NCBI RefSeq assembly: GCF_900103985.1
Contig: NZ_FNIE01000009.1
Span: forward strand, 124,001-188,000
DNA: 64,000 nt
Reading direction: 5' to 3'
DNA from: Actinacidiphila guanduensis
GTDB lineage: Bacteria; Actinomycetota; Actinomycetes; Streptomycetales; Streptomycetaceae
In this document: positions 1 to 64,000 of the stretch, piece after piece
How the letters are laid out: the number at the start of each line of letters is the position of its first letter
How positions within the stretch are numbered: the stretch's first letter is position 1
Position numbers and translations under genes: made by a program
The notes under the pieces: generated by a model
Database searches by the model: none
What the model was told of the DNA's origin: nothing
The model's input: the letters and a program-made list of their open reading frames with translations, nothing else

Positions 1-319
1 GGTGCTGCTGCTGTTCGGCCTGATGCTCACCAAGGCGCCCATCGGCCGCTCGCCCGACGCCGACTCCGAGAACCGCTGGGTGGCCCTGGGCGTCGCGCTC
101 GCCGCCGCCGGCACGCTGGTGTGGGTGGTCGCCGACGCCTTCCGCAGCACCTGGATCGACGTCCACCCCGCAAACGGCCCCGGTGCCACCGCGGTCACCG
201 GCAGCAGCCTGTTCCGGTTCTGGGTGCTGCCCTTCGAGGCGCTCTCCGTCCTGCTGCTCGCCGCCCTGGTCGGCGCCATCGTCCTCTCCCGGCGCCGGCC
301 GGAAGGCAGGGACCGCTGA
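1..319 (+). CDS. nuoJ: NADH-quinone oxidoreductase subunit J, 3' end (partial)
   Basis: C-terminal 105 residues of the membrane subunit NuoJ of respiratory complex I; the gene enters from the left edge. Hydrophobic segments are visible around [20 protein letters not shown] and near the end ([17 protein letters not shown]), followed by a short basic tail. The stop TGA (317-319) overlaps the ATG of nuoK by one base, the usual translational coupling in the nuoA-N operon. The identification rests on position directly before a clear nuoK and on the membrane profile, since the most diagnostic N-terminal part of NuoJ is outside the window. Confidence 0.9.
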
Positions 320-699
320 TGCACCTGATCTACCCCGCCGTCCTGGCCGTCCTGCTCTTCAGCATCGGCCTGTACGGCGTGCTCGCCCGGCGCAACGCGA
401 TCCTGGTGCTGATGTCGGTGGAGCTGATGCTCAACGCCGTCAACATCAACCTCGTCGCCTTCGACCGCTGGCTCGGCGACGGCCTGCACACCGGCCAGGC
501 ACTGACCCTGTTCACCATCACCATCGCCGCCGCGGAGATCGGGCTCGGACTCGCGATCGTGCTGCTCGTGTACCGCAACCGCGGCAGCTCGGACGTCGAC
601 CGCCTCACCGACCTCGCCGACCCCGGCCGCCCGCTGCCCGAGCAGCGCGCACCGGGCGGCACCGCGGCAGGCGACGAGAAGGCCGAGGCCACCGCGTGA
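319..699 (+). CDS. nuoK: NADH-quinone oxidoreductase subunit K
   Basis: Small proton-channel subunit of complex I in the cytoplasmic membrane. The ATG at 319 overlaps the nuoJ stop. Three membrane helices are visible, with the conserved segment [19 protein letters not shown] (about residues 30-48) carrying the channel glutamate and a second acidic residue in [20 protein letters not shown]. The product is 126 aa; the usual family length is about 100, the excess being a hydrophilic C-terminal tail after VYRNRGSS, which is common in streptomycetes. The GTG of nuoL lies inside its last codons (4-base overlap). Confidence 0.97.
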
Positions 700-2687
700 C
701 CCTGACCGCCCTTGCCGCGCTCGTTCCCGCACTGCCCTTCCTGGGCGCGGCCGCCGGACTGCTGCTGGGCCGGCGCGCACCGGGCTTCGTACGGCCGCTG
801 GCCGTCCTGCCCACCGCGACCTCCTTCGTGCTCGCCGCGATCGTGGCCGCCCGCCAGGGCACCGGCCCCGCCACCGACGCCGCCCACCGGCTCACCCCCA
901 CCGGCTCGGTGCCGATCGACATCGCGCTGCACCTGGACGGCTTCGCCGTGCTGATCGCGCTGCTGGTGGGCCTGGTCGCCACCTGCGTGCAGGTCTACTC
1001 GCTGTCCTACCTGCGCGACGACCCGCGCTACCCCTCCTACGCGGCGGTCGTCTCGCTGTTCACCGCAGCGATGCTGCTGGTCGTCTACACCGGCGACCTG
1101 ATGGTGCTGCTGGTCGGCTGGGAGGTCATGGGCATCTGCTCGTACTTCCTGGTCGGGCACTACTGGGAGACCGAAGCCGCGCGGGCCGCCTCGATCAAGG
1201 CGTTCCTGGTCACCAAGCTCGGCGACGTGCCGTTCCTGATCGGCGTGTTCGCCCTCGCCGCCGACGCCGGCACCTTCCGGATCACCGGCATCCTGTCCAC
1301 CGCCTCCGCCGGCGGCCTGCACCACCCCACCGTGATCGCGCTGCTGCTGCTGGCCGGGGTCGCCGGCAAGTCCGCGCAGTTCCCGCTGCACACCTGGCTG
1401 CCGGACGCGATGGCCGGCCCCACCCCGGTCTCCGCGCTGATCCACGCCGCCACCATGGTCGCCGCCGGCATCTATCTGGTGGCGCGGCTGCTGCCGGTGT
1501 TCACCGCCTCGGCCGCCGCACTGGCCGTGCTCGCCGCCATGGCCGCCGTCACGATGATCGGCTCGGGCCTGGCCGCCCTCGCCCAGGACGACATCAAGCG
1601 CGTGCTGGCCTACTCCACCATCGGCCAGCTCGGCTACATGGCCGGCGCGCTGGCCGTCGGCAACCGCGACGCCGCCGTCTTCCACCTCCTGTCCCACGGC
1701 GCCTTCAAGGCGCTGCTCTTCCTCGCCGCGGGCGTCGTCATCCACGCCGCGGGCACCAACTCGCTGACCGCCATGTCCCGCATGGGCAACCTCGCCAAGC
1801 GGGTGCCCGACGCCGCCTGGACGATGGGCCTGGCCCTGGCCGCCCTGGCCGCGGTGCCGCCGCTCTCCGGCTTCTTCTCCAAGGAGTCGGTGCTGCGCGC
1901 GGCCGAGCACGCCGCCCAGGGCGACACCGCGCACGTGCCGGCCGCGGTCGGCTGGACCGTCCTCGTCGCCGGCCTGGCCACCGCCGTCCTCACCGGCGCC
2001 TACGCGTCGCGGCTGTTCCTGCTGACTTTCCTCGGCAGCGGACCCGAGGCGCCCGACCACGGCAAGCAGCCGGTGCCGATGACCGCGGTGCTGTGGGTGC
2101 TGGCCATCCCGACCGTCGCCTTCGGCGGGCTCGCCTACCGGCGGCTGCCCGACTGGTTCGGCGGCGCCCCGCTCGGCCCCACCCTCACCACCGGCGTCCT
2201 CGGCACCGCCCTCGCCCTCGTCGGTGCCCTGGCCGCCTACAGCGCCTGGCGCGCGGTCGGCACAACCCGCGCCGCGGTGCCGCTGGGCGCCGTGGTGGAG
2301 AACGCCGACGCCGACGTGGAGCCCGCCCTGGTGGAAGCCGAGGCCATCGCCACCCACAAGGAGGTCTACGGCGACATCGCCGCCGCCGACGACCCGGGCG
2401 ACCCCGGCCGCCTCCTGCTCGGCCCGCTGCACGGCGCCGCCGCCCACGGCTTCCGCCTCGACGCCGCCTACGGGGCCCTCTTCGTCCGCCCGGTGCTCGC
2501 CGCCACCTCCCTGGTCCGCTTCCTGGACCGGGAGGTCGTCGAGACCTGGGTGAAGGGGGCCGCCGGCGCGCCCAACCTGCTGGGCGCGGCCGTCCGCAAG
2601 GCGCAGACCGGAAACGTCCAGACCTACCTCGGCGCGCTGCTGGCCGGTGCGGTCGTCCTCGCCGTCCTCGTCGCCGTCGGAGGCTGA
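696..2687 (+). CDS. nuoL: NADH-quinone oxidoreductase subunit L
   Basis: Largest antiporter-like proton-pumping subunit of complex I (663 aa). The GTG start at 696 overlaps the nuoK stop. Family landmarks: the channel glutamate in [17 protein letters not shown] (about E143), the broken-helix lysine in [21 protein letters not shown] (about K225) and the second conserved block [18 protein letters not shown]. The C-terminal part (about residues 540-663) corresponds to the extended region carrying the long amphipathic lateral helix seen in NuoL but not in NuoM or NuoN. Six bases separate it from nuoM. Confidence 0.98.
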
Positions 2688-2693
2688 CACCCC

Positions 2694-4274
2694 GTGAACG
2701 ACACCGCACTGCAGTACCTCCTCGCGGCGGCCCTCGTGCTGCCGCTGCTCGGCGCGCTCGGCGCCCTGCTGCCGCCGCCCCCGGGCCTGCGCGGCCGCAG
2801 CCCCGAGCAGGCCGTGCTGCGGCACGGCGTGACCGTCACCGGCGCCGTCCTCGTCCTGACCGTGGTGCTCGCGGCGGGCTTCGACCGCGGCCACCCGGCC
2901 CGTATGCAGGCCACCACCGACCTGGACTGGATCCCGGCGCTGCGGATCCACCTGCACCTCGGCGTCGACGGCATCTCGCTGCCCCTGCTCGTGCTCACCG
3001 CGCTGCTCACCTTCCTGTGCGCGCTCTACTCCTACTTCCACCCGCCCGTGCCGCAGGACGGCCCGGCGCCGAGCCCCAAGGGCTTCGTCGCGCTGCTCCT
3101 GCTGCTGGAGGCCGGCACGCTCGCCACCTTCGCGGTGCTCGACCTGATGCTGTTCTTCCTGGCCTTCGAGACCGTGCTCATCCCGATGTACTTCCTCATC
3201 GCCCGCTGGGGCGGGGGGAACCGCGAGCGGTCCGCACTGCGCTTCATCGTCTACACCCTCCTCGGCTCCGTGGTCATGCTGCTCGGCCTGCTCCTGATCG
3301 GGATCAAAGCGGGCACATTCGACATGGTGGCACTCGCCACTGACAACGGGTCACACCTCAGTCACACCGTGCAGGTCACCGCGGTCCTCGCGATCGGCCT
3401 GGGCCTCGCCGTGAAGGCCCCGATGTGGCCCCTGCACAGCTGGCTGCCCGACGCGCACACCGCCGCCCCCACCGTCGGCTCGGTGCTGCTCGCCGGCGTC
3501 CTGCTGAAGATGGGCACCTACGGGCTGGTCCGCATCGCGCTGCCGATGGCCCCCGGCGGCATGCACACCTTCGCCCCCTACCTGGCCGCCTTCGCCGTCG
3601 TCGGCATCGTCTACGGCTCGCTCGCCTGCCTCTCGCTGGCCCTGCGCGGCAACGGTGGCGACCTCAAACGGCTCATCGCCTACTCCTCGGTCGGCCACAT
3701 GGGCTTCGTGCTCCTCGGCATCGCCTCCCTGACCCGCACCGGCGTCAACGGCGCCCTGTTCGCCAACATCGCCCACGGCCTCATCACCGGCCTGCTCTTC
3801 TTCCTCGTCGGCGCCCTGAAGGACCGCTACGGCTCCAGCGACCTCGACCACCTCGCCGGCCGCACCGGAGCCGCGCTCTACGGCCGCGCGCCACGGCTGG
3901 GCGGCCTCGTCGCCCTGGGCGCCGTCGCCTCCCTCGGCCTGCCCGGCCTGGCCGGCTTCTGGGGCGAGATGCTCGCCATGTTCGGCGCCTTCGAGCCCGG
4001 CGCGGGCCTGAGCCGCCCCGCCTACGTCACCTTCACCGCCGTCGCCGCCTTCGGCACCCTGCTCACCGCCGCCTATCTGCTCACGGTGGTCCGCAGGGTC
4101 TGCATGGGCGACCGCGACACCGCCACCGCCCAGCCCGCCCTCGCCGACATCCGCGGCTACGAGTTCGCCGCCTGGACGCCGCTGGCCGCCCTCACCGTGC
4201 TCGCCGGGCTCTGGCCCGCCGCCCTCCTCGGCCTCACCGACCCGGCCGTACGCTCCCTGTTCGGAGGCAGCTGA
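2694..4274 (+). CDS. nuoM: NADH-quinone oxidoreductase subunit M
   Basis: Second antiporter-like subunit of complex I (526 aa, normal length). The GTG start at 2694 is six bases after nuoL. Diagnostic residues: glutamate in FLAFETVLIPMYFLI (about E159), lysine in VKAPMWPLHSWLPDAH (about K241) and GGDLKRLIAYSSVGHMGFVLLG. About 14 membrane segments are apparent. The TGA at 4272-4274 overlaps the nuoN ATG, so NuoM and NuoN are probably made in coupled amounts. Confidence 0.98.
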   Translation: MNDTALQYLLAAALVLPLLGALGALLPPPPGLRGRSPEQAVLRHGVTVTGAVLVLTVVLAAGFDRGHPARMQATTDLDWIPALRIHLHLGVDGISLPLLVLTALLTFLCALYSYFHPPVPQDGPAPSPKGFVALLLLLEAGTLATFAVLDLMLFFLAFETVLIPMYFLIARWGGGNRERSALRFIVYTLLGSVVMLLGLLLIGIKAGTFDMVALATDNGSHLSHTVQVTAVLAIGLGLAVKAPMWPLHSWLPDAHTAAPTVGSVLLAGVLLKMGTYGLVRIALPMAPGGMHTFAPYLAAFAVVGIVYGSLACLSLALRGNGGDLKRLIAYSSVGHMGFVLLGIASLTRTGVNGALFANIAHGLITGLLFFLVGALKDRYGSSDLDHLAGRTGAALYGRAPRLGGLVALGAVASLGLPGLAGFWGEMLAMFGAFEPGAGLSRPAYVTFTAVAAFGTLLTAAYLLTVVRRVCMGDRDTATAQPALADIRGYEFAAWTPLAALTVLAGLWPAALLGLTDPAVRSLFGGS

Positions 4275-5959
4275 TGACCGGCCCCGGCGCCGTCGCGCTC
4301 GCAGCGCCCCAGCTCACCCAGTCCGTCGACTGGACCGCGCTCGCGCCCGCGGTGATCCCCGCCGCGCTCGCCGTGGTGGTGCTGGTCGCCGACCTGTTCC
4401 TGCCGCCGCGCCGCAAACAGGTCCTCACCTGGATCACCGTCGCGGGCCTCGCCCTCGCGCTGCTGTCCCTGATCCCGCTGCGGGCCGGCCGGCACGCGAC
4501 CTTCTGCCTCGCCCACGCCGCCGGCTGCTCCTACACCGCCGACCGCTTCACCCTGGTGCTCCAGGTCCTGGTCCTCGGCGGGGCGCTGCTCACCGCGCTG
4601 CTGTCCGCGCACGCCGTGGAGGAGCTGCCGGCCGGCGAGTTCTGGTTCCTGCTGCTCTCCTCGGCCTGCGGCGCCGCCCTGCTGCCCGCCTCCCGAGACC
4701 TGATCACCCTGATCGTCGCCCTGGAGGTCACCACGCTGCCGTCCTTCGCGCTGGTGGGCCTGCGCAGGGGCGACCGGATGTCCAGCGAGGCGGCCCTGAA
4801 GTTCTTCCTCACCTCGGTGACGGCCACCGCCGTCTCGCTGCTCGGCATCAGCTTCGTCTACGCCGCCACCGGGTCACTGCACATGGACACCGTGGCCGCC
4901 CACCTCGGCAGCGAGCCCGGGCAGCTGCACACCCTCGCCAAGGCCGGCGCGGCCCTCACCCTGGTGGGCTTCGCCTTCAAGCTGGCGGTCGCGCCCTTCC
5001 ACTTCTGGGTGCCCGACACCTATGCAGGCGCCCCCCTTCCCGTCGCCGCCTATCTGTCGGTCGTCGGCAAGGCGGCCGGCTTCTCCGGGCTGATCCTGCT
5101 CACCGCCCTGGCCTTCCACCCCTACGCCTCCACCTGGGGCCCGGCGATGGGCGTGCTGGCCGCGCTCACCATGAGCGTCGGCAACGTCGGCGCCCTGCGG
5201 CAGCGCCCGGACGCCGAGCGCGGCGCCGTACGGCTGCTCGCCTGGTCGTCCATCGGGCAGGCCGGATACCTGCTGGTGCCCTTGGCGGCGGAGTCCGCGC
5301 ACCGGGCGCCCGGGCGGCACGTCGGCACCACCGTCGCCTACGCGCTCATGTACGCCGTGGTGAACCTGGGCGCCTTCGCGGTCGCCGCCCTGGTGTCGCG
5401 CACCGCGCCGCAAGGGCGGCTGACCGACTACCGCGGCCTGTACGCCAGGCGGCCGGCCGCCGCCCTCGCCCTCGCCTTCTTCCTGCTCTGCCTGGCCGGG
5501 CTCCCGCCGGGCGTGATCGGGCTGTTCGCCAAGGTGGCCGTCTTCTCCACCGCGGTGGACGCCCAGCACGGCTGGCTGGCGGTGATCATGGCCGTCAACG
5601 TCGTGATCGCGCTCGTGTACTACCTGCGGTGGACGGCGCTGCTGTTCGGGCGGCCGGAGGGGGCGGCCGAGGGTGCTGTCCCTGGTGCTCGGGCGGATGC
5701 CCTCCCCGGTGCTCGCCCTGGTGCTCAGGCCGACGCCTCGGGTGCTCGGTCCGGTGCCCTGGGTGCTCAGGCCGGCACCTCTGGTGCTCAGGTCGGCGCC
5801 TTGGCGGAGCCCGCGTCCCTTGCGGCCGACGGCGCCGCGGTTGCGGTCCGTACTCCCTTCGGGCTAACCGCCGCGATCGCGCTGGCCGCGGTCGGCGGCC
5901 TCGTGCTCTCCGGCGCGCCGCAGATCGTGCTGCGGTACGCGCAAGGGGTGCTGCTGTGA
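4274..5959 (+). CDS. nuoN: NADH-quinone oxidoreductase subunit N
   Basis: Third antiporter-like subunit of complex I and last gene of the nuo operon (561 aa). The ATG overlaps the nuoM stop. Conserved blocks include LEVTTLPSFALVGL (channel glutamate) and FKLAVAPFHFWVPDTYAGAP (lysine). Oddity: between the penultimate helix (VIALVYYLRWTALLFGRP) and the last helix there is a roughly 50-residue Gly/Ala-rich insert, built from variants of a PGAR/SGAQ-like unit and encoded at about 5660-5830. Most NuoN proteins have only a short loop there. The frame is kept and the final helix is intact, so the protein is probably functional. Confidence 0.97.
   Translation: MTGPGAVALAAPQLTQSVDWTALAPAVIPAALAVVVLVADLFLPPRRKQVLTWITVAGLALALLSLIPLRAGRHATFCLAHAAGCSYTADRFTLVLQVLVLGGALLTALLSAHAVEELPAGEFWFLLLSSACGAALLPASRDLITLIVALEVTTLPSFALVGLRRGDRMSSEAALKFFLTSVTATAVSLLGISFVYAATGSLHMDTVAAHLGSEPGQLHTLAKAGAALTLVGFAFKLAVAPFHFWVPDTYAGAPLPVAAYLSVVGKAAGFSGLILLTALAFHPYASTWGPAMGVLAALTMSVGNVGALRQRPDAERGAVRLLAWSSIGQAGYLLVPLAAESAHRAPGRHVGTTVAYALMYAVVNLGAFAVAALVSRTAPQGRLTDYRGLYARRPAAALALAFFLLCLAGLPPGVIGLFAKVAVFSTAVDAQHGWLAVIMAVNVVIALVYYLRWTALLFGRPEGAAEGAVPGARADALPGARPGAQADASGARSGALGAQAGTSGAQVGALAEPASLAADGAAVAVRTPFGLTAAIALAAVGGLVLSGAPQIVLRYAQGVLL
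5660..5830 (+). repeat. Degenerate GGTGCTC tandem repeat inside nuoN
   Basis: A run of imperfect 12-18 bp units containing GGTGCTC or GGTGCCC (for example GGTGCTCGGGCGGATGCC, GGTGCTCGCCCT, GGTGCTCAGGCCGACGCC). It is translated in frame as Ala/Gly-rich repeats in the last periplasm/cytoplasm loop of NuoN. The unit-to-unit drift suggests old slippage expansion followed by point mutation. Confidence 0.8.
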
Positions 5960-6081
5960 CGCGCGGGCCGGTCGCGCAGCGTGCGCACAAGGGAACTAAC
6001 GGCGCCTGAGTCGCGTTGAGCAGGGCAGGAGGTTTTCCTGATGGGGGAGGTCCCCCCGACGCATACCTTGGAGGGCGCACC

Positions 6082-6936
6082 GTGCACCGCCGGCACAACG
6101 GGTTGAAGACCGCCGTACTTCTCGGCGGCCTGTCCGCACTCATCCTGGCCATCGGCAGCTTCTTCGGCCGGACCGGGCTCATCGTGGCGCTCGTCATCGC
6201 CCTGGGCACGAATGCGTACGCCTACTGGAACAGCGACAAGCTCGCCCTGCGCGCGATGCGGGCCCGCCCCGTGAGCGAGTTCGAGGCGCCCGCGATCTAC
6301 CGGATCGTGCGCGAGCTGTCCACGTCGGCCCGGCAGCCGATGCCGCGGCTGTACATATCGCCCACCGAGGCGCCCAACGCCTTTGCCACCGGGCGCAACC
6401 CGCGCAACGCGGCGGTATGCTGCACAGAGGGCATCTTGCGCATTCTGGACGAGCGCGAGCTGCGCGGCGTCCTCGGGCACGAGCTCAGCCACGTCTACAA
6501 CCGGGACATCCTGATCTCCTCGGTGGCGGGCGCGCTCGCCTCCGTCATCGTCTTCCTGGCGAACTTCGCCTGGCTGATCCCCATCGGCCGCTCCGACGAC
6601 GACGAGGGCCCCGGCATCGTGGGCATCCTGTTGCTCTCGCTGCTCGGCCCGCTGGCCGCCTCGGTGATCCAGCTGGCGATCTCCCGCTCGCGCGAGTACG
6701 AGGCCGACGCCTCCGGGGCCCGCCTCACCGGTGACCCGCTGGCGCTCGCCTCCGCCCTCCACAAGCTCGACGCCGGGACGAAGCAGCGCCCGCTCGCCCC
6801 CGAACCGCGGCTGGAGACCACCAGCCACCTGATGATCGCCAGCCCGTTCCGCCCGGGCGACGCGTCCAAGCTCTTCTCGACCCACCCCCCCATGGCCGAG
6901 CGCATCAAGCGCCTGGAAGAGATGGCAGGTCGATAG
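6082..6936 (+). CDS. htpX: Zinc metalloprotease HtpX (M48 family)
   Basis: Membrane-bound M48 peptidase for membrane-protein quality control (284 aa). Two N-terminal hydrophobic segments ([40 protein letters not shown]) precede the catalytic HELSH at about 133-137; the third zinc ligand is the glutamate of REYEADASG (about E207). Two more helices follow the active site. I chose GTG 6082 because the known streptomycete N-terminus is MHRRHNGLK-like and GGAGG (6069-6073) sits at good distance. An in-frame ATG at 6016 would add 22 residues with no conservation. One base separates the stop from the next start. Confidence 0.93.
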
Positions 6937-6937
6937 C

Positions 6938-7330
6938 GTGAAGACGATCCTCAACCTCATCTGGCTGGTGCTGTGCGGTCTGTGGTTGTGCCTGGGCTAC
7001 CTGGTGGCCGGTCTCGTTCTGTGCATCACCATCATCGGCATCCCGTTCGGCGTCGCCGCCTTCCGGATCGGCGTCTACGCGCTGTGGCCCTTCGGCTACC
7101 ACGCGGTCGACCGGCCGGACGCCGGCGCGGGCTCCCTGGTCGGGAACGTGCTGTGGCTGCTGCTGGCCGGCTGGTGGCTTGCCCTGGGCCACATCGTCAC
7201 GGGCGTGCTGCTGTGCCTGACGATCATCGGCATCCCGTTCGGCATCGCGAACTTCAAGCTGATCCCGCTGTCGCTGATGCCGCTGGGCAAGGAGATCGTG
7301 CCGACGGACGAGCCGTTCGGGTACCGCTGA
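6938..7330 (+). CDS. YccF domain-containing inner membrane protein
   Basis: 130-residue membrane protein of the YccF family, function unknown. The two halves are internal duplicates, each with a hydrophobic helix followed by the signature CITIIGIPFGVAAFRI or CLTIIGIPFGIANFKL and an aromatic W/F-rich turn, as typical of YccF. GTG start at 6938, directly after the htpX stop (one-base gap), so it is probably cotranscribed with htpX; a shared envelope-stress role is inference from context only. Confidence 0.9.
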   Translation: MKTILNLIWLVLCGLWLCLGYLVAGLVLCITIIGIPFGVAAFRIGVYALWPFGYHAVDRPDAGAGSLVGNVLWLLLAGWWLALGHIVTGVLLCLTIIGIPFGIANFKLIPLSLMPLGKEIVPTDEPFGYR

Positions 7331-7587
7331 GGCGGGTGCGCGCCGGGGTTGGTCCGCGGGGGGTGGCCCTTGGCTCGTCCGGTGCCGATCGTTGGCTGCT
7401 CTGGGGGACGGCCGTTGGCTGGTCCGGGGCTGACCCCGCGCTGATCCTCTGCCGATCCGGAGCTGGCCCCTTCGCTCTTTCGGGGCTGATCCTGCGCTGA
7501 CTCCCGGCTGATCCGGAAAGGCCGCGTCTGAACGCACCGCGGTCCGGGGCCGTACGCTCCCTGCGGAGCCATCCTCAAGGAGACGTG
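7331..7587. other. Intergenic, degenerate repeats, no gene
   Basis: 257 bases between the YccF gene and bcp. No convincing reading frame. The segment is filled with imperfect copies of a GGGGCTGATCC / CCGATCCGGAGCTG motif (about 7420-7525). The Shine-Dalgarno AAGGAGA for bcp lies at the right end. Confidence 0.5.
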
Positions 7588-8145
7588 ATGAGTCTGACCG
7601 TCGGCGACAAGGCACCGGACTTCACCCTGCCCGACCAGTCGGGAGCGCCTGTGACGCTCAGCGACCGGCTCGGCGAGAAGGTCGTGGTCCTCTACTTCTA
7701 CCCCAAGGACAACACCTCGGGCTGCACGGCCGAGGCGTGCAGCTTCCGGGACAGCTACGAGAGCTTCACCGACGCAGGGGCGGAGGTGATCGGGATCAGC
7801 TCGGACTCGGTGGAGTCGCACGAGAAGTTCGCCGGGCGGCACGAGCTGCCGTTCACGCTGCTCTCCGACCGCGGCCGCGCGGTCCGCAAGCAGTACCGTG
7901 CGACCACTCTGGGCGTCGTCCCGGGCCGGATCACCTTCGTCATCGACCGCGAGGGCGTCATCCGCCACACCTTCTCGTCCCTGATGAACATCGGCCCGCA
8001 CGTGGACGAGGCCCTGGCGGTGGTCAAGCAGCTCCAGAACGAGCCTGGGACCGCGCCTGGGACGGCGCCTGGAACTGCGCCCGAAATTGCTCCCGAAACT
8101 GCGCCTGGGACGGCCTCTGGGACCGCGCCGACCCCGGCCGAGTAG
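7588..8145 (+). CDS. bcp: Thioredoxin-dependent thiol peroxidase (peroxiredoxin Bcp)
   Basis: Cytoplasmic AhpC/TSA-family peroxidase of the BCP/PrxQ type that reduces hydrogen peroxide and organic hydroperoxides. Core residues 1-150 are normal: GDKAPDFTLPDQSG, YFYPKDNTSGCTAEACSF with the peroxidatic Cys at about 46 and the resolving Cys five residues later, then the Arg in FVIDREGVIRH. AAGGAGA is at 7577-7583; the preceding GTG (7585) is also in frame but closer than usual. After residue about 152 the chain continues as a GTAP/ETAP-type repeat tail of about 34 residues not found in the family, encoded by degenerate 12 bp repeats. Confidence 0.95.
   Translation: MSLTVGDKAPDFTLPDQSGAPVTLSDRLGEKVVVLYFYPKDNTSGCTAEACSFRDSYESFTDAGAEVIGISSDSVESHEKFAGRHELPFTLLSDRGRAVRKQYRATTLGVVPGRITFVIDREGVIRHTFSSLMNIGPHVDEALAVVKQLQNEPGTAPGTAPGTAPEIAPETAPGTASGTAPTPAE
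8046..8140 (+). repeat. 12 bp GTAP-coding repeat at the 3' end of bcp
   Basis: About seven imperfect in-frame copies of a 12 bp unit similar to GGGACCGCGCCT. They code for G/E-T-A-P repeats that end two codons before the stop. Confidence 0.8.
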
Positions 8146-8238
8146 TCCCGCGGGCCGCGCGCACGGGAGCGGTGCCGCGGGGCCGCATCCACGACCCCGC
8201 ACCGCCCCCGTACGTGCCCGAGCGCACCGGACGCCGGC

Positions 8239-8727
8239 TCAGCGGTAGTTGACGAACTGGATCGCGAAGTCCAGGTCCTTGCCCTTCAGGAGGGCCTGGA
8301 CGGCCTGCAGGTCGTCGCGGCTCTTGGAGCTGACGCGCAGTTCGTCGCCCTGGACCTGGGCCTTGACGCCCTTGGGGCCCTCGTCACGGATGATCTTCGC
8401 GACCTTCTTGGCGTTCTCCTGCGAGATGCCCTCCTCGATGGAGGCGAAGATCTTGTACTCCTTCCCCGAGAGCTGGGGCTCGCCGGCGTCCAGCGCCTTC
8501 AGCGAGATGCCGCGCTTGACGAGCTTGGTCTCGAAGACGTCGAGGATCGCCTTCACCCGCTCCTCGGAGTTCGCCTCCATGAGGATCTTCTCGCCCGACC
8601 ACGCGATCGAGGCACCGACGTTCTTGAAGTCGTAGCGCTGCGAGATCTCCTTGGCGGCCTGGTTGAGGGCGTTGTCGACCTCCTGCCGCTCGACCTTCGA
8701 GACGATGTCGAAACTGGAGTCGGCCAT
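8239..8727 (-). CDS. YajQ family cyclic-di-GMP/nucleotide-binding protein
   Basis: 162-residue UPF0234/YajQ protein with two ferredoxin-like halves. It begins [23 protein letters not shown] and contains the conserved QRYDFKN, then ends with [12 protein letters not shown], the family's usual terminus. Family members have been reported to bind nucleotides or cyclic di-GMP; the role in actinomycetes is not settled. Start ATG 8725-8727 is preceded on the minus strand by GGAGCC at proper spacing; upstream in-frame codons are non-conserved. Convergent with bcp, 93 bases apart. Confidence 0.95.
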
Positions 8728-8830
8728 CTTCAGTTGGCTCCTTGACTGTGTACGTGCGCGCCCGGCGTTCTCCACCCCGGCCGCATTCGGTCCCGGCCGA
8801 CCCCACCCGGGCCCGCCACCGCCCCACCCT

Positions 8831-9021
8831 AGGCCCTGTCGTGTGGATCTCCGCGGCGTCCCGGTGTCCGGCCCGCGCATCTGCTGCGTTGTCGTCGGTC
8901 GACGACGCCCCCTGGCCTTCGGCCGGGAGGTGCCCCCTCCGCGTCGCCTCCCTCCTCCGCCTTGCACCTGCACGCACCGGACACCGCTCCTTCACCCACG
9001 GAGATCCACACGACAGGGCCT
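8831..9021. mobile_element. MITE-like palindromic element
   Basis: 191 bp non-coding element bounded by a perfect 23 bp inverted repeat (8831-8853 and 8999-9021; outer end AGGCCCTGTCGTGTGG). A second, inner inverted repeat CGGTGTCCGG / CCGGACACCG lies at 8862-8871 and 8976-8985. There is no open frame of interest. Terminal repeats, small size and intergenic position fit a miniature inverted-repeat transposable element moved by a transposase in trans. A target-site duplication is not obvious by eye. Confidence 0.7.
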
Positions 9022-9328
9022 CGCCCTGCCCACGACCCGTGCGGCCGGGTACCACCGGGTACCACATGGTGTCCGGGGTGCGGCCCCGCGACCGTCCGCG
9101 CGGGGGCGGAGCCCCTGGCACAGGGGTGCGCGGTTCGTGCGCAGCTCGTGCGAAGGGAGCATGCGCGCGGCTCGTGTGACGGTGGGCCGCGTATGGCCCG
9201 GCATGTGCCCCCGACGCGCTTCGAACCCCTGATCAATCCGGTGGCGAACCACCCCCGCGGATCGGGTATCGTTTACCCCGTCGCCACGACCCCGGCCCCA
9301 CCGCGGACCGCCCGTGACGACATCCCAT
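9022..9328. other. Intergenic upstream of tRNA-Tyr
   Basis: No gene seen. It holds a 9 bp direct repeat (CGGGTACCA twice, about 9047-9066) and, close to the tRNA, the small inverted repeat GGGTA/TACCC at 9264-9278, which contains a possible -10 hexamer TATCGT (9267-9272) for the tRNA. Confidence 0.5.
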
Positions 9329-9410
9329 GGCGGTATGCCCGAGTGGCCAATGGGAGCGGACTGTAAATCCGTCGGCTTAGCCTACCGTGGTTCGAATCCA
9401 CGTGCCGCCA
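9329..9410 (+). tRNA. tRNA-Tyr (anticodon GTA)
   Basis: 82-nt class II tRNA: acceptor strands GGCGGTA (9329-9335) and TGCCGCC (9403-9409), anticodon GTA in ACTGTAAATCC, long variable arm, T-loop TTCGAATC, discriminator A; CCA is not encoded. In Streptomyces this gene is the known chromosomal attachment gene of the SLP1 element. No second copy of its 3' end (attR) was seen in the window. Confidence 0.97.
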
Positions 9411-9416
9411 CACCCT

Positions 9417-9460
9417 TGAGGGGCCTGTGCTCAGCAGAAATGCTGGGCACAGGCCCCTCA
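9417..9460 (+). terminator. Terminator hairpin after tRNA-Tyr
   Basis: Near-perfect stem: TGAGGGGCCTGTGC (9417-9430) pairs with GCACAGGCCCCTCA (9447-9460), then a T-G wobble and CAGCA/TGCTG closing a GAAA tetraloop. No U-tract, as is common in streptomycetes. Confidence 0.9.
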
Positions 9461-9584
9461 GTCGTTTCAGGTGTTCGGATGGTCGAAAAGCGGCTTAGGT
9501 CCCCCCTGTCTCGCCTCGAATTACCTACTGACCAGCGCGTGTAGGACATACGTGGGGCGGTCCTGCTCTGTTGGGGCAGGCTTT

Positions 9585-10250
9585 TCACACGGACCGAGGG
9601 TGCCGCCACCCGCGCCAGCCGGGGGCGTAGACGCCTTCGCGGATGAAGCGGTCCCGGAGATCGGGGACGCCGCCCTCCATAAGGATGAGCTCCTGCTCCA
9701 AGGCGTGACCCGACTCGGCCAGCACGTCGCTGTTGGCTTCGGCGGCATCGAGGAACGCCTGGCCCCGGCTAGTCCCCAGCTGTTCGTCCAGGTGAAGTAG
9801 AGCGGCGAGTGCTTCGGCCCGGTCGTGGCCGTCGTCCCTGTCCGCGTTGGGAGGCGTTCGCAGATAGACCTCCAGCAGCATGGCGTCCCGATCCGTGCCG
9901 AGGCGCGCCAACGCGAGTCCGTACCCGGTCATGGCGAGTGGACCGCCTGGAAGCTGTGCCAGCCGGCTGCGAACGTCGGAGCGGCGGCCTGCCGCGATGA
10001 GCCAGAACGCGGTCTGTCTCTCGCGCCAGCCGAGATCCAGAAGATCTTCCAAGTCCTCCGGGGCGATCCGGCGTGCGTCGCGGCGCAGACGCCACAAGAA
10101 CATCCGTTGCCGCGATCGGGGGAGGGCAAGCGCCAGGCCGGTGAACACGTATCCGTAGCGCCCCCCAGGCTTCACGTACTTGCGTGTGATCCGCAGCTCG
10201 CGTCTTTCCTGCGGATCCCTGGTGAACAGCTCCAGTACGATGTCCGACAC
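9585..10250 (-). CDS. DUF6000-like protein
   Basis: 221-residue protein of unknown function. The order of motifs RYGYVFTGLALAL, LEDLLDLGWRERQTAFWLIAAGRR, GYGLALARLG, LLEVYLR and ALAALLHLDEQLGT resembles what I recall of the streptomycete DUF6000 family, assigned by pattern rather than by search. No signal peptide or membrane segment. GTG (10248-10250) is the first plausible start in frame; the 180 bases beyond it have no start codon that looks coding. The gene runs away from a broken regulator (10432-10803), which suggests it came in, or that the regulator was cut, during a rearrangement beside tRNA-Tyr. Confidence 0.65.
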   Translation of the reverse strand: MSDIVLELFTRDPQERRELRITRKYVKPGGRYGYVFTGLALALPRSRQRMFLWRLRRDARRIAPEDLEDLLDLGWRERQTAFWLIAAGRRSDVRSRLAQLPGGPLAMTGYGLALARLGTDRDAMLLEVYLRTPPNADRDDGHDRAEALAALLHLDEQLGTSRGQAFLDAAEANSDVLAESGHALEQELILMEGGVPDLRDRFIREGVYAPGWRGWRHPRSV

Positions 10251-10431
10251 GAAGTGGCCGTGACGTCTGACGATTCTCCACACAGGCGCAGACTCGCATG
10301 GCCTTGTTGCCTTCGGTACCCACTCCGAGAGGCCTATCGCCAGCGGTCCACAGCGATTCACGATGGGGCCGGTTGGAGTCGAGACCGCCCCTGACCCTGG
10401 GCGTTCTGTCCACAATCTCCCCGGACAGAAC

Positions 10432-10803
10432 ATGTTCCTGGACCCCGGGACACGGGAGACGCATGTGGACTGGAACGCGGCGGCGGCGGACGCGGTCGCC
10501 AACTTCCGGGCCCGGATCGGAGTCGGGCGGGACACCCCCGAGCTGACCGAGCTCATCGGCGAACTCTCGCTGTACAGCCAGGAGTTCCGGGAGCTGTGGG
10601 CCCGCCACGACGTCCGCACCACCACGGCGGGCGCGAAGAGCTTCCGGCACCCGGAGCTGGGCGGGATCCGCCTCCGCTTCCACGCGATGCCGCTGGAGGA
10701 CGGCCAGGTGCTCACCGTCCTCCACGCGCGGCCCGGCTCTCCGGACGAGCAGTCCCTGGCCCTGCTCGCCACGATGGCCGCGACCCGGCGCCGCAGTCGT
10801 TGA
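10432..10803 (+). pseudogene. 5'-truncated MmyB-type (XRE) regulator, ligand-binding domain only
   Basis: The translated 123 residues match the second half of the MmyB-like ligand-binding domain found in streptomycete helix-turn-helix regulators: MFLDPGTRETHVDW, LIGELSLYSQEFRELWARHDVR, GAKSFRHPELGGIRLRFHAM, LTVLHARPGSPDEQSLALLATM. Full proteins are about 280 aa with an N-terminal HTH. Here nothing resembling the HTH or first half of the sensor domain is found upstream; instead there is non-coding DNA and the divergent DUF6000-like gene. The reading frame is uninterrupted to its stop, so the truncation is probably not ancient. Confidence 0.75.
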
Positions 10804-10967
10804 GGCCCTCGTGGGGCCGGTCGCCCTGTCCCGCCACGTGCCGCTCTGCCCCGCCCCCTGCCGGCCTCTGTGGACGAGACGTGGACGGGACTCCGTCCGG
10901 CAATGTCCGCGCGCGCCGCGCTCGCGGCGGCAACACATGCCCCCAAGGGGCGGCATCATCCCGCCGG

Positions 10968-11885
10968 TCAGGTGCGGACGTGCTGGCGCAGGAAGAGTGC
11001 GGCCCGGTCGAGGGCCTCGCCGGCCTCGTCGAGTACGTGGGTGAAGGACTGGAACACGTGCGGCACCTGCGCGGTGATGTCGAGGATGACGTCGACCTCC
11101 GCGTCGGCGGCGCGCTGGGCGAGCCGGCGGGCGTCGTCCAGGAGCATCTCGTTCGTGCTCACCTGCACCAGTAGGGGCGGCAGGCCGGTGAGGTCGGCGG
11201 TCACCGCCGGGCTGAGCAGGGGGTCGCGGCGGTCCTGGCCCACGACATAGAGGCTGCTCAGGCGGTCGAGTGCCGCCCGGTCGAGCAGGGGATCCGCGTC
11301 CGCTTTGGTCGTCATGCTCCGGCCGGTCCGCGTCGCGTCCAGGCCCGGCGAGAACGCGACGATCGCCGCCGGCGCGGGGAGCCCGGCGTCGCGCGCGGCG
11401 AGTGCGCCGCTGATCGTCAGTCCGCCACCGGCCGAGTCCCCGGCGAAGGCGACGGACTCGGGCGCGTACCCCTGGTCGAGGAGGTCCCGGTAGGCGGCGA
11501 CCACATCCTGGACGTCGGCCGGGAACGGGTGCTCCGGCGCCAGCCGGTAGTCCAGGGAGATGCTGGGCAGGCCGGTCCTGATCACCAGGCCCGCGGTGAG
11601 GCCGAGCGCCGTGCGGGGCGAGCCGACCACATGCGATCCGCCGTGCAGGTAGAGCAGGATTGCGGGGGCGGCAGGGCCGGCGGTGGTGTCCGGGCTGACG
11701 CGCAGCGCGGGGCGTCCGCCCAGTACGGTCTCGTCCACGCGGACGCCCTCCGGCACCGGCATCGAACTCATCAGCTTCGCGAAGCTCTCGCGGATCTCGT
11801 CGACGGATGGCTCCGAATCGGCACCGACAACGGCACCGGCGTCACGCAACTGCGCGTCGAGGCGGGCACGCTGGATAGTGGACAT
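10968..11885 (-). CDS. Alpha/beta hydrolase, HSL-type esterase
   Basis: 305-residue hormone-sensitive-lipase family carboxylesterase. The oxyanion motif reads HGGS (residues 81-84, usually HGGG), the nucleophile elbow is GDSAGG (serine about 151), DYRLAPEHPFPA is the typical block between them, and the C-terminal histidine is in VPHVFQSF (about 273). No signal peptide, so cytoplasmic. The start is ATG 11883-11885; a GTG one codon upstream is also possible, with GGAAGG just before. Divergent from a MarR gene with 44 bases between the starts: a regulator-target pair in which MarR likely controls the esterase and itself. Confidence 0.93.
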   Translation of the reverse strand: MSTIQRARLDAQLRDAGAVVGADSEPSVDEIRESFAKLMSSMPVPEGVRVDETVLGGRPALRVSPDTTAGPAAPAILLYLHGGSHVVGSPRTALGLTAGLVIRTGLPSISLDYRLAPEHPFPADVQDVVAAYRDLLDQGYAPESVAFAGDSAGGGLTISGALAARDAGLPAPAAIVAFSPGLDATRTGRSMTTKADADPLLDRAALDRLSSLYVVGQDRRDPLLSPAVTADLTGLPPLLVQVSTNEMLLDDARRLAQRAADAEVDVILDITAQVPHVFQSFTHVLDEAGEALDRAALFLRQHVRT

Positions 11886-11916
11886 CACTTTCCTTCCGCT
11901 CCAGGGTAGCTGCCGC

Positions 11917-11939
11917 TACAGTACATGCCATGGCAGGTA
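11917..11939 (+). promoter_or_regulatory. marR promoter and probable MarR operator
   Basis: TACATGCCATGGCAGGTA (11922-11939) is an 18 bp palindrome with one mismatch, centred on the marR start codon. TACAGT (11917-11922) lies exactly at -13 to -8 relative to the ATG at 11930 and there is no Shine-Dalgarno sequence, so marR may be transcribed leaderless from this -10 element. Binding at the palindrome would then block its own initiation and face the divergent esterase gene. Confidence 0.55.
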
Positions 11940-12406
11940 ATGCAAGGGAAGGTTCTGCGGATCTCGACGCGGTCTTCACCGACCTGGTCCGGGTGGAGAC
12001 GCGGCTCTACAACGCCGTCGGCGAGCGGCTGAAAGCGGCGACGGGCATCGGAGCCGGCCGTTTCGAGTTGCTGCGCTACGTCCGCGACCACCCGGACGCC
12101 CGCGTCGCCGACCTCGCCTCCGCGTTCGCCATCGGCGTCGGAGCGACCAGCAAGATCGTCGACCGCCAGGAGAAGGAGGGCTGGATGGTGCGCCGCCCGA
12201 ATCCGGCGAACCGGCGCTCTTCCCTGCTCGCGCTGACCCCCGCGGGCGAGGCGGTCGTGTCGCGGGCCGAGTCGGTCTGGCGGGCGGCGATCCAGGAGGT
12301 CCTCGGCGGGGCCGTCGCCCCCGATCAGCTGACCGCTCTGGCGCTGATACTCGGCGCCCTGCGCTCGGACCTGGAACGACGCGGTCTGGGGCTCCCGACC
12401 GGATGA
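11930..12406 (+). CDS. MarR family transcriptional regulator
   Basis: 158-residue winged-helix regulator. After an N-terminal dimerisation helix (DAVFTDLVRVETRLYNAVGERL) come the recognition-helix region RVADLASAFAIGVGATSKIVDRQEKEGW and the wing RRPNPANRRSSLLALTPAGEA (about residues 55-100), then the C-terminal dimer helix. Divergent from the esterase gene at 10968-11885, its most likely target. The start codon sits within a palindrome and appears leaderless. The ligand is unknown; such pairs often respond to phenolic or ester-type compounds (inference). Confidence 0.93.
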   Translation: MAGNAREGSADLDAVFTDLVRVETRLYNAVGERLKAATGIGAGRFELLRYVRDHPDARVADLASAFAIGVGATSKIVDRQEKEGWMVRRPNPANRRSSLLALTPAGEAVVSRAESVWRAAIQEVLGGAVAPDQLTALALILGALRSDLERRGLGLPTG

Positions 12407-12475
12407 GGCGGGCCCGCCCACTGTGAAGCGGACGCCGATCCGGTCGCCGCCCGGCCCCGCCCGCGACGGACCCCC

Positions 12476-13105
12476 CTACGCCTCCTCGCCCGGCTTCCCC
12501 TCTTCCTCCGGAGCCTTCGCCACCGCGTCCAGCGCCGCGCGCAAGTACGGGACCAGCGTCTCCGTTGAAGGGGAGTTCAGGGCCGTGTGGCCCAGCAGCA
12601 TGCGGTCCAGGAGGACGCCCGCGCAGATCGCGATCAGGAGGGAGGCCCGGCCTGTTGCCTCGGCGCCGGGGAGTGCGTCGGCCAGGCGCCGCTGGTAGTT
12701 GCGCTCGATGCTCTCGCGCATCACGGCCGCCGCGCGGGGGTTGGCCGCCGAGCGCAGGGTGAGCAGGAGACCGTCGGAGGCCGCCTTGTCCATGCCCAGC
12801 AGCAGCGCCCGCGCCGCCTCCTCGTTCAGCTCCGGCGTCATCAGCAGGGACTTCTCGTAGGCGATGTCCACCACCTCCGCGAACAGCCCCTCCTTGGAGC
12901 CGAAGTAACGGCTGATCAGCCGCGTGTCCACGCCCGCCGCGCCGGCGATCTCGCGCACGCCCGCCCCGTCGTAGCCGCGCTCGGTGAACGCCTCCCGGGC
13001 GGCGCGCAGGATCGCCGCGCGGGTGGCCGCCGCATCCCGCTTCCGGGCACCGGCAGGCGCCTGCGTGCGAGCGGAGCCGGCTGCGGCGGGCGCGTCCTCA
13101 GTCAT
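12476..13105 (-). CDS. TetR/AcrR family transcriptional regulator
   Basis: 209 residues. After a 20-residue Ala/Arg-rich lead, the N-terminal HTH is clear: [51 protein letters not shown] (about residues 28-80). The C-terminal ligand domain is of the DUF-type seen in streptomycete TetRs, ending in an acidic tail. It is divergent from an aldo/keto reductase gene. The 125 bp gap carries two near-identical palindromes (13142-13161 and 13170-13187), which fit operators for this regulator; autorepression and control of the reductase are inferred. Confidence 0.93.
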
Positions 13106-13137
13106 GCCCCCAGGGTACGAGCCGCGGAAGCCGCCAC

Positions 13138-13187
13138 TTGCATGTCCACCACTGTGGACATACGCTGAAGTCCACCAGCGTGGACAT
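13138..13187 (+). promoter_or_regulatory. Promoter of the aldo/keto reductase with two TetR-type operators
   Basis: Operator 1 is ATGTCCAC-CACT-GTGGACAT (13142-13161), a perfect 8+8 palindrome. Operator 2 is GTCCAC-CAGC-GTGGAC (13170-13185), the same half-site with the 3' AT retained on one side. Centres are 26 bp apart. A promoter fits between them: TTGCAT (13138-13143), a 17 bp spacer and TACGCT (13161-13166), putting the transcription start near 13173, inside operator 2. Occupancy would block both polymerase binding and escape. Confidence 0.75.
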
Positions 13188-13230
13188 CCTGCCGCGCCCC
13201 CTCCGCCGAGACGAAACGGTCCCGTATCGC

Positions 13231-14247
13231 ATGTCTGCCCCGATCCCCACCCTCCCCCGCCGCACCCTCGGCGGCCTGACCGTCGGCGCCGTCGGCTACG
13301 GAGCCATGAGCTTCGGCCGCCCCTACGGCCAGGACGCAGCCCACGCCGGCGACGAGAGCGCCGACGCCCTCATCGGCCGCGCCATCGAGCTCGGCGTCAC
13401 CCTCATCGACACCGCCGACATCTACGCCGACAGCGAGGAGATCCTCGGCAAGGCCATCGCCGGCCGCCGCGACGCACTCGCCCTGGCCACCAAGTTCGGC
13501 ATCGTCCGCGCGATCAACGCCGACGGCCCGCCGGTCATCAACGGCCGCCCCGAGTACGTCCGCGAGCGCATCGAGCGCTCCCTGGCCCGGCTCGGCACCG
13601 ACCACGTCGACCTCTACTACCAGCACCGCGTCGACCCCGAGGTGCCGATCGAGGAGACCGTCGGCGCCATGGCCGAGCTGGTCACGGAGGGCAAGGTGCT
13701 GCACCTGGGCCTCAGCGAGGCCGCGCCCGACACCATCCGCCGCGCCCACGCCGTCCACCCGATCAGCGCGGTGCAGACCGAGTGGTCGCTGTGGTCGCGC
13801 GACATCGAGGCCGAGGTCTTCCCGCTCTGCCGCGAGCTCGGCATCGGCGTCGTGCCCTACAGCCCGCTCGGCCGCGGCATGCTCACCGGCAGCATCACCT
13901 CACGCGAGGACCTGCCGGAGAACGACTACCGCCGCCACATGCCGCGCTTCGCCCAGGAGGCGTTCGACGCCAACCTCGCCGCCGTGCGGACCGTCCGCGA
14001 GATCGCCGCCGCGCACGGGGCCGCCCCCGGCCAGGTGGCTCTGGCCTGGCTGCTCGCCAAGGCGCCCGATGTCGTGCCGATCCCGGGCACCTTGCACGTC
14101 TCGCGCCTGGAGGAGAACAGCGGCGCCGCCCACCTCGCCCTCACCGAGCCGGAGATCGCCCGCCTCGACGCCCTGCCCGTCAGCGGCGAGCGCGAGAGCG
14201 AGCTGGGCCACAACTGGTCCTACGGCGTCACCCCGCCGAAGCGCTGA
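13231..14247 (+). CDS. Aldo/keto reductase
   Basis: 338-residue NADPH-dependent oxidoreductase of the AKR superfamily, TIM-barrel fold, cytoplasmic. The catalytic tetrad region is visible: D and Y in [21 protein letters not shown] in ALATKFG and H in [22 protein letters not shown]. The cofactor end is [15 protein letters not shown]. Start ATG 13231 gives [15 protein letters not shown], the usual N-terminus; upstream in-frame codons run through the operators. Most likely repressed by the divergent TetR; its substrate is unknown. Directly after the stop the gene's last 30-odd bases recur as a degraded copy. Confidence 0.94.
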
Positions 14248-14335
14248 CCGCCGCCGGCAGCAGGCGGGTGCCTCGCCGAAGTGCTGACCGCCGCCTGCAG
14301 CAGACGGGCCGCCCCGGCAGCAGGCGGGTGAGCGG
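14231..14335 (+). repeat. Tandem copies of the aldo/keto reductase gene's 3' end
   Basis: CGCCGAAGCGCTGACCGCCG plus CCGGCAGCAGGCGGGTG (14231-14268, containing the stop codon) is followed by a diverged copy at about 14275-14312 and a partial third copy (CCCCGGCAGCAGGCGGGTG) ending near 14331. Period about 44 bp. Non-coding apart from the first copy. Confidence 0.7.
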
Positions 14336-14450
14336 GGGCGCACCTTCCGGCCGGGCGCCCGCAGTTGCCGGCACGATGGCGCGGGCCCGGTTCCACGTCC
14401 CGTACGTGTCCCGTGCGGGGCGGCTCCAACTCCCGCCGCCCACGCGGACT

Positions 14451-15113
14451 TCACGCGCCGCCGCTCAACCCCCGCACCGCCTCGCCGATCTCCGTGTCCC
14501 CCGATACCAGCTCCAGCGTCAGCCCCGCCGTCCCGGGCACCGTCAGCAGCTCGGCCAGCACCGCGGCCACATCGTCGCGCGGCACCGAGCCCCTGCCGGT
14601 GGACGGGGCGAGGCGCACCCGGCCGGTGCCCGGCTCGTCGGTGAGGGCGCCGGGCCGCAGCACCGTCCAGTCCAGGTCCGCGCGGGAGCGCACCGCGTCG
14701 TCCGCCAGGCCCTTCGCCCGCAGGTAGGCGGTGAAGACGGGGTCCGAACCGGCCGCCTGGGCGTCGGCGCCCATCGAGGAGACGATCACGTAGCGCCGCA
14801 CCCCCGCCCGCTCGGCCGCGTCCGCGAGCAGCACGGCGGCCTGGTGGTCGACGGTCTGCTTGCGCGCGGTGCCCGAGCCCGGACCTGCGCCGGCCGCGAA
14901 CACGGCCGCGTCGGCGCCCTCGAGCACCGCCGCCACCTGCTCCACCGTCGCCGACTCCAGGTCGAGGACGACCGGTTCGGCGCCGGCGGCCCGCAGGTCG
15001 TCGGCCTGGGCGGGATTACGGATCAGCCCCACCGCGCTGTCCCCGCGCCCGGCGAGCAACCGCTCCAGCCGCAGCGCGATCTTTCCGTGTCCTCCGGCGA
15101 TCACCGTACGCAT
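14451..15113 (-). CDS. NAD(P)H-binding SDR-family protein
   Basis: 220-residue atypical short-chain dehydrogenase of the NAD(P)-binding (NmrA/YwnB-like) group. The N-terminus MRTVIAGGHGKIALRLERLLAGRGDSAVGL is the dinucleotide-binding beta-alpha-beta with GGxGxIA; RNPAQADDLRAAGAEPVVLDL gives the typical acidic residue after strand 2; VSSMGADA and the LDWTVLRPGALTDEPGTGRV block are family hallmarks. The catalytic Tyr-x3-Lys of classical SDRs is not evident (AYLRAKGLADD is the equivalent region). Start ATG 15111-15113. The upstream DNA is a pseudogene relic, so its promoter is unclear. Confidence 0.9.
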   Translation of the reverse strand: MRTVIAGGHGKIALRLERLLAGRGDSAVGLIRNPAQADDLRAAGAEPVVLDLESATVEQVAAVLEGADAAVFAAGAGPGSGTARKQTVDHQAAVLLADAAERAGVRRYVIVSSMGADAQAAGSDPVFTAYLRAKGLADDAVRSRADLDWTVLRPGALTDEPGTGRVRLAPSTGRGSVPRDDVAAVLAELLTVPGTAGLTLELVSGDTEIGEAVRGLSGGA

Positions 15114-15132
15114 GACGACGAACCTACGCCCT

Positions 15133-15344
15133 GCGGTGCGACCGCCGTGGGAGGCCGGGGACCGCGTCGCGCGGACCTCGGCTCGCGGGACCCCGCACGG
15201 CGCCGGTCCGCGGGACTGTCCGGCAAGCGTCGGACGACGACCCTGCTGTGCGCCCGCGAGAGCGCTCCGGCCGGGTTCTCCCCACGCACGGCGGGCGATC
15301 GTCCGAGGGAATCTCCGCACCTCGGCGGTCCCCCCGAGAGTCCC
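15133..15344 (-). pseudogene. Relic of an amidohydrolase gene 3' end
   Basis: This non-coding stretch aligns by eye, base for base, with the last about 80 codons of the amidohydrolase gene at 25053-26312 in the same relative orientation. For example GGTGCGACCGCCGTGGGAGG corresponds to GGTGCGACTGCCGCGGGAGG there. A minus-strand frame still reads PAVRGENPAGALSRAHSRVVVRR against LAVRGESLAGVLSQAYSRIVVHR (15 of 23 identical). The frame is broken on both sides and the N-terminal four-fifths are absent. Confidence 0.75.
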
Positions 15345-15500
15345 GCAGCTTGCGGGTGGTCCAGTCCCGGCGGTTCGCGCCGCTCGGGGGCGGGGCCGGC
15401 CCCCGCGGACGGCCGGGCCCGGAGCCGCACGGGGGCGTGCGGACTCCGGGCCCGGTTGCGGGGGAGGGTGTAGGGCTCATGCCCCGGGTACGTCAGCGGG

Positions 15501-15544
15501 CCGAGGGCCCGGCTGCTTCCCGGAGGACCGAGGGCCCGGCTGCC
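15501..15544. repeat. Direct repeat abutting the binding-protein gene's stop
   Basis: CCGAGGGCCCGGCTGC occurs at 15501-15516 and again at 15529-15544, the second copy ending at the base before the stop codon (minus strand) of the ABC binding-protein gene. Confidence 0.8.
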
Positions 15545-16606
15545 TCAGGACCCCGAGGCGTTCTGCGCCGCCTTCTGCACGTACGTGTCCGTGTAGGTCT
15601 TCGCCAGGTCGATCTTGTGGCCCTTGATCGCCGGGTCGACCGCGTTCAGCACCCGCAGCACGGTCTGCGGGGCGTCGGTGGGCATCTGGCCGGTCGGGTT
15701 GTACATGCCCATCTCGTTGGCCAGCGCCTGGGTGTACTGGTCCTTGCCGGAGCCGGAGTAGAAGTCGGCCGGGACCTGCGCGGTGATCTGCGCCGCGGAG
15801 TGCGACTCGATCCACTGCAGCGCCTCGTAGATCGCGTTGACCATCTTCTGCACGGTGGCCTGGTGGCCCGCGGCCCACGAGGACTTCACCGTCAGCGCGG
15901 TGCCCGGGTAGGGGCCGCCGAGCGCGGCCTTGGTGCCGGCGGCGGTGCGCATGTCGGCGATGATCGTGCCCTGGTGCTTCTTCAGCATGGTCGAGATCGT
16001 CGGCTCGGTGGTGACGCCCGCGTCCACCCGGTTGTGCTGGAACGCCGCCACGAAGGTGGGTCCCGCGGCGACCGCCACCAGGTGGGTGTCGGTGACCGCG
16101 ATGTTGTTGTGCACCGCCAGGTAGGTGCCGATGGTGGCACTGGCCGAACCCAGGGACGTCACACCGACGTTCTTGCCCTTCAGGTCCGCCGGGGACTTGA
16201 TCGACGGCTCGTTCGCGCGCGCCATCTCGACCATGCCGGGCGCCTGGAGCAGCTGCACGACCGCCTGGGTGTCCTGGCCCTTTGCCTGCAGGTCGAGGTT
16301 GTGGTCGTAGAAGCCGATCATCCCCTGCGCCTGGCCCTTGAGGAGGGCGTCGGAGACCTGGGGGGTGCCCTGGAGGTTGGCGATCTTGACCTTCAGTCCC
16401 TGCTTGGTGAAGAAGCCCAGCCGGTCGGCGAGGATCAGCGGGAGGTAGCTCTGGTTCGCCTGGTTCGACAGGGCGATCGTCACCGTCTGCACGGAACCCG
16501 CGCTCGCGGCGTCACTGGCGTCCGACTTGCTGTCGGAGCAAGCGGTCAGGCTGCCCGTCGCCACGACGGCGGTCGCGGCGGCGAGAACGATCTTCTTTTG
16601 CCACAT
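15545..16606 (-). CDS. ABC transporter substrate-binding lipoprotein (SsuA/TauA/NMT1-like)
   Basis: 353-residue periplasm-side receptor of a sulfonate/taurine/nitrate-type importer. The signal peptide MWQKKIVLAAATAVVATGSLTAC ends in a lipobox (LTAC), so the mature protein is anchored as a lipoprotein. The NMT1/THI5-like core starts VQTVTIALSNQANQSYLPLILADRLGFFTKQGLKVKI and contains LKGKNVGVTSLGSASATIGTYLAVHN and FQHNRVDAGVTTEPT. It is the third gene of a minus-strand operon ATPase - permease - binding protein. AGGAG precedes the ATG. Substrate not deducible: an aliphatic sulfonate, taurine or related small anion is the family expectation. Confidence 0.93.
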   Translation of the reverse strand: MWQKKIVLAAATAVVATGSLTACSDSKSDASDAASAGSVQTVTIALSNQANQSYLPLILADRLGFFTKQGLKVKIANLQGTPQVSDALLKGQAQGMIGFYDHNLDLQAKGQDTQAVVQLLQAPGMVEMARANEPSIKSPADLKGKNVGVTSLGSASATIGTYLAVHNNIAVTDTHLVAVAAGPTFVAAFQHNRVDAGVTTEPTISTMLKKHQGTIIADMRTAAGTKAALGGPYPGTALTVKSSWAAGHQATVQKMVNAIYEALQWIESHSAAQITAQVPADFYSGSGKDQYTQALANEMGMYNPTGQMPTDAPQTVLRVLNAVDPAIKGHKIDLAKTYTDTYVQKAAQNASGS

Positions 16607-16736
16607 GAGCTGTGTATTCTCCTCGGGACGGGGGGCGTCGTCGGCCTTCTTCGGCCGCTCGGCGTACCGCGGTGCGGTGCGGTGCGATGGGGATGAGACG
16701 GGCGGTTCGTCGCCGGTGGGGTCGGGGCCACGGCGA

Positions 16737-17696
16737 TCAGACCGTCGTGCCGGACGACTTCTGCGGGCGCGGCTGCCAGCGCAGCAGCCGCTTCTCCAGG
16801 AGGGTGATCAGTCCCTCCGCGGCCAGTGCGAAGACCGCCGTGATGACCAGGCCCGCGTAGACGCCGTTGGGGTCGAAGTTCGCCTGTGCCTGGAAGATGA
16901 GCAGTCCGAGGCCCTGCTGGGCCCCGAGCAGTTCGCCGACGATCGCGCCGGTGATGGCGAAGCCGAAGGCGACGTGCAGGCTGGTGGTGATCCAGCTCAG
17001 CGCGGAGGGGACCACCACGTGCAGGGTCACCCGGGTGTTGCCGGCGCCGAGGATGCGGGCGTTGGCCAGGAGGTTGCGGTCCACCTCGCGGGCGCCCTGG
17101 AACGCGTTGAAGAACACGCCGAAGAAGACGAGCACCGCCGCCAGGGTGACCTTCGAGCTGATGCCGAGGCCGAACCAGATCGAGAACACCGAGCCGAGCA
17201 GGATGCGCGGGATCGAGTTCAGCGTCTTGATGAACGGGGCGAGGACGTCGGAGAGGAAGCGCAGCCGGCCCAGCACGATGCCGAGGACGACGCCGAGCAC
17301 CACGCCGACGGCGAAGCCCAGCAGGGTCTCCTGGAGCGTCACCCACACCTGGTCCCACAACGGGCCCTGCGAGGTGCCGTGCCGTATCCAGTCCCACAGC
17401 TTGGAGCAGATGCCGGAGGGCTTGCCGGTGTAGAACTCGTCGACGGCGCCGGTGGACGCCATCACCTGCCACAGGCCGATGAAGATGGCGAGCAGGGCGA
17501 CCCGGACGGCGTTGACCAGGACGCGGCGCCTGATCCGCTGCCGGCGGACCTGCGCGGCCCGGGCGGCCCGCGGGTCGTTTCCGGGGGAGGCCTCCTGCGT
17601 GTCCGGGGCGGCGTCGCCGGGCGCCGCCGGGGCGGTCTCGGCCGCAGCCGGCGTCCCGGCCGGGGCGGTCGGGGTGGTCGAAGAGTCGGTCGTCAT
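16737..17696 (-). CDS. ABC transporter permease (SsuC/TauC-like)
   Basis: 319-residue membrane permease (BPD_transp_1). A 50-residue Pro/Ala/Thr-rich cytoplasmic N-terminus precedes about six helices. The EAA loop, which docks the ATPase, is seen as AFQGAREVDRNLLANARILGAGNTRVTLHVVVPSALSW, matching the SsuC/TauC/NrtB consensus. Lies 24 bases downstream of the ATPase gene and 130 bases upstream of the binding-protein gene. Start ATG 17694-17696. Confidence 0.94.
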   Translation of the reverse strand: MTTDSSTTPTAPAGTPAAAETAPAAPGDAAPDTQEASPGNDPRAARAAQVRRQRIRRRVLVNAVRVALLAIFIGLWQVMASTGAVDEFYTGKPSGICSKLWDWIRHGTSQGPLWDQVWVTLQETLLGFAVGVVLGVVLGIVLGRLRFLSDVLAPFIKTLNSIPRILLGSVFSIWFGLGISSKVTLAAVLVFFGVFFNAFQGAREVDRNLLANARILGAGNTRVTLHVVVPSALSWITTSLHVAFGFAITGAIVGELLGAQQGLGLLIFQAQANFDPNGVYAGLVITAVFALAAEGLITLLEKRLLRWQPRPQKSSGTTV

Positions 17697-17720
17697 ACGC
17701 TCATGCCTCTTCCGGCCGGG

Positions 17721-18623
17721 TCAGTCTCTGGTCTTTGCCGTGGCGGCCTCGGGCGTCACAGCCTCGGGCGTCACGGACACGGTGCGGCGGTACGCGAGTT
17801 GGACCTCGTCGCGCAGGGACTCCCAGATCCGTTCGTGGAGCTTGACGAACTCGGCGGTGTGCCGGATCTCGCGCGGGTTCCTGGGCCGTGGCAGGTCGAT
17901 GTCGAACGACTCCTTCACGGTGGCCGGCCCCGCGGTCAGCACGACAACCTTGTCAGCGAGCGAGATCGCCTCCTCCAGGTCGTGGGTGACGAACACGACC
18001 GAGGGGCGGGTCACGTCCCACAGGGAGAGGAGCTCGTCGGACATGATCTGGCGGGTCTGCACGTCCAGGCCGGAGAAGGGCTCGTCCATCAGCAGCACCC
18101 GCGGCCGGTTGATCATCGTCTGGGCGAGCGCCACCCGCTTGCGCATGCCGCCGGACAACTGGTGCGGGTGGTACCGCTCGAACCCGGTCAGGCCCACCCG
18201 GCCCAGCCAGTCGGCCGCCTCGGCGAGCGCTTCCTTGCGGGGCGTGCCGCGAAAGCGCGGCCCGGCCGCGACATTGGCGATGACGGTCTTCCAGGGGAAC
18301 ACCGCGTCCGCCTGGAAGACGAAGCCGACGTCCTTGGTGAGGCCGTCGACCAGCTGCCCGTCAACCAGCACTTCGCCGGTGTCCGGGCGTTCCATGCCGC
18401 TGATCAAGGACAGCGTGGTCGACTTGCCGCAGCCGGTCGGGCCCACGACGGCGGTGAACTCGCCGGCTTCGACGGAGAAGTTGATGTCGCGCAGAACGTC
18501 ATGATTTCCGCCCTGCGGAGTGGTGAAGGATTTTGTCACGTCGCGTAGGGCGATAGGTGGCGTCGTCGCTTGCCGCGTTGTGACCGGCGCATTGCTGTGC
18601 CCATGGTGGGATTCGCTTGTCAC
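17721..18623 (-). CDS. ABC transporter ATP-binding protein (SsuB/TauB-like)
   Basis: 300-residue ATPase energising the importer. Walker A GPTGCGKST, Q-loop FVFQADAVFPWKTV (the FPW after Q is characteristic of the nitrate/sulfonate/taurine group), signature LSGGMRKRVALAQ, Walker B VLLMDEPFSGLD and H-loop VTHDLEEA are intact. The first 25 residues are a non-conserved lead, and GTG 18621-18623 has no good Shine-Dalgarno, so an internal start is possible. First gene of the operon; its promoter must lie in the 228 bp shared with the divergent transposase-like gene. Confidence 0.94.
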   Translation of the reverse strand: MTSESHHGHSNAPVTTRQATTPPIALRDVTKSFTTPQGGNHDVLRDINFSVEAGEFTAVVGPTGCGKSTTLSLISGMERPDTGEVLVDGQLVDGLTKDVGFVFQADAVFPWKTVIANVAAGPRFRGTPRKEALAEAADWLGRVGLTGFERYHPHQLSGGMRKRVALAQTMINRPRVLLMDEPFSGLDVQTRQIMSDELLSLWDVTRPSVVFVTHDLEEAISLADKVVVLTAGPATVKESFDIDLPRPRNPREIRHTAEFVKLHERIWESLRDEVQLAYRRTVSVTPEAVTPEAATAKTRD

Positions 18624-18851
18624 GCGACGGAGGCTGCCAGAACCTGCCGCGCAGCACCAACCTCTTCGAACAAGGGTCCCTTGACTTAAGCGCCCCGGTC
18701 GTGCGGCGCGTGCGCCGGTTCGTGCGCCGGTCGGACACCCGGCCTGTCGCCGGTTGTCCCGAGAAATCGCCGAAAGCGTGCTTCTTTCTGACTTCGGGGG
18801 GCACTTGACAGAGGGTTAGACGCCGATCGGTTTCAGCGGTAGCTTCTGCCG
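18624..18851. other. Divergent intergenic region between the importer operon and the transposase-like gene
   Basis: 228 bases without a gene. It contains TGACTTAAG at 18682-18690 (matched by its complement at 20055-20063 beyond the transposase-like gene), a direct repeat CGTGCGCCGGT (about 18709-18731) and a consensus -35 hexamer TTGACA at 18805-18810 facing the transposase-like gene, without a convincing -10 at 17-18 bp. Confidence 0.5.
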
Positions 18852-20030
18852 ATGACGTTGCGCTATCCCGACTCACTCTCAGCGACTCGGCTTCCCGACC
18901 GGCTTGCCCTGCGCATGCTCGTCGAGACGTTCCAGCCCGACCTGATGGACCGTCTGGTGGACGACGCGGAGCGGCGGGAGCGCCGTCGGCGGCTGCTTCC
19001 TGCGCAGCTCATGATGTATTTCGTGCTGTCGATGTGGCTCTTCGGCACATCCTCCTACGAGGAGGTGCTGGCGAAACTGACCGGCGGGCTGCCGGAGATG
19101 TTCCAGCCGGCCGAGGACGTGGCCACCGCGGCGGCGATCACCCGGGCCCGGATGCGGCTGGGCGCCGAGCCGCTCAAGGCGCTGTGGGGCCATGTCGCCG
19201 CGTCCGCGGCCCGCCGCGAACAGCCCCCGGGCGGGCGGGTGTTCATCTACGAGAGCGTCGCGATGGAGGTGCCGGACACCGCCGCGAACCGGGCGGCGTA
19301 CGCCCCGGACGGCGGGGAGCCGCACGAGGGGGCGCGGCGCACCCTGGACGTCTGGCTGTCCTCGCTCACCGACTCCCGGCTGCGGGTCGCCCCGGTCGCC
19401 GACATCGCGCCCGACCGCGCGAGCGGCGTCGAGGGCATTGTCGCGCAGTGGCCGCGCGACGCCTTCACCGCGCCGGCACTGGTGGTCGGTGACGGGCAGC
19501 CGATCTCCGGGGCGCTGTGGTCGAAGCTGGCCGAGGCGGGCGCCGATCAGATATGGCGGGCGGACGCCCGAGTGCGTGCCGCCCACCCGCTGCCGGCCGA
19601 GCGCGAACTGCCCGACGGCTCCTACCTGTCGACACTTCACCTCGCCGGTCCGGCCGGCCACCCGGCGCGCGGGACCGCCGTCCGGGTGGTGCCGTACGCC
19701 GCGGCGGCCGCGGCCACCACCGCCTCCCACCCGGCCGCCCCCCGGGCCCCGGCCCCTGCCGCGCTGCTGGTCACGTCGTTCCTGGACCCCGCCCTCCCCG
19801 CGGAGGAGATCACCGCGCGCTTCGAACAGGCGGTACTGGCCTCGGCGGACGGTGTCGGGCATTTCGTCGGACGGGTCGCCGGGCCGCGGGCGGTGCTGCG
19901 ATCCAAAAGCCCGGAACTCGTTCACCAGGAGATATACGCGATGCTGTGCACCTACCACTCGGTAGGACATCTGGTAGCTCCCGTCCATTTCGGCGCACGG
20001 ATATCACGCGTCGCTGCTCGCGGGCTGTGA
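18852..20030 (+). CDS. IS4-family transposase-like protein, possibly domesticated
   Basis: 392 residues. The N-terminus matches the IS4 transposase N-terminal domain: RLPDRLALRMLVETFQPDLMDRLVDDAERRERRRRLLPAQLMMYFVLSMWLFGTSSYEEVLAKL, then AAITRARMRLGAEPLKALW. The DDE region is altered. The first Asp (normally in a IDGT-like motif six residues before VPDT) is Glu in IYESVAMEVPDTAANRAAY; the second acidic position is VVGDGQPISGALW; the third is probably the Glu of HQEIYAMLCTYHSVGHL. Base composition equals its neighbours. A 9 bp inverted repeat flanks the gene (18682-18690, 20055-20063). Could be an inactive IS remnant or a host gene derived from one. Confidence 0.75.
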   Translation: MTLRYPDSLSATRLPDRLALRMLVETFQPDLMDRLVDDAERRERRRRLLPAQLMMYFVLSMWLFGTSSYEEVLAKLTGGLPEMFQPAEDVATAAAITRARMRLGAEPLKALWGHVAASAARREQPPGGRVFIYESVAMEVPDTAANRAAYAPDGGEPHEGARRTLDVWLSSLTDSRLRVAPVADIAPDRASGVEGIVAQWPRDAFTAPALVVGDGQPISGALWSKLAEAGADQIWRADARVRAAHPLPAERELPDGSYLSTLHLAGPAGHPARGTAVRVVPYAAAAAATTASHPAAPRAPAPAALLVTSFLDPALPAEEITARFEQAVLASADGVGHFVGRVAGPRAVLRSKSPELVHQEIYAMLCTYHSVGHLVAPVHFGARISRVAARGL

Positions 20031-20392
20031 CCGGTGGACGGACGGGCGGATCTCCTTAAGTCAGTGAGGCAATCCTTTGCCCTCGCGGGCGCGCGTGTGC
20101 TGCAATTAGGGCCCCCGGCGAAGGCGCCGAACGCGAGCGGAACGCAAGGGGCGCAAGGGGAAGCAGGAGCCGTCAGAGCGGAGATGTCGCCCGCGGCCCG
20201 GTGTGAGCCCTTCTGTGCCGAAACCGGGATTTCGTCGTGGAACCGAATGACCACAGGCGTCGTCGCGTCACGCAGCGGCGTTATTGAAGCTTAAGGGCTC
20301 AGTTGAATGGAAGACCAGCGGTCCCGCGCAGTCGAACGTCCGATGACGTGCGGAAATCCCCTTCTGCGCCACCGGGTGGACGGAGCGGCGGC
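20031..20392. other. Intergenic upstream of the conservon
   Basis: 362 bases with no convincing gene; a short open frame from 20034 lacks a ribosome site and recognisable similarity. It contains CTTAAGTCA (20055-20063), complement of the repeat left of the transposase-like gene, and a second CTTAAG near 20289. The ribosome site of cvnA (GGAG, 20382-20385) is at the right end. Confidence 0.45.
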
Positions 20393-23206
20393 ATGACGGG
20401 GGAGGAGGGGCCGACGACGCAGCCGCGCAGATCCGGTTCCCCCGCGCGGCGGGCGACCGCCCTGATCCGCGGACTCCCCGTGGCGCTGCGGGCCAGGAGC
20501 AAGGTGAGCGACTGGCGGCTGCGCAACCGCATGCTGCTCCTCGTCCTGGTCCCGCTGGTCGCGATCATCCCGCTGGGTGGCGTGCGCGTGGTGTCCGAGG
20601 TCGGCAGCCTCCACAACGCCTCGCACATCCAGGGGCAGACGCAGATCGCCCAGCAGATCTCCACGCTGGTCAGCGCGCTGGACGACGAGCGGGACCGCAC
20701 CGAGGTCGCGCTCACCGGCTCCGGGGTGTCCGGCGACAAGCAGCTGGCGGCGGCCCGGCGGGCCACCGACGCGCAAGTGGCCGGGTTCGGCGCGATCCTG
20801 CGCAAGAACCAGGGAAGTGTCGACACCTTGCCGACCGCCGTGCAGCAGCTCGGCGCCCGCGCCGAGGCCCGGCTCGGCGACCTGACCCCGCTGCGCGCCT
20901 CGGCGGAGGGCCTGGCGCCCGGCGCCGGCACCCCGACCTTCAGCGCGTACACCACGATCGTGGACGACCTGCTGGACTTCAGCGACCAGCTCGGCGCGGT
21001 CAGCTCCGACCACACGCTCATCAGCCTCGTCGCCACGCTGTCCTCTATCCAGCAGATCGAGCAGCAGACCTCCAGCGAGCGCGGCTTCATCACCGACGCG
21101 CTGGACCGCGGCGACTTCACGCTGGAGCTGAAGGAGAACATCGAGCAGGCGCAGTTCGAGACGGCGAACGACACGCTGGCCACCAACGCGCCCACCTCGC
21201 TGCTGAACCTGTACCAATCGACCGTCAGCGGCGACAAGGTCGGCGCCGCGGACGGCACCGTCCAGGCGGTCGCCACCGCCGCGCAGGAGGGCACCCCGGT
21301 CGCCGGCCTCGGCATCACCAAGGCCACGGCCTTCCAGCAGCTGACGGACAAGCTCGACACGGTCCGCGTGGTCAAGCGGCAGGCCGTGGCGGACATGAAC
21401 GACCGCGCCTCCCACCTGCTGTCGTCCGTGCGGACCCAGCTGTACGAGAACCTGACCATCATCCTCGTCGTGGTCGCGCTGTCGTTGCTCGGCGCCGTGG
21501 TGCTGGCCCGGTCCGTCGTCCGGCCGCTGCGCCAGCTGCGGGTCTCCGCGCTGGACGTCGCCGACAACCGGCTGCCGGACGCGGTGCGCCGCCTGCGCGA
21601 CGTCCAGCCGTCGGACGACGACGAGCCGGTGCGCGTCGAGCCGATCGAGGTGCAGACACGGGACGAGGTCGGCCAAGTGGCGCGCGCCTTCGACCGGGTG
21701 CACTTCGAGGCGGTGCGCCTGGCCACCGAGCAGGCCCGGATGCGCAACAACGTCAACGCGATCTTCACCAACCTGTCCCGGCGCAGTGAGAGCCTGGTGC
21801 TGCGGCAACTCCAGCTCATCGACGACCTGGAGAACAGCGAGCAGAACCCCAGTCAGCTGGCCAGCCTCTTCCAGCTCGACCACCTCGCCACCCGCATGCG
21901 CCGCAACAACGAGAACCTGCTGGTGCTCGCGGGCGAGGAGCAGAGCCGCCGGTGGAACCAGCCGGTGTCGCTGTTCGACGTGGTGCGCGCGGCCACCGCC
22001 GAGGTCGAGCAGTACGAGCGGGTGGTGCTCTACGAGCTGCCCGACATCGCCGTGGCCGGCCACGCCGCCACCGACGTGGTGCACCTGGTGGCCGAACTCG
22101 TGGAGAACGCCACCTCGTTCTCCGGGCCCGAGACGCAGGTCCTGGTGGGCGCCAAGATGCTCACCTCCGGCGAGGTCGTGCTCGACATCGCGGACGCCGG
22201 CATCGGCATCCGCCCCGAGGAACTGGACCGCATCAACCGCCGGTTCGCCGAGCCGCCCGTGCTCGACGTGGCGACCTCCCGCCGCATGGGCCTGTTCGTG
22301 GTCGGCCGGCTGGCCGCCAAGTACGGCATCCAGGTGCGGCTGACGAGCACCGGCCGCCGCACCGGCCTGAACGCGCTGGTGCGTCTCCCGATGAGCCTGC
22401 TGCTGCCGGCGAGCGAGCTGGAGCTGGCCGGCGCCCCGGTCTTCGACCAGTCGGCACTGCGGCCCGGCCCGTACGACACCGGTGAACTCGCCGCCGTGGG
22501 CGGCGGTTACCCGGCCGGGCGGAGCAGCGACCCGCGGTTCGACGGGGCGTACGGCTCGTCGGCGCAGGCCGGGCACGGCTACCAGGAGACGTCCGGAGGA
22601 CGCCACTCCGCCCCGTCCGACGGCGGTTTCCCCTGGTTCCACGAGGAGCAGGAGGGCCAGGGGCCCGGCACCGCGGACTTCTCCTGGTTCACACCGGGAC
22701 CGGAGGACGCGGAGGACGCCGCCTACGGAGCCGGGTCCGGACCGTACGGCCAGTCCCCGCCGGCCGCGCCGCCCGCCGCGCCCGCGCGTCCCGCGCCCGG
22801 CCGGCACGCGTACCCGGACCAGCAGGCCATGCAGCCAATGCAGCAGCCAATGCAGCAGCCAATGCAGCAGCCGATGCAGCAGCCGATGCAGCCGCAGCCC
22901 CCGTACCAGCAGCCGCCCTCGCAGCAACGGCCGGCCCGCCCGCAGGCGCAGCAGCAGCCCCAGCAGCTGCCCCAGCACCGGTCCCAGCCGCAGGAACTGC
23001 CGCGACGGGTGCCGCTGGAGCAGCGCTCGCCCGACGCGCAGCCGCGCCGCGCCGCGCCGCCGCCGAGCACCCCGCCGCTCGGGCCGCGCGCGGCGGGCCA
23101 GATGAGGGACCGGCTGTCGAGCTTCCACCAGGGCGTCATGCGGGGCAAGGACGGCACCGACCGCGACGGGCGGGGCCGCCCGCCGGGCGGGTCGGGTCCG
23201 CTATGA
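20393..23206 (+). CDS. cvnA: Conservon histidine kinase-like sensor with nitrate/nitrite-sensing domain (CvnA)
   Basis: 937-residue membrane sensor heading a conservon. A basic N-terminus is followed by TM1 (MLLLVLVPLVAIIPLGGVRVV, about 47-67), an extracytoplasmic NIT-type helical sensor (about 70-350, with DDERDRTEVALTGSG), TM2 (about 354-376), a HAMP/linker, QLDHLATRMRRNNENLLVLAG (kinase helix), and a HATPase with N-box HLVAELVENATSFS, DIADAGIGIRPEEL and MGLFVVGRLAAKYG. The C-terminal 250 residues are Pro/Gln-rich and disordered. ATG 20393 has GGAG seven bases upstream; a TTG at 20303 would add 30 unconserved residues. CvnB and CvnC follow. Confidence 0.9.
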   Translation: MTGEEGPTTQPRRSGSPARRATALIRGLPVALRARSKVSDWRLRNRMLLLVLVPLVAIIPLGGVRVVSEVGSLHNASHIQGQTQIAQQISTLVSALDDERDRTEVALTGSGVSGDKQLAAARRATDAQVAGFGAILRKNQGSVDTLPTAVQQLGARAEARLGDLTPLRASAEGLAPGAGTPTFSAYTTIVDDLLDFSDQLGAVSSDHTLISLVATLSSIQQIEQQTSSERGFITDALDRGDFTLELKENIEQAQFETANDTLATNAPTSLLNLYQSTVSGDKVGAADGTVQAVATAAQEGTPVAGLGITKATAFQQLTDKLDTVRVVKRQAVADMNDRASHLLSSVRTQLYENLTIILVVVALSLLGAVVLARSVVRPLRQLRVSALDVADNRLPDAVRRLRDVQPSDDDEPVRVEPIEVQTRDEVGQVARAFDRVHFEAVRLATEQARMRNNVNAIFTNLSRRSESLVLRQLQLIDDLENSEQNPSQLASLFQLDHLATRMRRNNENLLVLAGEEQSRRWNQPVSLFDVVRAATAEVEQYERVVLYELPDIAVAGHAATDVVHLVAELVENATSFSGPETQVLVGAKMLTSGEVVLDIADAGIGIRPEELDRINRRFAEPPVLDVATSRRMGLFVVGRLAAKYGIQVRLTSTGRRTGLNALVRLPMSLLLPASELELAGAPVFDQSALRPGPYDTGELAAVGGGYPAGRSSDPRFDGAYGSSAQAGHGYQETSGGRHSAPSDGGFPWFHEEQEGQGPGTADFSWFTPGPEDAEDAAYGAGSGPYGQSPPAAPPAAPARPAPGRHAYPDQQAMQPMQQPMQQPMQQPMQQPMQPQPPYQQPPSQQRPARPQAQQQPQQLPQHRSQPQELPRRVPLEQRSPDAQPRRAAPPPSTPPLGPRAAGQMRDRLSSFHQGVMRGKDGTDRDGRGRPPGGSGPL
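22825..22895 (+). repeat. 12 bp QPMQ-coding repeat in cvnA
   Basis: Five to six tandem 12 bp units (CAGCCAATGCAG or CAGCCGATGCAG) encode repeated Q-P-M-Q in the disordered C-terminal tail of the sensor. Near-identical units indicate recent slippage. Confidence 0.9.
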
Positions 23207-23338
23207 GGAGGCCGACGTCTCCCCAGCCCTCGCCCCGGGCGCGTGCGACCGCTACGTTCGCAGCGTCTTCCCCCGCAGCGCCCTGGTCCGCGGCGCTGCC
23301 GGAGGTCGTCCTCAGCAGCATAGGAAGCAGCTACAGCC

Positions 23339-23761
23339 ATGAGCTATCTGAGCAGCGCAGCGCAGAACCTGAACTGGCTCATCGCCAACTTCGTGAAGCA
23401 GGTGCCGGGAGTCGCGCACGCGGTGGTCGTCTCCTCCGACGGCGTCCAGCTGCTGGCGTCGGCCGCCATGCCGAAGGACCGCGGCGACCAACTCGCCGCG
23501 ATGGCCTCGGGCCTGGCGAGCCTGACGCAAGGAGCCGCGACGCTCTTCGAGGCCGGGACGGTCACTCAGACCATCGTGGACATGCAGAACGGTTTCCTCT
23601 TCCTGACCTCGATCAGCGACGGCTCGGTGCTGGCGGTGCTCGCGGCGCCGGGCTGCGACATGAAGGTCGTGGGTTACGAGATGACCCTGCTGGTCGAACG
23701 GGCCGGCGACGCCTTGACCCCGGCCGTGCGCAAGGAACTGCAGAAGGCGCTGGCAGACTGA
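23339..23761 (+). CDS. cvnB: Roadblock/LC7 domain protein (CvnB)
   Basis: 140-residue roadblock/LC7 protein, the second component of streptomycete conservons, expected to act as partner of a small Ras-like GTPase at the membrane. It starts MSYLSSAAQNLNWLIANFVKQVPGVAHAVVVSSDGVQLLASAAMP, the standard CvnB N-terminus, and has the ASGLASLTQGAATLFEAG helix and LFLTSISDGSVLAVLAAPGCDMKVVGYEMTLLVERAG strand block. Lies 132 bases after cvnA, with AGGAAG before the ATG. Confidence 0.95.
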   Translation: MSYLSSAAQNLNWLIANFVKQVPGVAHAVVVSSDGVQLLASAAMPKDRGDQLAAMASGLASLTQGAATLFEAGTVTQTIVDMQNGFLFLTSISDGSVLAVLAAPGCDMKVVGYEMTLLVERAGDALTPAVRKELQKALAD

Positions 23762-23810
23762 CGACCGGTGTGGCCGGCCGTCCGCGATCCATCCGGAAGG
23801 ACGTGCGTAC

Positions 23811-24167
23811 GTGAGTGCAGACCGCAGGCGCGACTCGCCGTTCGTACGTCCGTACGCCGTCACACGCGGCAGGACCACGGCGCGCACCGACTTCGCGATG
23901 GAGGCGCTGGTCGGCACGACCATGCTCGCCTGGGAGCGCGGGGTGAGGCTGTTCCCCGAGCAGTTGGCGATCTGCCGGCTGTGCGTCAACCTCACCTCGA
24001 TAGCCGAGATATCCGCGCTGCTGAACATCCCGCTCCAGGTCACCCGCGTCCTCGTGGGTGACCTGGCCGAGAACAACTACGTCAACGTCCAGCAGCCCGC
24101 CTACACCGGTGGCCGGCCGGACGTCACGCTGCTGGAGCGGGTGCTCACCGGGCTGCGCGGTCTCTGA
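23811..24167 (+). CDS. cvnC: DUF742 protein (CvnC)
   Basis: 118-residue DUF742 protein, third conservon component. SPFVRPYAVTRGRTTA is the typical N-terminal motif; the rest is a winged-helix-like fold (QLAICRLCVNLTSIAEISALLNIPLQVTRVLVGDLAENNYV) ending LLERVLTGLRGL. GTG start 23811 with GGAAGG upstream. In most streptomycete conservons cvnC is followed within tens of bases by the GTPase gene cvnD. Here a methyltransferase gene follows instead and no GTPase motif (GxxxxGKT or NKxD) is seen nearby. Confidence 0.94.
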   Translation: MSADRRRDSPFVRPYAVTRGRTTARTDFAMEALVGTTMLAWERGVRLFPEQLAICRLCVNLTSIAEISALLNIPLQVTRVLVGDLAENNYVNVQQPAYTGGRPDVTLLERVLTGLRGL

Positions 24168-24259
24168 GCCGCGCGGCCGCGGGCCGGACGGATCTCCGCC
24201 CCGCTCCGAGCCCTTCGCACCGCGGGCCCGGGACCTGTTCCGACGACCCCTGGAGCGCC

Positions 24260-25048
24260 ATGCCCGAATCCGCCCTGCTCGCCGTGTCGTTCGGGGCCGC
24301 GGCCCGGGACTACGACCGCTACCGGTCGGGCCCGCCCGCGCAGGCCCTGGACTGGGTGGTGCCGGCCGACTGCCGCTGCGTGCTGGACCTGGCGGCCGGG
24401 ACCGGGCTGCTGACCCGTCAGCTCGCCGACCTCGTCGAGGACGTCGTCGCGGTCGAGCCGGACGCCCGGATGCGGGAGGTGCTGGCCCTGACCTGCCCGG
24501 AGGCGACGGTGCTGGCGGGGACGGCCGAGGCCGTCCCGCTGCCGGACCGCCGGGTCGAGGCCGTCACGGTCTCCGCCGCGTGGCACTGGATGGACCCGGC
24601 CGCCGCGCTCGCGGAGATCGCGCGGGTGCTCACACCGGGCGGCACGCTCGGCGTCCTCTACACCCGCCGGGACCGGCGGGTGCCGTGGGTCGACCGCCTC
24701 GACGCCTTCGTGCACCGCGAGATGGGCACCGACGACCGGATCGGCGACCTGATCCGGCGGATGAACGAGGGGCCGTGGCTGCCCGAGGGCGTGCCGTTCA
24801 CCGCGACCGAGGCGCACGCCGTCAGCTGGACGGCCGTGCTGACCGTCGAGGAGATCGTCGCGATGTTCGGCACCTACAGCAGGTTCATCACGCTGCCCGA
24901 GGGGCGCAAGCGGGAGCTGGCCGAGGCCATCGAGGCGGAGGTGCGCGCGAGCGTGCCGACGTGGCAGGGCCAGGTGCTGATGCCCATGGTCTGCTACTGC
25001 TGGCGGACCCGGCTGACCGCGGACTCCCCTTCGGGCGCGCTCTCCTGA
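24260..25048 (+). CDS. Class I SAM-dependent methyltransferase
   Basis: 262-residue methyltransferase of the methyltransferase-11 type. SAM-binding motif I is VLDLAAGTGLLTRQLADL (about residues 40-58), with the acidic motif II residue in VVAVEPDARM and TVSAAWHWMDPAAALAEIARVLTPGGTLGVLY as the substrate-side block. Similar to UbiE-like small-molecule methyltransferases annotated throughout streptomycetes; the substrate cannot be inferred. It lies 92 bases after cvnC, in the place usually taken by cvnD, and is convergent with the amidohydrolase gene (4-base gap). Confidence 0.92.
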   Translation: MPESALLAVSFGAAARDYDRYRSGPPAQALDWVVPADCRCVLDLAAGTGLLTRQLADLVEDVVAVEPDARMREVLALTCPEATVLAGTAEAVPLPDRRVEAVTVSAAWHWMDPAAALAEIARVLTPGGTLGVLYTRRDRRVPWVDRLDAFVHREMGTDDRIGDLIRRMNEGPWLPEGVPFTATEAHAVSWTAVLTVEEIVAMFGTYSRFITLPEGRKRELAEAIEAEVRASVPTWQGQVLMPMVCYCWRTRLTADSPSGALS

Positions 25049-25052
25049 CCCG

Positions 25053-26312
25053 TCAGCTCGGGCGGTGCGACTGCCGCGGGAGGTCGAGGGCCGCGTCGCG
25101 CCCGGCCTCCCGCTGCTCGCAGAACTCCCGTACGGCGCTGGTCCGCGAGACCACCCGGCCGCGGTGGACCACGATCCTGCTGTACGCCTGCGAGAGCACC
25201 CCGGCCAGGCTCTCCCCGCGCACGGCGAGCAGTTCGGCCGGGAAACCGGCCTCCACCCGCACCTCGGGCAGCCCGAGCAGCGCCCGGGACCGGCCGCTGA
25301 CCAGGTCGTAGGCCCGCGCGGGGGAACAGGCGCCGTGCGAGGCGAGCAGGTAGGCGGCCTCCAGCGGGTCGGCCCGGCCCACCGGGTTCGCCAGGTCGGC
25401 CAGTGCCCCGCTGCCCGCGGCCACCCGCACCCCGGCGGCCAGGAGTTGGCGCACCGGCACCACGCCGGCGGGCACGACGTAGGGCCCGCCGGCCCGCTCC
25501 AGCGCGCCGCAACCGCCCTGCGGCAGCGCGGTGACGCGGACCCCCGCGGCCGCGAGCCGCTCGGCGGTACGGGCCAGCGCGTCCGGGTCGAGGGCGGCCA
25601 GGCCGTGGCAGGGGCCGAGCGCGACCCCGGGCCGCATCCCGCCGGCCATCGCGGCGAGCCGGGCCAGCCGCGCGGGGTCGGCGGCCGCGGTGTGCAGGTC
25701 CACCGGCAGCCCGAACTCGGCGGCCAGGGTGAGCACGGCCTCGGTGTAGCCGCTGGGGTCCGGATCGAGGTCGGGGCAGCCGCCGACGGCCGAGGCGCCC
25801 ATCTTCAGCGCGTCCCGCAGCATCGCCATGCCGTCGGCGCCCGCGGCGCCGGTGAGCAGGCGCGGCACCGCCACCGTCTGGATGTCCAGGAAGCCGCGCA
25901 GCGAGCGGCGGGCCTGGGTCACCGCCTCCAGCGAGCGCAGCCCGCTCACGTCGCCGATCCGCACATGGCTGCGGACCGCGGTGGCGCCGTGGGCGAGGTG
26001 GAGCAGGGCGGCCTCGGTGGCGCGGCGCTGGACGTCGTCGGCGTCGCCGGAGGGCGGGCCGCCGGCGGTGAGCGCCAGGTCGAGGTGGGCGTGCGGTTCG
26101 GCGGGCGCGGCCAGCAGCAGGTAGCCGCGCAGGTCGATCCGGGCGCCCTCGGCCGTACGGCCGGCGGGCCCGGCGAGGCTGCCGGCGGTGCCCACGGCCT
26201 CGATCCGCGGTCCCGACAGGCGTACGTCGACGGTCCGCCCGTCGGTGAGGCGGGCGCCGCACAGCAGCAGGGTGGCGGTGTCGGCGGCGGTACCGCGGGG
26301 GCTGTCCGTCAT
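25053..26312 (-). CDS. Amidohydrolase superfamily protein, cytosine-deaminase-like, probable pseudoenzyme
   Basis: 419 residues resembling cytosine deaminase/CodA-type amidohydrolases: metal ligands H74 and H76 in PHAHLD, H207 in DLHT, H236 in CHG. Two expected residues are changed by my alignment. The general acid/base Glu three residues after the third His (HxxE) is Ala (DLHTAAADP), and the Asp of the usual AGGDN-type motif is missing (VAAGSGALADLANPVGRADP). If correct it would be inactive as a deaminase. Start ATG 26310-26312 with GGAGGG upstream. A fragment homologous to its 3' end lies at 15133-15344. Confidence 0.85.
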   Translation of the reverse strand: MTDSPRGTAADTATLLLCGARLTDGRTVDVRLSGPRIEAVGTAGSLAGPAGRTAEGARIDLRGYLLLAAPAEPHAHLDLALTAGGPPSGDADDVQRRATEAALLHLAHGATAVRSHVRIGDVSGLRSLEAVTQARRSLRGFLDIQTVAVPRLLTGAAGADGMAMLRDALKMGASAVGGCPDLDPDPSGYTEAVLTLAAEFGLPVDLHTAAADPARLARLAAMAGGMRPGVALGPCHGLAALDPDALARTAERLAAAGVRVTALPQGGCGALERAGGPYVVPAGVVPVRQLLAAGVRVAAGSGALADLANPVGRADPLEAAYLLASHGACSPARAYDLVSGRSRALLGLPEVRVEAGFPAELLAVRGESLAGVLSQAYSRIVVHRGRVVSRTSAVREFCEQREAGRDAALDLPRQSHRPS

Positions 26313-26616
26313 GGCTCCCTCCGGGCAGCGGGCGTACGGCGTGATCACGCACGTCGAGCGTAGGGCGCGCGGCGGGGCGCACTTGGGAGGAGCGCATTAG
26401 TCGTACCGGCAGGGGTCGTGGCGGGGGTGCCCTGAGGGTGTTCCGAGCAGCACCGGAGGAGTACGGGAGGAGCACGGGAGGAGCGTCGCAGCAGCGCGAG
26501 AGGGGGTGCAGGAGGGGGTGCCGGACGGGTGCCGGAGATCGCCGGCGGGGTCCGATGTGCCCTGCCGGATACGGATTTCACGTATGGCTGCGGAGCGTGT
26601 AATGTCTTCCTCGCTC
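26313..26616. other. Intergenic between the amidohydrolase and tRNA-Thr
   Basis: 304 bases without a gene. About 26450-26485 carries imperfect 12 bp repeats (CCGGAGGAGTAC, GGGAGGAGCAC, GGGAGGAGCG). The tRNA promoter is probably within the AT-richer end (GGATTTCACGTATGG ... GTGTAATG, 26570-26604). Confidence 0.5.
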
Positions 26617-26689
26617 GCCCCAATAGCTCAGTCGGTAGAGCGTCTCCATGGTAAGGAGAAGGTCTACGGTTCGATTCCGTATTGGGGCT
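26617..26689 (+). tRNA. tRNA-Thr (anticodon GGT)
   Basis: 73 nt. Acceptor GCCCCAA (26617-26623) pairs with TTGGGGC (26682-26688), discriminator T; anticodon stem TCTCC/GGAGA with loop ATGGTAA gives anticodon GGT. T-loop TTCGATTC. CCA not encoded. Confidence 0.97.
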
Positions 26690-26735
26690 CTGACGGATCG
26701 GCTCCCCGTCGTCGTGGCGGGGACCTGTTCGTCGA

Positions 26736-26808
26736 AGCGGCGTAGCTCAGTCGGTAGAGCAAGCGGCTCATAATCGCTGTGTCACCGGTTCAAGTCCGGT
26801 CGCCGCTA
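26736..26808 (+). tRNA. tRNA-Met, elongator (anticodon CAT)
   Basis: 73 nt. Acceptor AGCGGCG (26736-26742) pairs with CGCCGCT (26801-26807), discriminator A; anticodon loop CTCATAA. The anticodon stem lacks the three consecutive G-C pairs of initiator tRNA, so this is the elongator type. The tRNA-Thr, tRNA-Met, rpmG order is conserved in streptomycetes. Confidence 0.95.
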
Positions 26809-26814
26809 CTCTCC

Positions 26815-26850
26815 GTAGCCGATTGCGGGTTCGGTCCCTCGGTCGGCTAC
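26815..26850 (+). terminator. Hairpin between tRNA-Met and rpmG
   Basis: GTAGCCGA (26815-26822) pairs with TCGGCTAC (26843-26850). Probable terminator of the tRNA pair; it sits 42 bases before the rpmG start. Confidence 0.6.
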
Positions 26851-26892
26851 TCTTCCTGTGTTCACCACACCCGTTCGTCAAGGAGCACTCAC

Positions 26893-27057
26893 GTGGCCGC
26901 CACCGACGTCCGCCCGAAGATCACGCTGGCCTGCGTGGAGTGCAAGGAGCGGAACTACATCACCAAGAAGAACCGGCGCAACGACCCGGATCGTCTTGAG
27001 ATCAAGAAGCACTGCCCGCGCTGCAACGCGCACACCGCGCACCGCGAGACGCGCTGA
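26893..27057 (+). CDS. rpmG: 50S ribosomal protein L33, zinc-type
   Basis: 54-residue L33 with two CxxC pairs (CVECKERN and [10 protein letters not shown]), i.e. the zinc-binding C+ form. In Streptomyces, C+ ribosomal proteins are the zinc-replete versions whose C- paralogues are Zur-controlled. GTG start 26893 with AAGGAG at 26880-26885. Monocistronic between the tRNA pair and the MaoC genes. Confidence 0.97.
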
Positions 27058-27075
27058 CCCCCGCTCCTGCGCCAC

Positions 27076-27116
27076 GGACCCGCGTCCGGCCCGCTCCGGC
27101 GGAGCCGCGCGGGTCC
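27076..27116 (+). terminator. rpmG terminator
   Basis: GGACCCGCG (27076-27084) pairs with CGCGGGTCC (27108-27116), with further G/C pairing inside; 19 bases after the rpmG stop. Confidence 0.7.
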
Positions 27117-27202
27117 TGTGCTGGTTCCCCGCATCCACGGGGCTCCACCCGGCCCTGACCGGCATGAACCGCCGTTCCGCGACGAGCGCCGGCTGAAGGC
27201 CC

Positions 27203-27243
27203 TACCGTGAGGCCGTCCCCGATTCCCCGGGGGCGGCCTCACG
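27203..27243 (+). promoter_or_regulatory. Probable -10 and leader hairpin of the MaoC operon
   Basis: TACCGT (27203-27208) fits a -10. It partly overlaps CGTGAGGCCG (27206-27215), which pairs with CGGCCTCACG (27234-27243), a perfect 10 bp stem ending 35 bases before the first ATG. It could be an operator or an RNA leader structure. Confidence 0.4.
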
Positions 27244-27278
27244 GCGTTTGTTCCGTCGCATCCGTACCGGAGGTAATG

Positions 27279-27737
27279 ATGGCCCTCGACCAGTCCTTCG
27301 TGGGGCGGAGCTATCCGCCCACCGCCCCCTACGAGGTCGGCCGGGAGAAGATCCGCGAGTTCGCCGAGGCCGTCGGCGACCCCAACCCCGTGTACACCGA
27401 CCCGGCGGCGGCCGGGGCGCTCGGCCACCCGGATGTGATCGCGCCCCCCACCTTCGCCTTCGCGATCACCTACAAGGCGGCCGGCGCGGTGGTGAGCGAC
27501 CCCGAACTCGGGCTGAACTACAGCCGGGTGGTCCACGGCGACCAGCGGTTCGCGTACACCCGCCCGGTGCGGGCCGGCGACCGGCTCTCGGTCACTTCCA
27601 CCATCGAGACGATCAAGTCCCTCGCGGGCAACGACGTGATCGACATCCGCGGCGAGGTGCACGACGCCGCGGGCGAGCACGTGGTGACGGCGTGGACGAA
27701 GCTGGTCGCGCGCGCGGCCGAGGCCGGGGAGGCGTGA
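27279..27737 (+). CDS. MaoC-like hydratase, FAS1/HadA-type N-terminal subunit
   Basis: 152-residue UPF0336/MaoC-like hot-dog protein: MALDQSFVGRSYPPTAPYEVGREKIREFAEAVGDPNPVYTD, then HPDVIAPPTFAFAITYKA and YSRVVHGDQRFAYTRPVRAGDRL. It resembles the non-catalytic or partner subunit (HadA/HadC) of actinobacterial (3R)-hydroxyacyl-thioester dehydratases. ATG 27279 is five bases after GGAGG (27269-27273); ATG 27276 is too close. Its stop overlaps the start of the second MaoC gene, so the two form a heteromer (inference from HadAB). Confidence 0.9.
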   Translation: MALDQSFVGRSYPPTAPYEVGREKIREFAEAVGDPNPVYTDPAAAGALGHPDVIAPPTFAFAITYKAAGAVVSDPELGLNYSRVVHGDQRFAYTRPVRAGDRLSVTSTIETIKSLAGNDVIDIRGEVHDAAGEHVVTAWTKLVARAAEAGEA

Positions 27738-28165
27738 TGGCGGCGAGGATCGCGTACGACGAGGTCGAGGTCGGCACCGAGCTGCCGGCGCAGAGCTTCC
27801 CCGTGGACCGGGCCACCCTGGTCCGCTACGCGGGCGCCTCGGGCGACTTCAACCCGATTCACTGGAACGAGCGGTTCGCCCGCGAGGTCGGCCTGCCCGA
27901 CGTCATCGCGCACGGCATGTTCACCATGGCCTCGGCGGTCCGGGTGGTCACCGACTGGCTCGGCGACCCCGGCGCGATCGAGGAGTACGGCGTCCGCTTC
28001 ACCAAGCCGGTCGTCGTGCCCGACGACGACAAGGGCGCGGTCATCGAGGTCACCGCGAAGGTCGCCGCCAAGCTCGACGGCAAGCGCGTCCGCGTGGACC
28101 TCACGGCGGTCAGCGCCGGCCAGAAGGTCCTCGGCATGTCCCGCGCGGTGGTCCGCCTCGCGTAG
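27737..28165 (+). CDS. MaoC family dehydratase, HadB-type catalytic subunit
   Basis: 142-residue R-specific hydratase-2 fold. The catalytic block GASGDFNPIHWNERFAREVGLPDVIAHGMFTMA holds the Asp-x4-His pair of the hydratase-2 motif (D in GDFNPIH and its H). With the preceding gene it forms the HadAB-like pair conserved upstream of murB in streptomycetes. Expected to act on acyl-CoA or acyl-ACP enoyl intermediates in the cytoplasm. ATG overlaps the previous TGA by one base. Confidence 0.93.
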   Translation: MAARIAYDEVEVGTELPAQSFPVDRATLVRYAGASGDFNPIHWNERFAREVGLPDVIAHGMFTMASAVRVVTDWLGDPGAIEEYGVRFTKPVVVPDDDKGAVIEVTAKVAAKLDGKRVRVDLTAVSAGQKVLGMSRAVVRLA

Positions 28166-28188
28166 GGGGCTGTTGCGGTGAGGCCGAC

Positions 28189-28220
28189 AGGGGCGCGGGG
28201 AGAACGGTTCCCGCGCCCCT
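28189..28220 (+). terminator. Terminator after the MaoC pair
   Basis: AGGGGCGCGGG (28189-28199) pairs perfectly with CCCGCGCCCCT (28210-28220), 10-base loop. Confidence 0.85.
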
Positions 28221-28244
28221 CTGCGACCGGCGCGACCTGGGGAC

Positions 28245-28281
28245 TTGCCAAGGAAGTGATTGGCCACTAACTTAGTCCGCA
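28245..28281 (+). promoter_or_regulatory. Promoter and autoregulatory operator of the tetR gene
   Basis: TTGCCA (28245-28250), a 17 bp spacer and TAACTT (28268-28273) place transcription start at the A of ATG 28281, so the message is probably leaderless. Between the hexamers lies AAGTGATTGGCCACTAA (28254-28270). Read on the other strand it is TTAGTGGCCAATCACTT, matching the palindrome before the MFS gene (TTAGTCATCAATTACTAA) in TTAGT-N4-AAT-N-ACT. This is a common operator for the TetR product. Confidence 0.7.
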
Positions 28282-28877
28282 TGGCAAGGATGAGTGCAGA
28301 AGAGCGACGCGAGAGCGTCATCCGGGCGGCCCTGAGCGAATTCGCCCACGGCGGCTACCGCGGGACCTCCACGGAGGCCATCGCGCGCCGGGTGGGCGTC
28401 TCCCAGCCGTACCTCTTCCGGCTCTTCCCGAACAAGCAGGCGATCTTCGTGGCGGCGGCCGAGCGCTGCATCGAGCACACCCGCGACGCCTTCCTGGCGG
28501 CCGCCAAGGGGCGGCCGCCGGAGGAGCGACTGGAAGCCATGGCCAACGCCTACGGCCGGCTGATCAGGGAGGACCCCGAGAAGCTGCTCATGCAGATGCA
28601 GATCTACGCGGCTGTCGCGACCGCCGAGGCCGCCGGGGACCACGAGTTCGGCGCCAGCCTGCGGGACCGGTGGCAGTCGATGTGGGACTCGGCCCATGTC
28701 GAACTGGGCGCCGACATCGAGGAGACCACCACCTTCTTCGCCTACGGGATGCTCATCAACACCCTGGTGTCGATGGGCTTCCCGCCCACCCAGCGCAACT
28801 GGGAGGGCATCTACGAGTTCGCCCGCGCGGGGGTCGGACCGCAGTCCTTCGGGGCACCCGCGGCGCCCTCGCCCTGA
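28281..28877 (+). CDS. TetR/AcrR family transcriptional regulator
   Basis: 198 residues from ATG 28281 (MARMSAEERRESVIRAALSEFAHGGYRGTSTEAIARRVGVSQPYLFRLFPNKQAIFVAAAERC). The HTH occupies residues 10-60; the C-terminal part has the TetR_C pattern with YGMLINTLVSMG. A TTG at 28260 would add seven residues, but the promoter geometry puts transcription start at 28281. It sits immediately upstream of the MFS exporter gene and both promoters carry the same operator, so it most likely represses itself and the pump. Confidence 0.92.
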   Translation: MARMSAEERRESVIRAALSEFAHGGYRGTSTEAIARRVGVSQPYLFRLFPNKQAIFVAAAERCIEHTRDAFLAAAKGRPPEERLEAMANAYGRLIREDPEKLLMQMQIYAAVATAEAAGDHEFGASLRDRWQSMWDSAHVELGADIEETTTFFAYGMLINTLVSMGFPPTQRNWEGIYEFARAGVGPQSFGAPAAPSP

Positions 28878-28954
28878 CGGCGGCAGGTGGGGGCCGTGTC
28901 CCCGCGGCACTGCCCACCACCGGCCGCGCTCCGCGCATCCGTATGTCCCCGGAA

Positions 28955-28974
28955 CTTAGTCATCAATTACTAAG
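28955..28974 (+). promoter_or_regulatory. TetR operator upstream of the MFS exporter
   Basis: CTTAGT-CATCAATT-ACTAAG, 6+6 perfect palindrome in an unusually A/T-rich stretch, 26 bases before the ATG. Shares TTAGT-N4-AAT-N-ACT with the operator in the tetR promoter. Confidence 0.75.
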
Positions 28975-28999
28975 CAAAACCCACAGGGGGTAGGAAACC

Positions 29000-30448
29000 A
29001 TGAGCTCGCCCACCACCGCACCGCCCAGCCGGAGCACCGGCGTCGTCTGGGCCCTGGTGATCACCAGCGTCGCCGGCTTCATGGCGTCCCTGGACAACCT
29101 CGTCGTCACCACCGCCCTGCCGTCCATCCGCAAGAGCCTCGGCGGCGCCCTGTCCGACCTGGAGTGGACGGTCAACGCCTACACGCTCACCTTCGCCGTG
29201 CTGCTGATGTTCGGCGCGGCCCTCGGTGACCGGTTCGGCCGCCGCCGGCTCTTCCTGGTCGGCCTGACGATCTTCACCGGCGCCTCGGCCGCCGCGGCCA
29301 TGTCCTCCGGGATCGGCGCGCTGATCGCCGCCCGCGCGGTCCAGGGCGTCGGCGGCGCCATCATGATGCCGCTCACCTTGACCCTGCTCACCGCGGCCGT
29401 CCCCGCGGCCAAGCGCGGCATGGCCTTCGGCATCTGGGGCGCGGTCAACGGCCTCGCCGTCGCCTGCGGCCCCCTCATCGGCGGCAGCCTCACCCAGCAC
29501 ATCTCCTGGCACTGGATCTTCTGGCTCAACGTGCCGATCGGCCTGCTGCTGCTCCCGCTGGCCCGGCTGCGGCTGAACGAGTCGAAGGCCCCGAACCGGC
29601 GGCTGGACGTCCTGGGCACCGCGCTGATCTCGCTCGGCCTGTTCGGCATCGTCTTCGCCCTGGTCAGCGCCGACAGCCACGGCTGGACCAGCGGCCGGGT
29701 GCTCGGCGGGCTGCTCGGCGGCGCGGTGCTGGCGGCCGCGTTCGTCCGGCACGGCTTCACCGCCGCCCACCCGATGCTGCCGATGCGGATGTTCGCCAAC
29801 CGCGGCTTCGCGGCGATCAACGTCGGCAGCATGCTGATGTACGTCGGGATGTTCGGCTCGATCTTCCTGCTCAGCCAGTTCCTGCAGACCGTGCTCGGCT
29901 ACGACCCGACCCAGGCGGGCCTGCGGATGCTGCCCTGGACCGGCATGCCGATGCTGATCTCCCCCTTCACCGGCCTGCTCGCCGGGCGGATAGGCACCCG
30001 GCAGGTGGTCGCGATCGGCCTGGCCCTGCAGGCGGTCGGCCTCGGCTGGTTCGCCACCATCGCCTCGCCGGACGTCTCCTACACCACCCAGCTGCCCGCG
30101 CTGATCATCAGCGGCGTCGGGATGTCCCTCTTCTTCGCCCCGGCCACCACCTTGCTGATGGGCTCGGTCCGGCCCGCCGAGCAGGGCATCGCCTCGGGCA
30201 CCAACAACGCGATGCGCGAGGTCGGCGGGGCGCTCGGCGTCGCCGTCCTGGGCACGATCTTCTCCGCCCACGGCGGCTACACCTCGGGCAGCGCCTTCGT
30301 GGACGGCCTCACCCCGGCGCTGTGGGTCGGCGCCGCCATCCTGGTCGCCGGCACCGCGGCGGTCCTGTCCTACCCGCGGCGGGCATTGCAGTCCGATGAC
30401 GCGGGGGAGAAGGACGCGGCCCCGGCCGACCTCCAGCCGACGCACTGA
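29000..30448 (+). CDS. MFS multidrug exporter, DHA2/EmrB-QacA type
   Basis: 482-residue drug/proton antiporter with 14 predicted helices. Motif D1/A landmarks: SLDNLVVTTALPSIRKSL after TM1, GDRFGRRRLFLVG between TM2 and TM3, and motif C-like VNGLAVACGPLIGGSLTQH in TM5. AGGAAACC precedes ATG 29000. It is controlled by the adjacent TetR through the palindrome at 28955-28974 (inferred). The substrate is unknown; self-resistance or xenobiotic export is typical. Confidence 0.94.
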   Translation: MSSPTTAPPSRSTGVVWALVITSVAGFMASLDNLVVTTALPSIRKSLGGALSDLEWTVNAYTLTFAVLLMFGAALGDRFGRRRLFLVGLTIFTGASAAAAMSSGIGALIAARAVQGVGGAIMMPLTLTLLTAAVPAAKRGMAFGIWGAVNGLAVACGPLIGGSLTQHISWHWIFWLNVPIGLLLLPLARLRLNESKAPNRRLDVLGTALISLGLFGIVFALVSADSHGWTSGRVLGGLLGGAVLAAAFVRHGFTAAHPMLPMRMFANRGFAAINVGSMLMYVGMFGSIFLLSQFLQTVLGYDPTQAGLRMLPWTGMPMLISPFTGLLAGRIGTRQVVAIGLALQAVGLGWFATIASPDVSYTTQLPALIISGVGMSLFFAPATTLLMGSVRPAEQGIASGTNNAMREVGGALGVAVLGTIFSAHGGYTSGSAFVDGLTPALWVGAAILVAGTAAVLSYPRRALQSDDAGEKDAAPADLQPTH

Positions 30449-30465
30449 ACCGCACCCGGCACCTG

Positions 30466-30505
30466 CGTACCTCCCACGGGCAGGCAATCTCCCGTGGGAG
30501 GTACG
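30466..30505. promoter_or_regulatory. Inverted repeat between the MFS gene and murB
   Basis: CGTACCTCCCACGGG (30466-30480) and CCCGTGGGAGGTACG (30491-30505) form a perfect 15 bp inverted repeat with a 10-base loop. It ends one base before TAGGCT (30506-30511), which is at -13 to -8 from the murB GTG. It can terminate MFS transcription and, as DNA, overlaps the murB promoter. Confidence 0.75.
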
Positions 30506-30518
30506 TAGGCTTTGCCGC

Positions 30519-31574
30519 GTGAACGTCACAGAGAACGCCGACCTGGCCGCGCTGACCACCTTCCGGCTGGGCGGGCCGGCCCGGCGGCTGGTCACCGCGC
30601 AGACCGACGACGAGGTCGTGGCCGCCGTGCGCGAGGCCGACGGGCGGGGCGAGCCGGTGCTGCTCGTCGGCGGCGGCAGCAACCTGGTGATCGCCGACGA
30701 GGGCTTCCCCGGCACCGCCGTCCGCATCGCCACCCGGGGCGCGGCGCTGGAGGGCACCCGTCTGGAACTGGCCGCGGGCGAGCGGTGGAGCGAGGCCGTG
30801 GAGCAGACCGTGGCCGCCGGGCTCGCCGGGGTGGAGTGCCTGGCCGGCATCCCCGGCTCCGCGGGCGCCACGCCGATCCAGAACGTCGGCGCCTACGGCC
30901 AGGAGGTCTCCTCCACCATCACCGAGGTCGTCGTCTACGACCGGCAGGCGGGCGAGACGGTCACGCTGGCGGCCACCGAGTGCGGCTTCGCCTACCGCAC
31001 CAGCCGCTTCAAGCAGGACCCGGCGCGCTACGTGGTCCTGCGGGTGCGGTTCGAACTCGAGGACGCCGGAGGGCTGTCGGCGCCGCTGAAGTACGCGGAG
31101 ACCGCGCGGGCGCTCGGGGTGGAGCCCGGTGACCGGGTCCCGCTCGCCGAGGCGCGCTCCACGGTGCTGGCGCTGCGGCGCGGCAAGGGCATGGTGCTGG
31201 ACCCCGAGGACCACGACACCTGGTCGGCGGGCTCCTTCTTCACCAACCCGGTGCTCTCGCCGGCCGAGCACGCGGCCTTCCTCGACCGGGTGCGCGAGCG
31301 GCTCGGCCCCGACGCGGTCCCGCCGGCCTACCCCGCCGAGGCGGACGGCACGAAGACGTCGGCGGCCTGGCTGATCGACAAGGCGGGCTTCACCAAGGGC
31401 TACGGCACGGGCGCGGCCCGGATCTCCACCAAGCACACCCTGGCGCTCACCAACCGGGGCGAGGCGAGCACGGCCGACCTGCTGGCGCTCGCCCGCGAGG
31501 TCCGCGACGGGGTGCACCGCGCCTTCGGCGTCACCCTCGTCAACGAGCCCGTCCTCGTGGGCGTCACCCTCTGA
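30519..31574 (+). CDS. murB: UDP-N-acetylmuramate dehydrogenase
   Basis: 351-residue FAD enzyme that reduces UDP-GlcNAc-enolpyruvate to UDP-MurNAc with NADPH in the cytoplasmic stage of peptidoglycan synthesis. FAD-binding block LVGGGSNLVIADEGFPGTAVRIATRG, then GVECLAGIPGSAGATPIQNVGAYGQE, the catalytic serine in SAGSFFTNPV, and the C-terminal glutamate region NEPVLVGVTL. Type I MurB architecture (loop and split fold present). The GTG at 30519 has no ribosome site within 15 bases but a -10-like TAGGCT at the right distance for leaderless transcription. Confidence 0.96.
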   Translation: MNVTENADLAALTTFRLGGPARRLVTAQTDDEVVAAVREADGRGEPVLLVGGGSNLVIADEGFPGTAVRIATRGAALEGTRLELAAGERWSEAVEQTVAAGLAGVECLAGIPGSAGATPIQNVGAYGQEVSSTITEVVVYDRQAGETVTLAATECGFAYRTSRFKQDPARYVVLRVRFELEDAGGLSAPLKYAETARALGVEPGDRVPLAEARSTVLALRRGKGMVLDPEDHDTWSAGSFFTNPVLSPAEHAAFLDRVRERLGPDAVPPAYPAEADGTKTSAAWLIDKAGFTKGYGTGAARISTKHTLALTNRGEASTADLLALAREVRDGVHRAFGVTLVNEPVLVGVTL

Positions 31575-31596
31575 GGCGGCGCTTCCGCGGGGACCG

Positions 31597-32634
31597 TCAG
31601 GCGCCGGCGGCCAGCCATTTGTCGATGCCTGCCAGCAGCTCCGCCTTCTTCGCCGCGGGCGCGCACGACGCCTCGACGGACTGGCGGGCCAGGACGGCGA
31701 GTTCGGCGTCGGTGAAGCCGTGGACGGTGCGGGCGAGGTCGTACTGGGCGGCCAGCCGCGAGCCGAACAGCAGCGGGTCGTCGGCGCCCAGGGCCATGGG
31801 CACCCCGGCGTCCCACAGGGTGCGCAAGGGGACGTCCTCGGGCTTGTCGTAGACGCCGAGCGCCACGTTCGAGGCGGGGCAGACCTCGCAGGTGACCCCG
31901 CGGTCGGCCAGCCGCTTGAGCAGCCGGGGGTCCTCGGCGGCGCGCACGCCGTGGCCGACGCGCTGGGCGTGCAGGTCGTCCAGGCAGTCCCGCACGCTCG
32001 CCGGGCCCGACAGCTCGCCGCCGTGCGGGGCCGCGATCAGGCCGCCCTCGCGGGCGATGGCGAAGGCGCGGTCGAAGTCGCGGGCCAGGCCCCGCCGTTC
32101 GTCGTTGGACAGCCCGAAGCCGACGACCCCCTGGTCGGCGTAGCGCACGGCGAGGCGGGCCAGGGTACGGGCGTCCAGCGGGTGCTTCATGCGGTTGGCC
32201 GCCACCACGACGGCCATCCCGACGCCGGTGTCGCGCGAGGCCGTCCGCACCGCGTCCAGGATGATCTCCAAGGTGGGGATCAGGCCGCCCAGCCGGGGGG
32301 CGTAGGAGGTCGGGTCGACCTGGATCTCCAGCCAGCCGGAGCCGTCGGCGGCGTCCTCCTCGGCGGCCTCGCGGACCAGCCGGTGGATGTCCTCGGGGGT
32401 GCGCAGGCACGAGCGGGCGATGTCGTAGAGCCGCTGGAAGCGGAACCAGCCCCGCTCGTCGGTGGCCCGCAGCCTGGGGGGCTCGCCCGAGGTGAGCGCC
32501 TCGGGCAGGTGGATGCCGTGCCGGTCGGCCAGTTCGAGCAGGGTGCCGGGCCGCATCGACCCGGTGAAGTGCAGATGCAGATGTGCTTTGGGCAGCTCGC
32601 GGATCTCGCGCGCCGCACGTACCTCGCGTGCCAT
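31597..32634 (-). CDS. add: Adenosine deaminase
   Basis: 345-residue zinc enzyme of purine salvage that deaminates adenosine to inosine (or an adenosine-deaminase-like nucleoside deaminase). Zinc motif AHLHLHFTGSM (H18, H20), substrate block APHGGELSGPASV with its His and catalytic Glu, RVGHGVRAAEDP (His), and the zinc Asp in LGADDPLLFGS (usually NTDDP). ATG 32632-32634. Convergent with murB (22-base gap) as in other streptomycetes. Confidence 0.94.
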   Translation of the reverse strand: MAREVRAAREIRELPKAHLHLHFTGSMRPGTLLELADRHGIHLPEALTSGEPPRLRATDERGWFRFQRLYDIARSCLRTPEDIHRLVREAAEEDAADGSGWLEIQVDPTSYAPRLGGLIPTLEIILDAVRTASRDTGVGMAVVVAANRMKHPLDARTLARLAVRYADQGVVGFGLSNDERRGLARDFDRAFAIAREGGLIAAPHGGELSGPASVRDCLDDLHAQRVGHGVRAAEDPRLLKRLADRGVTCEVCPASNVALGVYDKPEDVPLRTLWDAGVPMALGADDPLLFGSRLAAQYDLARTVHGFTDAELAVLARQSVEASCAPAAKKAELLAGIDKWLAAGA

Positions 32635-32779
32635 TCCAAGATCCTGCTACACCCGGACCCCCGCCCGGAACCACTTTCGCCGAACGGGGGCTTGCCCGAA
32701 AGCCCGAGCGGGCCCCGCCGCGAGCCCTGGGCCGGACCGTGCGGGACCGTGCCGGACTGCGCCGGAGCTTGCGGCGACC

Positions 32780-34024
32780 CTAGTCCCGGGCCTCGGCCAG
32801 CAGCTTCTGCAGCCGGGAGACGCCCTCGGCGAGGTCCTCGTCGCCCAGCGCGTAGCTCAGCCGCAGGTAGCCCGGTGTGCCGAACGCCTCACCCGGCACC
32901 ACCGCGACCTCGGCCTCGTCCAGGATCAGCGCGGCCAGCTCCACCGAGTCCTGCGCCCGCTTGCCGCGGATCTCCTTGCCGAGCAGCGCCTTCACCGAGG
33001 GGTAGGCGTAGAAGGCACCCTCGGGCACCGGGCAGACCACGCCGGGGATCTCGTTGAGCATCCGCACGATCGTCCGGCGCCGGCGGTCGAACGCCTCGCG
33101 CATCTCGGCCACGGCCGACAGGTCGCCGCTCACCGCGGCCAGCGCGGCCACCTGCGCCACGTTGTTGACGTTGGAGGTGGCGTGCGACTGCAGGTTCGCC
33201 GCGGCCTTCACCACGTCCTTGGGGCCCACGATCCACCCCACCCGCCAGCCGGTCATGGCGTACGTCTTGGCCACGCCGTTGACGACGATGCAGCGGTCGC
33301 GCAGCTCGGGCACGATCGCCGGCAGCGAGGTGAAGCGCGCGTCGCCGTAGACCAGGTGCTCGTAGATCTCGTCGGTGAGCACCCACAGGCCGTGCTCGGC
33401 CGCCCAGCGGGCGATCGCCTCGGACTCCGCCTCGCCGTAGACCGCGCCGGTGGGGTTGGAGGGGGACACGAAGAGCAGCACCTTGGTGCGCTCGGTGCGG
33501 GCCGCCTCCAGCTGCTCCACCGACACGCGGTAGCCGGTGGTCTCGTCCGCGACCACCTCGACCGGCACGCCGCCGGCCAGCCGGATCGACTCCGGGTAGG
33601 TGGTCCAGTACGGCGCGGGCACGATCACCTCGTCGCCCGGGTCCAGGATCGCGGCGAACGCCTCATAGATCGCCTGCTTGCCGCCGTTGGTGACCAGCAC
33701 CTGGGAGGCGTCCACCTCGTAGCCGGAGTCGCGGAGCGTCTTGGCGGCGATGGCGGCCTTCAGCTCGGGCAGGCCGCCGGCCGGCGTGTAGCGGTGGTAC
33801 TTCGGGTCGCGGCAGGCGGCAGCGGCGGCGTCGACGATGTACTCGGGGGTCGGGAAGTCCGGCTCGCCCGCGCCGAAGCCGATCACCGGCCGGCCGGCCG
33901 CCTTGAGGGCCTTCGCCTTGGCGTCCACGGCCAGCGTCGCGGACTCGGAGATCGCGCCGATCCGGGCGGACACCCGCCGTCCGGAGGCCGGGGCCGGGGT
34001 GGAGGAGGGGGTTGCTGCGCTCAT
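32780..34024 (-). CDS. aspC: Pyridoxal phosphate-dependent aspartate aminotransferase
   Basis: 414-residue class I/II aminotransferase converting aspartate and 2-oxoglutarate to oxaloacetate and glutamate. [20 protein letters not shown]-terminus, [21 protein letters not shown] (substrate/PLP Asn), [10 protein letters not shown] (Asp/Tyr for PLP) and the Schiff-base lysine K253 in [16 protein letters not shown]; Arg in YLRLSYALG binds the substrate carboxylate. ATG 34022-34024. Divergent from tRNA-Trp. Confidence 0.96.
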
Positions 34025-34167
34025 GGGTGCATGGTCCCAGACCCCGCCCCGGCCCGGTATCCGACGTCGCGGGCGCAAGACGTTCGACGGACCGGCCCGG
34101 ACCACGTACACTCATCGGTCGGTGGCCCTCCCGACGCGCCCTTGCGGTAGGTTGGGGGCGGCAGCTT

Positions 34168-34240
34168 AGGGTCGTAGCTCAATTGGTAGAGCACTGGTCT
34201 CCAAAACCAGCGGTTGGGGGTTCAAGTCCCTCCGGCCCTG
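34168..34240 (+). tRNA. tRNA-Trp (anticodon CCA)
   Basis: 73 nt. Acceptor AGGGTCG (34168-34174) pairs with CGGCCCT (34233-34239), discriminator G; anticodon loop CTCCAAA in stem CTGGT/ACCAG. The single tRNA-Trp just upstream of secE-nusG is conserved in streptomycetes. Confidence 0.97.
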
Positions 34241-34344
34241 CTGAACACGTCCGACGGTGGGCGTGGGCAGGTAGTAGATGTAAGCACTCGCCGTACCGCG
34301 CGACGGGCGCGGCTCGGCCACGACCCGGAGTCAGGTGAGGACGA

Positions 34345-34638
34345 GTGACTGAGATCACGGACTCCAACGAGGTCTTGGGGACCGACGCCGCAGAGCAGGA
34401 CAAGGCTGCCGACAAGAAGCCCCGCCGTGGCGGCAAGCGCGGCAAGAAGGGCCCGCTGGGCCGCCTCGCTCTCTTCTACCGCCAGATCATCGCCGAACTG
34501 CGGAAGGTCGTCTGGCCGAACCGCAGCGACCTGATGACCTACACCACTGTGGTGATTGTCTTCGTTGTCGTCGTCATCGCGTTTGTCAGCGTGGTTGACT
34601 GGGGTTTCGAGAAGCTCGTCACGTACGTCTTCGGATGA
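34345..34638 (+). CDS. secE: Preprotein translocase subunit SecE
   Basis: 97-residue single-span SecE of the SecYEG channel. An acidic/basic N-terminal extension (about 35 residues) precedes the conserved amphipathic segment RLALFYRQIIAELRKVVWPNRSDLMTYTTVVIVFVVVVIAFVSVVDWGFEKLV with the KVVWP motif and one transmembrane helix. GTG 34345 with a GAGG-type site upstream. First gene of the secE-nusG unit. Confidence 0.97.
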   Translation: MTEITDSNEVLGTDAAEQDKAADKKPRRGGKRGKKGPLGRLALFYRQIIAELRKVVWPNRSDLMTYTTVVIVFVVVVIAFVSVVDWGFEKLVTYVFG

Positions 34639-34715
34639 TCCCGCGGCGGGCGCCGGTTCGACGACGACGCCCGTCGTTGTGTCCCACCCTTTGAAGTCAG
34701 GAAGAAGCAGTCACC

Positions 34716-35618
34716 GTGTCTGACCCCAACGTGCACGATGCCGACGTTGCCCACGCTGCCGACGAGACCGTGGCGGACGAGGACTCCGCGCAGGACATCG
34801 TCGAGGCGGCCGACGGCGACATCGACCAGGCCGCGGCGGCCGACCTGGCCGCAGGCGAGCCCGCGGAGCACGAGGCCGTGCACGCCGAGGACGCTGCTGA
34901 AGACGCTGAGGACACCGAGGGCTCCCAGGACGCCGAGGACGCCGACGGCTCGGACGAGCCTTCCGACGCGGCCGGTGACGAGGCCGAGGAGGAGCCCGGC
35001 GAGGTCGTGGACCCCGTGGCGGCCTTCCGCGAGGAGCTGCGCACGCTGCCCGGCGAGTGGTACGTGATCCACACCTACGCCGGCTACGAGAACCGGGTGA
35101 AGTCCAACCTGGAGCAGCGCGCCGTCTCGCTCAACGTCGAGGAGTACATCTACCAGGCCGAGGTGCCGCAGGAAGAGGTCGTCCAGATCAAGAACGGCGA
35201 CCGCAAGACGATCCGGCAGAACAAGCTCCCCGGCTACGTGCTGGTCCGCATGGACCTGACCAACGAGTCGTGGGGCGTGGTCCGCAACACGCCGGGCGTC
35301 ACCGGATTCGTCGGCAACGCCTACGACCCGTACCCGCTGACGCTGGACGAGATCGTCAAGATGCTCGCCCCCGAGGTGGAGGCCGCGGCCGAGGCCGCCG
35401 CGATCGCTGAGGGCACGGCCCAGCCGCGCAAGGTCGAGGTCCAGGTCCTGGACTTCGAGGTCGGCGACTCGGTCACCGTCACCGACGGCCCCTTCGCCAC
35501 CCTGCAGGCCACGATCAACGAGATCAACGCGGACTCCAAGAAGGTCAAGGGCCTGGTGGAGATCTTCGGCCGCGAGACCCCGGTCGAGCTGAGCTTCGAC
35601 CAGATCCAGAAGAACTGA
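34716..35618 (+). CDS. nusG: Transcription termination/antitermination factor NusG
   Basis: 300 residues. About the first 105 are an Asp/Glu/Ala-rich disordered extension, typical in length for streptomycetes. The NGN domain then starts [24 protein letters not shown] and includes [13 protein letters not shown] and [13 protein letters not shown]. The KOW domain is [53 protein letters not shown] start. It couples RNA polymerase to Rho and ribosomes. A strong terminator follows at 35661-35705. Confidence 0.97.
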
Positions 35619-35660
35619 GCTTTCCCCGGGCTTCCGGGGAGCGCTGCACCATTCGTTTGC

Positions 35661-35705
35661 GAAGGGCCCCTGCCCGGCGAGCTTGTCGCCGGGCAGGGGC
35701 CCTTC
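35661..35705 (+). terminator. nusG terminator
   Basis: Perfect 20 bp stem (35661-35680 with 35686-35705) and 5-base loop GCTTG; begins GAAGGGCCCCTGCCCGGCGA. No T-run. Confidence 0.95.
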
Positions 35706-35747
35706 GGTGTGGGGGGAGCGGGGTGGCCGTAGGGGGCCGGGCAGGGG

Positions 35748-36542
35748 TCAGGCGTCGGCGTTCAGGACGGGGTAGTAGCCGGCGGAGTGGCCCGTGGCGG
35801 TGGGGTGGTAGGACTCCCAGCTCGGCGAGACGACCAGGGAGTGCAGGTAGTCGTCACCCGAGCAGAGCTCGTGGCCCTTGAAGGTGGAGCGGACGTCGCC
35901 GAAGGTGAAGCCGTGCGCGGCGGCGCGGGCGGCCGTGGTGGTGTCGAGTACGTCGGCGGCCTCGTCGATCTTCGCGTGCTTGGTGGAGTCCAGCCCGATG
36001 CAGAAGACGTTGAGGGTGTACATGTCGGGGTAACCCAGCACCACGACATGGGCGTTGGGCGCCTTGGCGTGGATGGCGTTGTACACCGCGTCGAGCTTGG
36101 CGGGCAGCGTGTTGCGGACGTAGTTCTCCGCAGTGTTGACGCGGTTGACGCAGTCGGAGTCGGAGCCGGTCACGCAGGTGGTCATGACGTCGGAGAAGCC
36201 CGCGTCGTTGCCGCCGATGGTGATGGAGACCAGGCCGGTGGAGGAGTTCAGCGGGCCCAGCTGGTTGTTGATCACGTCCGTGGTGACCGCGCCCGAGCAG
36301 GCGGTGTCGGAGAAGCTGGACGGCGAGTGGGCGTTCTTCCACAGGTAGGGGTACGCGCTGAAGCTGCGGTGGCAGTCGCCGCTGGAGCTGTCGTAGTTGC
36401 CGGCGCCGTTCCCGGCCGAGTACGAGTCGCCGAGGGCCACGTACGCGGGGGCGGCCGCCTGCGCCGGGCCGGACAGGCCGAGGGAGAGGCCGATCGCGAG
36501 GATCGCCGTGCCGATCGCCGCGAAGGACTTGGTCAGTCTCAA
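35748..36542 (-). CDS. Secreted SGNH/GDSL lipase
   Basis: 264-residue extracellular esterase/lipase. Signal peptide LRLTKSFAAIGTAILAIGLSLG then AQAAAPAYV, cleavage near residue 29-31. Catalytic block I GDSYSAGNG (Ser about 40), block III GGNDAGF, block V SYHPTATGH with the catalytic His; six or more Cys, as in Streptomyces rimosus-type lipases. I placed the start at TTG 36540-36542 because AGGAGG lies five bases upstream and the signal peptide begins there; the frame extends to 36581 without support. A 20 bp palindrome lies 30 bases upstream. Confidence 0.92.
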   Translation of the reverse strand: MRLTKSFAAIGTAILAIGLSLGLSGPAQAAAPAYVALGDSYSAGNGAGNYDSSSGDCHRSFSAYPYLWKNAHSPSSFSDTACSGAVTTDVINNQLGPLNSSTGLVSITIGGNDAGFSDVMTTCVTGSDSDCVNRVNTAENYVRNTLPAKLDAVYNAIHAKAPNAHVVVLGYPDMYTLNVFCIGLDSTKHAKIDEAADVLDTTTAARAAAHGFTFGDVRSTFKGHELCSGDDYLHSLVVSPSWESYHPTATGHSAGYYPVLNADA

Positions 36543-36571
36543 CTGAACCTCCTGGGGGGCAGGATCACTGC

Positions 36572-36591
36572 TTGCTACCACTTGGTAGCAA
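36572..36591 (-). promoter_or_regulatory. Palindromic operator upstream of the lipase
   Basis: TTGCTACCA-CT-TGGTAGCAA: perfect 9+9 inverted repeat with a 2 bp centre. Regulator unknown; no obvious cognate regulator gene is adjacent. Confidence 0.7.
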
Positions 36592-36797
36592 GGAGAACCG
36601 GCCCCTGGGAAGTGTTCATGCCAATAATTCTTCCCGCGTAGACCGCGATTTTGCTGCGCGTCAGCGGGAGTTGAAGGTTTGCCCCTGGGGGGAACGTGGG
36701 TAGCCCGGCGGTTCCTGTGGGGCGGTTGTGAAGGTGCGCGCGGGGTGCGTGCGAGACCGGGGAGGGGCGCGGGAGGGGGTGTGGGGGCGCGAACTCC
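36592..36797. other. Intergenic, no gene seen
   Basis: 206 bases between the lipase upstream region and the Cys-rich hypothetical gene. AT-richer at the left (GCCAATAATTCTTCCCGC), which may hold the lipase promoter; nothing else recognised. Confidence 0.4.
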
Positions 36798-37499
36798 CTA
36801 GGAGCAGCGGGTGAGTTCGAGCACGGCCTGCGAGGCGAGAAACCAAGGGGCGCCGGGGCTGCCGTAGGGGAGGTACGCGTCCTCGGAGGCGATCAGGGTG
36901 CCGTCGGCGCCGGGGGTGCAGAAGCCACCGAAGACGCCCCAGACGCGGGGCTTGCGGGAGCGGACGAGGGCCGGCCTCCTCAGGTGGGGGCAGTGGCGCA
37001 CGGCGAGGTCGGCGCAGGGGCGGCAGATCGGGGGCTTGGTGGTGAGCAGGCCCTCGCTGTTGCCGTGCGGGGTACGGCTGTTGGGCTCCGGTGCGGGCCC
37101 GTCCTGCTCGGCCTGCTCGTGTGCCGGCAGCAGGAAGAGCCAGCCGCGCGAGGTGCGGTCGGCGGGCCCGCCGCAGACCTGGCAGCGCAGCCCGAGGACG
37201 GCGGCGCGCTGCCGGACGGTGTGCATGGCGCGGTAGTCGGGCCGCCCGGCGCCGGGCCGGTCGGGTACGCGGGCCCACAGGATGCCGTGCCGGTCGCGGT
37301 CCTGGGTCACCTCGTCCTCGTACGCGAGCCGCCCCCGCCGTACGCACAGCCCGGCGACGGAGGTGGCCTCGCCGCTCCACGCCACGGCGAACGGCACCGG
37401 CAGCCCTTTGGGCCCCCAGGTCAACGGCTGCGCCCGCGCGGGTGATTGGGGGGTGGGCTGCTGCGTGCGTACGGAGGGTGCGGCGGGGAGTCCGGGCAT
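36798..37499 (-). CDS. Hypothetical protein with paired cysteines
   Basis: 233 residues, not assigned to a named family. GLRCQVCGGPADRTSRGWLFLLP and PPICRPCADLAVRHCPHL give CxxC ... CxxC plus further C/H, as in a structural zinc site (about residues 105-170). In streptomycetes similar proteins are frequent beside DUF5753/DUF397 regulator pairs, as here (divergent, 223 bases between starts). No signal peptide or membrane segment. The start ATG 37497-37499 is uncertain; a later start near VPFAVAWSG would remove a Pro-rich lead. Confidence 0.8.
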   Translation of the reverse strand: MPGLPAAPSVRTQQPTPQSPARAQPLTWGPKGLPVPFAVAWSGEATSVAGLCVRRGRLAYEDEVTQDRDRHGILWARVPDRPGAGRPDYRAMHTVRQRAAVLGLRCQVCGGPADRTSRGWLFLLPAHEQAEQDGPAPEPNSRTPHGNSEGLLTTKPPICRPCADLAVRHCPHLRRPALVRSRKPRVWGVFGGFCTPGADGTLIASEDAYLPYGSPGAPWFLASQAVLELTRCS

Positions 37500-37722
37500 G
37501 GCGAAGCGTCCCTTCGGGCGGGGGTTCTGTTGGGCCGGACCTGGCGGACCGACCCGTTCAGCGTGGCTGCCTGGGTGGCTCGGGTGCTATGGAATCTGAA
37601 AAAGTCAGTGAGAGTGGCATATGCGACGGCATAGACTCTCGGTGACAAGGCGGGGACTCTCCGGTAATCGGTTGGTACCGAGGCACCGGAGCCCTACTCT
37701 CGACACCCGGGGAGGGCAACTC

Positions 37723-38589
37723 ATGGCGGCACCGACCGGACCCACGGTCCGTCGCATGCAACTCGGCGGAGAGCTGCGGCGGTTGCGTGAGCGGGCCCAG
37801 CTGACACTGGCGGAGGCGGTCGACGGCCTCGACTTCTCGATCTCCAAGCTCTACCGCGTGGAGAACGGCCTGACCGGGCTGAAGTCGGCCTCGGAACTGC
37901 GCAGCCTCCTGGATCGCTACGGCGTGACCGACGAGGACGACCTCGAATTCCTCGCCGAGATCCATCGCGACTCGCTCAATCGTGGCTGGTGGTCGCAGTA
38001 CCGCAGCACGATGCCGTCCGGCATGGCGATGTACGTGGGGCTGGAGAGTGGCGCCCGCGCGATCAGGGCGTGGCACCCGAGCGTGATCTTCTCGCTGCTC
38101 CAGACCGAGGCGTATGTCCGCGAGATGCTCCAGACGTCCAAGGCCGTCGAGGAGAGCACCACCGAGTTCATCGAGCGGACGATCCAGCTGCGCATGGAGC
38201 GCAAGGAGCAGCTGATCCGCAAGCAGAAGGGGGCGGAGCTGTGGGCGATCCTGGACGAAGCCGCCCTGCGCAAGACGGTCGGTGGACCCGACGTGATGCG
38301 CGGGCAGTACGAGGAGATCATCCGCCTGGCGAAACTCGATAACGTGACCGTTCAGATCCTGCCGCTGGCCAGCGCGACGTACCGGTGCATCACCAACTTC
38401 ACGCTGCTGGAGTTCGGCGATCCTCAGCTGACGGTCGTCCAGACCGACATGCCCGAGGGTGGATCGAACGTCAGCGACAAGGACACCACGATCTGGGCGT
38501 TCAACCGCCGGTTCGACGCCCTCCGCGCGGGCGCTCTCGCCCCGGGGGAGACCCCGACCTTTCTGCACCGACTAGCCGGAGAGATCTGA
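37723..38589 (+). CDS. XRE-family regulator with DUF5753 (Scr1-type) domain
   Basis: 288 residues. The N-terminal HTH_31 region is LGGELRRLRERAQLTLAEAVDGLDFSISKLYRVENGLTGLKSASELRSLLDRYGV (about 15-75); the DUF5753 domain follows (WWSQYRSTMPSGMAMYVGLESGARAIRAWHPSVIFSLLQTEAYVREML to the end). GGGGAGGG precedes ATG 37723. The DUF397 gene follows five bases after. Such pairs are the most numerous regulator modules in Streptomyces (relatives of WhiJ/BldB and of Scr1/Scr2, reported to behave like toxin-antitoxin pairs). Confidence 0.94.
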   Translation: MAAPTGPTVRRMQLGGELRRLRERAQLTLAEAVDGLDFSISKLYRVENGLTGLKSASELRSLLDRYGVTDEDDLEFLAEIHRDSLNRGWWSQYRSTMPSGMAMYVGLESGARAIRAWHPSVIFSLLQTEAYVREMLQTSKAVEESTTEFIERTIQLRMERKEQLIRKQKGAELWAILDEAALRKTVGGPDVMRGQYEEIIRLAKLDNVTVQILPLASATYRCITNFTLLEFGDPQLTVVQTDMPEGGSNVSDKDTTIWAFNRRFDALRAGALAPGETPTFLHRLAGEI

Positions 38590-38594
38590 TCCGC

Positions 38595-38819
38595 ATGACC
38601 TACCGCACGGCAGCCGACCTCGCCCCCGAGAGCGCCTGGTTCAAGTCCTCGTTCAGCGGGGACACCGGCAACAACTGCATAGAGGTCGCCGCTCTTGGCT
38701 CGACCGGCGAGGTCGCCGTCCGCGATTCGAAGGACCCCTCGGGTCCGGCGCTGCTCTTCCCGGCCGACGCGTTCGCCGGGTTCGTGCGGGCCGTCCGTGA
38801 GGGTCGCTTCGGCGGCTGA
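38595..38819 (+). CDS. DUF397 domain-containing small protein
   Basis: 74-residue DUF397 protein: ESAWFKSSFSGDTGNNCIEVA, VAVRDSKDPSGPALLFPADAFAGFV. Companion of the preceding DUF5753 regulator, five bases between stop and ATG. Family members are small effector proteins that antagonise or partner with the XRE protein. The only other DUF397-type sequence expected near such genes was not seen. Confidence 0.95.
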   Translation: MTYRTAADLAPESAWFKSSFSGDTGNNCIEVAALGSTGEVAVRDSKDPSGPALLFPADAFAGFVRAVREGRFGG

Positions 38820-38845
38820 GCGAGGAGCGCGCTCGGTGGTGCGGG

Positions 38846-39031
38846 TCAGTTGTGGAAGGGGCCGCCGCCCATCGGGCCCATCGGGGTGCGGGTGTGGTTG
38901 ATCGGCAGGCCCGAGTCCCGCTCCGGTGCGCCCCGGCGGTGGGCGCCCGGGTCCGCGTACTTCGCCAGCCGGCGCCGCTGCGACATCATGTCCAGCAGCC
39001 GGCTGCCCTTCCGCGAAAGCCAATCCCTCAT
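38846..39031 (-). CDS. Small basic hypothetical protein
   Basis: 61 residues from ATG 39029-39031: MRDWLSRKGSRLLDMMSQRRRLAKYADPG then a Pro/Gly-rich end TPMGPMGGGPFHN. A G-rich ribosome site (GGGGGG) lies six bases upstream. Not recognised. Convergent with the DUF397 gene. Could be a genuine small protein or a chance frame. Confidence 0.45.
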   Translation of the reverse strand: MRDWLSRKGSRLLDMMSQRRRLAKYADPGAHRRGAPERDSGLPINHTRTPMGPMGGGPFHN

Positions 39032-39241
39032 CGCAACCCCCCAAGTGCGGTCGTGCCTCGTACTGCCAGTGTGCGCCGCCCCGCCCCCCGTCAACCCCCC
39101 TCTGAGCAGAACTTGAGCCCCGGCCCTGGCGTGTATTCAGTCGGCCGCGTGTGGGGGTGAGGCTGTGCAGTGTCGGTGGGGTGCGGCATGGTGGGGCCAC
39201 GGAGTTCCCGATGCGGCGGTGGTGCGAGGAGGATGAGCGGT

Positions 39242-39604
39242 ATGACGAGCGACGATGTGTGGCCGGGTGCCGTTCGGCAGGCGGCCGAGGAACTGGGGTA
39301 CCGCGGCGCGGACGTGCCGAGGACGGTTGCCGGGATTCTGGGTGCCTTGCACGCCAAGCGGCGTGACGCATTCCACGCGGACCTGGCCGCGCTCTCCCAC
39401 GGCATCGCGTTCGAGGTCTTCCTGGACCAGTGGTGGACCCAGGCCGTGGTCGATGCAGCGCCCGACGAACACGCGCGAGAGGCCGCCTTGGAATTCGCGG
39501 ACCTGGCTGTCGCCTACCGGATCAGCGCAGGCGATGGCCCGACGCTGTCCACCGCCGAAGTCGAGCAGATGATCGGCCTGCACCTCTCCGCGGGGGCGCA
39601 GTGA
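39242..39604 (+). CDS. Probable antitoxin partner of a RelE-like toxin
   Basis: 120 residues; not a recognised family. The first part (VWPGAVRQAAEELGYRGADVPRTVAGILGALHAKRRDAFHADLAAL) is helical, the second (FEVFLDQWWTQAVVDAAPDEHAREAALEFADLAVAYRIS, then LSTAEVEQMIGLHL) acidic. It overlaps by four bases (GTGA) the downstream RelE-type gene, the normal antitoxin-toxin arrangement. ATG 39242 has GGAGG nine bases upstream; ATG 39233 is directly against the ribosome site. Longer than typical RelB antitoxins (about 80-90 aa). Confidence 0.75.
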   Translation: MTSDDVWPGAVRQAAEELGYRGADVPRTVAGILGALHAKRRDAFHADLAALSHGIAFEVFLDQWWTQAVVDAAPDEHAREAALEFADLAVAYRISAGDGPTLSTAEVEQMIGLHLSAGAQ

Positions 39605-39858
39605 GGTACACGCTCATCTGGGAGCCGACCGCTCTGGAAGCCCTCAAGCGCTTACGCCAGCGCGACGGTGACCGAGTACGCCCCCTGGTGCGGGCGATCA
39701 ACAATCTGGCAGCCGATCCGGAGCCGGCGGAGAGCAGCAAACTTGGCGCGACGAACAAGCGGCGCCTGCGCATCGGCGTATACAGGGCGTTGTACGAGAT
39801 CGACGGTGACCGGGTCGCCGTCAAGGTGCTCACTGTCGGGAGTGCGCCACAGCGCTGA
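39601..39858 (+). CDS. RelE/ParE-type toxin
   Basis: 85-residue RelE-fold protein: RYTLIWEPTALEALKRLRQRDGDRVRPLVRAINNLAADPEP, then SKLGATNKRRLRIGVYRALYEIDGDRVAVKVLTVGS. The basic core (RRLRIGVYRALYEI) matches the RelE mRNA interferase strand order. GTG start overlaps the upstream gene's stop. Ribosome-dependent mRNA cleavage is the family activity; it is not shown here. Confidence 0.88.
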   Translation: MRYTLIWEPTALEALKRLRQRDGDRVRPLVRAINNLAADPEPAESSKLGATNKRRLRIGVYRALYEIDGDRVAVKVLTVGSAPQR

Positions 39859-40037
39859 CCCCTGCCCGTAAGGGGCCGGGTCGGCGGCTCTGCGGCTGAG
39901 GGCACCGGGGGTGCGGGCGGGCGTCGGGTGGCGGCCGGGGAGGACGGCGATTTCGGGGGCGGGGGGCTTACCCGCTATCGTGGGGCGGTATGCCTGCTCG
40001 CAGGCATGGACACTCTCAACAAGACCCGGAGAGAGCA
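39859..40037 (+). promoter_or_regulatory. rplK leader region with hairpin
   Basis: 179-base gap. ATGCCTGC (39990-39997) pairs with GCAGGCAT (40000-40007) around a 2-base centre; TATCGT (39976-39981) upstream fits a -10, which would put the hairpin at the 5' end of the rplKA mRNA. L1 autoregulates the rplKA leader in many bacteria; whether this hairpin is the site is untested. Confidence 0.45.
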
Positions 40038-40472
40038 ATGCCTCCCAAGAAGAAGAAGGTCACGGGGCTGATCAAGCTCCAGATCAACGCCGGTGCGGCC
40101 AACCCGGCACCGCCGGTCGGCCCCGCGCTGGGCCAGCACGGCGTGAACATCATGGAGTTCTGCAAGGCGTACAACGCGGCCACCGAGTCGCAGCGCGGCA
40201 TGGTGATCCCGGTGGAGATCACGGTCTACGAGGACCGCACCTTCACCTTCATCACCAAGACCCCGCCGGCCGCCAAGCTGATCCTCAAGGCCGCGGGCGT
40301 GGACAAGGGCTCCGGCGAGCCGCACAAGACGAAGGTCGCCAAGCTCACCCGCGACCAGGTCCGTGAGATCGCCACCACGAAGCTCCCCGACCTCAACGCC
40401 AACGACCTGGACGCCGCCGAGAAGATCATCGCCGGCACCGCCCGCTCGATGGGCATCACGGTCGAGGGCTGA
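40038..40472 (+). CDS. rplK: 50S ribosomal protein L11
   Basis: 144-residue L11, normal length. [49 protein letters not shown] is the N-terminal domain (thiostrepton/GTPase-centre contact, prolines intact), followed by the rRNA-binding C-terminal domain with [29 protein letters not shown] lies before ATG 40038. In Streptomyces L11 is also needed for RelA activation. Confidence 0.98.
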
Positions 40473-40649
40473 CGCCCGGAGCGAGTGAGCAGGAAGGCCT
40501 CGTGAAGGAATGCGAGGGCTGACGCTCGCAGTACCCCCGTACGACCTGTACGACCCGCGTCGGTCGGTGGCGTTGGCCCGCTGCCCCGGCGCCCGTGGGA
40601 GGGCCTGCTCGGCCCGCACCACGACTCCCACCATCCCCAGGAGATTCCC

Positions 40650-41375
40650 ATGAGCAAGCGCAGCAAGTCCCTTCGCGCTGCGGACGCCAAGATCGACCGG
40701 GAGCGCCTGTACGCGCCCCTGGAGGCCGTCCGCCTCGCCAAGGAGACCTCGTCCGCCAAGTTCGACTCGACCGTCGAGGTCGCCTTCCGGCTGGGTGTCG
40801 ACCCCCGCAAGGCCGACCAGATGGTCCGCGGCACCGTGAACCTCCCGCACGGCACCGGCAAGACCGCCCGGGTCCTGGTCTTCGCGACCGGTGACCGTGC
40901 TGCGGCCGCGGAAGCCGCGGGCGCCGACATCGTCGGCTCCGACGAACTGATCGACGAGGTGGCCAAGGGCCGGCTGGACTTCGACGCCGTCGTCGCCACC
41001 CCGGACCTGATGGGCAAGGTCGGCCGCCTCGGCCGCGTGCTCGGTCCCCGCGGCCTGATGCCGAACCCGAAGACCGGCACCGTCACGCCCGACGTGGCCA
41101 AGGCGGTCACGGACATCAAGGGCGGCAAGATCGAGTTCCGCGTCGACAAGCACTCGAACCTGCACTTCATCATCGGCAAGGTGTCCTTCGACGACGCCCA
41201 GCTGGTGGAGAACTACGCCGCGGCCCTCGACGAGGTCCTGCGCCTGAAGCCGTCCGCGGCCAAGGGCCGGTACGTCAAGAAGGCCGCCTTCTCCACCACG
41301 ATGGGCCCCGGCATCCCGGTCGACCCGAACCGCACCCGCAACCTCCTCGTCGAGGAGGACCCGGCCGCGGTCTGA
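40650..41375 (+). CDS. rplA: 50S ribosomal protein L1
   Basis: 241-residue L1. Signature [21 protein letters not shown] (about residues 130-150) and rRNA-binding ends present. Lies 177 bases after rplK, a gap containing short inverted repeats (for example GTGGGAG with CTCCCAC, about 40596-40633) and a partial copy of the rplK 3' end (GCGAGGGCTGACGC, about 40514). AGGAG precedes ATG 40650. Confidence 0.98.
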
Positions 41376-41411
41376 CCCGCACCGGCAGCCCGCCAGGGCA
41401 GCAGCACCCCA

Positions 41412-41458
41412 CGGGCGCCCCGCGCCTCCCGGTCCACACCGGGAGCACGGGGCGCCCG
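41412..41458 (+). terminator. rplKA terminator
   Basis: CGGGCGCCCCG (41412-41422) pairs with CGGGGCGCCCG (41448-41458); an inner stem CTCCCGGT/ACCGGGAG closes a CCAC loop. Confidence 0.9.
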
Positions 41459-41608
41459 CGCGCGTACGGCCGCCGTCTCCCAGGCGGCCGCGGCCGGTCC
41501 GAAGCACGCGGTCGGCCCGGGGTTACGCCGCCGGCCCTGGAAAACCGTTCGCGGAGCGTTCGCCCGGCCCGGTTAAGGTGTCCCGGCACATCGAACCCGG
41601 GGGGACCC

Positions 41609-42601
41609 ATGACGGCGATCAACCGCGCGCGCGTAAGCAGGAGTTGGCCGGTAGGAAGCGGCAGCCGACCGGCACGGACCGGACGCGGCCCCGTACGCGG
41701 CGGCACCGCGCCCGCACAGGGCGCCCGCAGCCCCGTACGAAGCAGCGCCGCCCTCACCGCCACCGCTCTGCTGGGCCTCGTCCTGTCCGCGTGCGGGGGC
41801 GTCCCCTCCGGCGGCACCCACGCCTCCGGCACCCTCGACACCCTCCTCGCCGTCCGCACGCACGCCACCGCCGCCCACTCCGCCCGCGTCAGCGTCACGG
41901 TCACCGACGGCACGCGCCTGAGCGAGACCGGCACCGGCGTCCGCGACTGGTCGCACGGCATCCACCAGGCCATGACGCTGCACATCACCGGCGGCACCCA
42001 GACCGCGGCGCTGCGGGCGCAGGGCCGCACCACGCTGGTGGTCCGCTATCTGCCGGACACGCTCTACTCCGACCAGGGCGCCCGGACGGCCGCGCGCCTG
42101 GGCGGCCTGCGCTGGTTCGCGTACAGCTACGCCCTGCTGGCGCAGCTCACGAAGCCGGGCGGTGGTTCCGGGGTGCCCCTGGACGCCCAGGACGACGACA
42201 CCAGCCCGGCGCAGTCCGTCAGCGTGCTGCTGGCCGCGCCTCAGGTCAGGCGGGTCGGCGAGGGCACGGTCGACGGAAGTCGGGCCGTCCACTACCGGGG
42301 CGCGGTCGCCGCCGGGAGTCTCACCGGGCGGCTCCACCCGGGCCTGACCGCGGCGCAGACCGCGGCGATCAGGGCGAACCTCGTCCGGCAGGGCATCACC
42401 ACCCAGACCGTGGACCTGTGGGTGTCCGCGGACGGCCTGCCGCTGCGCACGACCACCACGGCCGCGAGCGACCACGGCACGGTCACCCGCACGGTGACCT
42501 ACTCCGACTACGGGCTCCCCGTCCACGTCGAGGCCCCGCCCGCCGCCGAGACCTACGTCGTCAAACCACCGGCCGCGAAGCCGGCGCAGCCCGCCGCCTG
42601 A
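41609..42601 (+). CDS. LppX/LprG-like lipoprotein (first of two paralogues)
   Basis: 330 residues. A 45-residue basic, Arg-rich lead is followed by a signal segment SSAALTATALLGLVLSACGG with lipobox LSAC; the start may therefore be later than ATG 41609. The mature part has the streptomycete lipoprotein pattern AAHSARVSVTVTDG ... DWSHGIHQAMTLHI ... VRYLPDTLYSDQG ... VDLWVSADGLPLRTTTT ... VTYSDYGLPVHVEAPP, a beta-rich half-barrel fold like LppX/LprAFG. Two such genes between rplA and rplJ are conserved in streptomycetes; the function is unknown, possibly envelope lipid or ligand carriage. Confidence 0.88.
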   Translation: MTAINRARVSRSWPVGSGSRPARTGRGPVRGGTAPAQGARSPVRSSAALTATALLGLVLSACGGVPSGGTHASGTLDTLLAVRTHATAAHSARVSVTVTDGTRLSETGTGVRDWSHGIHQAMTLHITGGTQTAALRAQGRTTLVVRYLPDTLYSDQGARTAARLGGLRWFAYSYALLAQLTKPGGGSGVPLDAQDDDTSPAQSVSVLLAAPQVRRVGEGTVDGSRAVHYRGAVAAGSLTGRLHPGLTAAQTAAIRANLVRQGITTQTVDLWVSADGLPLRTTTTAASDHGTVTRTVTYSDYGLPVHVEAPPAAETYVVKPPAAKPAQPAA

Positions 42602-42753
42602 GCGCCACCAGCGTGCCGCGTGGCCGGGCCGGCCCCGACGGCGGGCCGACGGCCACCCCGGCACGGGCGTCGCCGCAGGGGCGCGCTACCGTCGGTCCCT
42701 TCACGTATCGGGCGGGGCCGTGGGAGGCGCCCGCCCTGGGGGGAGGGGTTCCC

Positions 42754-43674
42754 GTGTCACGCACCCGGTCGCGGCGCATCGCCGCAACCGCTCTGGCCGC
42801 AGCCGCGCTGCTCGCCATGGCCGCCTGCGGCGGCAACGACAGCGCCCGGCACGCGGCCGGCGGCACCACCGCGCCCGGGACGTCCGGCACCGCCGCCCCC
42901 GCGGTGGACGCGCTCGCCGCCGTCCAGAAGCGCACCAGCGCCGTCCATTCCGCCCGCAGCGACGGCAAGGTCACGGTCGGCTCGTTGGCCACCCTGACGC
43001 TGAAGGGCACGACGGACTGGGCGCACGGCCCGCTCGGCACCCTGACGGTCACCTACACCGGCGGTTCGAACATCGGGATCCTGCGGCAGGGGGGCATGTC
43101 CACCACGACGGAGACCCGTTACCTGCCGGACGCCTTCTACACCGACATGGGGCCGGCTGTCGCCCGTCAGGACGGCGGCAAGGAATGGCTCAAGAAGGGG
43201 TACAACGGTCTGGGCAAGGACGTCGACGACTTCGGGGTGGCGGTCCCGGACCAGCTGGACAAGGCCAGCCCCACGCAGGAGCTCGACCTGGCGATCGCCT
43301 CGCCGGACGTGCACGAGGTCGGCCGGGAGACCGTCCGGGGCGTGCCGGCCACCCATTACCGGGGCACCGTGCGCCCGGCGGACCTCGCCCGGCGCGTCCC
43401 GCACGTGACCGACGCCGACCGCGCGGCGCTCAGGAAGCAGTTCGCCGCGTCCAGGACCACCGCCGAGCAGGTCGACCTGTGGATCTCCGCGGACCACCTC
43501 CCGGTGCAGGTGACGAGCCGCGCGACGACCGGGGACGGCACGTTGCAGATCGCCGTCCACTACTCCGACTACGGTGTGGCCGTCCATCCGCAGGCTCCGC
43601 CGGCCGCCAAGACGCTCGATTACGAGCAGGTGATGAAGGAGTCCAGGCCGGCGACGACTCCGCCCGCCGCCTGA
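42754..43674 (+). CDS. LppX/LprG-like lipoprotein (second paralogue)
   Basis: 306 residues from GTG 42754 (GGAGGGG upstream). Signal peptide RRIAATALAAAALLAMAAC ends in lipobox MAAC. The mature chain parallels the preceding gene throughout (AVHSARSDGKVTV, TDWAHGPLGTLTVTY, TRYLPDAFYTDMG, VDLWISADHLPVQVTS, VHYSDYGVAVHPQAPPAAKTLDYEQVM), so the two arose by tandem duplication. Surface anchored. Its stop codon lies in the first unit of a 10 bp tandem repeat. Confidence 0.9.
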   Translation: MSRTRSRRIAATALAAAALLAMAACGGNDSARHAAGGTTAPGTSGTAAPAVDALAAVQKRTSAVHSARSDGKVTVGSLATLTLKGTTDWAHGPLGTLTVTYTGGSNIGILRQGGMSTTTETRYLPDAFYTDMGPAVARQDGGKEWLKKGYNGLGKDVDDFGVAVPDQLDKASPTQELDLAIASPDVHEVGRETVRGVPATHYRGTVRPADLARRVPHVTDADRAALRKQFAASRTTAEQVDLWISADHLPVQVTSRATTGDGTLQIAVHYSDYGVAVHPQAPPAAKTLDYEQVMKESRPATTPPAA

Positions 43675-43708
43675 GCGGACCTGAGCGGGCCTGAGCGGAC
43701 CTGAGTGG
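43671..43708 (+). repeat. 10 bp tandem repeat at the lipoprotein gene's stop codon
   Basis: CTGAGCGGAC, CTGAGCGGGC, CTGAGCGGAC and CTGAGTGG follow one another from 43671; the TGA stop of the lipoprotein gene is inside the first unit. Confidence 0.9.
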
Positions 43709-43737
43709 AAGGGGCGGCGGGGGCGGAAGGCGGCGAT

Positions 43738-43767
43738 TTGCTCCTGGGTGGCGCGGTCCCGTACTCT
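43738..43767 (+). promoter_or_regulatory. rplJL promoter
   Basis: TTGCTC (43738-43743), 18 bp spacer, TACTCT (43762-43767); the RNA would begin near 43775, just before the L10 leader. Confidence 0.55.
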
Positions 43768-43775
43768 CCTGGATG

Positions 43776-43990
43776 AAGCCAAAGACCGCAGGTTGCCGTC
43801 GTGCCCTCGCAAGGGGTGGGGCGGCCGAAGGTTCCGCTAGGGAGCGGACGGCCCGCGCAGGTGGACGTGGAAGATCTCCGGAGACGCGACAGCAGTCCGT
43901 CCCCGTCGAGGCCGCCCCGTGCGCATGCGCCCGGGGCGTTTGTTTTTCACCGGGGAGTCCCTTCACGCCGGGCGGTCCGCAATCACCCGG
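43776..43990 (+). ncRNA. Ribosomal protein L10 leader (autoregulatory)
   Basis: The 230-base untranslated region of rplJ begins with GAAGCCAAAGACCGCAGGTTG and contains CCGAAGGTTCCGC, the conserved helices and asymmetric bulges of the actinobacterial L10 leader to which the L10(L12)4 complex binds. The pattern is recalled from the known family, not computed. It is followed by a U-tract hairpin at 43913-43947. Confidence 0.7.
43913..43947 (+). terminator. Rho-independent-type hairpin in the L10 leader
   Basis: CGCCCCG (43913-43919) pairs with CGGGGCG (43932-43938); the loop contains the self-complementary GCGCATGCGC; TTTGTTTTT (43939-43947) follows immediately. A U-tract is rare among the other terminators in this window, so attenuation of rplJL is likely. 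Confidence 0.75.
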
Positions 43991-44007
43991 AAGGAGGCCG
44001 AGACTCT

Positions 44008-44553
44008 ATGGCGAGGCCCGACAAGGCTGCCGCGGTTGCCGAGTTGACGGATCAGTTCCGCTCCTCGAACGCCGCGATGCTGACCGAGTACCGCGGTCTC
44101 ACCGTGGCGCAGCTCAAGACGCTGCGCCGTTCGCTCGGTGAGAACGCCACGTACGCCGTGGTGAAGAACACGCTGACCAAGATCGCGGCCAACGAGGCCG
44201 GGATCAGCTCGCTCGACGACCTGTTCGCGGGTCCGTCGGCCGTCGCCTTCGTCACCGGTGACCCGGTCGAGGCGGCGAAGGGTCTGCGCGACTTCGCCAA
44301 GGAGAACCCCGCCCTTGTCATCAAGGGCGGCGTGCTGGACGGCAAGGCGCTGTCCGCGGAAGAGATCACCAAGCTTGCGGACCTCGAGTCCCGCGAGGTT
44401 CTGCTCGCCAAGCTGGCGGGTGCCATGAAGGCGAAGCAGTCCCAGGCTGCCGCCGTCTTCCAGGCCCTGCCGTCGAAGTTCGTCCGCACCGCGGAGGCGC
44501 TTCGGGCCAAGAAGGCCGAATCGGCCGAGGCAGAGCAGGGCGGTGCCGAGTAA
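44008..44553 (+). CDS. rplJ: 50S ribosomal protein L10
   Basis: 181-residue L10, stalk base. [43 protein letters not shown] is the rRNA/L11-side domain; the C-terminal helix ([21 protein letters not shown]) anchors L12 dimers. AAGGAGG (43991-43997) precedes ATG 44008 by ten bases. Regulated through its leader. Confidence 0.98.
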
Positions 44554-44664
44554 TTCGGCTCGCACAGTGACCGCTGCCACTCGGCCGCGGTCGGCGCGGG
44601 CCTGACGTACGCCCGCCGACATCTACATCCGGCACCAGCCGACTGAATGGAAGGACCGCCGATC

Positions 44665-45051
44665 ATGGCGAAGCTCAGCACCGACGAACTGCTCGCCCAG
44701 TTCGAGGAGCTCACCCTCATCGAGCTCTCCGAGTTCGTGAAGGCGTTCGAGGAGAAGTTCGACGTCACCGCCGCCGCCCCCGTGGCCGTCGCCGCCGCGG
44801 GCGGTGCGGGTGCCGCCACCGCCGAGCCCGTCGAGGAGAAGGACGAGTTCGACGTCATCCTCACCGGCGCCGGCGACAAGAAGATCCAGGTCATCAAGGT
44901 CGTGCGCGAGCTGACCTCGCTCGGCCTGAAGGAGGCCAAGGACCTGGTGGACGGCGCCCCGAAGCCCGTCCTGGAGAAGGCCAACAAGGAGGCCGCGGAC
45001 AAGGCCAAGGAGGCCCTGGAGGGCGCCGGCGCCTCGGTCGAGGTCAAGTAA
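44665..45051 (+). CDS. rplL: 50S ribosomal protein L7/L12
   Basis: 128-residue L12: N-terminal dimer domain [34 protein letters not shown], Ala/Gly hinge (about 38-55), C-terminal factor-binding domain [50 protein letters not shown] precedes; ATG 44665 gives the conserved N-terminus. Confidence 0.98.
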
Positions 45052-45158
45052 CACCTCCCCGGAGCAGCACAGAGCAGCACGGAGCGGCAGAGAGCAGCAC
45101 CGGGCAGTACCGCGGCTCCACCGCACCACCTACGAGGAGCGTCTGCTCCACGTGCCGC

Positions 45159-45188
45159 AGGGCGGCCACCCGAACGGGTGGCCGCCCT
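45159..45188 (+). terminator. rplJL terminator or attenuator
   Basis: AGGGCGGCCACCCG (45159-45172) and CGGGTGGCCGCCCT (45175-45188) are fully complementary (13 bp stem closing a GAAC loop). The preceding 45055-45110 holds loose AGAGCAGCAC-type repeats. Confidence 0.9.
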
Positions 45189-45437
45189 CGGCCGTTTTCG
45201 ATCTCCGCGACGGCCGGGCCTTGACGTACGGGCGGCGGCGCGCAATTCTCAGGACGCGCCGCCACACGGTCCGCACATCCCGGCCACACTTATCCGGCCG
45301 CCGGATGCATGGATCGGCGGCGATGCGGGAATGCATGAGCTTGCAGGACGACGGGTGTGGATCCAGGCTTCCGAGGGCCGGGATCCGCGGCAGACACGGG
45401 CGAGGGGGCGACGATTCGGTACTCCGAATCTCAGCTC

Positions 45438-45466
45438 TGGACATCAGTGGGCCAAGTGGCTACACT
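45438..45466 (+). promoter_or_regulatory. rpoBC promoter
   Basis: TGGACA (45438-45443), 17 bp spacer, TACACT (45461-45466): a near-consensus housekeeping (HrdB-type) promoter, followed by a leader of about 150 bases to the rpoB start. Same position and sequence style as the main rpoB promoter known in streptomycetes. Confidence 0.8.
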
Positions 45467-45625
45467 GACCCTTTGCGCTGCCTGTTAGCTGCTGCCTGGC
45501 CCGTCACCAGGGGTATGCCCGTGTCCGAGCACTCATGAGGAAGCCTGTCATCAGGGCTTTCGCCATCCGCTCGGGTTCGGTCCGGTACGCGCGTAGTGAG
45601 TCCGAGCCCTCGGAAGGACCCCCTC

Positions 45626-49111
<3,486 letters not shown>

Positions 49112-49201
49112 CGGGTTGCTCGTCCGGCCGCCAACCGGACGAGCCCCCCGCGACCCGTTCAGACCATTTGAGAATCAACCCTGAGAGGGATTGACGACAC
49201 A

Positions 49202-53101
<3,900 letters not shown>

Positions 53102-53140
53102 GGTCGCACCGATCGCAGCGGCCTGAGCCGCGGAACGCAC

Positions 53141-53176
53141 GCAGGGCGGTCACCCTTTCGAGGGTGGCCGCCCTGC
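53141..53176 (+). terminator. rpoBC terminator
   Basis: GCAGGGCGGTCACCCT (53141-53156), TTCG loop, AGGGTGGCCGCCCTGC (53161-53176): 16 bp with one T-G wobble. Confidence 0.93.
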
Positions 53177-53193
53177 GGCATGTGCGGGCCCGG

Positions 53194-55185
53194 TCAGGTC
53201 TGGCGCTGCGGCTGGTATTCCTCGGCGGTGAGGCCGAAGGTCCAGGCGACGCCCTCCCTGGCGGTAAGGGTGGTGGGCGGCACCCGCAGCCAGTAGGTGC
53301 GGGTGGTGCCGTCCGGCTCCGGCGTGGAGTTGACCACCTCGACCATCACGGTGTCCTCGTCGCCCTGCAGGGCGATCCGCCACAGCACGCCCGTCTCGTC
53401 GCGGTGCTCGGGGACGGCACCGGACTCGGTGAGGTAGCGGTCGTAGCCGTAGTGCTCCAGCATCACCCGGCGCAGCTCGGCGTTCTCCTCGGTGCGGATG
53501 CGTTCGGGGGTCAGCGCGGACAGCTCGCGCAGGAACCCGCCGGGGACGGGCATGCCGCGCCAGGAGTACAGCGCGAAGCCGTCGCGGTAGGCGAGGGCGG
53601 GGCCGTCCGCCCGGTCCAGCCGCCCGGCCTCGTCCCGGTGCAGCTCGACCGGCCGCTCGCAGACGACGGCCACCCGCTCGTACGGCCACCACCACCCGGC
53701 CGCGCGCGCCACCGCGGCCACCCCCTCCAGCGGAGAACCCGGCCCGACCTCGAACGCACTGAGCCACGCGGCATCCTGCTGCCCCTGCACGGCGTCGAGC
53801 AGCAGCACCCTGGCGAGAGCCTGCTTCTTGGGATCGACCCGAGCGGCGGGCGCGGTGGTGGGGGAGCCGGACCCTGCGGGCGGTTCGGGGGCGTCGGCGG
53901 GTGCGGTGGTCACGGAACCGGACCCGGCGGGTGCCTCGGGAGCGCCGGCGGGTGTGGTGGCCACCGGGCCAGCCTCGGCGGTACCGGTTGCGGCGGCCGC
54001 CGTGGCGGCCGTGCGGGGTGCCGTCTCGCCCGGCGCTGCGGGAGCGGCCGACGGGGCCGCGACCCCCTCGAAGCCCGGCAGCATGTCGGCTGCGGGAGCG
54101 CCGGGCACGGCGGCGGGGCTGGCCGGACGCGCGGGCACCTCCGTGGCGGCGAACGCCTCCACCGTGCCGGCGCCTATACGGGCCGTCAGCAGCTGGACGC
54201 CGTCCCAGAGGCGGCCGCCGGTGGACTGCCAGCGGGCGCTCCAGCCGGCCGGACCCAACTCGGCGTGCAGCCGCGCGCGTTCGGCCGCCCACGGGCCGCT
54301 GCGTACCTCCTCGCGCACGTTGCGGCCACGCCGCTCCGCCGACTCCTCACCGGCCAGCAGCCGTATCGCGGCCAGCGGCGATTCCGCCCAAACGATCCGC
54401 TCCGGCTCGGCGAGCCCGGCGAGCCGGTACGCCAGCCGCACCCCCGCCTCGGCGGCCCCCCGATCCGCCGCCGCCGTCTCGGCCCCCACCCGCCGCCACT
54501 CCGCCACGGCGCCCACGCCGAGCGACCCGCTGCCCGCGCCTTCGTTCGGGTCGCCTCCTGCGCCGTCGGCTGTGGCGTCGGGTTCGTTCGCCGTCCGGCT
54601 GTCCGAGCTCTCGCCGGGGTTGCCTCCTGTGTCGTTGGCTGTGGTGTTGCCGGGTTCGTCCGCCGGCCCGCTGCCCGACTCGTTGCCCGAGTCCTCGGCG
54701 GGGGTGTCGGCCGTGGTGTTGCCGGGGTCGTCCGCCGACCCGCTGCCTGAGCCTTCGTCGGGGTTGCCAGGCTCGCTGTTGCTCGGTGCGTCCGCCGGTA
54801 CCCGGTCCGGGGTGCCCTCCTTACTGCTCGCCGTGCCGGCGGCCGGGCCGCCGATCGCGCCTTCCGTCGTGACCGTGCCCTCGTCCACCTGCGTCACCGA
54901 AGTCTCCACTGCCGTCCCGCTCCCGATCTCCACGCCCGTCCCGACCTTCCCGTTCCCCGCTGGTGCCCGCGCGCCCTGCCTCGGGACGCGCGCGGGCCGC
55001 CGTCGTCCCTGTCCTTGTCCCGTCGTCCCGCCTTTGTGCGGCCGGGCGCGAGCCTTGACCGGCGCCCGCACGGCCCGCCGGTCGCCGCGCCGGCGGAAAA
55101 CCGTCCCCGCGCCCTCCGCCGTGACCGTGCCCTCGTCCACCTGGGCCACCGACGTCTCCACTGCCGTCCCGCTCCCGACCTCCAC
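53194..55185 (-). CDS. DUF6745 domain protein with repeat-expanded N-terminus
   Basis: Up to 663 residues. The conserved part, as I recall the DUF6745 family downstream of rpoC in streptomycetes, starts about residue 230 (AVAEWRRVGAETAAADRGAAEAGVRLAYRLAGLAEPERIVWAESPLAAI) and includes WWPYERVAVVCERPVELHRDEAGRLDRADGPALAYRDGFALYSWRGMPVPGGFL and the end RTYWLRVPPTTLTAREGVAWTFGLTAEEY. No catalytic motif is recognised. Residues 1-230 are low-complexity repeats, including a 97 bp duplicated block with its own GTG; the true start may be GTG 54933 or later. A second Ala/Pro/Thr linker splits the domain (about residues 370-450). Confidence 0.8.
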   Translation of the reverse strand: MEVGSGTAVETSVAQVDEGTVTAEGAGTVFRRRGDRRAVRAPVKARARPHKGGTTGQGQGRRRPARVPRQGARAPAGNGKVGTGVEIGSGTAVETSVTQVDEGTVTTEGAIGGPAAGTASSKEGTPDRVPADAPSNSEPGNPDEGSGSGSADDPGNTTADTPAEDSGNESGSGPADEPGNTTANDTGGNPGESSDSRTANEPDATADGAGGDPNEGAGSGSLGVGAVAEWRRVGAETAAADRGAAEAGVRLAYRLAGLAEPERIVWAESPLAAIRLLAGEESAERRGRNVREEVRSGPWAAERARLHAELGPAGWSARWQSTGGRLWDGVQLLTARIGAGTVEAFAATEVPARPASPAAVPGAPAADMLPGFEGVAAPSAAPAAPGETAPRTAATAAAATGTAEAGPVATTPAGAPEAPAGSGSVTTAPADAPEPPAGSGSPTTAPAARVDPKKQALARVLLLDAVQGQQDAAWLSAFEVGPGSPLEGVAAVARAAGWWWPYERVAVVCERPVELHRDEAGRLDRADGPALAYRDGFALYSWRGMPVPGGFLRELSALTPERIRTEENAELRRVMLEHYGYDRYLTESGAVPEHRDETGVLWRIALQGDEDTVMVEVVNSTPEPDGTTRTYWLRVPPTTLTAREGVAWTFGLTAEEYQPQRQT
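54560..54800 (-). repeat. Degenerate repeats in the DUF6745 gene's N-terminal part
   Basis: Imperfect units coding for variants of SGSGPADEPGNTTAND / GNESGSGPADEP. They lie between the duplicated start-like block and the conserved domain. Confidence 0.7.
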
Positions 55186-55204
55186 GCCCGTCCCGACCTT
55201 TCCG
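54856..55204 (-). repeat. 97 bp direct duplication, 252 bp period
   Basis: 54856-54952 and 55108-55204 are about 93% identical (seven differences seen by eye), offset by 252 bp (84 codons, in frame). Each copy contains GTGGAG followed by codons for V/I-GSGTAVETSV. The DNA after each copy is also related (GCGGCCGGGCGCG ... GGCGCCCGCA), so the duplicated unit is probably the whole 252 bp, running to about 55370. Confidence 0.85.
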
Positions 55205-55519
55205 CGCCGCTGACCGCGCGCCCGCCGCCCCCTTCGCGCGGCCGGGCGCGCCCCGGTCGGCGCCCGCAGGGCCGCCGGGACATCCCGCGGTCCACTCCGC
55301 GCTCGCCGACGCCACCCCGACCCGCGCCGCAGGGCCGCCGGTGGCCGCGCCGCCGGAAACCGCCCGGGGCGCCCGGCAAGGGCGCAGCACGGACCGCCCC
55401 CGCGCGGCCCGCGCGCCCGCCCGGGCGCCCCCCGCCAACTCGCCTTCGCCCGGGCCGTGGACGGCGCGCGGCCGCCCCGGGCGCCCCCCGGACCCCGCCT
55501 GCCCGCCCGGAGGGGACGG
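55205..55519. other. Very GC-rich intergenic stretch
   Basis: 315 bases, almost entirely G and C, no credible gene. The left part continues the 252 bp duplication (related to 54960-55107). Nothing else recognised. Confidence 0.5.
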
Positions 55520-55846
55520 CTAATCGGCGACTATGCGGACCGAGCCCGGGACGTATTCGCGCTGGCGGATCACGCGGTACCAGCCCTTGGGGAGGGGGAT
55601 GGGGCCGTGTTCCTCGTGGACGACGCGGGCGCCGTCCGGGACGTGGAGCAGGAGCGGGCCGAGCGGGCCCGCCTCGCGCATGAGGTGGCCCGGGCCCACC
55701 ACCGCGTGGGCGTGGCCGGTCACCTCGCCGAGCGCCAGCACCATCCGCCCCCGCCCGTCCCGCGGCTCGCGCGGCAGCTCCTCGTGGCCCCGCGGCAGCG
55801 CGGCCTCCTCGATCGGCACGATCAGCACATCGCCCTGCCGGTACAC
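55520..55846 (-). CDS. Small conserved hypothetical protein
   Basis: 108 residues from GTG 55844-55846 (GGAAGGGAGC upstream): VYRQGDVLIVPIEEAALPRGHEELPREPRDGRGRMVLALGEVTGHAHAVVGPGHLMRE ... VHEEHGPIPLPKGWYRVIRQREYVPGSVRIVAD. The frame is well conserved in style, with a GHAH motif and a beta-rich pattern; no family name recalled. It sits between the DUF6745 gene (same strand) and the STM4015 gene (divergent, 184 bases between starts), suggesting a link with this neighbourhood. Confidence 0.85.
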   Translation of the reverse strand: MYRQGDVLIVPIEEAALPRGHEELPREPRDGRGRMVLALGEVTGHAHAVVGPGHLMREAGPLGPLLLHVPDGARVVHEEHGPIPLPKGWYRVIRQREYVPGSVRIVAD

Positions 55847-56030
55847 GGCGCTCCCTTCCCGCGGCGCCCCGCGCGCCGCCGTAGTCACCGACCGTAGGGG
55901 CACCCACCGACAGCGGGCCCCCGCGCCGGGCCCACCGCGGCCGCTGTCGTACCCCCTTGGTAGAACTGCCTCACGCCTCGGCCCCAGCCGGCCGGGGGGC
56001 CACGGCGACACGTCTGGAGCGGGGCAGGAC

Positions 56031-56993
56031 ATGACCTTGACGCACGACCACCTCACGGAGTACGGCGGGCTGCCGGTCGTCGAATGGTTCTCCGCGAAGG
56101 ACGAGGAGAAGAACGGCCCGCCCACCGCGGGCGGGGTCGCCTGGCGGATCAGCGCGGACGCGTACGAGAGCGACGAGACCTGGGCCGGGGCGTTCGCCCG
56201 GTTCGCCGCGGCGGTCGACCTCACCCAGGTCGAGGCGCTGATCGTGGGCGCCTGGCCGGACATGTACGAGTCCGGGCCCGACGAGGTCGTCGAGACCCTG
56301 CTCGGCGCCCGCGAGCACCTCACCTCGCTGCGCTCGCTCTTCGTCGCGGACGTGGTGTTCGAGCAGTGCGAGATCTCCTGGATCGTGCAGGGCGACCTCA
56401 CCCCGCTGCTCGCCGCCTTCCCCGGGCTGGAGCGCTTCGGCCTCCGCGGCGGCAACAGCCTGGTCTTCCCGCCGGTCCGCCACGAGAAGCTGCGCGAACT
56501 CGTCGTGCAGAGCGGTGGGATACCCGCCGAGGCGGTGCGCGGGATCGCCGCGAGCGACTTCCCCGCGCTGACCACGCTCGACCTGTGGCTCGGCACCTCG
56601 GACTACGGCGGCGACTGCGACGTGGCCGACCTCGCCCCCTTCCTGGCCGGCACCCGGCTGCCCGCGCTGCGCCACCTCGCCCTGCACAACAGCGAGATCC
56701 AGGACGAGGTGGCCGCCGCGGTCGCCGCCGCGCCCGTCGTCGCCCGGCTGGAGACGCTGGACCTGTCGATGGGCGTGCTCACCGACGAGGGCGCGGCCGC
56801 GCTGCTCGGCGGCCAGCCGCTCACCCACCTCACCTCGCTCGACCTGCACCACAACTACATCGGCGCGGAGGTCGCCGAGCGACTGCGCGAGGCCCTGGAG
56901 CCCGCCGGCGTGGCCCTCGACCTCGACCGCGATGACGCGGAGGAGGACAACGGCGACGGCACCGTCTGGCGGTACGTGGCGGTCGGCGAGTAG
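56031..56993 (+). CDS. STM4015 family leucine-rich-repeat protein
   Basis: 320 residues. It begins MTLTHDHLTEYGGLPVVEWFSAKDEEKNGPPTAGGVAWRISADAYESDETWAGAFARFAAAVDLTQVEALIVGAW, then leucine-rich repeats: FPALTTLDLWLG, LPALRHLALHNSEIQDEVAAAV, VARLETLDLSMGVLTDEGAAALL, LTHLTSLDLHHNYIGAEVAERLREAL. Matches the STM4015 family named after Salmonella STM4015; function unknown. No signal peptide. First gene of the STM4015-4014-4013-4012-4011 set, separated from the rest by 293 bases of repeats. An LRR protein here may act as scaffold, inhibitor or substrate-recognition subunit (inference). Confidence 0.9.
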   Translation: MTLTHDHLTEYGGLPVVEWFSAKDEEKNGPPTAGGVAWRISADAYESDETWAGAFARFAAAVDLTQVEALIVGAWPDMYESGPDEVVETLLGAREHLTSLRSLFVADVVFEQCEISWIVQGDLTPLLAAFPGLERFGLRGGNSLVFPPVRHEKLRELVVQSGGIPAEAVRGIAASDFPALTTLDLWLGTSDYGGDCDVADLAPFLAGTRLPALRHLALHNSEIQDEVAAAVAAAPVVARLETLDLSMGVLTDEGAAALLGGQPLTHLTSLDLHHNYIGAEVAERLREALEPAGVALDLDRDDAEEDNGDGTVWRYVAVGE

Positions 56994-57286
56994 CCGGACG
57001 CCGCCCGGACAGGGGCGGGGGAGCGGCGGCGTACGGCGGGCACGCGTCGCGCAGGGCGGGCAGGTGCGGGCACGACGGTGAGCCGCAGGGCGGGCGTCGG
57101 GCCCGCACGGCAGGTGCGCGCCGGGCGGGCCGCGGGCGAACGGGGTACGGCGGCGCCGATCCGACCGGAAGCCGCACGGCGAGCACGGCAGGCACGGCGG
57201 GCACGGCAAGCACGGGCCCAGCAGAAAGCACGCGCAGCGCACCGCACCGGGTGGGCCCGGCGGCAGGGGACGAGGGAGGGGACGGC
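56994..57286. other. Intergenic with GCACGG repeats
   Basis: 293 bases between the STM4015 and STM4014 genes. No gene. About 57175-57220 has loose 9-10 bp units (GCACGGCAG, GCACGGCGG, GCACGGCAA, GCACGGGCC); earlier GCGGGC-rich repeats occur at 57040-57130. The ribosome site GGGAGGGG of the next gene is at 57274-57281. Confidence 0.55.
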
Positions 57287-58429
57287 ATGGCGAGCGCAGG
57301 GGCGTACGGGGGGCGGGAACCGGCGCTCGCCGTGGTCGGGAACCCGGAGAACCGGCGGGTGCGGCTGTTCACCGAGGCGGCGGTCGCGGCGGGGTTCGCC
57401 GCGCCCCGCGTCGTACCGTGGCTGGACGTCCTGCGCGCGGGCGGCGCCGAGTTCGGGCCGCACGAGGTGGTCCGGCTGGACTCGCCGGGCGAGCACCCCG
57501 AGGTGGACCGGCTGCTGCGCGGGACGGACGACCCGACCCGGGTGGAGGGCGGTGCCCGCTGGTACGCGCGCTTCACCGCGGCCGTCGGCTCGCTGCGCGG
57601 GGGAGTGCGGCTGGACGATCCGGCGGAGCTGGCCGTCCTGTTCGACAAGCGGGCCTGCCACCAGGTCCTGGCCCGGGCCGGTGTGCCCGTGCCGCAGTCC
57701 CCGACGAGCGGCGGCGCGGCCCCCTTGCGCGGCTGGGCCGACCTGCGCGCGCTGATGCGCGAGCACCGCATGCCGCGCGCCTTCGTCAAACCGGCCCACG
57801 GCTCCTCGGCTTCCGGCGTCATCGCGCTGGAGACCGCGAGCGGCGGCCGGCTGCGGGCGACCACCTCGGTGGAGACCGCGGGCGGACGGCTCTTCAACTC
57901 GCTGCGGGTGCGCCGGATCACCGACGAGGGCGAGGCCGCCGCGCTGGTGGACGCCCTCGCGCCGGACGGCCTGCACCTCGAACGGTGGCTGCCCAAGGCG
58001 TCGTTGGGCGGCCGTACCGCCGACCTGCGGGTGCTGGTCGTCGCGGGCCGGGCCACCCACGTGGTGGTGCGCACCAGCCGGTGGCCGATGACCAACCTTC
58101 ATCTGGGCGGTGCCCGGGGCGACTTGGCCGCCGCCATGGCCGCGGCCGGCCCGGCCTGGCCGGAGGCGCTGCGGATCTGCGAGCAGGCCGCGGCCTGCTT
58201 TCCCGGCACCCTCGCGGTCGGCGTGGACCTGCTGCCGGCCACCGGCTGGCGGCACTTCGCCGTCGCCGAGGTGAACGCCTTCGGCGACCTGCTGCCGCGG
58301 CTCACCGGCCTGCCGGGCAGCCCGGCGGAGGGACTTGACACCTATCAGGCCCAACTCGCCGCGCTCGCCGGGCACATCGCGACCGCGGCCCCGTACCCAC
58401 CGTCGAGGGAGCACCGTGCGGCACGTTGA
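57287..58429 (+). CDS. STM4014 family ATP-grasp protein
   Basis: 380 residues. N-terminal nucleotide-like fold LAVVGNPENRRVRLFTEAAVAAGF, then ATP-grasp: FDKRACHQVLARAGVPVPQSP, the lysine and glycine-rich loop AFVKPAHGSSASGVIALET (K about 168), TADLRVLVVAG, and the metal-binding end VAEVNAFGDLLP (E about 328, N about 330). ATP-grasp enzymes join a carboxylate to an amine or thiol via acyl phosphate, so this is the predicted ligase of the cluster. ATG 57287 with GGGAGGGG. Its last codons overlap the STM4013 GTG by 14 bases. Confidence 0.92.
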   Translation: MASAGAYGGREPALAVVGNPENRRVRLFTEAAVAAGFAAPRVVPWLDVLRAGGAEFGPHEVVRLDSPGEHPEVDRLLRGTDDPTRVEGGARWYARFTAAVGSLRGGVRLDDPAELAVLFDKRACHQVLARAGVPVPQSPTSGGAAPLRGWADLRALMREHRMPRAFVKPAHGSSASGVIALETASGGRLRATTSVETAGGRLFNSLRVRRITDEGEAAALVDALAPDGLHLERWLPKASLGGRTADLRVLVVAGRATHVVVRTSRWPMTNLHLGGARGDLAAAMAAAGPAWPEALRICEQAAACFPGTLAVGVDLLPATGWRHFAVAEVNAFGDLLPRLTGLPGSPAEGLDTYQAQLAALAGHIATAAPYPPSREHRAAR

Positions 58430-59516
58430 CCCGGCCGGGACCGGCCGAGCAGGCGCGCAGGCGCAGCCGGACGACCACCCCCTGCCCACCCCCGGCACGC
58501 TTCCCGACACCTCCGTCACGGACCCCGCCGTGAACCACCACGTGAACCCCCGCACCGACGACCTCGCCGTGAATCCCGGCACCGACCCCGCCGTGAACCC
58601 GGGCGCGAACCCCGGCATGAATCCCGAGAGGTCGTCCGGCACGAACTCCGGGGTGGGCCGCGCCGTGAACCCCGCCCTGAACCCCGCCGTGGACCCCGAC
58701 ATGAACGAGGTGGTCGGCCGCGACGACCTGCTCCTCGTCACCCTCGACACGCTGCGGTACGACGTGGCCGCCGAACTCGCCGCGCAGGGGCGGCTGCCGA
58801 ACCTCGCGCGGCACCTGCCCGGCGGCGTCTGGGAGCGGCGGCACGCCCCCGGCAGCTTCACCTACGCCTCCCACCAGGCGATGTTCGCCGGCTTCCTGCC
58901 CACCCCGGCCACGCCCGGGCCGCACCCGCGGCTGTTCGCCGCCCGCTTCGCGGGCAGCGAGAGCACCGCGGCGGGCACCTGGGTCTTCGACACCCCCGAC
59001 CTCGTCGGCGGCTTGGCGAAGGCCGGCTACCACACGGCCTGCATCGGCGGCGTCGGCTTCTTCAACCGGCGCGGCGCCCTCGGCAGCGTGCTGCCCGGAC
59101 TCTTCGCCGAGAGCCACTGGGAGCCCGGCTTCGGCGTCACCTCGCCCACCTCCTTCGAGGAGCAGGTGCGCCGGGCCGAGCAGGTGGTGGCCGCGCTCCC
59201 CGCCGGGCGGCGGCTCTTCCTCTTCGTCAACGTCTCCGCGCTCCACCAGCCCAACTGGTTCCACCTGCCCGGCGCCACCAAGGAGGCCGGCGACAGCCGC
59301 GAGACCCACGCGGCCGCCCTGGAGTACGTCGACCGCCACATCGGCCGGCTGTTCGCGGCCGCGAGCGCCCGGCGCCGCTGCTTCGCCGTCGTCTGCTCCG
59401 ACCACGGCACGGCCTACGGCGACGACGGCTTCACCGGCCACCGCATCGGCCACGAGGCGGTGTGGACCGTGCCCTACGCCCACTTCTTCCTGGACCACGG
59501 GGAGCCCACCACATGA
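58416..59516 (+). CDS. STM4013 family sulfatase/phosphatase-like hydrolase
   Basis: 366 residues from GTG 58416. Alkaline-phosphatase superfamily core: metal Asp in LLVTLDTLRYDVAAELA (about D111), nucleophile region PGSFTYASHQAMFAGFLP (Thr/Ser, no sulfatase Cys-x-Pro-x-Arg), then CSDHGTAYGDDG (D329, H330) and GHRIGHEAVWTVPYA. Family members are about 270 aa and begin near MNEVVGRDDLLLVTLD (ATG 58701). The 95 residues before it are an Asn-Pro-rich degenerate repeat (VNPGTDPAVNPGANPGMNP ...). GTG 58416 has a good ribosome site; ATG 58701 has none. Last four genes of the cluster overlap. Confidence 0.9.
   Translation: MRHVDPAGTGRAGAQAQPDDHPLPTPGTLPDTSVTDPAVNHHVNPRTDDLAVNPGTDPAVNPGANPGMNPERSSGTNSGVGRAVNPALNPAVDPDMNEVVGRDDLLLVTLDTLRYDVAAELAAQGRLPNLARHLPGGVWERRHAPGSFTYASHQAMFAGFLPTPATPGPHPRLFAARFAGSESTAAGTWVFDTPDLVGGLAKAGYHTACIGGVGFFNRRGALGSVLPGLFAESHWEPGFGVTSPTSFEEQVRRAEQVVAALPAGRRLFLFVNVSALHQPNWFHLPGATKEAGDSRETHAAALEYVDRHIGRLFAAASARRRCFAVVCSDHGTAYGDDGFTGHRIGHEAVWTVPYAHFFLDHGEPTT
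58490..58700 (+). repeat. Asn-Pro-coding degenerate repeat in STM4013
   Basis: Imperfect 12-18 bp units with GTGAACCCC / ATGAACCCC / GTGAATCCC cores. They lie between the coupled start codon and the conserved domain; each unit offers a GTG or ATG, but none with a ribosome site. Confidence 0.85.
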
Positions 59517-60934
59517 CCACCGCACCCCTCCCCATACCGACGCCTCCGGCGGCGCCGACGCCCGCCGCGGCTCCTCGACCGGCCCCGGCGGTGCTTCCGT
59601 CGGACCCCACCGCCGCCGTCCGCCCGTACCAGGACTACGTCTACGCCTATCCGCACAAGACCGCCTACCGCCCGCTGCCCGGCCGCCCCGCGCTGCGGGA
59701 GATCTGGCGGGCCGAGCCCAAGGACGCCCTCGCGCTCTACCTGCACATCCCCTTCTGCGAGGTGCGCTGCGGCTTCTGCAACCTCTTCACCCGCGTCGGC
59801 GCCCCCGGCGATCTCACCACCCGCTACCTCGACGCCCTGGACCGGCAGGCCGCCGCCGTCCGCGACGCGCTCGGCGACGAGCAGCCGGTCCGCTTCGCCG
59901 CGGCCGCCTTCGGCGGCGGCACCCCGACCTTCCTGGAAGCGGCCGAGTTGGAGCGGCTGTGCGACATCGCCGAGCACCGCATGGGCGCCCCGCTCGGCAC
60001 CGTGCCGCTCTCCGTGGAGGCGTCGCCGGCCACCGCCACCGCCGACCGGCTCGCTGTCCTCGCCGCCCGCGGGGCCACCCGGATCAGCCTGGGCGTGCAG
60101 AGCTTCGCCGAGGACGAGGCCCGCGCGGCGGTGCGCCCGCAGCGCCGGGCCGACGTCGAGGCCGCGCTCGGCCGCATCCGCGCGACCGGCGTCCCGGTGC
60201 TCAACATCGACCTCATCTACGGCATCGACGGCCAGACCCCGGCGAGTTGGCGCGCCTCCCTGGACGCCGCGCTCGCCTGGGAGCCGGAGGAGCTGTACCT
60301 GTACCCGCTCTACGTGCGCCCGCTGACCGGGCTGTCCGGCCGGACCGCGGTGGACGACCCGGCCTGGGACGCCCAGCGCCTGGCCCTGTACCGGCAGGGC
60401 CGCGACCACCTGCTGGAGCGCGGCTACACGCAGACCTCGATGCGGATGTTCCGCCGCGCCGGCGCCGCCGCCCAGGGCCCGGACGACCACGCCTGCCAGA
60501 CCGACGGCATGATCGGCCTCGGCTGCGGCGCCCGCTCCTACACCGCGGGCCTGCACTACTCCTTCGACTACGCGGTCGGCATGCCGCAGGTGCGGGCGAT
60601 CATCGACGACTACACCGCGACCCGGGACTTCTCCACCGCCCGGCACGGCCGCCGGATCGACGCGGACGAGGCCCGCAGGCGGCACCTGCTGCAGTCCCTG
60701 CTCCAGGCCGAGGGGCTGGCCACCGCCGAGTACCGGGCCCGCTTCGGCACCGAGCCGCAGGCCGACTTCCCCGCCGCGCTCGCCGCCTTCGCCGCCCGCG
60801 GCTGGCTGGACGAGGCGGCGGCCCCGGACCGGCTGCGGCTCGGACCGGAGGGCCTCGCGCACTCCGACGCGGTCGGCCCGGCCCTGTTCTCGGCGAAGGT
60901 CCGCGCCGACATGGCCGCCTACGAGACCCGGTGA
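59513..60934 (+). CDS. STM4012 family radical SAM protein (HemN/coproporphyrinogen-oxidase-like)
   Basis: 473 residues. Radical SAM CX3CX2C at C82, C86, C89 (PFCEVRCGFCNLF), GGGTPTFLEAAELERLCDI (SAM-binding GGE-like), VEASPATATADRLAVLAARGATRISLGVQSF, LNIDLIYGIDGQTPASWRASLDAAL, and a C-terminal HemW/HemN-like domain (LGCGARSYTAGLHYSFDYAVG; winged region after RRRHLLQSLLQAEGL). It resembles HemN/HemW but belongs to the STM4012 family. The first about 40 residues are Pro/Ala-rich. ATGA overlap with the STM4013 stop. Chemistry unknown. Confidence 0.93.
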   Translation: MTTAPLPIPTPPAAPTPAAAPRPAPAVLPSDPTAAVRPYQDYVYAYPHKTAYRPLPGRPALREIWRAEPKDALALYLHIPFCEVRCGFCNLFTRVGAPGDLTTRYLDALDRQAAAVRDALGDEQPVRFAAAAFGGGTPTFLEAAELERLCDIAEHRMGAPLGTVPLSVEASPATATADRLAVLAARGATRISLGVQSFAEDEARAAVRPQRRADVEAALGRIRATGVPVLNIDLIYGIDGQTPASWRASLDAALAWEPEELYLYPLYVRPLTGLSGRTAVDDPAWDAQRLALYRQGRDHLLERGYTQTSMRMFRRAGAAAQGPDDHACQTDGMIGLGCGARSYTAGLHYSFDYAVGMPQVRAIIDDYTATRDFSTARHGRRIDADEARRRHLLQSLLQAEGLATAEYRARFGTEPQADFPAALAAFAARGWLDEAAAPDRLRLGPEGLAHSDAVGPALFSAKVRADMAAYETR

Positions 60935-61899
60935 CGGCGGTGGACCTCACACTGCTCTACCGCGGCCCGCTCGCCTCCTGCGACTACGACTGCCCCTACT
61001 GCCCGTTCGCCAAGCGCCGCGACACCCCCGCCCAACTGCGCGCCGACCGGGCCGCCCTGGAGCGGTTCACCGACTGGGCGGCCGCGCAGCAGGACTCCCT
61101 GGCGGTGCTCTTCACGCCCTGGGGCGAGGGGCTGACCCGGTCCTGGTACCGGGAGGCGATCGTGCGGCTGTCCCATATGCCGCACGTGCGCCGGGTGGCG
61201 ATCCAGACCAACCTCGGCGGCCGCACCTCCTGGCTCGCCGCGGCCGACCGGGACACAGCGGCCCTGTGGTGCACCTTCCACCCGGGCCAGACCCCGTACG
61301 AGCGGTTCCTGGCCCGCACCCGCGAACTGGACGCGATGGGGGTGCGCTTCAGCGTCGGCGTCGTCGGGCTGCCCGAACACCTGGACGCCGCCCGCCGGCT
61401 GCGCGCCGACCTGCCCGAGCGGCACTACCTGTGGGTGAACGCGGCCGAGGGCCGCACCTACACCGACGCAGAGGCCGCGCCCTGGACCGACCTCGACCCG
61501 CTCTTCCCCTTCAGCCGCCACCCGCACCGCTCGGCGGGCCTGCCCTGCCGCACCGGCGAGTCGGTGGTCTCGGTCGACGGCGAGGGCACGGTGCGCCGCT
61601 GCCACTTCGTCCGCGAGCCCCTGGGCAACCTCTACGACGGCTCCTACCGCGCGGCCCTGACCCCGCGCCCCTGCCCGCTCGCGGTGTGCGACTGCCACAT
61701 CGGCTACGTCCACCTGGAGTCGCTGCCGCTCTACGACGTCTTCGCCGGCGGCGTCCTCGAACGCGTCCCCGCCACCCTGCCGGCCACCCTGCCCTCCGTA
61801 GTGCCCGGTGTGGTGTCCGGCGCGGTCCCCGGCACGCGCGCGCCGCTGCCGCTCACGGCGGTGCCCGGGAGGCTGTCCGGTACGGTGTCCGAGGGGTGA
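60931..61899 (+). CDS. STM4011 family radical SAM protein
   Basis: 322 residues. N-terminal radical SAM motif LLYRGPLASCDYDCPYCPFAKRR (C17, C21, C24), LFTPWGEGLTRSWYREAIVRLS, AIQTNLGG. After the TIM-barrel part, the cysteine pattern CRTGESVVSVDGEGTVRRCHF ... RPCPLAVCDCHIGYVHLE suggests an auxiliary iron-sulfur cluster of SPASM/twitch type. GTG overlaps the STM4012 stop (GTGA). After YDVFAGGVLERVP, where family members usually end, there is a Pro/Val/Gly/Thr repeat tail of about 45 residues. Predicted partner of STM4012 in a two-radical pathway. Confidence 0.92.
   Translation: MTAVDLTLLYRGPLASCDYDCPYCPFAKRRDTPAQLRADRAALERFTDWAAAQQDSLAVLFTPWGEGLTRSWYREAIVRLSHMPHVRRVAIQTNLGGRTSWLAAADRDTAALWCTFHPGQTPYERFLARTRELDAMGVRFSVGVVGLPEHLDAARRLRADLPERHYLWVNAAEGRTYTDAEAAPWTDLDPLFPFSRHPHRSAGLPCRTGESVVSVDGEGTVRRCHFVREPLGNLYDGSYRAALTPRPCPLAVCDCHIGYVHLESLPLYDVFAGGVLERVPATLPATLPSVVPGVVSGAVPGTRAPLPLTAVPGRLSGTVSEG
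61770..61896 (+). repeat. Degenerate repeat tail of the STM4011 gene
   Basis: Units such as ACCCTGCCGGCC / ACCCTGCCCTCC and CCCGGTGTGGTGTCCGGCGCGGTCCCCGGC code for PATLPATLP and VPGVVSGAVPGT; they end at the stop codon. Confidence 0.75.
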
Positions 61900-61933
61900 G
61901 ACGGGCGCCCTGTCGGGCCCGTATGCATTTGTT

Positions 61934-61962
61934 TTGACCCCAGCCGATGCGGTAGGTACGCT
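61934..61962 (+). promoter_or_regulatory. Promoter of the rpsL-rpsG-fusA operon
   Basis: TTGACC (61934-61939), 17 bp spacer, TACGCT (61957-61962), start near 61969. The 190-base leader carries CCGACC/GGTCGG (62093-62098, 62104-62109) and the conserved TTAGAAGTATCGAGATCGG segment before the ribosome site. Confidence 0.75.
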
Positions 61963-62157
61963 CTCATCTTGTGCCTGGGGTGTGCCCGGGTCCTTGTGCG
62001 TGCCATGCGACCGTACAGGGGTACCGAGGCCGCGACACCCGTCCAACGCACCTCTTCCGGACCTTCGGATACGTGCGGGGTCCGCGACACACCCGACCGC
62101 GTGGGTCGGTCCCCAGGTTAGAAGTATCGAGATCGGCACACAGAAACCGGAGAAACG

Positions 62158-62529
62158 GTGCCTACGATCCAGCAGCTGGTCCGCAAGGGCCGGCAGGACA
62201 AGGTCGAGAAGAACAAGACGCCCGCGCTCAAGGGGTCCCCCCAGCGCCGCGGCGTCTGCACGCGCGTCTACACGACCACCCCGAAGAAGCCGAACTCGGC
62301 GCTCCGTAAGGTCGCGCGTGTGCGTCTGACCAGCGGTATCGAGGTCACCGCCTACATCCCGGGCGAGGGTCACAACCTCCAGGAGCACTCCATCGTGCTG
62401 GTCCGCGGCGGTCGTGTGAAGGACCTGCCGGGTGTTCGGTACAAGATCATCCGGGGTTCGCTCGACACGCAGGGCGTCAAGAACCGTAAGCAGGCCCGCA
62501 GCCGCTACGGCGCCAAGAAGGAGAAGTAA
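62158..62529 (+). CDS. rpsL: 30S ribosomal protein S12
   Basis: 123-residue S12 from GTG 62158 ([57 protein letters not shown]). The streptomycin sites are wild-type: TPKKPNSA (Lys42/43 region) and [12 protein letters not shown] (Lys88 region). GGAGAAA precedes. First gene of the str operon; two bases to rpsG. Confidence 0.98.
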
Positions 62530-62531
62530 GC

Positions 62532-63002
62532 ATGCCTCGTAAGGGCCCCGCCCCGAAGCGCCCGGTCATCATCGACCCGGTTTACGGCTCCCCGCTGGTG
62601 ACGTCGCTGGTCAACAAGATCCTGCTGCACGGCAAGCGCTCCACCGCCGAGCGCATCGTGTACGGCGCGCTGGAGGGCCTTCGTGAGAAGGCCGGCGCCG
62701 ACCCGGTGATCACCCTCAAGCGCGCCCTGGAGAACATCAAGCCGACCCTGGAGGTCAAGTCCCGCCGCGTCGGTGGTGCGACCTACCAGGTCCCGGTCGA
62801 GGTCCGGCCGGGCCGCCAGAACACGCTGGCGCTGCGCTGGCTGGTCGGGTACTCCCGCGCCCGCCGCGAGAAGACCATGACCGAGCGCCTGATGAACGAG
62901 ATCCTCGACGCCAGCAACGGTCTGGGCGCCTCCGTGAAGCGCCGCGAGGACACGCACAAGATGGCCGAGTCCAACAAGGCCTTCGCGCACTACCGCTGGT
63001 AG
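62532..63002 (+). CDS. rpsG: 30S ribosomal protein S7
   Basis: 156-residue S7 ([50 protein letters not shown]), with [37 protein letters not shown] and the usual end [17 protein letters not shown]. Two bases after rpsL, so translation is coupled. Nucleates assembly of the 30S head. Confidence 0.98.
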
Positions 63003-63040
63003 TCGTACCACCCCATCGAACCGAGAGAAGACTGAGCCAC

Positions 63041-64000
<960 letters not shown>

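Follow-up and report, generated by a model that had tools for sequence, protein, structure and literature searches.

Between rpoC and rpsL of Actinacidiphila guanduensis, within a window of 64,000 nucleotides (the whole stretch of DNA that was analysed), lie five genes that match the families STM4015, STM4014, STM4013, STM4012 and STM4011, all above their NCBIfam cut-offs and as a sequence-only reading of this DNA had assigned them. Just upstream, on the minus strand, sits a pair of partner genes that the same reading missed. Positions are those of the window.

53194..54520, minus strand: DUF6745 protein, start approximate, with an Ala/Pro-rich insert (PF20530, 380 bits)
55520..55846, minus strand: partner protein of ~109 aa, GTG start (adjacency, alignment A6)
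56031..56993, plus strand: STM4015 family LRR protein, 320 aa (NF038076, 389 bits, cut-off 275)
56928..56969, plus strand: acidic linker of variable length, ahead of the STM4015 tail (charge, entropy, gaps)
56970..56990, plus strand: C-terminal heptapeptide RYVAVGE of STM4015, ending in Glu320, the proposed attachment site (conservation)
57287..58429, plus strand: STM4014 family ATP-grasp ligase, LysX/ArgX/RimK-like (NF038074, 445 bits, cut-off 175)
58416..59516, plus strand: STM4013 family alkaline-phosphatase-superfamily hydrolase, Thr nucleophile, NPP-like (NF038075, 423 bits, cut-off 250)
59513..60934, plus strand: STM4012 family HemN-like radical SAM enzyme (NF006067, 634 bits, cut-off 380)
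60931..61899, plus strand: STM4011 family radical SAM enzyme with a SPASM/Twitch-like C-terminus (NF038073, 408 bits, cut-off 200)

The genes from STM4014 to STM4011 overlap, in turn, by 14, 4 and 4 bases, in agreement with the 4 to 14 bases read earlier, and because the genes overlap there is no space for a precursor gene inside the cluster. A gap of ~290 bp with GC-rich repeats separates STM4015 from STM4014 here, unlike in most relatives, where these two genes abut or overlap. Gene order from STM4015 to STM4011 was identical in 92 of the 96 loci that had room for the whole cluster, and the five families co-occurred in 34/37 cases among 81 Streptomycetaceae genomes (Fisher 1e-19 against chance). 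Conservation of the neighbourhood had been suggested as a check, and this extremely strong co-occurrence and order upholds the proposal that a ligase, two radical SAM enzymes and an AP-fold enzyme form a single coupled pathway, so far uncharacterised. None of the genomes and loci surveyed had STM4014 without STM4015, and the two are neighbours. The cluster is widespread, with at least 433 confirmed relatives of STM4011 and 13 plasmid records, across five phyla, that carry cluster relatives. A DNA-level search of 5,426 E. coli genomes with the Salmonella query found no cluster. A phage origin of the enzymes was rejected, as viral contigs held no STM4011 relative.

The DUF6745 gene and the ~109-aa gene adjoin the cluster in 76 of the 96 loci, and DUF6745 and STM4015 were found in the same genome in 30 genomes (Fisher 3e-12). 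The ~109-aa protein (phrog_27831) has invariant GExTGHxH and HEEH motifs in alignment A6 and a near-invariant Asp as its last residue, but this residue is continuous with the domain. That this protein also has a conserved end means that a fixed terminus is not unique to STM4015, which counts against the reading of STM4015 that we favour below. No other family with an ORF of at least 90 aa was conserved in the flanks beyond about a third of loci. A HAD phosphatase adjoins the cluster in Salmonella, is fused to STM4011 in Bacteroides and lies near it in one Deinococcus; not found elsewhere, it was rejected as a universal partner. The idea of a missing short precursor gene was likewise dropped, given that no ORF of at least 90 aa recurred in the flanks beyond that fraction and that no short conserved one was seen 3' of STM4011. 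A conserved sixth partner, in the form of a short precursor peptide or carrier, is what the sequence-only reading had looked for.

The ligase and the other cluster enzymes

Catalytic motifs in all four enzymes had been judged intact, and we found them invariant across phyla. In STM4014 (numbering of alignment A2) these are DK107-108, K155, E219, DxR233-235, R249, TN256-257, D301 and N317, with E315 nearly invariant. Among solved structures, STM4014 is most closely related to LysX/ArgX and RimK. Its profile, searched against 177,635 PDB sequences, matched LysX first (4e-6; entries 1uc8, 1uc9 and 3vpd) and RimK next (3e-5), and a structural model (pLDDT 91.7) had LysX at Foldseek rank 1. VIA-align ranks 1 to 3 for the model were LysX (Z 23.0), ArgX-LysW and LysX/ArgX with LysW-gamma-AAA, all at Z 22-23, and the lead of LysX over D-Ala ligases, glutathione synthetase and PPIP5K was only about 2-3 Z units. 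Identity to LysX, ArgX and RimK was 13-23%, the curated RimK/LysX model TIGR00768 scored 24.5 bits, below its cut-off of 143.4, and the GSWGR motif, which reads the EDWGE tail of LysW (PMC10433800), is absent from alignment A2. LysX and ArgX attach their substrates to LysW through the gamma-carboxyl of its C-terminal Glu, which lies in the acidic EDWGE tail (PMC10433800; PMC9303977), and RimK extends the C-terminus of S6 (cited in PMC8939145).

STM4011 carries invariant cysteines at C17-x3-C21-x2-C24 and at C206, C224, C248, C253 and C255. Its C-terminus matches SkfB (6efn), and it has the auxiliary-cluster cysteines in the C-terminal domain that mark SPASM/Twitch enzymes; Pfam SPASM gave a weak match in a Bacteroides homologue. 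The usual targets of SPASM-type radical SAM enzymes are peptides or proteins. STM4012 has the invariant motif C82-x3-C86-x2-C89, and the solved structures nearest to it are HemN (1olt) and NocN. STM4013, with residues counted from the ATG at 58701 and a low-complexity repeat N-terminus at 58522-58706, has invariant D16, T54 and DHG234-236. The solved sequences nearest to it are NPP (7n1s/2gsn), and the NPP alignment puts Thr54, in SFTYASH, in the nucleophile region; the Cys/Ser of the formylglycine-sulfatase motif C/S-x-P-x-R was not found. Because the invariant Thr replaces the formylglycine-forming Cys/Ser of sulfatases, STM4013 belongs with the phosphatase/NPP-like enzymes instead of the classical sulfatases, a refinement of the sulfatase/phosphatase fold assigned earlier.

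STM4015 and its C-terminal tail

The AlphaFold2 model of STM4015 (pLDDT 91.8) has an LRR body mostly at 93-98 and final two 10-residue blocks at 74 and 64. Its best solved match is the homologue from Bacteroides fragilis, PDB 2RA8 (E 1.8e-18, 32% identity). Of 156 sequences, which span five phyla, 154 end in Glu, as in Salmonella (..MYTE), Bacteroides (..MITE), Paenibacillus (..LTE) and Deinococcus (..ALGE), and the two exceptions are one broken assembly and one divergent stray copy. The tail heptapeptide RYVAV[GSA]E is conserved, and the linker that precedes it differs in length and sequence, with gaps and high entropy (1.3-3.1, versus 0.00 at R314 and E320). Mean net charge over residues -24 to -8 is about -6 (154 sequences). 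STM4015 therefore has the acidic tail ending in Glu that characterizes carriers of the amino-group carrier protein (AmCP)/LysW kind, and it is an LRR protein instead of a LysW-type small Zn protein, for which the genome had no TIGR01206 match.

Tandem STM4015 copies, 1 to 6 per single enzyme set, all keep the tail, which fits a substrate role. The terminal Glu is also kept in three genomes without STM4011 and without an above-cut-off STM4014, where the second-last tail residue is E, D or T (n=3; D is also seen with enzymes present). Such enzyme-less proteins suggest that the tail may serve a role apart from the enzymes, which speaks against the favoured reading. The sequence-only reading had seen no more than an LRR protein in STM4015, a description that no longer suffices, as the terminal Glu and the LysX/RimK-like ligase make STM4015 itself a likely candidate carrier or substrate of the cluster enzymes.

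Interpretations of the cluster

The literature searched names the STM4011-STM4015 genes only as hypothetical or in tables, and we found in it no published function, no mechanistic proposal for the cluster and no account of LRR, ATP-grasp and radical SAM systems. Gene content, gene order, co-occurrence, the tail, its terminal Glu and the relationship of the ligase form the basis of a reading to which we give even weight for and against: STM4014 may load the terminal Glu of STM4015, and the remaining enzymes may modify the tethered group. STM4015 would then be a large folded carrier or substrate and not an accessory, with its LRR domain as the platform recognised by the enzymes and a flexible acidic C-terminal arm presenting the invariant Glu. 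We infer that this tail is the acceptor, and we suggest the following order of steps and nature of the attached group. STM4014 would use ATP to activate a carboxylate of the terminal Glu and then join it to a building block that carries an amine, probably an amino acid. STM4011 and STM4012 would act on the tethered group by radical chemistry, and STM4013 would take off or transfer a phospho group. The tethered group might then be released, as in AmCP pathways, or stay on the LRR protein as a modification, in the manner of RimK. The earlier interpretation, synthesis or modification of a small molecule or peptide, is partly supported.

Several observations run against this reading of STM4015 as a loaded protein. 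These include the small Z margin of LysX, the low identity, the absence of the LysW family from the genome and an LRR fold unlike that of LysW, as well as the lack of a conserved release peptidase or exporter near the cluster.

A different view of the same tail, which we consider unlikely, is that it goes unmodified and serves as a docking peptide, with the LRR scaffold assembling enzymes and STM4014 ligating two free small molecules. Retention of the tail by orphan STM4015 copies would agree with this, and a concave LRR face more conserved than the convex side suits a scaffold; however, the sole residue fixed in all phyla is the last, with nothing ever after it, which points to terminus chemistry rather than a binding motif, and the nearest ligases of STM4014 work on protein C-termini. 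More doubtful again is a RiPP pathway in which STM4015 is the precursor, its LRR domain the leader and its tail a core peptide that the ATP-grasp and radical enzymes cross-link before it is cut off. RiPP loci commonly encode an ATP-grasp along with SPASM radical SAM enzymes (PMC8939145), multiple precursor copies for one enzyme set would be in keeping with such a pathway, and Tyr/Phe, Ser/Thr and Glu are present in the tail. The core, however, is nearly all different between phyla save the last Glu (RYVAVSE vs YMNAMYTE), a folded protein of ~300 aa would have to serve as precursor, and the short dedicated precursor with a protease or exporter expected of a graspetide-like RiPP was not found near the cluster, where no protease or exporter is conserved.

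The patchy distribution, plasmid carriage and tandem LRR paralogues, together with the HipA or Fic/RhuM genes that adjoin the cluster on some plasmids, could also fit an accessory defence or immunity-like system in which the LRR protein is sensor or effector and the enzymes make its signal or ligand. We hold this to be improbable, since PADLOC models gave a single weak match (STM4012), on which ground a known defence system was rejected, and outside the partner pair no family, defence genes included, adjoins the cluster in much over a third of loci. Least credible of all, and rejected, is that the cluster serves heme metabolism with STM4012 as an orthologue of HemN/HemW, the finding that would have undone the sequence-only reading. 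HemN is indeed a nearest solved relative, and the HemW, HemN and HutW models match STM4012, but below cut-off. A separate HemW encoded in this genome passes the cut-off (231.7 bits vs 131.6 for STM4012) and shows HNELYW, a form of the HNxxYW heme motif of HemW; STM4012 lacks that motif and also the fourth Cys of the HemN motif CX3CX2CXC.

Comparison with known systems

The Salmonella LT2 STM4011-STM4015 locus has all five families in the same order, but Salmonella loci lack DUF6745 and the ~109-aa protein that accompany the cluster here. PDB 2RA8 (Q64V53_BACFR), the best fold match to STM4015, is a structure without assigned function, and the match spans 245 alignment columns only; a Bacteroides finegoldii homologue of STM4015 differs in having an N-terminal WGR domain. 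RimK is an ATP-grasp of the same subgroup that acts on the C-terminus of a folded protein, S6, but S6 is not related to STM4015 and RimK needs no radical SAM enzymes. In the pearlin pathways to 3-thiaglutamate and 3-thiahomoleucine an amino acid is put on a carrier C-terminus and modified there, once by radical SAM chemistry (PMC9303977), but the loader is a PEARL, which is aminoacyl-tRNA dependent and not an ATP-grasp, and the carrier is a short peptide.

The LysX/ArgX-LysW systems (AmCP; Lys, Arg, vazabitide) also place an ATP-grasp of this subgroup beside an acidic-tailed protein that ends in an invariant Glu, with further enzymes co-encoded. They differ in their carrier, a ~54-aa Zn protein with the tail EDWGE and not a ~300-aa LRR protein with the tail RYVAV[GSA]E, in having a kinase, reductase and aminotransferase where this cluster has two radical SAM enzymes, and in the release peptidase that the cluster is without. 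It is possible, though we lean away from so broad a claim, that the cluster represents protein-tethered biosynthesis of a new type, spread over at least five phyla, in which a LysX-like ligase loads an LRR carrier at its C-terminal Glu and the product is built there by two radical SAM enzymes together with an NPP-like one. Naming the terminal Glu as the likely site of attachment, and placing STM4014 among ligases of the LysX/RimK type, reduces an orphan radical SAM pathway to a two-protein experiment; if the proposal is true, AmCP-like carrier-protein biosynthesis would come to include radical chemistry and a carrier that is large and folded.

Organization, distribution and neighbors of the cluster

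The five STM4011-STM4015 genes lie at 56031-61899 on the plus strand, exactly where the sequence-only reading had placed them, with NCBIfam scores far above the cut-offs, and the overlaps of genes 2-5, estimated there at 4 to 14 bases, measure 14, 4 and 4 bases. The cluster, flanked by rpoC (end 53101) and rpsL (start 62158), is an insertion into a core ribosomal/RNA-polymerase gene neighborhood (53101-62158) unmatched in the other loci compared. Because rpsL adjoins the cluster in none of those loci, the site looks private to this lineage within their reach. The unusually long STM4015-STM4014 spacer, of a kind missing in most relatives, contains a 9/18-bp repeat (57174-57215).

The order 4015-4014-4013-4012-4011 was kept in 92 of the 96 loci that were long enough for the cluster; the exceptions were a fragmented reading frame (L058), two incomplete loci (L060, L108) and a Bacteroides finegoldii plasmid (L017, 6363-10530) that lacks STM4012 and most of STM4013, and in which STM4015 carries an N-terminal WGR domain and STM4011 forms a fusion with a HAD hydrolase. 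A HAD phosphatase also accompanies the cluster in Salmonella. Chance co-occurrence, raised in the sequence-only reading as a reason for doubt, is not borne out: 34 of 81 Streptomycetaceae genomes had STM4014 (above cut-off), and every one of them was among the 37 genomes with STM4015 (Fisher 1e-19); STM4011 was present in 33 of these 34 (the G306 copy is frameshifted). The cluster is patchy across the phylum (STM4015 in 6/296 genomes). A GTDB genome scan confirmed at least 433 relatives of STM4011, the closest named ones among the matches listed being Streptomyces species (up to 84% identity), so that this actinomycete genome very probably belongs to the Streptomyces family. STM4011 and STM4014 were carried by the same 13 plasmid records, from Streptomyces, Embleya, Nonomuraea, Deinococcus, Methylobacterium, Paenibacillus, Salmonella and Bacteroides. 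Two Salmonella plasmid records (L018, L025; 148-178 kb) bear hemN-glnGLA-typA-STM4011-4015, which is normally chromosomal; these records represent either segments cut out of the chromosome or artefacts of assembly.

Two further genes adjoin the cluster in 76/96 loci: in 71 they lie upstream and point away from it, in 4 (the three Deinococcus among them) they lie downstream, and in Methylobacterium they are upstream in the same direction. In the window these are:

53194-~54520, minus strand, DUF6745 protein gene
55520-55846, minus strand, ~109-aa protein gene

The alignment of the ~109-aa protein shows invariant GExTGHxH and HEEH motifs, which could bind metal. Since the pair is found also apart from the cluster, and in Microcystis phage Ma-LMM01 (gp174-gp175, side by side at 3968-5499 of L167), it is a separate, independent mobile module that is often joined to the cluster. 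The DUF6745 gene has an Ala/Pro-rich insert that contains a 51-bp repeat (53844-53981). Stand-alone STM4013-like genes (L156, 15970-16791; L162, 15889-16788) were seen within a few kb of a DUF6745 gene, the other cluster genes being missing from the stretch compared.

The STM4015 body and its C-terminal tail

Alignment of STM4015 revealed an LRR domain, an acidic linker of variable length (mean net charge about -6 over residues -24 to -8) and, at the extreme C-terminus, an RYVAV[GSA]E-type heptapeptide. The terminal residue is Glu in 154 of 156 distinct sequences, including tandem and distant stray copies; of the other two, one has a broken reading frame and the second is a stray copy that has diverged. 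R314 and the terminal E320 have a column entropy of 0.00, versus 1.3-3.1 bits in the linker, and in Salmonella and Bacteroides only the last Glu and the preceding small residue are kept. In the AlphaFold2 model the LRR body is predicted confidently, the tail with lower confidence; the model's top solved match is 2RA8, a Bacteroides fragilis homologue without assigned function. Conservation is stronger at the concave strand positions than in the convex helices (1.01 vs 1.45 bits), and therefore the LRR face probably binds one common partner rather than diverse targets. Three loci (L138, L139, L088) have four to six STM4015 paralogues in tandem before a single enzyme set, and some of these genomes have stray copies elsewhere.

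The enzymes and a proposed tail-loading reaction

STM4014 has every canonical ATP-grasp residue. When 177,635 PDB sequences were searched with its profile, built from 17 family members, LysX was the top hit and RimK came next, and Foldseek placed LysX at the top for the STM4014 AlphaFold2 model (pLDDT 91.7). The first three VIA-align matches were LysX (Z 23.0), the ArgX-LysW complex (Z 22.2) and LysX/ArgX with LysW-gamma-AAA (Z 22.0), followed by RimK and then by D-alanine ligases and others at Z ~20. The STM4015 tail is likely the acceptor for STM4014, because two independent facts converge: STM4014 is the kind of ligase that acts on a protein C-terminus, and its partner, the two sequences above aside, always ends in Glu.

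STM4011 combines the radical SAM CX3CX2C motif with five more Cys that are invariant. Over its C-terminal part it matches SkfB, which is a peptide-modifying enzyme of the SPASM type. STM4012 is HemN-like, with HemN and NocN as nearest solved structures; the possibility, raised in the sequence-only reading, that it is simply a HemN/HemW orthologue was ruled out by a separately encoded HemW in this genome and by the missing HNxxYW motif and fourth Cys of HemN. STM4013 is an alkaline phosphatase superfamily member closest to nucleotide pyrophosphatase/phosphodiesterase, with an invariant Thr as nucleophile and an invariant DHG site. A 12/24-bp tandem repeat (58522-58706) with an in-frame GTG-containing unit encodes its low-complexity N-terminal extension (..NPAVNPGTDPAVNPG..), before the conserved DMNEVVG region.

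In the proposed reaction STM4014 would load STM4015 at its terminal Glu, and the three other enzymes, STM4011, STM4012 and STM4013, would act on the group tethered to the tail. This group might then be released, as from an amino-group carrier protein (AmCP), an option favored by the resemblance to LysW, or it might stay as a lasting modification, which would fit the presence of up to six tandem STM4015 copies per enzyme set and the finding of no conserved peptidase or exporter in the cluster neighborhoods. Against tail loading as a whole stand three genomes in which STM4015 ends in Glu but the enzymes are missing.

Relation to known carrier and ligation systems

LysX and ArgX use the acidic EDWGE tail of LysW, coupling an amino acid to its C-terminal Glu via the gamma-carboxyl (PMC10433800; reviewed in PMC9303977), and changing this Glu made a haloarchaeon an arginine auxotroph (PMC10433800). 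STM4014 differs from LysX in scoring below the curated RimK/LysX cut-off and in lacking the GSWGR motif, and for these reasons was not filed as LysX. The STM4011-STM4015 families are catalogued as hypothetical and appear only in tables in the papers found. Because none of these papers, which include little subscription literature, proposes a carrier tail or a STM4014-LysX link, we predict, pending biochemistry, that the cluster is a new form of carrier-protein or C-terminal ligation system.
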